From contig CACDOF010000008.1 of NCBI GenBank assembly GCA_902554315.1, forward strand, positions 1 through 35,468: a DNA stretch of 35,468 bases, written 5' to 3'. Below the pieces are notes generated by a model that had not been told where the DNA came from, made no database searches, and saw only the letters and a program-made list of their open reading frames with translations. A program made the position numbers and the translations under genes. Positions 1-35,468 of this stretch are shown in pieces. The DNA is from an uncultured Pelagibacteraceae bacterium. Lineage in GTDB: Bacteria > Pseudomonadota > Alphaproteobacteria > Pelagibacterales > Pelagibacteraceae. Each line of letters begins with the position of its first letter. Within the stretch, counting starts at the first letter, position 1.

Positions 1-429
1 AAACGCATCAGCTATTTTTTCTAAGCCGTATTGAAATGATTTAGTCATGATGATGTTTAAAAATTTATTTTTTACTTCAAAATCAATGTCAAAAAAAACT
101 TCAGTCACATAACCATTCGCCGAATTTCCCTTTTCAACAAATTTCCAATTATTTATCATATAATTTAAAGGGCCTTCTATATTTACAACATGGATATGAT
201 CATTTTTTTTATTAAATTTAACATCACTTTTAAAAGTATCTTTAAATGGTGCTTTTCCTATTGTCAGATCTGCAATTATATTAATTGTTTTACCATTGTC
301 TTTCATTTCGTAAATCTTAGAATTTTCGCAAAATGGAATAAATTCTGGATACTTCTCAATATCTAATACAAACTCAATCAGTTTATCTTTTCTATTATTG
401 ATTAATCTACTAACTGATGCTTTCGGCAT
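1..429 (-). CDS. RatA/COQ10-like ubiquinone-binding START-domain protein (partial, C-terminus off the window)
   Basis: The reading frame runs open from an ATG at 429 to base 1, giving 143 residues that begin [10 protein letters not shown]. The pattern fits the Coq10/RatA family of small START-like proteins: an N-terminal strand, then DIEKYPEFIPFCENSKI, a GPFK-like stretch (KAPFKDTF), and a long C-terminal helix that starts near MTKSFQYGLEKIADAF. In mitochondria and alphaproteobacteria this family binds ubiquinone and helps respiratory electron transfer; the 'RatA toxin' name comes from E. coli, and I would not infer a toxin here. Its start codon overlaps the lipA stop as TAATG, so translation is probably coupled, and lipA-coq10/ratA adjacency is usual in alphaproteobacteria. 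The C-terminal few residues lie beyond the window. Family assignment is firm; the exact role is inferred. Confidence 0.88.
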   Translation of the reverse strand, partial: MPKASVSRLINNRKDKLIEFVLDIEKYPEFIPFCENSKIYEMKDNGKTINIIADLTIGKAPFKDTFKSDVKFNKKNDHIHVVNIEGPLNYMINNWKFVEKGNSANGYVTEVFFDIDFEVKNKFLNIIMTKSFQYGLEKIADAF

Positions 430-1361
430 TAATTAATTTTATCTCTATTTTTTCTCAACCTATCAAAGTCTTCATCAGCATGATATGAAGATCTTGTAAG
501 TGGTGCAGAAGAAACTAATAAGAAACCTTTTGCTTTAGCAATTTTTTCTAAATCTTCAAATTCATCGGGGTGATAATATCTATTTAAAGGGAAGTGCCTA
601 ACAGATGGTTGTAGATATTGACCAATTGTTAAAAAATCTACTTCTGCTGATCTTAAGTCATCCATTACTTGAACTATCTCTTCTTTTGTTTCACCAAATC
701 CAACCATTAATCCTGATTTAGTAAATACATTTTTATTAAAACTTTTGGCTTTTTTCAAAAGATCAAGAGAACCAAAATATCTAGCACCCGGTCTGACCTT
801 TAAATAAAGGCCGGGTACAGTTTCAATATTATGATTAAAAACATCAGGAGTGGCCTCTAAAACTTTCTTATAAGCGTCTCCTTTTCTTAGAAAGTCAGGA
901 GTTAACACTTCAATGGTTGTGTTAGGATTTTTTTTTCTAGTAGCAACAATTACATCATAGAAATGATTTGATCCTCCATCTGAAAGATCATCTCTATCAA
1001 CAGACGTTATCACAACATGTCGTAGGTTAAGTTTTTTTACTGCATTAGCAATTTTAATAGGTTCGAATTTATCAAGTTGTTCAGGTTTTCCGGTTTTAAC
1101 ATCGCAAAATGCACATGCTCTTGTACATGTGTCGCCCATTATCATAAAAGTTGCATGTCTTTTGCTCCAACATTCTGTGATATTAGGACAGTTTGCTTCT
1201 TGGCATACAGTTACAAGATTATGTTTATTTACTACAGTTTTAGTTAAAAAAAATTCTTTACTATTTAAAAGTCTTGATTTTATCCAGCTAGGTTTTTTTT
1301 TAATTGGATTTAAAGGTTTGTTTAATTTTTCGGGGTGTCTAGGTTTATTTTTAATTTCCAT
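429..1361 (-). CDS. lipA: Lipoyl synthase
   Basis: This is a radical SAM enzyme that inserts two sulfur atoms into octanoyl groups on lipoyl domains of 2-oxoacid dehydrogenases and the glycine cleavage H protein. At 310 residues it is a normal family length. The auxiliary iron-sulfur cluster cysteines are C53, C58 and C64 ([12 protein letters not shown]), and the radical SAM CxxxCxxC motif is C79, C83 and C86 (CTRACAFC). The C-terminal RSSYHADE gives the RSSY serine ligand of the auxiliary cluster. The start overlaps the end of ftsB by 11 bases and the stop overlaps the ratA start by one base. In many alphaproteobacteria pyruvate dehydrogenase genes sit between ftsB and lipA; none are present here. 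Confidence 0.98.
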
Positions 1362-1653
1362 TATCTTTAATTATATAGGTAGTTTCGCCCTCTTTTCCAA
1401 ATAAAAATTTCTCTCTTATTAATATTTCTATAAAGTCCAAATCAATATTTTCAGTTAATAAAGAATTTTTGTTTTCCAAATATGAAATTTTTTTAGATAG
1501 CTCATTTTCATTTTTTTTAAGTTTTTCATAAATATCTTTCTTCTCCATATATGATATTAATCCTCTTTCTCCATCTAGCAAATTTAAAAAAAAGTAAATA
1601 AATAAAAATGTAATAATTAATACAAAATAATTTTTTTTTAACTTGTCTATCAT
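1351..1653 (-). CDS. ftsB: FtsB/DivIC-type septum formation initiator
   Basis: This is a 100-residue bitopic protein: a short lysine-rich cytoplasmic start, one transmembrane segment at about residues 9-26 ([18 protein letters not shown]), then a predicted coiled coil at about residues 35-68. That layout, the length, and the glycine-containing linker GERGL right after the membrane segment match FtsB/DivIC, which joins FtsL and FtsQ in the divisome. It sits 3 bases downstream of eno, and eno-ftsB adjacency is widely conserved in Proteobacteria. Sequence conservation in this family is low, so the call rests on architecture plus neighbourhood. Confidence 0.85.
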
Positions 1654-1656
1654 TAT

Positions 1657-2913
1657 TTAAATTTTATTCATTTTAGCTAATTTGCCAATATCTTCTTCTA
1701 TCCTAATCAATTGATTATATTTTGCAATTCTCTCAGATCTTGTTAGTGATCCAGTTTTTATTTGATTTGAGTTTGTGCCAACCGCTAAATCAGCAATGAA
1801 AGTATCCTCGGTATCACCTGATCTATGAGAAATTATTGTTTTAAATCCAATTAATTGTGCAAATTTAATTACTTCTAAAGTTTCAGTAACAGTTCCTATT
1901 TGGTTTAACTTAATCAATATGCTATTCGCAGATAAGTTTAAAAAACCTATTTTTAATCTTTCAAGATTAGTTACAAAAAGATCATCACCTACAATTTGAA
2001 TATTATTATTTGTTTTTTTTACTAATTTAGACCAAGCTTTCCAGTCATCTTCTCCAAATGGGTCTTCGATTGATTTTATTTTATATCTTTTAATAAGTTG
2101 TAAATATTTTCTAATTGATTGATTAACGCTTATATGATTTTTAGAATGAATTGAATACTTGTTTTTTTTAATTAATTCATTTGCGGCAACATCAAGACAA
2201 ATAGATATATCTTTACCATTTTTAAAACCAGATTTTTTTATTGCTTGAATTATAAGTTTAATAGCACTTTCATTATCAGTTATCATTGGTGCAAAACCAC
2301 CTTCGTCACCAACATTAATAGAATGACCCGCTTTTTTTAATAATGATTTTAGCTTATTGATAACTAAAAAACACATTCTAATAGCATGATTAAAGGATTT
2401 TGCTTTATCAGGTCTAATCATAAATTCTTGAATTCTAAGACCGTTATCAGCATGTGCTCCACCATTAATAATATTCATTAAAGGAAAAGGAAGTTTAAAA
2501 TTTTTTTTAATTATAAAATTTTTGTACAACGGTATTTTTTTAACTTTAGCAGATAATTTTTTTGCAGCCATTGATACTGCCAATATTGTATTAGCGCCCA
2601 ATTTTGTTTTTTGTTTGGTGCCATCTAATTTTATAAGGATACTGTCTATTCTTTCTTGATCGTGAATATTTTGATTTTTTAATTTTTTAGAAATTAATTT
2701 ATTTACAGTTGCCACTGGGATTAAAACACTTTTTCCTAAAAATTTTTTATTATTTTTGTCTCTTTTTTCATAAGCTTCAAAGGTGCCTGTTGATGCACCT
2801 GATGGGCATATTGCTGAGGCACTTAAATTATTGGAAAATATTTCTGCTTCAATAGTAGGATTTCCTCTACTGTCATATACTTGTCTAGCAACGACTCTTT
2901 TGATTTTGCTCAT
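1657..2913 (-). CDS. eno: Enolase (phosphopyruvate hydratase)
   Basis: Converts 2-phosphoglycerate to phosphoenolpyruvate in glycolysis and gluconeogenesis. The 418 residues cover the whole family length. The catalytic acid region GDEGGFAP places Glu204, and the catalytic lysine is K335 in LIKLNQIGTVTET. Magnesium ligands fit D241 (CLDVAANE), E283 (SIEDPF) and D310 (IVGDDLFVTN). The late signature SHRSGDTED at 362-370 is intact. Spacers of 3 bases separate it from kdsA upstream and ftsB downstream, so it is within one transcription unit. In bacteria with a degradosome enolase can associate with RNase E; nothing here speaks to that. Confidence 0.99.
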   Translation of the reverse strand: MSKIKRVVARQVYDSRGNPTIEAEIFSNNLSASAICPSGASTGTFEAYEKRDKNNKKFLGKSVLIPVATVNKLISKKLKNQNIHDQERIDSILIKLDGTKQKTKLGANTILAVSMAAKKLSAKVKKIPLYKNFIIKKNFKLPFPLMNIINGGAHADNGLRIQEFMIRPDKAKSFNHAIRMCFLVINKLKSLLKKAGHSINVGDEGGFAPMITDNESAIKLIIQAIKKSGFKNGKDISICLDVAANELIKKNKYSIHSKNHISVNQSIRKYLQLIKRYKIKSIEDPFGEDDWKAWSKLVKKTNNNIQIVGDDLFVTNLERLKIGFLNLSANSILIKLNQIGTVTETLEVIKFAQLIGFKTIISHRSGDTEDTFIADLAVGTNSNQIKTGSLTRSERIAKYNQLIRIEEDIGKLAKMNKI

Positions 2914-2916
2914 TAA

Positions 2917-3741
2917 TTACTTTTTAACTAAATTATCTATTTCAACAATTTGATTAATCAAATAGTCTAATTTGTCTAAAGGTACCATATTAGGGCCATC
3001 TGATGGCGCATTATCTGGGTCTTGATGCGTTTCTAAAAAAATAGCTGCCACTCCAACGGCGACTGCTGCTCTTGAAAGATGTTCAACAAATTCTCTTTGA
3101 CCTCCGCTTTTTTCACCTAGACCACCCGGTTGTTGAACTGAATGAGTTCCATCGAATATTACAGGATAACCATTCTTTGCCATAATTGGAATAGATCTCA
3201 TATCAGAAACTAATGTATTATAACCAAAGCTAGCTCCTCTTTCGGTTACTAAAATTTTTTCATTTCCACTATCTGAAATCTTTTTTGTTACGTTAACCAT
3301 ATCCCATGGAGCAAGAAATTGACCTTTTTTAACATTAATAATTTTATTTGTTTTAGCAGCTGCAATTAATAAATCGGTTTGTCTACAAAGAAAAGCTGGA
3401 ATTTGAAGAATATCTACGTGTTGTGAAACAACTGAGCATTGTTCTGTATTGTGAATGTCGGTAAGGACGGGTACATTTATTTCTTTTTTAATTTTATCAA
3501 ATACAGGTAGAGAGTTTTCTAATCCTGCTCCTCTTTTTCCTTTTAAACTTGTTCTATTTGCTTTATCAAATGAAGTTTTGTAAATAAATCCAATATTATA
3601 TTTTGTAGTAATCTCTTTAATTTTTCCTGCCATGTCTAAGGCATGTTGCTCAGTTTCAAGTTGGCATGGACCTGCTATTAAACAAATTTTATTTTTATTT
3701 GAAATTTCAATTCCGTTACAATTAATTATTTTATTTTCCAT
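2917..3741 (-). CDS. kdsA: 3-deoxy-8-phosphooctulonate (KDO-8-phosphate) synthase
   Basis: Condenses arabinose 5-phosphate with phosphoenolpyruvate to give KDO-8-phosphate, the precursor of the inner-core sugar of lipopolysaccharide. The 274 residues match the family length. Recognisable elements are [12 protein letters not shown] near residues 24-34, [15 protein letters not shown] in the middle, and [12 protein letters not shown] with the substrate-binding histidine. The start overlaps the pyrG end by 11 bases, and pyrG-kdsA-eno is a conserved alphaproteobacterial order. Together with lpxA/B/D/I elsewhere in the window it shows that this organism builds a KDO-lipid A outer membrane. Confidence 0.98.
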
Positions 3742-5353
3742 TAAAAGATTTTGCTGCTTTAATAAATGATGAGAATAAAGGATGAGGATTTAAAGGTCTA
3801 GATTTAAATTCTGGATGAAATTGTACTCCAATAAACCATGGATGGTTTTCTAGCTCAACAATTTCAGGTAATTTATTATCTGGAGATATTCCTGAGAAAA
3901 TTAATCCTTTTTTTTCAAATTTTTGCATTAAATTTATATTGACCTCATATCTGTGTCTGTGTCTTTCTTTAATCACACCTGACTTATAGATTTTTTTTAT
4001 GGCAGAATTATTTCTAAGTTTTGCCTGATAAAGACCCAATCTCATTGTTCCACCAAGATTTTTATCTGTTCCTTTTATGATCTTTCCATCTTTATTCCAT
4101 TCATCTATTAAACCTATTACTGGAAAACAATTCTTATCTAATTCACTAGATCCAGCTTTTTTTATTTTTAATATATTTCTAGCAAATTCAATCATTGCCA
4201 TTTGCATTCCAAAACAAATACCTAGAAAAGGTATTTTTCTCTGTCTGGCATATTTGATGGCCTCTATTTTTCCTTCGGTTCCTCTTTTGCCAAATCCACC
4301 AGGTATTAGTATTCCTGATACATTCTTTAACTTAGATTTAATTTCTTTTGATCTTAGTTTGTCAGACTCTATTCTTATTAATTTTACTTTAACGTTATTT
4401 GAAATTCCTCCATGTGTAAGGGCTTCATCAAGTGATTTATAAGCATCTTTTAAGTTCACATATTTGCCAATAATAGCAATGTTAACAATTTTTTTTGTAT
4501 TTAAAACTGTCTGCGTAATTTTTTTCCAAGGTAATAGGTTTGGTCTTTTTTTAGAATTTATTTTAAAGAATTTTAAAACTTGTTTATCTAATTTTTGATT
4601 ATAAAAGCTTATTGGAGCCTCATAAATAGTTTTTACATCCACTGTCTCTATAACATTATCAATATCAACATTGCAAAATAAGGATATTTTTTTTCTTTGA
4701 TCTAAAGGAATAGATTGTTGAGATCTGCAAATAACTATATCAGGCTGAATTCCAATACTTCTTAACTCCTTCACAGAATGTTGAGTTGGTTTAGTTTTGA
4801 TTTCATCAGACGATTTTAAAAATGGTACAAACGTTAAATGAATAAATAAAGATTTTAACCTTCCATTATCATTAGAAAATTGCCTAATAGCTTCTAAAAA
4901 AGGTAAACTTTCAATGTCTCCGACTGTTCCACCAATTTCACAAATTACAAAATCTTCATTGGTAATATCTTTTTTAATAAACTCTTTAATTCTATCTGTG
5001 ACATGCGGAATAACTTGAACAGTTTTTCCAAGGTACCCTCCTCTTCTTTCTTTTTTTATAATATCACTATAAACTCTACCTGTCGTAATATTGTCAGATT
5101 GCTTCGCTGATATATCTGTGAATCTTTCATAATGTCCTAAGTCCAAATCTGTTTCAGCGCCATCATCAGTTACAAAAACTTCACCATGTTGAAATGGACT
5201 CATTGTGCCCGGATCAACATTTAAATATGGATCCATTTTTCTTATTCTAACTTTGTAGCCTTGGGATGTAAGCAAATAGCCTAGTGAAGCTGATGATAAT
5301 CCTTTTCCTAAAGATGAAACCACGCCGCCAGTGACAAATATATATCGCGCCAT
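3731..5353 (-). CDS. pyrG: CTP synthase
   Basis: Makes CTP from UTP, ATP and glutamine. It is a full-length two-domain enzyme of 540 residues. The N-terminal synthetase domain has the P-loop-like SLGKGLSS at residues 14-21 and the nucleotide and metal-site motif [12 protein letters not shown] near 138-149. The C-terminal class I glutaminase domain carries the nucleophile C380 (LGICFGMQ) and the H513/E515 pair (QFHPEF). It follows secG after a 40-base spacer, one of the larger gaps in this operon, and overlaps kdsA downstream by 11 bases. The spacer contains a TATAAG-like sequence (minus strand) that could supply an extra promoter, but this is weak. Confidence 0.99.
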
Positions 5354-5393
5354 GGAATTATCTTATAGCAACATAATTTAAAAAATAAAAGTA

Positions 5394-5696
5394 TTAATTG
5401 TTATTTTCTGGAACTTTTGGTGCCTCATCTGCATTTTCCTCAATTTTATCAATTACAGATATTGTTGGGGCCAAATCTCCTCTAGAAATAATAGTCAAAC
5501 CAAGACTACAAATTATAAATAAAGTGGCTACAATAGATGTTGCTTTGGTTAGAAAGTTTCCAGCAGATCTTGAAAACATGAAATTGTCCTGGGAAACTCC
5601 AATTCCCAAAGCTCCTCCCTCAGATTTTTGAACAAGTACCAGAGCCACCAATATAGCAGCAAGGATTATATTAATAATTAAAAGTATATTTTCCAC
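5394..5696 (-). CDS. secG: Preprotein translocase subunit SecG
   Basis: Small accessory subunit of the SecYEG channel. The 100 residues contain two hydrophobic segments (about 3-21 and 50-70) joined by the family's cytoplasmic loop VLVQKSEGGALGIG, followed by a loop with FMFSRSAGNFLTKAT, which is diagnostic. The C-terminal tail is acidic and low in complexity (ENADEAPKVPENNN). The start is GTG at 5696; no in-frame ATG gives a better fit, and GTG lies 5 bases after the tpiA stop. The order tpiA-secG-pyrG is a familiar alphaproteobacterial arrangement. Confidence 0.95.
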   Translation of the reverse strand: MENILLIINIILAAILVALVLVQKSEGGALGIGVSQDNFMFSRSAGNFLTKATSIVATLFIICSLGLTIISRGDLAPTISVIDKIEENADEAPKVPENNN

Positions 5697-5701
5697 GAGG
5701 T

Positions 5702-6454
5702 CTAAATAATTGATTTTTTTATTATATCAATGAAATTTTTTGCTTTAAGAGATGCTCCACCCACAATAAATCCTTTAATTTGTGAAATTTTTGTTAAATT
5801 TTTGATATTATATGAATTTACGGATCCTCCGTAAAGTATAATAACTTTTTTTCCATTTTTCTTCTTGTTTAAAAGTTTTCTTATAAAATTAATATTTTTC
5901 TCCAACTCAATTTTGCTTGGTAATATGCCCGTGCCAATTGACCATACAGGTTCGTAAGCAACTATTATATTTTTATAATTATTAATTTTTTTTAAACCAA
6001 CATTAATTTGCTTTTTTATAACTTGGCTAGTTTTATTGCTATTTTTATTTTTTAAAGACTCGCCAACACAAAAAATAACTTTTAATTTAGCATCTAAAGC
6101 AGATTTAATTTTAAAATTTATTTTTTTATCATCATCGCCTTCTATTCTTGCTTCAGAATGTCCCAAAATTATATAATTAGCTCCTATATTTTTAATCATT
6201 TTTGCATTAACAAAACCTGTATAAGCACCATAGTCGGATTTGTAATGACAATTTTGAGCTCCTACTGAAATTTTAGAATTTTTGGTTTTTTTTATAAGAG
6301 CATCCAATAATGTATATGGTGGACAATATATAATTCTTAATTTTTGAAATTTTTTCGATTTCGTAAGTTTGAGAACATTATTAGTTGATTTAATAGATCT
6401 TAAATTGCCAAACATCTTCCAATTAGCTACGAAATACATATTATTGTTTGTCAT
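5702..6454 (-). CDS. tpiA: Triosephosphate isomerase
   Basis: Interconverts dihydroxyacetone phosphate and glyceraldehyde 3-phosphate. The length of 250 residues is normal. The substrate-binding lysine lies in ANWKMFG near the N-terminus, the electrophilic histidine in LGHSEAR, the catalytic glutamate in AYEPVWSIGTG, and the phosphate-binding loops in YGGSVN and VGGAS. One departure: the usual HSERR reads HSEAR here. The start could be Met1 or Met6 (MTNNNMYF); Met1 is favoured because it keeps a normal N-terminus. It is the first gene of the leftward operon, behind a promoter facing the ppiD-like gene. Confidence 0.98.
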   Translation of the reverse strand: MTNNNMYFVANWKMFGNLRSIKSTNNVLKLTKSKKFQKLRIIYCPPYTLLDALIKKTKNSKISVGAQNCHYKSDYGAYTGFVNAKMIKNIGANYIILGHSEARIEGDDDKKINFKIKSALDAKLKVIFCVGESLKNKNSNKTSQVIKKQINVGLKKINNYKNIIVAYEPVWSIGTGILPSKIELEKNINFIRKLLNKKKNGKKVIILYGGSVNSYNIKNLTKISQIKGFIVGGASLKAKNFIDIIKKSII

Positions 6455-6468
6455 AAAGAATAATTTAA

Positions 6469-6496
6469 TTTATATGTTTATTTTTTTATAGATCAA
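6469..6496 (-). promoter_or_regulatory. Candidate sigma-70-type promoter for tpiA
   Basis: On the minus strand TTGATC (6496-6491) and TATAAA (6474-6469) are separated by 16 bases, a good match to -35/-10 boxes. Transcription would begin about 7 bases further on, near 6462, leaving only a handful of bases before the tpiA ATG at 6454. AT-rich DNA gives chance matches, so support is moderate. The 63-base gap 6455-6517 must also hold the promoter of the rightward ppiD-trp operon; TATAGA at 6487-6492 is a weak -10 candidate for it. Confidence 0.45.
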
Positions 6497-6517
6497 TAAA
6501 TTAAAGTTTTTGTTAAT

Positions 6518-7939
6518 ATGTTAAATAAATTAAGAGGTTTTTCAAACTCAAAATTAGCAATGGTTGTGGTCGGTATAATTATTATACCTTTTGTTTTTTG
6601 GGGAATGGGTAGTGTTTTTAGTGGTGGAAATACTAATAACATAGCAAAAATAAACAATGAAACAATTTCAACCAAAGATTTTATTAACTATATTAATAAT
6701 TCAAGATTAACAAATGAGGTAATAAAAGCAAATATCGATAAAAATATTCTTGAAAGGATATTATCAGATTTAATTTCACAAAAAATATTGGATATGGAAA
6801 TCAAAAAATTAAATGTTAATTTATCCGAAAAATCATTAGTAAGTAAAATAAAGTCTAATTCTAATTTCTTCGACGATAAAAATAATTTTTCAAGAATAAA
6901 ATATGAAAAGTTTTTATTAGAAAATAATTTAAGTGCACCAAATTTCGAAGCAAGACTTAAAAAACAAGAACTAAAAAGAAATTTATTCAATTATATTAGT
7001 GGTGGAATTAAATCACCATATTTTTTAAAAAATAAATATTTTATTAGTGAGCAGAAAAAAGTAGAGATAAGCTATTTTGATTTAGATCTAGTAAATAATA
7101 ATACAATAACACCTAATGAAATTAATATTTTTATAGAAGAAAATAAAGAAATGTTAAAAGAAGATTATATAGATTTTTCTTATGCAAAAATTACTCCAAA
7201 AGATTTAGTTGAAATTAATGAATTTAATGATGAATTTTTTAAAAAAATTGATGATATAGAGAATAGTATTTTAAATGGATCAAATATAAATCAAATAAAA
7301 AATAATTATAATCTTAAAGTAAAAAATTATAATCAATACAAAAGTGATAATAAATCAGATGAAATATTAAAATTTATCTACTCAAAAAGAAATGATGATA
7401 AAATACAACTTGTTGATAAAAATGAATATTTTTTATTATTTGAAATATCCAAAATAGATAAGATTTTGCCAAATATATCTGAAGAAGGATTTTTAACTCA
7501 AGTTAAAAATAATTTAATACTTAAAAAAAAATATGAATTCAATAAAGATCTTTATAAAAAAATTGAAGATAAAGAATTTAATAATAATGATTTTGTAAAA
7601 ATTGCAAAAAATAAAAATAATATTAAAAACGTAACCATAAACAATATCAATGACAAAGAAATATTTGATGAAGATTCGGTAAAATTAATTTATTCATTAC
7701 CAAACAAAAGCTTTGTATTAATTACTGGAAATAATAATAAAATATTCTTAGCAAATCTTAAAAATATATACACTAAAGATTTAGTTAAAAACGATCCAAA
7801 AACTAAAGAGTACCAAATTAAATCAAATAATAAAATAATTAACGAAATTAATGGATCATATGATTTCTCTCTAAATTCAAAATATAAAGTTAGAACTTTC
7901 AAAGAAACAATGGATAGAGTTAAAAATTATTTTAGATAA
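6518..7939 (+). CDS. PpiD/SurA-N-like membrane-anchored periplasmic chaperone (no clear parvulin domain)
   Basis: This 473-residue protein opens like PpiD: MLNKLRGFSNSKLAMVVVG, one membrane anchor at about residues 13-35, then a periplasmic SurA N-terminal-type region with AKINNETISTKDFINYIN, typical of the SurA_N/PpiD fold that holds unfolded outer-membrane proteins. E. coli PpiD is 623 residues and contains a parvulin domain. Here the middle and C-terminal parts are lysine- and asparagine-rich and show no recognisable parvulin motifs such as a GGDLG-type strand, so isomerase activity is doubtful. A PpiD-like gene before the trp genes and next to tpiA is a recurrent alphaproteobacterial neighbourhood. 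Its stop overlaps trpE as TAATG. The function is therefore inferred as chaperone rather than enzyme. Confidence 0.8.
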   Translation: MLNKLRGFSNSKLAMVVVGIIIIPFVFWGMGSVFSGGNTNNIAKINNETISTKDFINYINNSRLTNEVIKANIDKNILERILSDLISQKILDMEIKKLNVNLSEKSLVSKIKSNSNFFDDKNNFSRIKYEKFLLENNLSAPNFEARLKKQELKRNLFNYISGGIKSPYFLKNKYFISEQKKVEISYFDLDLVNNNTITPNEINIFIEENKEMLKEDYIDFSYAKITPKDLVEINEFNDEFFKKIDDIENSILNGSNINQIKNNYNLKVKNYNQYKSDNKSDEILKFIYSKRNDDKIQLVDKNEYFLLFEISKIDKILPNISEEGFLTQVKNNLILKKKYEFNKDLYKKIEDKEFNNNDFVKIAKNKNNIKNVTINNINDKEIFDEDSVKLIYSLPNKSFVLITGNNNKIFLANLKNIYTKDLVKNDPKTKEYQIKSNNKIINEINGSYDFSLNSKYKVRTFKETMDRVKNYFR

Positions 7940-9393
7940 TGTTAAATATAAATCTAAAAAAATTTAAATCTCAATATTTGAGGAAAAAAAATCAGATTTT
8001 ATATTATTCTACAACTACAAATGGATCTAAAGAAATTGAAAATCTTATTAATAATTTTTTAATAGAAAAAAATAGCTTTGTTTTTGAGTCTGTTGAAAAA
8101 GGGTTCATCAAAGGTAGATATACAATTTTTGGAAAAAATCCTGATAAAATATGGGAATTTGATAATAACAAATGTAAATTATTTTATAAAAAAAAAATTA
8201 GTATTTTAAAAAAAAAACCAAAAAAAATTATTGAAAATATTATAGAAGACTTCAGTTTTAAAATACCTAAAGAATTACCACCGATAAGTTCTATAATTTC
8301 AGGATATTTTTCTTATGATATAATTAGATATATTGAAAAAATTCCAAATAATACAAATAATGATTTTAATATTCCTGATACTAGAATTCTAAGACCAAAA
8401 AATTTAGTTATACATGACAATATAAAGAAAAAATTATTTTATATAGTAAATTTATATAATGACGAAAAAGTAAGTAACTTTGAAAAAAAATATCAAGAAA
8501 TAAAAAATCAGATAGAACAAATGGTTTTTTTATCGAATTATAAAGTTAGAAATATTCAAAGTAAAACTATTAAGAGTTCAAAAGTACTATCAAATATATC
8601 AAAAAAAAAATTTATTAATAATGTTAAAAAAGCAAAAAATTACATAAAAATTGGAGACATTTTTCAAGTTGTATTAAGTCAAAGATTTGAGACCAAGCTT
8701 ACAAAAAAACCTTTAGAAATTTACAAAAAACTTAGAAAAACAAACCCTTCGCCATTTATGTATTTTTTTAACTTTAATGACTTTCAAATTATTGGTGCCA
8801 GTCCAGAAATATTGGTAAGACTGAGAAATAACAAAATTACAATAAGACCTATTGCTGGAACTAGACCTAGAGGAAAAAATAAAAAAGAAGATTTATTTTA
8901 TGAAAAGGATTTATTAAAGGATAAAAAAGAATTATCAGAACATTTAATGTTACTTGACCTTGGAAGAAATGATGCGGGAAAAGTTTCTAAAATTAATACA
9001 GTAAAAGTTACAGAAAGTTTCAAAATCGAAAGATATTCACATGTTATGCATATAGTTTCAAATGTAGAAGGTAAATTTAATAATAAATATACCAAATTTG
9101 ATACTTTATTATCTGGATTTCCAGCAGGAACTGTTTCGGGTGCACCAAAAATTAGAGCAATGGAAATAATTGACGAATTAGAAACAACTAGAAGAAAAGT
9201 ATATGCAGGTGGAATTGGTTATTTTTCAGCTAATGGAGATTTTGATACCTGTATAGCTTTAAGAACTGCTATAACAAAAAACAATAAATTTTACGTTCAA
9301 GCTGGGGCTGGAATAGTAGCGGATAGCAAGCCAATAAATGAATTTAAAGAAACAGAAAATAAAGCTAAAGCATTATTGAAAGCATTAGAATAA
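7939..9393 (+). CDS. trpE: Anthranilate synthase component I
   Basis: Converts chorismate and ammonia to anthranilate, the first step of tryptophan synthesis, with TrpG supplying ammonia. The 484 residues are typical. The N-terminal region contains FVFESVEKG, the segment corresponding to the LLES tryptophan-feedback site. The chorismate-binding core has NPSPFMYFF, GASPEILVR, RPIAGTRPRG, LLDLGRNDAG and AGTVSGAPKIRAME (from residue 396), and ends with YAGGIGYF and QAGAGIVADS. Its start overlaps the preceding gene as TAATG, and trpG follows after 4 bases. No leader peptide rich in tryptophan codons is seen upstream. Confidence 0.98.
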   Translation: MLNINLKKFKSQYLRKKNQILYYSTTTNGSKEIENLINNFLIEKNSFVFESVEKGFIKGRYTIFGKNPDKIWEFDNNKCKLFYKKKISILKKKPKKIIENIIEDFSFKIPKELPPISSIISGYFSYDIIRYIEKIPNNTNNDFNIPDTRILRPKNLVIHDNIKKKLFYIVNLYNDEKVSNFEKKYQEIKNQIEQMVFLSNYKVRNIQSKTIKSSKVLSNISKKKFINNVKKAKNYIKIGDIFQVVLSQRFETKLTKKPLEIYKKLRKTNPSPFMYFFNFNDFQIIGASPEILVRLRNNKITIRPIAGTRPRGKNKKEDLFYEKDLLKDKKELSEHLMLLDLGRNDAGKVSKINTVKVTESFKIERYSHVMHIVSNVEGKFNNKYTKFDTLLSGFPAGTVSGAPKIRAMEIIDELETTRRKVYAGGIGYFSANGDFDTCIALRTAITKNNKFYVQAGAGIVADSKPINEFKETENKAKALLKALE

Positions 9394-9397
9394 AATT

Positions 9398-9961
9398 ATG
9401 AAAATAATATTGATAGATAACTATGATAGTTTTACTTTTAATTTGTATCATTATTTATCAAATTTTTCAGATGTTGACGTTGTTCGTAATGATAAAATTA
9501 AATCTGTAGATATAATTAAAAAAAAATATAAAAAAATTGTTATTTCGCCTGGTCCAGGCAATCCTGATCAAGCGGGTAATTGCCTAAATATTGTAAAAAA
9601 ACTTTATAAAAAAATCCCAATTCTTGGTGTTTGTTTAGGTCACCAAATTATTGGTCAAGTTTTTGGATCTAAAATAGTACAAGCAAAAAAATTAGTGCAC
9701 GGAAAAACAAGTAAAATATTTTCTGACAATAAAGGTATTCTAAAAAATTTACCAAAGGTTTTTGAAGCAACTAGGTATCATAGTTTGATTATAAATAAAA
9801 AAACGTTATCTAGAGATCTTAAAATTACCGCAGAAACTAAGGATGGAATTATAATGGCTATTCAACATAAAATATACAAAGTTCATGGAGTGCAATTTCA
9901 TCCTGAAAGTATTAAAACAAAATATGGTTTGAAAATATTAAAAAATTTTGTGATGGAATAA
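9398..9961 (+). CDS. trpG: Anthranilate synthase component II (glutamine amidotransferase)
   Basis: Hydrolyses glutamine to feed ammonia to TrpE. It is a stand-alone class I amidotransferase of 187 residues, starting MKIILIDNYDSFTFNL, the family hallmark. The oxyanion loop is SPGPGNPDQAG at 50-60, the nucleophile C79 lies in GVCLGHQ, and the H168/E170 pair in QFHPES. It could also serve p-aminobenzoate synthesis in an organism with a small genome, as seen in some bacteria; that is inference. Stop and trpD start overlap as TAATG. Confidence 0.97.
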   Translation: MKIILIDNYDSFTFNLYHYLSNFSDVDVVRNDKIKSVDIIKKKYKKIVISPGPGNPDQAGNCLNIVKKLYKKIPILGVCLGHQIIGQVFGSKIVQAKKLVHGKTSKIFSDNKGILKNLPKVFEATRYHSLIINKKTLSRDLKITAETKDGIIMAIQHKIYKVHGVQFHPESIKTKYGLKILKNFVME

Positions 9962-10953
9962 TGGAAAATTTCCTAGAAAAGTTAAGAAATAAAAAAAATT
10001 TAAATTTTAATGAAACAAAAGATGCTTTTGAAATTTTGATGAGTGGAAATGCTTCTGATCAAGAAATTTTTGATTTTTTAACTCTATTATCATCTAAAGG
10101 TGAAGTTTCAGATGAAATAGCTGGAGGAGTTCATGTCTTAAGAAACAAATCTAAGAGAGTTAATGTTGAAAATTGTGTTGATACATGTGGCACTGGTGGA
10201 GATGGGATGAATACGTTAAATATATCTACAGCTGCAGCTATTTTATTATCAAGTATGGGTGTAAAAGTTGCAAAACACGGAAATAAAGCTGTTTCTTCTA
10301 AATGCGGATCTGGAGATGTTTTGGAAGAATTAAATATTAAAATAAATTTAGAACCTAAAGATATAGAGGACCAAATTAATAGATATAATTTTGGTTTTAT
10401 GTTTGCACCAAATTATCATATGGCAATGAAATATGTTGGTCCAACTAGAAAAAAAATAGGAAAAAGAACTATATTTAATATGATTGGACCTTTAAGTAGT
10501 CCAGCTCTTGTCAATAGACAAGTTGTTGGAGTTTTTGACAAAAAACTTCTCAAGGTTTTTGCAAATGCATTAAAAAACTTAAATATAAAATTTGCATGGA
10601 TAGTTAATAGTGAAGATGGATTAGATGAAATTTCTCCTTACAGTAAAACTAATATTGTTCAGTTAAAAGATAATGAGATATCAGAATTTGTAATAGATCC
10701 AAATAAAATAAATGTAAATGCAGAAAAGTTTGAAAATTTAGTTGGAAATGATGCAAAGTTTAATGCCAGTAAAATTATTGAAATTTTTAAAGGTAAGGAT
10801 AACGATTTTTCAAAAGCAGTATCTTTAAATGCGGCTGCTGGATTAATTGTTATAGAAAAATTTTCAGATTTTAAAGAATCTTATGACAACGTAAGAAAAT
10901 TTATTCTGTCTGGAAAAGCTTATGAACATTTAAAGTTACTAACAAATGTCTAA
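9961..10953 (+). CDS. trpD: Anthranilate phosphoribosyltransferase
   Basis: Transfers phosphoribosyl from PRPP to anthranilate. The length of 330 residues is normal. The phosphoribosyl-binding loop DTCGTGGDG spans residues 74-82, followed by the conserved segment KHGNKAVSSKCGSGDVLEEL and by FMFAPNYHMAMKYVGPTRK with the anthranilate-binding arginine region. Start and stop overlap its neighbours (one base with trpG, eight bases with trpC), so the trp block should be translated as a coupled set. Confidence 0.98.
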   Translation: MENFLEKLRNKKNLNFNETKDAFEILMSGNASDQEIFDFLTLLSSKGEVSDEIAGGVHVLRNKSKRVNVENCVDTCGTGGDGMNTLNISTAAAILLSSMGVKVAKHGNKAVSSKCGSGDVLEELNIKINLEPKDIEDQINRYNFGFMFAPNYHMAMKYVGPTRKKIGKRTIFNMIGPLSSPALVNRQVVGVFDKKLLKVFANALKNLNIKFAWIVNSEDGLDEISPYSKTNIVQLKDNEISEFVIDPNKINVNAEKFENLVGNDAKFNASKIIEIFKGKDNDFSKAVSLNAAAGLIVIEKFSDFKESYDNVRKFILSGKAYEHLKLLTNV

Positions 10954-11737
10954 CAATATTCTTAAAAAAATAATAGATAATAAAATTTTGAAAATTGATA
11001 AACTTAAAAAAGATGTTAGCATAGAATCTATTGAAAAAAAAATTAGTTTAAATAATAGTTTTATAAATTTTAAAGAAAAAATAATTAATAATTATAATAA
11101 AAATAAATTATCTGTAATCGCTGAAATTAAAAAAGCCAGTCCTTCTGCAGGTGTAATTATAAAAGAATATGACCCTGTAAGAATTGCTAATATATATGAT
11201 TCAAATAAAGCAACTTGCTTATCTGTATTAACTGAAGAAGATTTTTTTTTAGGTAAACTGATACATATTAGTGAAATTAAAGAAAAAGTTAAATTACCCA
11301 TTTTGTGTAAAGATTTTTTTGTTGATAAATTCCAAGTTCATCTTGCAAAAAGTTATGGTGCTGATGCAATTTTAATAATACTTGCTGGTATTTCAGAAGA
11401 TTTAGCTGATGAACTCTATAATGAAGCTTTAAAATTAAATATGTCAGTAATTGTTGAAGTTCATACCGTTGATGAGGCAAAAATATCCTTAAAATACACT
11501 GAGGCATTAATAGGAATTAATAATAGAGATTTGAAAACACTTAAAACAGATATAAATACAACTTATGATATTCATAATATTTTATCAAATCACAAGTCTC
11601 CCCTAATTTCTGAAAGTGGAATTAAAAACAAAGATGATATTTTAGAAATAAAAAATAGGACTAGTATAAGAACATTTTTAATAGGTGAATCAATTTTAAA
11701 AAACTTAGAAAAAAATAATATTTTCTCTATTTTATAG
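10946..11737 (+). CDS. trpC: Indole-3-glycerol phosphate synthase
   Basis: Closes the indole ring from CdRP, the fourth tryptophan step. The 263-residue single-function barrel shows VIAEIKKASPSAG (E60, K62 and the SPS loop), LCKDFFVD with the catalytic lysine, IVEVHTVDEA, IGINNRDLKTL and SESGI. There is no fused TrpF domain. trpF, trpB and trpA are not in this window, which is normal for alphaproteobacteria where they form a second cluster. An 88-base gap with the lexA operator follows. I see no convincing terminator hairpin after the stop. Confidence 0.98.
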   Translation: MSNNILKKIIDNKILKIDKLKKDVSIESIEKKISLNNSFINFKEKIINNYNKNKLSVIAEIKKASPSAGVIIKEYDPVRIANIYDSNKATCLSVLTEEDFFLGKLIHISEIKEKVKLPILCKDFFVDKFQVHLAKSYGADAILIILAGISEDLADELYNEALKLNMSVIVEVHTVDEAKISLKYTEALIGINNRDLKTLKTDINTTYDIHNILSNHKSPLISESGIKNKDDILEIKNRTSIRTFLIGESILKNLEKNNIFSIL

Positions 11738-11787
11738 TCTAAAAAACATCATATTTACTAGTTTTTTTTACTGTTGTTAAATTTGAA

Positions 11788-11824
11788 GAACTTTTGTAGA
11801 ACAGAATCTGTACGATATTTGTTC
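11788..11824 (+). promoter_or_regulatory. LexA operator array: four half-sites spaced exactly 11 bases
   Basis: Half-sites begin at 11788 (GAAC), 11799 (GAAC), 11810 (GTAC) and 11821 (GTTC), each separated by seven bases. The first pair is a perfect alphaproteobacterial SOS box on the minus strand (GTTC-N7-GTTC); the last pair is GTAC-N7-GTTC on the plus strand with one mismatch; the central pair GAACAGAATCTGTAC is a near palindrome. The array ends one base before the lexA ATG at 11826, so bound LexA would cover the lexA promoter or initiation region. Known: LexA in this class binds direct repeats GTTC-N7-GTTC and represses itself. Inferred: autoregulation here with cooperative or alternative dimer placements. 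Confidence 0.85.
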
Positions 11825-11825
11825 T

Positions 11826-12506
11826 ATGTTAACAAAAAAACAAAAAAACTTGCTTTTATTTATCAACAAGAAGTTGAGATCTTCTGGTGTTTCGCCATCT
11901 TATGAAGAAATGAAGAATTCTCTTAATCTTAAATCCAAATCAGGAATTCATAGATTAATAAGCGCTTTGGAGGAAAGAGGTTTTATAAAAAGACTTGCAC
12001 ACAAAGCTAGAGCTTTAGAAGTAATAAAACTACCCGAAACTGCTTCAGCAAATGATATTTATAATAGTTTTTCTCCTAGTGTAATAAAAGGTGGTTTAGA
12101 TGAAACAAATCAAAATGAAAATCATAGTCCTGAAATACCTGTTTTAGGAAATATTGCTGCTGGAACACCTATTGAGGCTATTCAAAATGAAGTTAGCAGA
12201 ATACCTCTACCTAATAACATTGAGAAAAATGGAGAATTTTTTGGCTTGAAAGTTAAAGGAGACTCTATGATTGAAGCTGGTATTAATGATGGAGATACTG
12301 TTATTGTTAAAAAAACTGAAATAGCAGATAATGGAAAAATTGTGGTTGCATTAATTGACGATAGTGAAGCAATGCTAAAAAGAATCAGAATAAAAGGTAA
12401 AACTATCGCTTTAGAAAGTGCAAACAGAAATTATGAAACCAAAATATTTGGTCCTGATAGAGTGAAAGTTCAAGGAATTCTAGTATCTTTATATAGAAAC
12501 TTTTAA
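11826..12506 (+). CDS. lexA: SOS response repressor LexA
   Basis: Represses DNA-damage genes and is inactivated by RecA-stimulated self-cleavage. At 226 residues it has an N-terminal winged helix-turn-helix ([17 protein letters not shown], then [20 protein letters not shown]), a linker, and an S24-type protease domain. The cleavage site is A112-G113 in GNIAAGTP, the nucleophile is S147 in KGDSMIEAG, and the general base is K185 in EAMLKRI. It is slightly longer than E. coli LexA because of the linker, as usual in alphaproteobacteria. An operator array lies directly against the start codon. gltX follows 22 bases later and probably shares the transcript. Confidence 0.98.
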
Positions 12507-12528
12507 AAAAATAGTCTAAATATTTTAG

Positions 12529-13920
12529 ATGTCTAAAGTAGCAACAAGATTTGCTCCCTCACCCACTGGTCCATTACACATAGGTGGTGTAAGAACAGCT
12601 TTATTTAATTGGTTATATACAAAAAATAATGGTGGAAAGTTTTTTTTAAGAATTGAAGACACAGACAAAGAAAGATCCAAAGAAGAATTCAAAAAACAAA
12701 TAATTAAATCACTAAAATGGATTGGAATAGAGCATGATGGTGATGAGTATATACAGTCAAAAAAAATTCAAGATCACGTAAATATAGTTAATGAATTATT
12801 AAAAAAAGGCAAAGCTTACAAATGTTTCTGTACTACTGAAGAAATAGAGGAGCAAAAAAAAAGAGCTAAACAAAAAAAAGTTCCCTATATTTATAATAGA
12901 AAATGGAGAGAAAAAAATGATACAGATGCTCCAAAAAATATTAAACCTGTAATTAGATTTAAAAGTAAAATCGATGGAACTTCAAAATTAAATGATCTAG
13001 TTCAAGGAAAGATTGAAATAGATAATAATACAATTGAAGATTTCATTATTTTAAGAAAAGATGGAACTCCAACTTATAATTTATCGGCATCTGTTGATGA
13101 CTATAAAATGAAAATGACACATATTATAAGAGGCGATGATCACAAAATAAATACTTTTAAGCAAATACAAATTTATGAAGCTATGGACTGGAACATACCG
13201 TTATTTGCACATATTCCTTTAATACATACCTCAGAAGGTAAAAAATTATCTAAAAGAGACAATTCTTCTACCTTAGAAGATTATTCAAAAATTGGAATAA
13301 TGCCTGAAGCCCTAAGAAATTATCTCTTAAGGCTTGGTTGGTCATATAAAGATAAAGAAATTTTTAATTTGGAAGAAAGTATTAAATTTTTTAATCTTGA
13401 GGGTATAGGTAAATCACCATCTAAATTAGATGTAAGTAGAATAATGTCTATGAATGAACATTATATAAAAAATATTAATGAAAGCAATTTATATGATCAT
13501 TTAAAAATATATTGCAATGAATATAAAGAACCAATTGATATTACAAAAGAGGAAAAAATTAAAGCCTCTTTAACATTTTTAAAAAATAAAGCTAAAACAC
13601 TTGAGGATATTTATAATAATTCAAAATTTATTTTACTAGATAATGTTATAATAAATAAAGAAGACAAAGTTTTAGTTGATGAAAAATCAATTAATATAAT
13701 CAAAAGTTTCTTAGAAAAAATTGAAAAAATAGAAATATTTAAAAAAGAAACGTTAGAAATAATAGTAAATGATTTAATTAAAGAAAATAGTATAAACTTT
13801 AAAAGTGTAGGACAGCCTTTGAGAATATGTTTAACAGGATCTAAGTTTGGTCCAGGTATATACGAAATATTAATAGCTCTTGGCAAAAATGAAGTGAAAA
13901 AAAGATTAAGTCAAATATGA
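12529..13920 (+). CDS. gltX: Glutamyl-tRNA synthetase
   Basis: Charges tRNA-Glu (and in non-discriminating forms tRNA-Gln). The 463 residues form a class I synthetase with the HIGH-type motif FAPSPTGPLHIGG (H17) and the KMSKS-type loop KKLSKRD at 238-244. RFKSKIDG and HIIRGDDH belong to the catalytic domain, and the C-terminal half is the helical anticodon-binding domain. Alphaproteobacteria often carry two gltX genes; specificity cannot be decided from this copy. It lies 22 bases after lexA, so SOS regulation of the transcript could reach it. Its last 15 bases overlap the end of the opposing lpxB. Confidence 0.98.
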   Translation: MSKVATRFAPSPTGPLHIGGVRTALFNWLYTKNNGGKFFLRIEDTDKERSKEEFKKQIIKSLKWIGIEHDGDEYIQSKKIQDHVNIVNELLKKGKAYKCFCTTEEIEEQKKRAKQKKVPYIYNRKWREKNDTDAPKNIKPVIRFKSKIDGTSKLNDLVQGKIEIDNNTIEDFIILRKDGTPTYNLSASVDDYKMKMTHIIRGDDHKINTFKQIQIYEAMDWNIPLFAHIPLIHTSEGKKLSKRDNSSTLEDYSKIGIMPEALRNYLLRLGWSYKDKEIFNLEESIKFFNLEGIGKSPSKLDVSRIMSMNEHYIKNINESNLYDHLKIYCNEYKEPIDITKEEKIKASLTFLKNKAKTLEDIYNNSKFILLDNVIINKEDKVLVDEKSINIIKSFLEKIEKIEIFKKETLEIIVNDLIKENSINFKSVGQPLRICLTGSKFGPGIYEILIALGKNEVKKRLSQI

Positions 13921-15036
13921 TAATAAAACTTTTGATGCTTCAATACTTGATGAAGTTTTTGAAGTTAAATCATTTATAGTTTTATTAACTTGTGCTAATT
14001 GATTATCAATCAAATCTGGTTTTTTTAAAAAATAATAAACAGTTTTAAAAATTTCATTCGCATTACAATCTCTTTGAATTAACTCAGGTAATATTTCTTT
14101 ATCATTTATGATATTTATCATGTTTGCAAATCTAATTTTTAAAAATATTCTTGCTATTAGAAAATTTAAAAAATTCATTTTATAAATTATTATTGAAGGT
14201 ATTCCTTCTTTGCATACTTCTAATGAAACAGTACCAGATTTAACAACAGCAAAAATAGATTTTTTAATTACTGCAGATTTAATTTTATCATCAGAAATTA
14301 CCTGAGCATTATTTATATTTTGATTTTTTAAAAGATTATTTAGATAATCTTTAAATCTATCTGTAGAATGAAAAACATAATTAAAACTATTATTTTTGCT
14401 GTTCATTTTTTTTATAAAATCAAAAAGTATTGGCGCGTGCAATTTTATTTCTGATCGTCTACTACCAGGAAAAACAGAAATAACTTTTTTTTCACTAAAC
14501 AATTGATTAATTTCGACTTTTTCTTCAACCTTTAGATCTAAAAGAGGATGACCTACAAAAGAATTTTTTAAATTTTCTTTATCAAAATATTTTTTTTCAA
14601 AATTAAATAATAAAAGAATGTGATCCAAAAAATTTTTCATTTTTTTTACTCTTCCTGGTCTCCATGCCCAAACTTTAGGAGCAATAAAGTGGATGGTTTT
14701 AATATTTGGATTTTTTTTTTTAATTATCTTTGACACTCTTAAGGTGAAATCAGGACTATCAACACTAAATAAAATATCAGGTTTAAAATCTATTATTTTA
14801 CTCACAGTTTCATTAATTTTTCTTTTAATTTTGAATAAATTAAAAATAATATCTGTAAAAGCTAAATAAGTAATTTCACTTTGATCAAATATTGATTTAA
14901 CACCAATAGAATTTAAATGTTTGCCACCTACAGATAAATATTCAATATCAGATCTTTTATTTTTAATATTTTTTATAACTTCTGATGCTAATCTATCGCC
15001 AGATGGCTCTCCCGTAATAACAAATATTTTTTTCAT
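13906..15036 (-). CDS. lpxB: Lipid-A-disaccharide synthase
   Basis: Joins UDP-2,3-diacylglucosamine and lipid X to make the lipid A disaccharide at the inner face of the membrane. The 376-residue GT19 family protein starts KKIFVITGEPSGDRLASEV (the TGEPSGD signature) and contains IHFIAPKVWAWRPGRVKKM, VGHPLLD, VFPGSRRSEI and VKSGTVSLEV, all diagnostic. Its start overlaps the lpxI stop by four bases (ATGA). It is the last gene of the rpsB-to-lpxB run and ends inside gltX on the other strand, with no room for a private terminator between them. Confidence 0.98.
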   Translation of the reverse strand: MKKIFVITGEPSGDRLASEVIKNIKNKRSDIEYLSVGGKHLNSIGVKSIFDQSEITYLAFTDIIFNLFKIKRKINETVSKIIDFKPDILFSVDSPDFTLRVSKIIKKKNPNIKTIHFIAPKVWAWRPGRVKKMKNFLDHILLLFNFEKKYFDKENLKNSFVGHPLLDLKVEEKVEINQLFSEKKVISVFPGSRRSEIKLHAPILFDFIKKMNSKNNSFNYVFHSTDRFKDYLNNLLKNQNINNAQVISDDKIKSAVIKKSIFAVVKSGTVSLEVCKEGIPSIIIYKMNFLNFLIARIFLKIRFANMINIINDKEILPELIQRDCNANEIFKTVYYFLKKPDLIDNQLAQVNKTINDLTSKTSSSIEASKVLLSYLT

Positions 15037-15824
15037 ACCGCAACAACAAATATTTTATTATTATTAGCAAATTTAATTGATTTATTTCTATTTAAAAATA
15101 CATTTTGATTTGCTTTAATGGCTATTCCATTTATTCCAGCTTTTTTACAATCTTTTAATGTATCAATACCAATAGTAGGTAGATCAGCACGTAAATCTTG
15201 TTTGGATTTTGGTATTTTAATTAAAATGGCATTTTTTACTTTTCTTTTTTTAATTGATTTTAACATTTGCTTAGTTCCACTTCTTTTTTCTAATGAAATA
15301 ATCTTATTATTATCTATAACTAAAGCTTGAGTATGATTATAAGAATTAACTTTCTTTAAATATTTAATTCCGTTTTTGATATTATTCATATCTGATTTTG
15401 ATGGTTTAGTTTTTGTATAAAAGCCTTTTTTTAATGTAAGTTCTGGATTAAATTTATTTAACTTAATTACTGAAATTTTATTTTCAGATAATATTTTAAT
15501 CAATTCTTTAAGTATGGCTGCATCACCTAATTTTGAAGCTTTTATTATTCTAGGTAAATAATAAACTCCTTTAAAGTCTAATTTTAATTTGGAAATAGTT
15601 GGTTTAACTATATTTCCTGCAAATAAAACTTTTTTACATTTTTTTGATTTTATTAATTCTAAAATTTTACCGAATTTACCAATATTTATAAAAAAACTAT
15701 TTTTATCTCTTTTAAATCTATTATTTTTTGTTAAATCTACTACAAAGTATTTAATATTCTTGTTTTTTAGTTTGTATAAAATTTCTAAAGGAAGTTGGTT
15801 TTCACCTAAAAATAATCCTATCAT
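15033..15824 (-). CDS. lpxI: UDP-2,3-diacylglucosamine pyrophosphatase LpxI (DUF1009 family)
   Basis: In organisms without LpxH, LpxI hydrolyses UDP-2,3-diacylglucosamine to lipid X. The 263 residues start MIGLFLGENQLPLEI (N-terminal domain) and contain FAGNIVKP, the SKLGDAAILKELI helix, and the C-terminal catalytic-domain segments DLRADLPTIGIDT and AGINGIAIKANQNVFLN, typical of the family. Placement between lpxA and lpxB is the classic alphaproteobacterial order. One segment usually reading like EGTDAML is here RSGTKQML; whether activity is altered cannot be told. It overlaps lpxA and lpxB by four bases each (ATGA), so all three are likely coupled. Confidence 0.93.
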   Translation of the reverse strand: MIGLFLGENQLPLEILYKLKNKNIKYFVVDLTKNNRFKRDKNSFFINIGKFGKILELIKSKKCKKVLFAGNIVKPTISKLKLDFKGVYYLPRIIKASKLGDAAILKELIKILSENKISVIKLNKFNPELTLKKGFYTKTKPSKSDMNNIKNGIKYLKKVNSYNHTQALVIDNNKIISLEKRSGTKQMLKSIKKRKVKNAILIKIPKSKQDLRADLPTIGIDTLKDCKKAGINGIAIKANQNVFLNRNKSIKFANNNKIFVVAV

Positions 15825-16606
15825 TTTAAATTTTCAGGAATTGATATTGGTCTTTTTTTATCAGAATTTATAAACTCAATTATTAATTTTACATATTTAT
15901 TGCTTGCTTGTTTTTCATCAAGATTTTCAATATTTGTTCTAAAATTTGACGATCTAAATATTATTTCATATGAACTCTGCATTATTTTTATATCTTCATT
16001 TGAAATTCCAGCCCTTCTTAAGCCAATTAAATTCAACCCATTAAGGTTATTTCTATTTCCTAAAGATAATCCAAATGGTATCACATCGCTTAATACTCCT
16101 GTCATGCCGCCAATCATTGCAAATTGACCTATTCTTGAAAATTGATGTATTGCACAACTACCACCTATAATTGCGTTATTTTGTATTAAAACATGGCCTC
16201 CAACTTGCACATTGTTTGCAAGAACTACATTGTCTTGAACATTACAATCATGTGCTACATGGCAATAGACCATAAACAAATTATTATTTCCTATTTTTGT
16301 TATAGTGCCACCTTGCAATGTTCCAGGATTTATATTCACATATTCTCTGAATTTATTATAATTTCCTATAATTAATGAATTTTCTTCACCTTTATATTTT
16401 AGATCCTGTGGTGGTGTGCCTAAAGACGAAAACGGATAAATTACGTTATTATTTCCAATAGATGTATTTCCAACAATATTTACATGAGAATGTAATTTGC
16501 AATTTGATCCGATTTTAACTTTTGGACCAATTATGCAATAAGGTCCAATTTCTACATCATTTGATATTTGTGCTTTTTTGTCAATTATTGCTGTATTATG
16601 GATCAC
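15821..16606 (-). CDS. lpxA: UDP-N-acetylglucosamine acyltransferase
   Basis: First step of lipid A synthesis: transfers a 3-hydroxyacyl chain to UDP-GlcNAc. The 261 residues form the left-handed beta helix of hexapeptide repeats (IGPYCIIGPKVKIGSN and so on), with the catalytic histidine H119 in CHVAHDCNV, then IGGMTGVLSDVIPFGLSLGN and NLIGLRRAG, as in the E. coli enzyme, and a helical C-terminus. The start is GTG at 16606 followed by ATCCATAAT; the family begins with an I-H pair shortly after the start, and no suitable upstream ATG exists. A 52-base spacer with a hairpin separates it from fabZ. Confidence 0.97.
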   Translation of the reverse strand: MIHNTAIIDKKAQISNDVEIGPYCIIGPKVKIGSNCKLHSHVNIVGNTSIGNNNVIYPFSSLGTPPQDLKYKGEENSLIIGNYNKFREYVNINPGTLQGGTITKIGNNNLFMVYCHVAHDCNVQDNVVLANNVQVGGHVLIQNNAIIGGSCAIHQFSRIGQFAMIGGMTGVLSDVIPFGLSLGNRNNLNGLNLIGLRRAGISNEDIKIMQSSYEIIFRSSNFRTNIENLDEKQASNKYVKLIIEFINSDKKRPISIPENLK

Positions 16607-16616
16607 AAATAATAAA

Positions 16617-16654
16617 TAGCAAATTTGTTAATAATTGCTTATCAACAATTGCTA
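16617..16654 (-). other. Hairpin in the fabZ-lpxA spacer
   Basis: Arms 16617-16629 and 16644-16654 are complementary: on the minus strand TAGCAATTGTT pairs with AACAA, a two-base bulge, and TTGCTA, around a 14-base loop. A T-rich stretch follows before the lpxA GTG. It could be a weak terminator or attenuator, an RNA-processing site, or chance in AT-rich DNA. It is notable because nearly all other junctions in this operon overlap or abut. Confidence 0.4.
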
Positions 16655-16658
16655 CTAT

Positions 16659-17108
16659 TTATTTCTTTCTATCTACTATTGTGGCTGCCCATTGCGCGTC
16701 AGCCATTTTTTTTTCGCCTACATAAGCTTCACCCTTATACTTCCAGACTCTGCCGTGTGATCTTACTGCTTCAATTTTTAATTCCAAGATACAATCTGGT
16801 ATTACTGGGTTTCTAAACCTAGCTTTTTCGATTGTCATCAAAAATACTAATTTATTTTCATAAGTTGACTTATCAATTCCATCAGCTGTTAACGCTGCCG
16901 CGGCTTGACCAAAAGCTTCAACTATTAAAACTCCAGGCATTACTGGTTCATTTGGAAAATGACCATTTACAAAAAAACTATCTTTTTTAACATTTACAAT
17001 AGCTGTGGCAGATTTTAATTTTTTAATATCTTTAAGTTCATCAATTAATAGCATAGGTTCTCTATGAGGTAGTAATTCTTTTATTTGTGTTTTATTAAGC
17101 TTATCCAT
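16659..17108 (-). CDS. fabZ: 3-hydroxyacyl-[acyl-carrier-protein] dehydratase
   Basis: Dehydrates 3-hydroxyacyl-ACP in fatty acid elongation; it competes with LpxA and LpxD for 3-hydroxyacyl-ACP, which explains its lasting place among lpx genes. The 149-residue hot-dog fold protein has LLPHREPMLLID near the start, catalytic H50 in GHFPNEPVMPG and E64 in LIVEAFGQAA. The start overlaps the lpxD end by 8 bases. Downstream lies the 52-base spacer before lpxA. Confidence 0.98.
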   Translation of the reverse strand: MDKLNKTQIKELLPHREPMLLIDELKDIKKLKSATAIVNVKKDSFFVNGHFPNEPVMPGVLIVEAFGQAAAALTADGIDKSTYENKLVFLMTIEKARFRNPVIPDCILELKIEAVRSHGRVWKYKGEAYVGEKKMADAQWAATIVDRKK

Positions 17109-18087
17109 TCTTATTATCTTTTATAAAATTTTTAATATCTTTTGCTGGATAACCCATAACTCTTGAATTATCAGGAACATTTTTTATTACTCCACTTCCT
17201 CCACCAATTTTAACATTATTTCCTATTCTGATATGTCCAGAAATTCCAGCTTGACCTCCTATCATAACCTTATCACCAAGAATAGAACTTCCAGCAAAAC
17301 CTACTTGGCCGGCTATAATGCAATTCTTGCCAATTTTAACATTGTGGGCAATGTGTACTTGATTATCTAGAAATGTATTTTCACCTATGACTGTATTTGA
17401 AATTGACCCTCTATCAATTGTGTTATTACAGCCAATCTCAACATTTTTTTTTATTATTACCATGCCAATGTGTGGATATCTGATATTGGCATTTTTTCCA
17501 GGAAAAAAACCAAATCCTTTTTTTCCAATAATTGAACCATCCAATATATTTACATTATCTTCAATAATGGTTTTCTTAATAACTACATTAGATCCAATTA
17601 TACAATTATTTCCTATTTTTACATTACTCTCAATTATTGAATTATGGCCTATAAAACAATTCTTTCCAATTTTAACATTTTTTCCAATTAGAACATTTTT
17701 TCCTAATTTTATATTTTTAAATTTTTTTTTATCAGCAAATGTTACTTTATCATCATAGGTGTCATCTAATGATTCTGGGTAAAATAATTCAGTAACTTTT
17801 GCTACGGCTAAAAAAACATTATCAACTATTAATAATGTAAATTTTTTTTTTAGCAAATTCTTACACTTATTATTTGTTATAATAGTATGGCATTTAGTTT
17901 TATTAGCGATATCGATATATTTAGCAGAATTTAAAAAAGTAATTTCTTGTTTAGAAGCTTTATCTAAATCTTTTATGTCATTTATTTTATAGTTTTTAAA
18001 TTTTAAATTTTTTATATTAAGAATTTTTAATATATCACTTAAATTGATTTTATTATTTTTTTTAAAAAAAGGATTAATATAACTCAT
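17101..18087 (-). CDS. lpxD: UDP-3-O-acylglucosamine N-acyltransferase
   Basis: Adds the second 3-hydroxyacyl chain in lipid A synthesis. The 328 residues comprise an N-terminal uridine-binding domain (about 1-115, with FLNSAKY and the TIITNNK strand) and a left-handed beta helix from about residue 125 (IKLGKNVLIGKNVKIGKN). It contains GFGFFPG near 191-197 and the catalytic histidine H248 in VHIAHNVKIG, and ends in a short helix. Its start overlaps the ompH stop as TAATG and its end overlaps fabZ by 8 bases. Confidence 0.98.
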   Translation of the reverse strand: MSYINPFFKKNNKINLSDILKILNIKNLKFKNYKINDIKDLDKASKQEITFLNSAKYIDIANKTKCHTIITNNKCKNLLKKKFTLLIVDNVFLAVAKVTELFYPESLDDTYDDKVTFADKKKFKNIKLGKNVLIGKNVKIGKNCFIGHNSIIESNVKIGNNCIIGSNVVIKKTIIEDNVNILDGSIIGKKGFGFFPGKNANIRYPHIGMVIIKKNVEIGCNNTIDRGSISNTVIGENTFLDNQVHIAHNVKIGKNCIIAGQVGFAGSSILGDKVMIGGQAGISGHIRIGNNVKIGGGSGVIKNVPDNSRVMGYPAKDIKNFIKDNKNG

Positions 18088-18599
18088 TAAAAATCAATTG
18101 TTTTTACATTATCATTCAAAATATTAATAATAATATTTGTTATATCTAATTTTTTTTTACCAACAATTATATTTTTTTTAGGTAAAACAACAGAAATAGA
18201 GTTTTCTTCAACATAATTTGTTACTATGGGGTTTAAAAAAGTCAAAATTTTCTTTGTACTTTCAATTTTAATTTTATTTATTTGATCATTTGATTTTTTA
18301 CGTTCTACTCTATAATTTTTTACTTCTTTTTTTAATTGATCAAAATTTTTGTTATATTCTGTCACTTCTATAATGTTTTTTTTAGAAATTAAATTATTTT
18401 CTTTTAATAATAATTTTTCTTCAATTTCGTTAAATTTTTTTAAATGTTTATCTTCAAAAGACTTAAGGTACTGATTTAAGGATTTACCTACAATTGAGTT
18501 ATTTAATATAAAATTAATGTCTATATATACAATTTTTGTTTCAGCAAATACATTAGAAAATTTAAAAAAAAAAATTAAAATTATTAGATATATTTTCAT
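18087..18599 (-). CDS. OmpH/Skp-family periplasmic chaperone
   Basis: This 170-residue secreted protein has a signal peptide ending near VFA/ET (residue 19), then KIVYIDINFILNNSIVGKSL, the typical OmpH opening strand and helix, and a long charged coiled coil (about 45-115) forming the tentacles that hold unfolded outer-membrane proteins. It closes with a beta segment. Position between bamA and lpxD is the standard place of skp. The start abuts the bamA stop directly (TAA then ATG). The symbol skp would be reasonable, but sequence similarity in this family is weak. Confidence 0.88.
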   Translation of the reverse strand: MKIYLIILIFFFKFSNVFAETKIVYIDINFILNNSIVGKSLNQYLKSFEDKHLKKFNEIEEKLLLKENNLISKKNIIEVTEYNKNFDQLKKEVKNYRVERKKSNDQINKIKIESTKKILTFLNPIVTNYVEENSISVVLPKKNIIVGKKKLDITNIIINILNDNVKTIDF

Positions 18600-20858
18600 T
18601 TAGAATGATGTTCCAATTCTAAATCTGAATGACTCAGTTTTATCTGTAGAAGCTTCAGAAAGTGGAATGGCATAAGAAAATGTTAAAGGACCCACTACAG
18701 TAAACCAATTGATTGCAAGTCCCGTGGCTGATCTTATTTTATCTGAGTCTAATGAACTATCATAATCAACATGCCAGAGATTTGCAGCATCTAAGAATAA
18801 ACTTACATCAACATTTTCATATCCACTTAAAACATTGGGTAAAGTTGTATTAAGATTTATTGCAGTACCATAATTTCCACCTACATATTCAGTGCCGTCT
18901 TTTGGACCTATCTTTCCAGACTCAAAACCTCTCAATTTGCTACTTGGTATAAATACTCTTCTTGATACTCTAACCTCTTCATCAATAGAATTTACAGACT
19001 TAAGAAAAACTTTACCTGACAATATTAAATTATCTCCGACGGAATAATACTTTGAGGCATTAAATGTATTTTCTATAGACAAATCTTCTGAATAAATAGG
19101 TAAAACTTGTGAAAAACTTGTTTTGTAACCATCTGTAGGTTGATAATTTTGATCCAATTTATTTAATACCAAGCTATATTTAAATAAATTTTCAAAGTAA
19201 TCTCCTTCTTGTTTTTTAATTGTTGATGAAGCTTGAGATGAGGTTTCAAGTTTCTCGTAATACGTTGATATATCCATATTAACATAAAAGTTTTCGTATT
19301 GTTCAAATCCTGTGCCAAATCCTAGCCCTGTTCTAGAAGTTTCATATCCACTATCTGTCATGTAATCTGAAGTTATGCTCTCTACTTTTATATTTAATGA
19401 TTTGTCAGAGTTTCTAAAATTTGGATTATTAACAGAAAAAACACCCTTAATTTGATCATCGGATAGGGTAGCGTTTGCAATTACATTTATTCCTTTGCCT
19501 AAATAATTTTTTTCATTGATGCCGGCAGAAATTGAAGTTCCAGAAGTTCCAGTTCCTGCTCCAGCAAAAATCTCACCAGTAGGCTGCTCCTCAACAAAAA
19601 TATCAATGATTTTCTTTTGTGCTTCTTTAGAATCTTTGACTTGAGACTCAACAGTTCTAAAAATTCTTTTAGATTTAATATTATTAATTGATTTATTAAA
19701 TAAAATTTTATTAAAAGCATCACCCTCATCTACAATTAAAGCATTTCTTATTACTTTTTCTTCTGTTATATAATTTCCAAAAATATTTATTTGCTCTACG
19801 AAAAACTTTTCTAAATCTTCAAATAAAAATTCAATATTGATTTTATTTTTTTCAACAATTTTTTCGTTATACTTTGCATTAATAAAAACAAATTCTTTTT
19901 GTAAAGCAATTAAATCTATTTCATTTAAAATATTATTTAGTGAGTTAACAGAATATTTTTTCCCTTTAAGTCTTTCAAAAATCTTATCTAATTTTAAAAA
20001 ATTCTCATTAGCAAAATTGTCATCAATTTTTAAAGAAATATCATTAAAATAAAATTTTTCACCTGAGTCTATGTTAAAATTTAATTCAAAAAATTTATCT
20101 TCAATTGTTTTTGCGTAAGTAGATTTAATTTTAACATTATAATATCCTTTATTTTTAAAATATTTCAATAAAAGATTTTTATCCATTTGTAATCTACGTT
20201 CATCTAGATATTTATCCTTAGAGATTATTTTCCAAAATCTACCTTCTTCAGATTTAATTACATTCCTTAATTTTGAATCTTTAAAAACTTTATTTCCAAG
20301 AAAGTTAATTTTTTTAATTATAGCTCTATCACCTAATTCAAAAACATAAATAATGTCTACAGAGTTATTAGTATTATTTATTACTTTAGTATTTATTTTA
20401 ACAAAGTAAAAACCAGAATTTCTCAAGGAATTAATTAATAAATTCTTTTGGTCTTTGATTTTATTAATTAAAAAAGGATATTTTTCATTTTTTTTAGTTA
20501 CTTCTCTCAATGAATTTAATATTTCCTTGTTTTTAATTCCTTCAAGTTTTATTGTTTGAATTATTGGATTCTCCTCTACTATAATTTCTAAAATATTATC
20601 ATTAAATTTCATTTCAACTTTTTTGAAATAATTAGTGCTATATAAATTTTTTATTGCATTATTCAAAATATTTTGATCAATAATTTTGCCTTTATCAAGT
20701 TCAGAAAACATTACGATGGTTTCTTTTGCTAATCTTTGATTGCCGGTAATTTTAAAATCATTTAAAATTTCAGAAAATGCCAAACTGAAATTGAAAAGAG
20801 AAACAAAAAAAATAAAAAAAAGATTTAATCTAAATTTTGTATTCAAGTTTATTAACAT
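18600..20858 (-). CDS. bamA: Outer-membrane protein assembly factor BamA
   Basis: Core of the machine that folds beta-barrel proteins into the outer membrane. The 752 residues comprise a signal peptide (hydrophobic 10-27, cleavage near AFS/E), periplasmic POTRA repeats up to about residue 425 (for example FVEQINIFGNYITEEKVIR near 350), and a 16-stranded barrel beginning at GEIFAGAGTG. The loop-6 RGF motif is present (KLRGFESGKIGP, near 640), and the protein ends FRFRIGTSF with the terminal phenylalanine signal. The ATG at 20858 makes a 29-base overlap with ispC; an in-frame TTG at 20846 would shorten it to 17, and the choice is uncertain. The rseP gene, usual just upstream, is absent. Confidence 0.97.
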   Translation of the reverse strand: MLINLNTKFRLNLFFIFFVSLFNFSLAFSEILNDFKITGNQRLAKETIVMFSELDKGKIIDQNILNNAIKNLYSTNYFKKVEMKFNDNILEIIVEENPIIQTIKLEGIKNKEILNSLREVTKKNEKYPFLINKIKDQKNLLINSLRNSGFYFVKINTKVINNTNNSVDIIYVFELGDRAIIKKINFLGNKVFKDSKLRNVIKSEEGRFWKIISKDKYLDERRLQMDKNLLLKYFKNKGYYNVKIKSTYAKTIEDKFFELNFNIDSGEKFYFNDISLKIDDNFANENFLKLDKIFERLKGKKYSVNSLNNILNEIDLIALQKEFVFINAKYNEKIVEKNKINIEFLFEDLEKFFVEQINIFGNYITEEKVIRNALIVDEGDAFNKILFNKSINNIKSKRIFRTVESQVKDSKEAQKKIIDIFVEEQPTGEIFAGAGTGTSGTSISAGINEKNYLGKGINVIANATLSDDQIKGVFSVNNPNFRNSDKSLNIKVESITSDYMTDSGYETSRTGLGFGTGFEQYENFYVNMDISTYYEKLETSSQASSTIKKQEGDYFENLFKYSLVLNKLDQNYQPTDGYKTSFSQVLPIYSEDLSIENTFNASKYYSVGDNLILSGKVFLKSVNSIDEEVRVSRRVFIPSSKLRGFESGKIGPKDGTEYVGGNYGTAINLNTTLPNVLSGYENVDVSLFLDAANLWHVDYDSSLDSDKIRSATGLAINWFTVVGPLTFSYAIPLSEASTDKTESFRFRIGTSF

Positions 20859-22023
20859 TATATTTTAGATATTTGTTAAGATAATTTAATGTTTTTTTTA
20901 CCATAATTTTAATATCATTTATATTATTAGGAGATGATCTAAAATATTTAGTAAAATAAGGCATTTTAATTAAATCAAGTAAAGTTTTATGAATAGTAAT
21001 ATATGAAATTTTATTATTAAGATACCTTTTAACCAATTCATCATTAATGGTAATCAAAATAGTTTCAAAATATGTATTCAAATATTTATTTTTTAAAATT
21101 TTTAATAAAGGAAAATTTTTTATATCTGGTTTAATAAAATTTTCACCATTTAAAATTTTGAAATTAAAATTTTTATTATTAAAAAAAAATTTTTCATTTG
21201 ATTTATATAATGAATTTAAAATAGGTATTTGCATAGTGGTGTCATGAGCAATAAATTTTGTAAGCCCTGTTTTAAAATGAACTATTGCATGAACGTAAGA
21301 TTTAGGATGAATAAGAATTTCAAAATTTTCATATCCAAGATTAAATATCTTTATAGCCTCTAACACTTCAAATATTTTATTCATCATTGTTGCAGAATCA
21401 ATTGAAATTTTTTTTCCCATACTCCAATTTGGATGATTTAATGCAAATTTAGGTTTTATATTATGAATTTTTGATAATTTTTTTTTTAAAAATGGACCAC
21501 CAGATGCAGTTAAATATATTTTTTTTATGTTTTCTTTATTTTCATTTTTAATTATTGACCAAATTGAAAAATGTTCAGAGTCAATTGGTACAAGATCAGT
21601 TTTATACTTATCCAATTCCTTTTTAATTAAATGCCATCCACATATAATTGATTCCTTATTTGCTAGGGATATATTTTTTGAATATTTAACAATTTTTAAA
21701 GTGGGTTCAAGACCATCGATTCCCGAAATAGCGTTTATTGTGCAAAATACTTTTTTTTTAATTTTATTTAAGGCATCATCAATATTGAAGTAGACGTTGA
21801 TTTTTTTTTTTTTAAACTTTTTTTCAAAAATTTGATATTTAACTATATTATTTATCAAAACATGCTTAACATTAAATTCTATTGCTTGTTTGTATATAGT
21901 ATTTATATTTGAATTAGTTGATAATAAATGTATTTTAAAATTTTTTTTATTTTTTTTTAATACTTTAATTGTAGATTTGCCTATTGATCCGGTTGAACCT
22001 AATATTATTAAATCTTTTATCAT
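20830..22023 (-). CDS. ispC: 1-deoxy-D-xylulose 5-phosphate reductoisomerase
   Basis: First committed step of the MEP isoprenoid pathway (also called dxr). The length of 397 residues is standard. The NADPH loop is ILGSTGSIGKST at 7-18, the metal site is PIDSEHFSIW near 146-155, and NKESIICGWHLI, LTASGGPF and HPNWSMGKKISIDSATM are clear signatures. It carries a run of 13 A residues on the coding strand (21801-21813) encoding K71-K74, which could be slippage-prone. The start overlaps the cdsA stop as TAATG. Product flow goes on to UppS in the same operon. Confidence 0.98.
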   Translation of the reverse strand: MIKDLIILGSTGSIGKSTIKVLKKNKKNFKIHLLSTNSNINTIYKQAIEFNVKHVLINNIVKYQIFEKKFKKKKINVYFNIDDALNKIKKKVFCTINAISGIDGLEPTLKIVKYSKNISLANKESIICGWHLIKKELDKYKTDLVPIDSEHFSIWSIIKNENKENIKKIYLTASGGPFLKKKLSKIHNIKPKFALNHPNWSMGKKISIDSATMMNKIFEVLEAIKIFNLGYENFEILIHPKSYVHAIVHFKTGLTKFIAHDTTMQIPILNSLYKSNEKFFFNNKNFNFKILNGENFIKPDIKNFPLLKILKNKYLNTYFETILITINDELVKRYLNNKISYITIHKTLLDLIKMPYFTKYFRSSPNNINDIKIMVKKTLNYLNKYLKYNVNKLEYKI

Positions 22024-22664
22024 TATAAGGATATTATTATAATTCCAATTGGAATGGTAAATAAAATTCCATCTAATCTGTCTAATAATCCTCCATGTCC
22101 AGGAAGAAAAGTTCCAGTATCTTTAATTTTTGCTTTTCTTTTTAAGTAAGATACAAATAAATCCCCTAACTGAGATATTGTAGAAATTATAATTGTTAAT
22201 AAAAGAATATTTATTTTTAAATTAAGATCGCTAAAAAAAATACTAGATGCAAGTAATGATAAAAAATATGAGCCAATCATACCGGCATATGTTTTGTTGG
22301 GGCTTATTTTTGTGATTTTTTTTCCTTTAAAAAATTTACCAAATATATAACCGCCCATATCAGTAGAAATGCATATGGTTATAAGGAAAAGTAACTGGAT
22401 CTTATTTTCATTTATATTTGATAATAAAAAAAGCCAAATACTTAGTGAAAAAATAATTATGTAACAAACTGTTAGAAAAATAATTATTAAATTCAAAAAT
22501 TTTTTTTTATTCAAAATTTTTGCAAAAATATCATTAAATTCTTTTAAGGTTAAAAATGCTATTATTAATAGAGCAAATGTTAAAAATATATAACTAACAA
22601 AACATAAATATAAAAAAATCAATAAAAAAAATGATGTTAATATTCTTTTCTTAATTTCGGTCAA
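22023..22664 (-). CDS. cdsA: Phosphatidate cytidylyltransferase (CDP-diglyceride synthetase)
   Basis: Makes CDP-diacylglycerol, the branch point for membrane phospholipids. The 213-residue membrane protein has about six hydrophobic segments and the C-terminal CdsA signature at about 175-201: LKRKAKIKDTG, PGHGGLLDRLDG. It is shorter than the E. coli enzyme (about 285) because N-terminal segments are reduced, as in other alphaproteobacteria. The start is TTG at 22664, overlapping the uppS TGA stop as TTGA; this four-base overlap mirrors the ATGA junctions nearby and supports the start. CTP for the reaction comes from PyrG. Confidence 0.95.
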   Translation of the reverse strand: MTEIKKRILTSFFLLIFLYLCFVSYIFLTFALLIIAFLTLKEFNDIFAKILNKKKFLNLIIIFLTVCYIIIFSLSIWLFLLSNINENKIQLLFLITICISTDMGGYIFGKFFKGKKITKISPNKTYAGMIGSYFLSLLASSIFFSDLNLKINILLLTIIISTISQLGDLFVSYLKRKAKIKDTGTFLPGHGGLLDRLDGILFTIPIGIIIISL

Positions 22665-23341
22665 TTTAAACCACCAAAATTTCTATGAATATTTTTAAAT
22701 TTTTTCATAATTTTATTAAAGTCTCTTTTGTTAAAATCTGGCCATAACTTTTTTTCAAAAAATATTTCAGTATATATTGATTGCCAAATTAAAAAGTTGC
22801 TCAATCTATTTGTATTTCCAGTTCTAATTAATATCTCTGGATCTGGTATATTTTTTGTGTATAAATGTTTTGATATATTTTTCTCATTAATTTTTAATGA
22901 TGATTTATTTAACTTTTTTACTGAGTTCACTATTTCTTCTCTTGATCCATAATTTAAAGCTATATTAATCTGAATTTTATTATTTTTTTTAGTTTTTTTT
23001 TCAGCAATTTTTAATTTTTTTTTTAAATTTTGTGGAAATTTTCTAATATTACCCAAAACTTTAATTCTTATGTTTTTTTTTTTTAGATTTACCAGCTCCT
23101 TGTCTAGATAATTTTCTAAAAGATTAAACAATAGATTAATTTCATTAATTGGTCTTTTCCAGTTCTCTGTTGAAAAAGTGTACAAAGTTAGAAATTTTAT
23201 TTTATTTTCAATTGCTGCTATAATTATCTTTTCAACTGATTTAATTCCTTCTTTATGTCCATAATTTCGTGATTTTTTTCTTTTTAAACCCCATCTACCA
23301 TTACCATCCATTATTATGGCTACATGTTTGGGTATAATCAT
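22661..23341 (-). CDS. uppS: Isoprenyl transferase (undecaprenyl diphosphate synthase)
   Basis: Builds the C55 lipid carrier for peptidoglycan and polysaccharide by cis-condensation. The 226 residues include HVAIIMDGNGRWG (D12, N14, R16) for diphosphate and magnesium binding, FSTENWKRP, ALNYGSREEI, and PDPEILIRTG followed by RLSNFLIWQ near the C-terminus. The usual RTSGEQRLSNF reads RTGNTNRLSNF here, a small variation in the substrate-binding segment. It overlaps frr by four bases (ATGA) and cdsA by TTGA. Confidence 0.97.
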   Translation of the reverse strand: MIIPKHVAIIMDGNGRWGLKRKKSRNYGHKEGIKSVEKIIIAAIENKIKFLTLYTFSTENWKRPINEINLLFNLLENYLDKELVNLKKKNIRIKVLGNIRKFPQNLKKKLKIAEKKTKKNNKIQINIALNYGSREEIVNSVKKLNKSSLKINEKNISKHLYTKNIPDPEILIRTGNTNRLSNFLIWQSIYTEIFFEKKLWPDFNKRDFNKIMKKFKNIHRNFGGLN

Positions 23342-23889
23342 ATCTTCATTATTTCTTCTTCTTTTGAAATAACTTTTTCATCAATTTTTTTAATTTGATC
23401 GTCAGTGTTTTCTTGTATTATTTTTTCATTTTTCTTAACTTCATCTTCTGAAATATTTTTTTCTTTTAACATTTTTTTTAATTCGTCATTAGCTTCTCTT
23501 CTTATATTTCTAATAGATATTTTACATTTTTCACCTGTGGTTTTAATAATTTTTTTTATTTCATTTCTTCTTTCTTCACTTAAATCTGGAACTGGAAGTC
23601 TAATAAGCTGACCATCAATATGAGGATTAAGTCCAAGTTCTGATTTCTTAATTGCGGTATCAATTAATGTAACATTATTTATATCCCAAACTTGTATATT
23701 TATTGTTCTTGCCTCTGGAGTCGTTATGCTTCCCAATTGATTAATTGGCATTTTTTGTCCATATACATCAACTTTTACTAAATCCAACATATTGGCGTTG
23801 GCTCTTCCGGTTCTCAGAGATGCCAAATCTTGAATAAAAACTTCATATGTTTTATTCATTTTTTCTTTATATAGTTTTTCGTTAAACAT
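23338..23889 (-). CDS. frr: Ribosome recycling factor
   Basis: Splits post-termination ribosomes with EF-G. The 183 residues show the three-helix bundle plus the hinge domain typical of RRF: SLRTGRANANMLD near 25-37, VYGQKMPINQLGSIT, VWDINNV, LIRLPVPDLSEERRNEI, and the closing helix with IRREANDELKK. The start overlaps the tsf stop as TAATG. In most bacteria pyrH lies between tsf and frr; here they touch, so UMP kinase must be encoded elsewhere. Confidence 0.98.
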   Translation of the reverse strand: MFNEKLYKEKMNKTYEVFIQDLASLRTGRANANMLDLVKVDVYGQKMPINQLGSITTPEARTINIQVWDINNVTLIDTAIKKSELGLNPHIDGQLIRLPVPDLSEERRNEIKKIIKTTGEKCKISIRNIRREANDELKKMLKEKNISEDEVKKNEKIIQENTDDQIKKIDEKVISKEEEIMKI

Positions 23890-24740
23890 TACTCACCAAT
23901 CTTTATTCTAATAAATTCATTAATTTTAATATTATTTAAACCTATTTCATTTATAATATCTTTAACTTTTTTTTTTGGTTCCATTACCCAATCTTGGGTC
24001 ATCAAAGCATTTTCCTCTTTAAATTTGTTAATTTTACCTATACTAATTTTTTCAGCAATTTCAGAGGGTTTTCCTGAATTTTTAAGCTCCTCTGATATCA
24101 ATTGAAGCTCTTTATCTAAAACATTTTTTTCTATTTTTTCAGATGTTATTGCAATTGGATTGGAGGCTGCAATATGCATTGATAATTGTTTTCCAAACAG
24201 ATCGAGAACATCATTTTTATCAGGACCGTCTAAAGATACAATAACCGCAAGTTTAGAAACGTTATCTTTAATTATAGAGTGTTGATATATATAATTTTTT
24301 GAGTTTTCAATATTTATAGTTTTAATTTTTCCGATTGTAATTTTTTCTCCAATTTTGGCAATTAATGCAACAAGGTTTTCCTCTACTGTTTTGTCATTTT
24401 TCATTTTTGAGGTATTGAGTTTGCTTAAATCTGATGAACATTCATTGTTAAGTTCACTGAGCTCCTTAACAAAAGTAATAAAATCATCATTTTTTGCAAC
24501 GAAGTCAGTTTCACAATTTATTTGTATTATTGAAGTTTTTTTTTCATTACCTGAAATAACTATTACACCTTCTTTAGCATCTCTTAACATTTTTTTAGAA
24601 GCTTTTGCTATACCTTTTATTCTTAAAATTTCTACAGCTTTATCTAAATCATTGTTTGATTCTTTCAATGCAGCACTACAATCTTTAAAGCCAGCACCTG
24701 TAGATTGTCGTAATTTTTTTACTTTTTCAATTTCGCTCAT
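23889..24740 (-). CDS. tsf: Translation elongation factor Ts
   Basis: Nucleotide-exchange factor for EF-Tu. The 283 residues have an N-terminal UBA-like domain ([21 protein letters not shown]) and the EF-Tu contact motif [12 protein letters not shown] at 76-87, which are diagnostic. The C-terminal part is close to the normal length. It follows rpsB after 20 bases, the near-universal rpsB-tsf pair, so it is probably also controlled by the rpsB leader. Confidence 0.98.
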
Positions 24741-24760
24741 TTTTTAAAATTTAACTATGA

Positions 24761-25549
24761 TTATTTGACAACTTCTTCAGTCTTTTTTTCTTTGATATTT
24801 TTTTTAATAACTGTTTCATTATTTTTTGGATTTAAGTCCTGATTTAAGTCTACATTGTTAGGCAGATCTTTTTTTGCATTATTAATTGTTTCTTTTAGTA
24901 GATTGCAATAAAGATCTATAGATCTCCTTGCGTCATCATTTCCAGGTATTGGATAGTCTATTCCTTCAGGATCTGAATTAGTATCTAAAATTGCTATAAC
25001 TGGAATTCCAAGTTTTACAGATTCCTTAATAGCTAATGATTCATAATTTGTATCAATTACAAACACTAAATCTGGAACTTTTTTCATATCAGCAATTCCA
25101 CCCAATGATCTCTGCAACTTATCTCTTTGACCGCTCATTTTTAGAAGTTCTTTTTTTGTAAATCCTCTGTTTTCTGATGAGAGGTCTGAATTAATTTTTT
25201 CTAATTTCTTTATTGAATTTGAAATTGTACCCCAATTAGTAAGCATCCCTCCCAACCATCTATAATTAACGTAAAATTGATTTGTTTCATTTGCTAACTC
25301 AGCTATAGCTTCAGAAGCTTGTTTTTTGGTTGATATAAATAATATTTTTCCTCCAGATGAGATGGTTGAATAAACTTTTTCTAGTGCTATTTTAGTTAAT
25401 TCTATAGTTTGTGTTAAATCAATAATATGTATTGAATCTCTTTTTCCAAAAATAAATTTTTTCATTTTTGGATTCCATCTTAAAGTTTTATGTCCAAGAT
25501 GTACTCCCGCTTCTAATAATTGTTCGATTGTTATATTTGGTATATTCAT
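24761..25549 (-). CDS. rpsB: 30S ribosomal protein S2
   Basis: The 262 residues start [20 protein letters not shown], with [52 protein letters not shown] and [23 protein letters not shown], the standard S2 landmarks. A charged lysine-, asparagine- and glutamate-rich tail of about 30 residues extends the C-terminus. Translation starts 8 bases after a GGGA-type purine block that lies at the end of a GC-rich structured leader. It is the first gene of the translation and envelope operon running to lpxB. Confidence 0.99.
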
Positions 25550-25621
25550 ATTTTTTCCCGGTTATGCCACCACAATCACTGCCACTTAAGGACCGGAGGT
25601 ATAAAACCAGAAATTGTGTGC
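25550..25621 (-). ncRNA. Structured rpsB leader RNA, possible S2 autoregulatory element
   Basis: This short leader is markedly richer in G+C than its surroundings. On the minus strand CACAAT (25618-25613) can pair with ATTGTG (25576-25571), and CCGGT inside that loop (25596-25592) can pair with ACCGG (25562-25558) beyond the stem, a possible H-type pseudoknot. The ACCGG arm overlaps the purine block just before the rpsB ATG, so folding could hide the ribosome-binding site. Ribosomal protein leaders, including one at rpsB in Pelagibacter, have been reported; I recall this but cannot verify that this is the same motif. Protein S2 as ligand is inferred. Confidence 0.6.
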
Positions 25622-25628
25622 GTGTTAA

Positions 25629-25657
25629 TTTACAGAGGTAATTACAAAATTAATCAA
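25629..25657 (-). promoter_or_regulatory. Candidate rpsB promoter
   Basis: On the minus strand TTGATT (25657-25652) and TGTAAA (25634-25629) are separated by 17 bases. The predicted start of transcription, near 25621, falls right at the 5' edge of the GC-rich leader stem, which makes the pairing more believable than a random AT-rich match. It lies in the 125-base gap between dnaE and rpsB, the largest gene-free stretch in the window. Confidence 0.5.
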
Positions 25658-25674
25658 AAAATACAAGTATTATT

Positions 25675-28600
25675 TTAATTAATTTTAATATCATCATCTC
25701 TATTCATTGAATTTACTATATTATGGTCTACTTTTCTCTTATCTTTGAGTAAAAAATGATAGACTTTTTCATCATCTTCAATTTCTAATGATACTGAAGT
25801 TTTTCCTTCAACGTTACCTAATAATTTTAATTTATCTAGATCTTTAATATCTTTTATTCTTATTTTTAGTTGTTCAATAGGTTTATTTAAAACTTCTTTT
25901 AAAGAAATGATTTTTTTTATATTTATTCTTTTTTTTGCATGATCTTCAGACGAAGAACTTTTCATTAAAGTAATCATTAAAGAATTTCCTTCTATCAAAA
26001 TTTCTCTATTAGTTTCAAATACATCTGAAAATATAAATAATTCAAAAGTTCCAGAAAGATCTGAAAATTTAACAATTGCATAAGAAGATCCTTTTTGAGT
26101 TTTTTTTTCTTGAATCTTAAGAACTGTACAAGCAATATTTGAACTTAATATATCATCGTTTTTTTCAAAATTTTCAAAATCTACAATATTATACTGATTA
26201 AAAAGTGATTTATACTGGTTTACAGGATGGTCAGATATGAAAAAACCTAAAGTTTCAAACTCTTTTGCAAGTTTTATTTCTGTTTTCCAATCTTCAGTTT
26301 TTTCTAAATAGCTTTCACTTATTTCAACATCTTCTTGAAATAAATTAATTTGATTTGCTTGATTATTTTCAAAATTATTTTTTGATTTTAAAATTATATT
26401 AGGTATTGAATTATATATGGATTGTCTATTAATATTTAAGTTATCAAAAGCACCTGCTTTTACCAAACCTTCTAATTGAAGTTTGTTTATATCTTTTGGA
26501 CTAACTCTATTAATAAAGTCATTAATATTTTTAAATGCACCATTTTTTTTTCTTTCTATTATAACGTTTGAAATTGCCTCATAACCTACATTTTTAATTG
26601 CACCTAAAGCATATAAAAATTCTTCACCATTTGAGGTGAAGTCTGCCATACATTTATTAATATCTGGCCTAATAATTTTTATATTCAATCTTTTTAATTC
26701 TTCATAAAATTCACTCAATTTTTTTTGATTAGAAAGTTCCATTGACATTGAGGCAGCGAAAAATTCGTGAGGATAATAAGTTTTTAAATATGCTGTTTGA
26801 TACGCTATTACAGCGTATGCTGCGGCATGACTTTTATTAAATCCATATTCAGCAAAAGGTTCTATTTTTAAAAAAATTCCTGCTGAAATTTCTTTACTAA
26901 TGCCATTTTTAAAAGCACCATCTACAAACCTTTGTTTTTGTTTTTCAAGTTCAGCTCTTTTCTTTTTTCCCATTGCTCTTCTCAAAATATCTGCTTCACC
27001 AGCTGTAAATCCCGACAAGATTTGAGCTATTTGCATCACTTGTTCTTGGTATATTATTACACCATATGTAGGTTTTAAAATCTTTTCTAATTTTGGATGT
27101 AGGTAATCTGGTTCTCTTATGCCATGTTTACAGTCGTTATATATTGGGATATTACTCATTGGACCAGGTCTATAAAGTGCCACTAAAGCTATAATGTCTT
27201 CTAAATGATTGGGCTTCATATGAACTAAAGCATCTTTCATTCCAGAACTTTCAAGTTGAAATAAGCCAACTGTTTTACCACTAGAAAGTAAGTCATAAAC
27301 TTTCTGATCTTCGTAATTAATACTCGTTATATTAAATTTAGGATCATTTTTGTTAACTAGTTTTTGAGTTTTATCAATCACTGTTAGAGTTTTTAATCCA
27401 AGAAAATCAAATTTGACTAGGCCAGCGTTTTCAGCTGAATACATGTCAAACTGTGTAGATGGTAAAAGTAAGTCTGCTGAACTATCTTTGTATAATGGAA
27501 CTGTTTCTGTTAATTTTTTATCAGCAATAACTACACCAGCAGCATGAGTTGCTATATTTCTATTAAGACCTTCCAATTTTAATGATAATTTAACAAGTCT
27601 ATCAACTCTTTTATCTTCATTAATTAGTTTTTGCAATCTTGGTTCTACATTTATACATTCTTGTAAACTCATGGGTCTTGATGGATCAAATGGTATCATT
27701 TTACATATACTATCTATAAAACCATACGGTAAGCCTAGCACACGACCAACATCTCTTATAACCATTCTTGCTTTAAGTTTGCCGAAAGTAATAATGTGAG
27801 CAACACTGTTTTTATATTTAGTTGTAAGATACTCAAATACTAAATCTCTCTTTTCCTCGCAAAAATCTATATCAAAATCTGGCATAGAGACTCTATCTGG
27901 ATTTAAAAATCTTTCAAAAATAAGATTGAATTTAATTGGATCAATGTCTGTGATAGATAAACACCAGGCTACTAACGAACCAGCGCCAGATCCTCTTCCT
28001 GGACCTACAGGAATTTGATTTTTTTTAGCCCATTTAATATAATCAGAAACTATTAAAAAATATCCAGAATAGTTCATTTCTTGAATTATTTTAATTTCAT
28101 GATCTAACCTTTTTTTATATAAATTATAATTTTCATTTTTTTTAAAATTATTTTCACTTTCATTAAATATATTTAAAAATCTATCCTTAAGACCTTCATG
28201 GGTTTCATTTATTAATAACTCATTAGTATTTTCATCATTAGAAGATATATTTGGTAATATAGGCTTTGATGTTGTGGGTCTAAAAGAACATCTATATGGT
28301 AAATTAAAATTATTTTCCAAAGCTTCTGGTAAGTCTTTAAAAAGTTCAATCATTTCATCAGAAGACTTAAAATAATGTTGGTTGGATAATTTTAGTCTAT
28401 TACTATCATTTACGTAAGTTTTTTTACCGATACACATCAGTGCATCATGAGCTTCATGCATTGATTTATCTAAATAGTATGTTTCATTTGTAGCGATAAT
28501 TGGTAAATTAAATTTTTTTGAAATATTTAAGTTAAAATTTTCAAATTCTTTTTCATTTATGTCGTTATGTCTTTGTATCTCAATATAAATATTATCTTTA

Positions 28601-29085
28601 AAGGTTTGTGATAATTTGCTGATTATTTCATCAATTTCTTGAAATAATCCTTTGTTAAAAAGATCACCTATTAAACATTTTATCGATCCTGTTAATGCAA
28701 TTATACCAGATGATTTGTTTAATAAATCTTCAATGTTACAATGAGGTTCTGTGGTATCTGAATTGTCTAAATAAGATTTTGATGAAAGTTCAATAATATT
28801 TTTATATCCAATATTATTTTTTGCTATAATGGGGATAAAACCTGTAAAATTTTTAAATTTAAATAATATTTGAGTACCAATAATTGGTTGAGTTCCAACA
28901 GAAGATAAATTTTCTGAAAAATCTAGCGCTCCAGATAAATTCAATGTATCAGATAAACCCAAAGATTTAATTTTATTTTTTTTACAAAAATCTTTTAATT
29001 GATCTATTTTAATAGCACCTTCACAAATAGAAAATTGAGTATGTATTTTAAAATGGTTAAATGTTTTATTAATTGATTCTTTCAT
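25675..29085 (-). CDS. dnaE: DNA polymerase III alpha subunit
   Basis: Replicative polymerase of the C family, 1136 residues. Domains in order: PHP domain (about 10-270), palm with GPGRGSGAGSLVAWCL (361-376) and catalytic aspartates in PDFDIDF (402-408), thumb and fingers with ATHAAGVVIAD, GLFQLESSGM, ALYRPGPM and YGFNKSHAAAYA, then helix-hairpin-helix and an OB-fold domain (about 985-1060) before a short C-terminal domain. The PHP metal motifs are degraded: the usual TDHGN-like segment reads SDTLN, similar to E. coli, suggesting that proofreading depends on a separate DnaQ. Its start lies 17 bases inside lolD. Confidence 0.98.
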   Translation of the reverse strand: MKESINKTFNHFKIHTQFSICEGAIKIDQLKDFCKKNKIKSLGLSDTLNLSGALDFSENLSSVGTQPIIGTQILFKFKNFTGFIPIIAKNNIGYKNIIELSSKSYLDNSDTTEPHCNIEDLLNKSSGIIALTGSIKCLIGDLFNKGLFQEIDEIISKLSQTFKDNIYIEIQRHNDINEKEFENFNLNISKKFNLPIIATNETYYLDKSMHEAHDALMCIGKKTYVNDSNRLKLSNQHYFKSSDEMIELFKDLPEALENNFNLPYRCSFRPTTSKPILPNISSNDENTNELLINETHEGLKDRFLNIFNESENNFKKNENYNLYKKRLDHEIKIIQEMNYSGYFLIVSDYIKWAKKNQIPVGPGRGSGAGSLVAWCLSITDIDPIKFNLIFERFLNPDRVSMPDFDIDFCEEKRDLVFEYLTTKYKNSVAHIITFGKLKARMVIRDVGRVLGLPYGFIDSICKMIPFDPSRPMSLQECINVEPRLQKLINEDKRVDRLVKLSLKLEGLNRNIATHAAGVVIADKKLTETVPLYKDSSADLLLPSTQFDMYSAENAGLVKFDFLGLKTLTVIDKTQKLVNKNDPKFNITSINYEDQKVYDLLSSGKTVGLFQLESSGMKDALVHMKPNHLEDIIALVALYRPGPMSNIPIYNDCKHGIREPDYLHPKLEKILKPTYGVIIYQEQVMQIAQILSGFTAGEADILRRAMGKKKRAELEKQKQRFVDGAFKNGISKEISAGIFLKIEPFAEYGFNKSHAAAYAVIAYQTAYLKTYYPHEFFAASMSMELSNQKKLSEFYEELKRLNIKIIRPDINKCMADFTSNGEEFLYALGAIKNVGYEAISNVIIERKKNGAFKNINDFINRVSPKDINKLQLEGLVKAGAFDNLNINRQSIYNSIPNIILKSKNNFENNQANQINLFQEDVEISESYLEKTEDWKTEIKLAKEFETLGFFISDHPVNQYKSLFNQYNIVDFENFEKNDDILSSNIACTVLKIQEKKTQKGSSYAIVKFSDLSGTFELFIFSDVFETNREILIEGNSLMITLMKSSSSEDHAKKRINIKKIISLKEVLNKPIEQLKIRIKDIKDLDKLKLLGNVEGKTSVSLEIEDDEKVYHFLLKDKRKVDHNIVNSMNRDDDIKIN

Positions 29086-29755
29086 TAATGATTTTCATTT
29101 TACCACCAATCATTTCTATTTTACAATCAGCCATATTAGCAAAAAATCTATTGTGGGTTGCAAAAATTATAATTCTTTTTTTATTTTTAAGATTAAATAA
29201 AATTTCAAATATTTTTTTAGCGCTATCAAAATCTAGGCTTCCAGTAGGCTCGTCTGCTAATATGATTTCAGGCTTATTTATCAAAGCTCTAGCGATTGCT
29301 ATTCTTTGATTTTCACCTCCTGAAAGTTCTGATGGAAAATGGTTTAATCTTGATGTAAGTCCAATATTTTTAATAATTTTTTTAGCTAAATTAACCGAAA
29401 GTTTTTTATTTTTTGTTAGTAGTAAACTGGGTAAATATACATTTTCTAGTGCAGAAAAATCTGTCAAAAGATTTTTATCCTGATAAATAATTCCAATATT
29501 TTTTGCTCTAATAATATCATTTTCAATTTTATTTTTAAAATTTATCTTAATTTGATTAATTTCAATAGATCCAGATGATGGTGTGTCTATTAAAGATAGT
29601 AAATTTAATAATGTAGATTTTCCAGATCCAGAAGGTCCAACTATAGAATATATTTTTCCAGATTCAAAATTGAATGAGACATCATCCAATACTTTAATCA
29701 ATTTATTTTTTTTATATTTTTTATTTATATTTTTTATTTTAATAAAATTATTCAT
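29069..29755 (-). CDS. lolD: Lipoprotein-releasing system ATP-binding protein LolD
   Basis: ABC ATPase that powers release of outer-membrane lipoproteins from the inner membrane. The 228 residues have Walker A GPSGSGKST (40-48), Q-loop IIYQDKNLLTDF, signature LSGGENQRIAIARAL, Walker B ILADEPTGSLD, and an H-loop in FATHNRF. The family is the MacB/LolD/FtsE group; LolD is chosen because it overlaps the lolC-type permease by 8 bases. It also overlaps dnaE by 17 bases. Confidence 0.94.
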   Translation of the reverse strand: MNNFIKIKNINKKYKKNKLIKVLDDVSFNFESGKIYSIVGPSGSGKSTLLNLLSLIDTPSSGSIEINQIKINFKNKIENDIIRAKNIGIIYQDKNLLTDFSALENVYLPSLLLTKNKKLSVNLAKKIIKNIGLTSRLNHFPSELSGGENQRIAIARALINKPEIILADEPTGSLDFDSAKKIFEILFNLKNKKRIIIFATHNRFFANMADCKIEMIGGKMKIINERIN

Positions 29756-30980
29756 ATTTGAGTGTTTTAACAGTATCTAGAGATGAGGCTTTAGCCGCTG
29801 GATAAATAGATACAATTGTGGTTGTTATTATTGAACAAAAAGCTATTAAAATTATTGAATTTAGATCTATTTCAGATGGCATTGAATTAAGAAAATATAT
29901 TTCTTCAGGAAATAACGAAACATTGAAGGCATTTGAGACGAACTGTCTTATATTTTCTACATAGTAAGAAAATAAAGTACCTATAATTATTCCAAAGATT
30001 GTTGCGCTTGTTCCAATAATAAAACCTACTAAAAAAAAAATTTTTTTTATAGAATTGTTTGTTACACCAAAAGATTTTAAAATACCTATATCCCTTGTTT
30101 TATTTTTAACCAGGATTGTTAAACCTGAAATAATATTAAATGCAGCAACAATAATTATCAAAGATAAAATAATGAACATAACGTTTCTTTCAACTTTTAA
30201 AGCTGAAAATAATGAATCATTTAAATCAGCCCATGTATAAACATATTCATTTTGATGAATAGCAGATAACGCAATTTTATAATCATTAATATCATTTGGA
30301 TTATTAAAATAATATTCTATAAAACGTAAATCTGAATTTTTTTCAAAAAAATTCTCTAGAGTATTTAAATTTATATAGGCAATATTCTTATTAAATTCTG
30401 ATAATTCACTATCAAAAATAGAAGTTATTTTAAATATTTCTTGTTTAGGTAAAGAGCCGACGATTGTTTGTATTCCTATTGGAGACATTATTGTAATTTT
30501 ATCTCCAACTTTAAGGTCAAGATTAAAACTTAATTCTTTGCCTATTGAAATGTCATATTCTTCTAATCCTTTTTTACCAATAAATTTTCCATTTTTTAAA
30601 ATTTCAAAATTTTTGAAATCCTTATGAAAATATCCTTTTAATAGTATTCCTTTTGTTTTATTTTTATTTAAAATTACTGCTTCCACATCGTTTGATAATA
30701 ATATTCTTGAAACGTTTTTCTTTAGCACATCATTATTTTTAAATATTTTTGTACTAACTGGCTTATCATATGTTTGTACGACTGCATGTGCATTAAAACC
30801 TACTATTTTATTAATTAGTTCAGTTCTAAAACCATTCATTACGGACATAACAATTATAAGGACCGCCACACCTAGTGAAATTCCTATAAACGAAAAAATA
30901 GAAATAATATTTAAAAAACCATCATTCTTTCTGGTTTTGAGAAATCTTAAAGTTACTTCTTTTTCTAATTGTGAAATCAA
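29748..30980 (-). CDS. lolC: Lipoprotein-releasing ABC transporter permease (LolC/LolE family)
   Basis: The 410-residue permease has the family layout: the opening LEKEVTLRFLKTRKNDGF, transmembrane segment 1 (about 23-48, SFIGISLGVAVLIIVMSVMNGF), a large periplasmic domain, then three segments in the C-terminal third and the closing YPAAKASSLDTVKTLKYE coupling region. Only one permease gene is here, so the transporter is probably a homodimer in the manner of LolF systems, with LolD as ATPase. The start is TTG at 30980, overlapping the proS stop as TTGA; the conserved family N-terminus begins right there. Whether a second lolE exists elsewhere cannot be seen. Confidence 0.92.
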   Translation of the reverse strand: MISQLEKEVTLRFLKTRKNDGFLNIISIFSFIGISLGVAVLIIVMSVMNGFRTELINKIVGFNAHAVVQTYDKPVSTKIFKNNDVLKKNVSRILLSNDVEAVILNKNKTKGILLKGYFHKDFKNFEILKNGKFIGKKGLEEYDISIGKELSFNLDLKVGDKITIMSPIGIQTIVGSLPKQEIFKITSIFDSELSEFNKNIAYINLNTLENFFEKNSDLRFIEYYFNNPNDINDYKIALSAIHQNEYVYTWADLNDSLFSALKVERNVMFIILSLIIIVAAFNIISGLTILVKNKTRDIGILKSFGVTNNSIKKIFFLVGFIIGTSATIFGIIIGTLFSYYVENIRQFVSNAFNVSLFPEEIYFLNSMPSEIDLNSIILIAFCSIITTTIVSIYPAAKASSLDTVKTLKYE

Positions 30981-32305
30981 TTTGATTTAGCTTTACTAAT
31001 TTGTGATGCTATTTCATCAATATTTAACTTTTGAGTTTCGCCATCAACTTCTTTAAATTCTAAAAGGCTTCCTTCAGTTTTGTTTCCAATAATTATTTGA
31101 TATGGAATACCTATAAGATTAAACTTTTTTATTTTTGCTGAAATATTTTCATCTGTATCATCTATAATAGCATCAATATTTTTTGTTTTTAAATACTCAA
31201 AAATTTTATTTGATTTATCCAAATTTGATGAGTCGTTTTTACTTATCATTGGTATTATGGCACAATCAAAAGGAGATACTGATATTGGCCATTTCATAAT
31301 TTCATCATTATAATTATATTTTGCTTCAATTATGGCACCAACAAGTCTTGAAACGCCTATTCCATAAGACCCCATTTTTACAAACTCTTTTTTACCATTG
31401 AAGTCTACTGTTGCATTCATGGGTTTTGAATACTTGTCCCCAAAGTAAAAAATATGACCAACTTCAATTCCTTTTGTGCTTAATCTAAATTCACTGGGGA
31501 CAGATTTTTCAAATTCTTCTTTGTTAAATTTTTCATCAGTAACAGAATAAAATTTTTCATATTGGTTTCTCAGATCATTCAAAGAAGATTTTTCGATCAT
31601 GGTAGACGAACTATCAACTTCAAATATTCTTTTATCGGTATAAATCTTACTTTCTCCTGTATCTGCCAAAATGATAAATTCATGAGAAAGATTTCCACCT
31701 ATTGGTCCGGTGTCAGCAGCCATAGGAATTGCTGACAAATTTAATCTTTTAAAAGTTTTTAAATATGAAAGAAAAAATTTATTATATGAAAAGAAAGCAT
31801 CATCATCTGTAAGATCAAACGAATATGCATCTTTCATATAAAATTCTCTACATCTCATTATTCCAAATCGTGGTCTCAATTCATCTCTAAATTTCCATTG
31901 AATATGATATAATAATTGTGGTAACGATTTATATGATTTTATACTTGATCTAAATATTTCAGTAACTAACTCTTCATTTGTAGGTCCATACAGCATTTCC
32001 CTATCTTGTCTATCTTTAATTCTTAACATTTCTTCACCATAGTCTTCGTATCTACCGCTTTCTTTCCAGATTTCACTTGATTGAATAGTTGGCATCAATA
32101 TTTCTTGAACACCTACTCTATCTTGTTCTTCTCTGACAATTCGTTCTATTTTTTTCATAACTTTAAATCCCAAAGGTAACCATGAGTAAATTCCCGCAGA
32201 GGATTGTTTGATCATCCCAACTCTCAACATCAATTGGTGTGACTTAATTTTAGCTTCTGTTGGATTATTTTTTAATATTGGAATAAATGATTTTGAAAAG
32301 TACAT
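30977..32305 (-). CDS. proS: Prolyl-tRNA synthetase (short, alphaproteobacterial type)
   Basis: Class II synthetase of 442 residues. Motif 1 region: SAGIYSWLPLGFKVMKKIE; motif 2: FRDELRPRFGIMRCREFYM; motif 3: KMGSYGIGVSRLVGAI. Motif 2 is followed directly by the catalytic continuation, and the roughly 180-residue editing insertion of E. coli ProS is absent, as is normal in alphaproteobacteria; mischarged Ala-tRNA-Pro would have to be handled by a separate editing protein. The C-terminal anticodon-binding domain (about 345-442) is present. The gene ends in a TTGA overlap with lolC. Confidence 0.97.
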   Translation of the reverse strand: MYFSKSFIPILKNNPTEAKIKSHQLMLRVGMIKQSSAGIYSWLPLGFKVMKKIERIVREEQDRVGVQEILMPTIQSSEIWKESGRYEDYGEEMLRIKDRQDREMLYGPTNEELVTEIFRSSIKSYKSLPQLLYHIQWKFRDELRPRFGIMRCREFYMKDAYSFDLTDDDAFFSYNKFFLSYLKTFKRLNLSAIPMAADTGPIGGNLSHEFIILADTGESKIYTDKRIFEVDSSSTMIEKSSLNDLRNQYEKFYSVTDEKFNKEEFEKSVPSEFRLSTKGIEVGHIFYFGDKYSKPMNATVDFNGKKEFVKMGSYGIGVSRLVGAIIEAKYNYNDEIMKWPISVSPFDCAIIPMISKNDSSNLDKSNKIFEYLKTKNIDAIIDDTDENISAKIKKFNLIGIPYQIIIGNKTEGSLLEFKEVDGETQKLNIDEIASQISKAKSN

Positions 32306-32314
32306 TTTAAATAG

Positions 32315-33973
32315 TTATATTCTAACTAAGTTTATATTTGTTATTGGTTTTTTCCCAGTTTTTTCTTTTGTAAATTTTCTACATGTTATTTTCAATGCAT
32401 CTATCATATTTTCTTCTTGTTTTTTGTTATTAAGTGAAAAGGATTTGAGAGTTTTTTCTATCTTTTCCTCAAGACCGAATGAAAATTCTTCTTTTTCATA
32501 AATTGGAAGACCTCTGAAAGTTAAAAGTGTTTTTTTGTAAATATTACCTTTTGAAGTTATTAATATTGTTGCTTCTAAAAATCCATTAGCAGAAATATTT
32601 TTTCTCTCTTTTATTGATTGTGCATCTTCTTCAACTGGTATATTGCCATCTAAATAAATTTTACCATTAGGCGCTTTGTCAAAAATTTCAGGTTTTTCAC
32701 CAGGAAAAATTCTAATTATATCGCCATTTTCAACTTTAACTGGGTATGGTACTTGCATTTCTTTTGCAAAACTTATGTGCTCTAACATATGTCTATGTTC
32801 GCCGTGAACAGGAATCACAGACTTAGGCTTGATCCAATTGTACATATCTCTTAGATCTTCTCTGTTAGGATGTCCTGAAACATGAATAAATTCTGAATCT
32901 TCAGAAATAACTTCTACACCCTGTTGAACTAATTCATTATGTAATTTATATAATTTTTTTTCATTACCGGGTATAATTTTAGAGGAGAAAATAACAGCAT
33001 CATCTTTTTCAACAAAAACATCTGGGTGTATATTATTTGAAATTCTTTTCATAGCACCCATTGGTTCTCCTTGACTACCTGTACATAAGTAAATAATTTT
33101 ATTTCTAGAAATATTTTTAGCATCTCTAGAATCAATTGGTTCAATAACTTTATTAAGATATCCACATTGTTTAGCTGCTTTATAAATTCTATGCATTGAT
33201 CTACCAACTAAAGATATTTCTCTTCCAGTTTTTTCAGCACAATAAAAAGCTGTTTCCATTCTAGCTACATTAGATGCAAACGAAGTAATAATTATTCTTT
33301 TTTTTAATCTTTCTACAACTTTTAACATATTTTTTCTTACATCTAATTCTGATCCAGCTCTGCCAGCACTAAAAACATTTGTTGAGTCACAAATCATAGT
33401 TAAAACTCCTTCATCACCTATTTGTTTAAGTCTTTTGGCATTAATATTTTCTCCAATTAGAGGATCTGGATCACACTTCCAATCTCCAGTATGTAAAATA
33501 TTTCCTGCTGGTGTTTCAATTCTTAGTCCGTTAGGTTCTAAAATTGAATGAGTTAAAGTAACAAATTCAATTTTAAATGGTTTTAAGTTGATAGTGCTAT
33601 TTAATTCTACAATTTTTAAAAAATTAGATATATCAATTTTTTTTTCTTTAAATTTTTCTGTAATTAAAACTGACGTAAATGGTGTTGCATAAATTTTACA
33701 TTTAAGTTTTGGCCAAATATGAGCTATTGCACCAATATGATCTTCATGGGCATGTGTTAAAACTATACCTAGTAAATCTTCTTTTTTATCAATTATGAAA
33801 CCTGGGTCTGGGTAAATTAAATCAACTCCTGGTATGGCGTCATCTGCGAATGTTACGCCAATATCCACAATAATCCATTTTTGATTATCTGGCTTTCCAT
33901 AGGCAAACAAGTTCATGTTCATTCCTATTTCGCCTGATCCTCCTAATGGACAAAATATTAATTCTTCATTCAT
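32315..33973 (-). CDS. rnj: Ribonuclease J
   Basis: Metallo-beta-lactamase/beta-CASP nuclease with 5'-to-3' exo- and endonuclease activity on RNA. The 552 residues include PLGGSGEIGMNMNLF at the start, the metal-binding motif THAHEDHIGA (H74, H76, D78, H79), HTGDWKCD, the beta-CASP segment CDSTNVFSAGRAGSE, and IPVHGEHRHMLEH. In alphaproteobacteria RNase J replaces part of the Gram-negative RNase E role in mRNA and rRNA processing. The start ATG directly follows the coaX stop (TAA then ATG), and proS follows 9 bases later. Confidence 0.97.
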   Translation of the reverse strand: MNEELIFCPLGGSGEIGMNMNLFAYGKPDNQKWIIVDIGVTFADDAIPGVDLIYPDPGFIIDKKEDLLGIVLTHAHEDHIGAIAHIWPKLKCKIYATPFTSVLITEKFKEKKIDISNFLKIVELNSTINLKPFKIEFVTLTHSILEPNGLRIETPAGNILHTGDWKCDPDPLIGENINAKRLKQIGDEGVLTMICDSTNVFSAGRAGSELDVRKNMLKVVERLKKRIIITSFASNVARMETAFYCAEKTGREISLVGRSMHRIYKAAKQCGYLNKVIEPIDSRDAKNISRNKIIYLCTGSQGEPMGAMKRISNNIHPDVFVEKDDAVIFSSKIIPGNEKKLYKLHNELVQQGVEVISEDSEFIHVSGHPNREDLRDMYNWIKPKSVIPVHGEHRHMLEHISFAKEMQVPYPVKVENGDIIRIFPGEKPEIFDKAPNGKIYLDGNIPVEEDAQSIKERKNISANGFLEATILITSKGNIYKKTLLTFRGLPIYEKEEFSFGLEEKIEKTLKSFSLNNKKQEENMIDALKITCRKFTKEKTGKKPITNINLVRI

Positions 33974-34720
33974 TTACTTTAAATTTGACGCAACTTTTAA
34001 AATTCCGTTTATTGTTAAATTTTTATTTATTTCAGTTTTTCCTTTAATTGAATTTTTAAACAAGTGGGCTAAACCACCTGTTAAAATTATTTTAAATGAT
34101 TTGCCAGATTGTTTAATAATCAATTTTATTATGTTGTCAATTAAGCCAACATAACCATGATAAAAGCCAGATCTTATTGCTGATTCTGTATTTTTGCCAA
34201 TTACATTTGAAGGTTTGGCTAGATCTATTTTTGGAATTAGAGATGCTTTTTCAATTAAATTATTTAATGACAATTCAACTCCTGGGGCAAGAACTCCACC
34301 TATATAATTATTTTTAATTACAACATCAAAATTTGTGGCTGTACCAAAATCAACAATTATAAAGTTGTTTTTATTATCGATTACTGAAATAGCATTTGCC
34401 AATCTATCTGATCCAATTTGTTTTTTATTTACTTTAATTTTAAGAATTTTTTTTAAATTACATTTCTTTAGCTCTATACATTTAATTTTAGTTAATTTTT
34501 TTAATGAAAATTGAATAAGTTTAAATGACTGAGGAACTACAGAGCTAAAAACAATATTTTTTATTTTATTATTAAATTTTTTTATAAAGAATAAATTTTT
34601 ATGAACAAATTTTCTATTTAGATTTTTAGTTGGAAATTTAATTTTTTTTATCAACTTTAAATTTGAACTAAATAAACAAATTTTAATGTCGGTATTTCCT
34701 ATATCTCCAATTAAGTACAT
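33974..34720 (-). CDS. coaX: Type III pantothenate kinase
   Basis: Phosphorylates pantothenate, the first step of coenzyme A synthesis. The 248-residue ASKHA-fold protein has the phosphate-binding DIGNTDIKICLF (6-17), the catalytic D105 in IGSDRLANA, VDFGTATNFD (123-132), GGVLAPGV, SAIRSGFYHGYVG and LTGGLAHLF. A type III enzyme (potassium-dependent, insensitive to CoA feedback) is usual in this group, and birA-coaX-rnj is a recurrent alphaproteobacterial order. It has 4 bases to birA and none to rnj. Confidence 0.96.
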   Translation of the reverse strand: MYLIGDIGNTDIKICLFSSNLKLIKKIKFPTKNLNRKFVHKNLFFIKKFNNKIKNIVFSSVVPQSFKLIQFSLKKLTKIKCIELKKCNLKKILKIKVNKKQIGSDRLANAISVIDNKNNFIIVDFGTATNFDVVIKNNYIGGVLAPGVELSLNNLIEKASLIPKIDLAKPSNVIGKNTESAIRSGFYHGYVGLIDNIIKLIIKQSGKSFKIILTGGLAHLFKNSIKGKTEINKNLTINGILKVASNLK

Positions 34721-34724
34721 ATAA

Positions 34725-35249
34725 TTAAATCTTAAAATAATTTATTTTTTTTTCATAATTATTTTTTATTTCGTTAAATAATTTTAATTTATTAACTTTT
34801 TTTTTGCTATAATTATTTAAGAATGTTGTTTCATATTTTGCAACGGATGGGCTATTAATTAAGTTAATTCCAATACCTACAACTAAATATTTTTTATTAT
34901 GCATAAAGATAGTTTCTTGTAATATTCCAGAAACTTTTTTTTTATTTATTAAAATATCATTTGGTTTTTTTATACTAATTAAAGATTTGGTAATTTTAGC
35001 TATTACATTTTTTATAATCATTATATTTAAATTAATAATTTTGTTTAATGATAATTTTTTATTAATTTCAAAAAAAACTGTCATAAATAAATTTCCCTTT
35101 TTGGAACACCAAATATTTCCCCTCTGTCCTCTACCTTTTGTTTGTGTTTCTGACAAAATAATTCCTTTTTTTATACCCTTTTTTATTAATCTAATAGCTG
35201 TATTGTTGGTGCTACCAACTTTTTTAAAAGAAAACTTTTTAAACTTCAT
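34725..35249 (-). CDS. birA: Biotin--[acetyl-CoA-carboxylase] ligase (catalytic domain only)
   Basis: Biotinylates the carboxyl-carrier protein of acetyl-CoA carboxylase. The 174 residues include VGSTNNTA, the ATP/biotin loop KGRGQRGNIW (38-47), KKPNDILINKKKVSGIL with the catalytic lysine near 105, and VVGIGINLINS. It lacks the N-terminal DNA-binding domain of E. coli BirA and the small C-terminal domain, so it cannot be a repressor; the single-domain form is short even for class I ligases. The usual KWPND has lost its tryptophan (KKPND). The start overlaps the nuoN stop as TAATG. Confidence 0.92.
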   Translation of the reverse strand: MKFKKFSFKKVGSTNNTAIRLIKKGIKKGIILSETQTKGRGQRGNIWCSKKGNLFMTVFFEINKKLSLNKIINLNIMIIKNVIAKITKSLISIKKPNDILINKKKVSGILQETIFMHNKKYLVVGIGINLINSPSVAKYETTFLNNYSKKKVNKLKLFNEIKNNYEKKINYFKI

Positions 35250-35468
35250 TAAATAATGTTTATTTTAGAAACAATTTCAGTAATTCCACTAGGATAAATA
35301 AAATATGTTAAAATAAATAATGTTGACAGAATCAATGTAAGCTTTAGTCCAATATTATGGTTAGTTTCATATTTCTCTTTCTGTGGGTCAAAATAAATTA
35401 TTTTTATTATTCTTAAATAATAAAAAGCCGCAATTACTGTTGATAGCAAACCTATTATTGCTAAAAAA
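35249..35468 (-). CDS. nuoN: NADH-quinone oxidoreductase subunit N (C-terminal end only)
   Basis: The reading frame enters from the right edge and ends at 35249, giving about 72 C-terminal residues of a membrane protein. The stretch STVIAAFYYLRIIKIIYFD is the well-conserved end of transmembrane helix 13 of NuoN, followed by a polar loop and a last hydrophobic segment LTLILSTLFILTYFIYP. NuoN is normally the last gene of the complex I operon, and nuoN-birA-coaX-rnj is a known order in alphaproteobacteria. The N-terminal five-sixths lie beyond the window. Confidence 0.93.
   Translation of the reverse strand, partial: FLAIIGLLSTVIAAFYYLRIIKIIYFDPQKEKYETNHNIGLKLTLILSTLFILTYFIYPSGITEIVSKINII

Follow-up and report, generated by a model that had tools for sequence, protein, structure and literature searches.

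The rpsB locus and its leader

The window (the whole stretch of 35,468 nt analysed here) carries on its minus strand a leader that lies between dnaE (29085-25675; NCBIfam NF004226, over the curated cut-off) and rpsB, and the gene order after it is rpsB, tsf, frr, uppS, with the AUG of rpsB at 25549-25547 (Table 1). In many bacteria pyrH is located between tsf and frr. Here frr comes directly after tsf (23889-23338 of the window), and pyrH is not at that position. The leader had been singled out in the initial annotation as G+C-rich within a window of about a quarter G+C, and rightly so: positions 25550-25621 have a G+C content of 44.4%, against 25.3% in the window, of whose 35397 72-nt segments 246 are as G+C-rich.

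The same annotation had drawn a stem from the words CACAAU and AUUGUG, with a loop containing CCGGU, complementary to an ACCGG just before the start codon. Both words are present (25618-25613 and 25576-25571) and the stem exists, but it is really longer than these two words, a helix (P1) of 10 bp with a bulged A. The complementarity of CCGGU and ACCGG was confirmed, and the whole fold (25622-25558, minus strand) consists of P1, a 3-bp P2, a 2-bp P3 and a 5-bp pseudoknot.

Table 1. Coordinates in the window of the rpsB leader, its parts and the genes behind it
Feature	Position	Strand	Basis
rpsB, ribosomal protein S2 (regulated gene, presumed ligand)	24761..25549	-	TIGR01011 (NCBIfam), E 7e-94
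tsf, elongation factor Ts (second gene, presumed co-regulated)	23889..24740	-	TIGR00116, E 3.3e-71
rpsB leader element (rpsB motif, RF01815-like), start codon included	25547..25622	-	RF01815 and SAR11 model R1 matches
P1 5' strand CGCACACAAUU, A25619 bulged	25612..25622	-	Rfam alignment; covariation
P1 3' strand GAUUGUGGUG	25568..25577	-	Rfam alignment; covariation
P2 5' strand GGU	25606..25608	-	covariation
P2 3' strand ACC	25598..25600	-	covariation
Pseudoknot 5' strand CCGGU, junction P2-P3	25592..25596	-	pairing in SAR11 leaders and wider relatives
Pseudoknot 3' strand ACCGG, end 8 nt before AUG	25558..25562	-	pairing in SAR11 leaders
P3 5' strand CC (2 bp, as published for P. ubique)	25590..25591	-	by eye, not counted
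P3 3' strand GG	25582..25583	-	by eye, not counted

A leader in this place might also act by transcription attenuation, since a terminator could act between dnaE and rpsB. We regard this as extremely improbable: a promoter and terminator scan (by consensus only) gave no terminator-like site in 25540-25800 and no promoter, and the bases after the fold are G and A, not U.

Comparative evidence for the fold

Alignment A1 comprises 85 distinct leaders, aligned by sequence alone, out of 103 (the window, L002-L023 and L026-L105); 15 exact duplicates were left out, as were L022, L023 and L063, which had no anchor or ran into a contig end, while L024 and L025, weak RF01815 hits, lie outside the sample. 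Over the whole structure 95.7% of cells are paired, compared with a mean of 91.9 in 500 shuffles of the alignment, 10 of the 18 pairs show changes in both partners (5.0 on average in the shuffles), and the covariation score is 0.150 against 0.085. On four of five measures the observed values were reached by none of the 500 shuffles; on the fifth, further pair types, the 16 seen in A1 are no more than in shuffles, 158 of which reach that number. When partners were slid by 1 to 3 columns, pairing fell to 33.7-53.6%.

Each helix contributes differently to this signal. P1, whose 5' strand held the anchor word by which rows were chosen, so that those columns are biased towards conservation, has 94.6% of its cells paired, with six of its ten pairs changed on both sides and four invariant; its bulged A is the same in all 85 rows. 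In P2 the figure is 92.3%, and all three pairs have changed on both sides. The pseudoknot is paired in 85/85 leaders with four of five pairs invariant, and its sole compensatory double change within SAR11 is found in one of the 85, L058 (CCUGU/ACAGG). Weak spots exist: pair 5-66 (a G-U) is unpaired in 8/85 leaders, pair 14-58 of P1 in 38/85 and pair 22-28 of P2 in 15/85. The initial annotation had staked its proposal on compensatory changes among relatives. These are present in the stem, and in the pseudoknot they come down to a single SAR11 sequence but are more frequent in wider relatives (see below), so the proposal is not refuted on this count. At the level of sequence comparison, then, covariation shows the fold, and a leader with P1, P2 and the pseudoknot stands before rpsB across the SAR11 genomes sampled.

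Folding of the single sequence gives a different picture. The leader is not unusually stable (z = +0.89; 162 of 200 shuffles equal or beat it), and its minimum-energy structure, at -18.3 kcal/mol, is a different, nested hairpin; the case for the fold therefore rests on comparison. RNAalifold, which predicts nested structures only, returned the pseudoknot helix and two further pairs from A1, with P1 absent. One may consider that the nested hairpin, UUUCUGGUU / AACCGGGAA, itself hides the initiation region, with neither pseudoknot nor S2 involved. It does belong to the predicted minimum-energy structure, yet among the 85 relatives its cells are paired in 77.1%, which equals the shuffled mean, none of its pairs has changed on both sides, and pairs 18-77 and 19-76 fail in 24/85 and 19/85 leaders, respectively. 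We thus find this explanation very unlikely, although in this clade the hairpin could still form transiently.

Identity of the leader with the known rpsB motif

Meyer et al. 2009 described the rpsB motif first from Candidatus Pelagibacter ubique (PMC2704228; Rfam RF01815), where, according to the section on this motif, it has a P1, a three-stem junction, a P2 of 3 bp, a P3 of 2 bp and a five-pair pseudoknot that joins J2-3 to the 3' extension of P1. The window leader agrees with that description in its P1, long and covarying, its short P2, also covarying, and P3 (two pairs, seen by eye only), its five-pair pseudoknot between the same segments, its SAR11 host and its place after dnaE and 5' of rpsB (identified by TIGR01011), the position of the motif, which only rarely precedes tsf; the helix lengths equal those stated for P. 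ubique. In sequence searches, RF01815 matches 25622-25543 at relaxed threshold over model positions 1-132 of 132 (30 bits, E 2.5e-4) and gives no hit in the window at its gathering threshold, the leader scoring 30 where 40 is required. This is the sole match in the whole genome at E <= 1 (E 1.9e-4). A model built from SAR11 leaders, R1, matches 25547-25625 at 94.7 bits (E 5.4e-24), a score to be read with the window sequence being part of the model's alignment. The RF01815 consensus differs in having AGgAgA after the pseudoknot strand, while the window leader continues into the AUG instead. All of the best 80 of 505 rpsB relatives have titles naming Pelagibacteraceae or Pelagibacterales. The window leader is therefore the rpsB motif, an already published folded RNA, in its home lineage, and the Pelagibacter leader from the literature to which the initial annotation referred is the very fold that it drew, pseudoknot included, as far as the published description and the RF01815 match go. 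Within the literature collection searched, Meyer et al. 2009 alone came up for this motif. With the present data the motif is confirmed across a broad sample of SAR11, and its pseudoknot gains compensatory changes.

Among genomes of the order, RF01815 finds a match in 24/61 at E <= 1 and reaches its cut-off in none of the 61, the window's own genome included; among the controls there are matches at E <= 1, too, in Caulobacter vibrioides and in Methanocaldococcus jannaschii, the latter presumably by chance. The SAR11-leader model finds far more, with matches at E <= 0.01 in 248 of 297 genomes and in 135 of the 150 with completeness of 90% or more and contamination of 5% or less. For this reason we take most RF01815 misses in the order to reflect low sensitivity or missing loci. 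Of the 49 genomes without a leader match 15 were tested for rpsB, and at E <= 1e-10 not one of them gave a match, which means that in these 15 the locus is missing, rather than the leader lost.

Relationship to wider relatives and to the Escherichia coli leader

In the class, RF01815 matches 181 of 289 genomes at E <= 0.01, 73 of them over the cut-off, and in the phylum 36/299. The model of the E. coli rpsB leader (t44, RF00127) matches 37/200 genomes in the phylum and, as controls, E. coli and Thermotoga maritima, of which one exceeds the cut-off; in the window's genome it has no match at E <= 0.01. We compared two sets of loci: 37 best-scoring RF01815 loci from other members of the window's class (alpha; 30 from the class search and 7 from the phylum search), and 31 RF00127-type loci, of which one is from E. 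coli K-12 and the other 30, presumably gammaproteobacterial, are RF00127 matches within the window's phylum. Leaders were parsed by a rule that the 3' strand begins with ACC and the 5' strand ends with GGU, which leaves only the first two pseudoknot pairs free to vary, and L170, L199 and L202 remained unparsed.

All 36 parsed alpha loci (of 37) have ACCGG with CCGGU upstream, where a locus was counted if CCGGU was present and several also hold other NNGGU words. The 29 parsed RF00127-type loci (of 31) have GGGGU/ACCCC in 13 cases, UGGGU/ACCCG in nine, CGGGU/ACCCG in three, UGGGU/ACCCA in two, and AGGGU/ACCCG, with the first pair mismatched, in two. The change of C-G to G-C at two pairs and the U-A and U-G pairs at the first one are, as comparative evidence, further support for the pseudoknot. 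The E. coli leader shares P1 with its bulged A (by eye), the position 5' of rpsB and a pseudoknot, GGGGU/ACCCC, in which two pairs are swapped, from C-G in SAR11 to G-C; it differs in having a 24-nt spacer with GAGG before the AUG. Rfam seems to have split a single family into RF01815 and RF00127. The printed RF00127 model stops two bases into the second pseudoknot strand; the RF00127 leaders L175-L204 and L167 carry both pseudoknot words.

Control by ribosomal protein S2

The E. coli rpsB leader mediates repression of rpsB-tsf by S2, with help from S1, as stated in the parts of PMC10931766 concerned with this leader; repression by S2 is also stated in section 6 of PMC2704228. The former source adds that a small deletion of a conserved upstream bulge may abolish regulation, and the invariant bulged A of the SAR11 leaders would be the same bulge. 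By analogy, S2 probably stops its own synthesis through the leader that is conserved in SAR11 and its relatives. Our main reading, to which we give a probability of about 0.85, is that the SAR11 rpsB leader is an orthologue of the rpsB motif and that its closed fold, held by S2, shuts off the production of S2 and EF-Ts. Surplus S2 (in E. coli with S1) would bind the fold made up of P1, the three-way junction and the pseudoknot and keep it closed. The closed fold reaches to 8 nt from the AUG and thus into the 30S footprint, where a 30S subunit could then not land, so that S2 synthesis and, by coupling, EF-Ts synthesis would stop. S2 as the ligand, repression as the outcome and occlusion as the mode are all what we infer for SAR11, where our literature search found no experiments on the rpsB leader; the S2 control of rpsB-tsf suggested by the initial annotation is thus known from E. 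coli (PMC10931766 and PMC2704228, in the parts cited) and carried over to SAR11 by inference. Overall its observation was right, and its interpretation is supported in outline.

An alternative is that the RNA, instead of working as a feedback operator, serves constitutively in 5' stability or processing, or is a small RNA in its own right. Rfam does type RF01815 as "Gene; sRNA", and the E. coli ncRNA tff (T44) is annotated just upstream of rpsB. However, the leader sits in front of rpsB, the last pseudoknot strand is 8 nt from the AUG in 64 of 85 SAR11 leaders (range 4-10), and in E. coli there is autoregulation by S2 (PMC10931766, same parts), which together make such a role very unlikely.

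The initiation region

The spacer between pseudoknot and AUG is shorter in SAR11 than in its relatives, where its median is 16.5 nt in alpha loci (range 8-20) and 18 nt in RF00127-type loci (range 8-25). We defined a Shine-Dalgarno core as AGGA, GGAG, GAGG or AAGG. Such a core is present in the spacer of none of the 85 SAR11 leaders and of all 36 alpha and all 29 RF00127-type loci, a contrast that for alpha is partly selected because the 3' end of RF01815 contains AGgAgA; the SAR11 spacer is also shorter. Within the last 22 nt before the AUG a core occurs in seven of the 85: L021 and L105 have a GGAG overlapping ACCGG, and five others have a core within the P1 3' strand (by eye). L021-L023, which belong to a different family of the order, share the word ACCGGAG.

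The lack of a core seems to be a trait of the lineage that is not special to rpsB, as gene starts in the window and tsf starts in SAR11 give a similar picture. GGAG, AGGA or GAGG is found in front of none of the 32 presumed genes of the window, and tsf starts, which were found in 18/81 SAR11 and 31/37 alpha loci, have a core in 0/18 and 26/31, respectively. The genome's 16S rRNA (confirmed by Rfam) keeps its anti-Shine-Dalgarno end, ACCTCCTTT. In P. ubique a probable Shine-Dalgarno is reported to follow the metY SAM-V riboswitch (PMC6061858, in the part on that riboswitch), so the absence in SAR11 is not without exception. Given those 32 genes, the "purine block" that the initial annotation took to be used for initiation is not a Shine-Dalgarno; as to its being hidden by the fold, the first two G of GGGAAAAAA are in the pseudoknot, but only those two. 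Neither section 6 of PMC2704228 nor our literature search describes the short spacer or the missing Shine-Dalgarno, and the figure or supplementary alignment of that paper may show them. They are a small lineage-specific variation on an otherwise ordinary leader. The locus also shows a probable feedback leader retained in a streamlined lineage whose examined gene starts are mostly without Shine-Dalgarno.

According to PMC10931766, again in its treatment of the E. coli leader, the details of repression are called unclear and the ribosome binding site lies outside the operator, which leaves room for modes other than plain occlusion. With a short spacer that lacks a Shine-Dalgarno, the fold itself may stand in the way of the landing ribosome instead of covering a separate Shine-Dalgarno. 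SAR11 may accordingly have a streamlined S2 operator, in which the Shine-Dalgarno was lost, the pseudoknot strand took its place and repression is a contest between the S2-held pseudoknot and 30S; we see the odds on this as even. Such an operator would compete directly with 30S, in contrast with the site outside the operator reported for E. coli, and the ACCGGAG of L021-L023, where GGAG overlaps the pseudoknot strand, is a possible intermediate. The SAR11 leader would offer a simpler setting in which to test the still unclear mechanism of S2 repression.

Spacers of 8 nt also occur elsewhere: L172-L174, alpha leaders from one family of the class, have one too but keep AAAGGA in it, and the RF00127-type L196 has an 8-nt spacer with its core kept.
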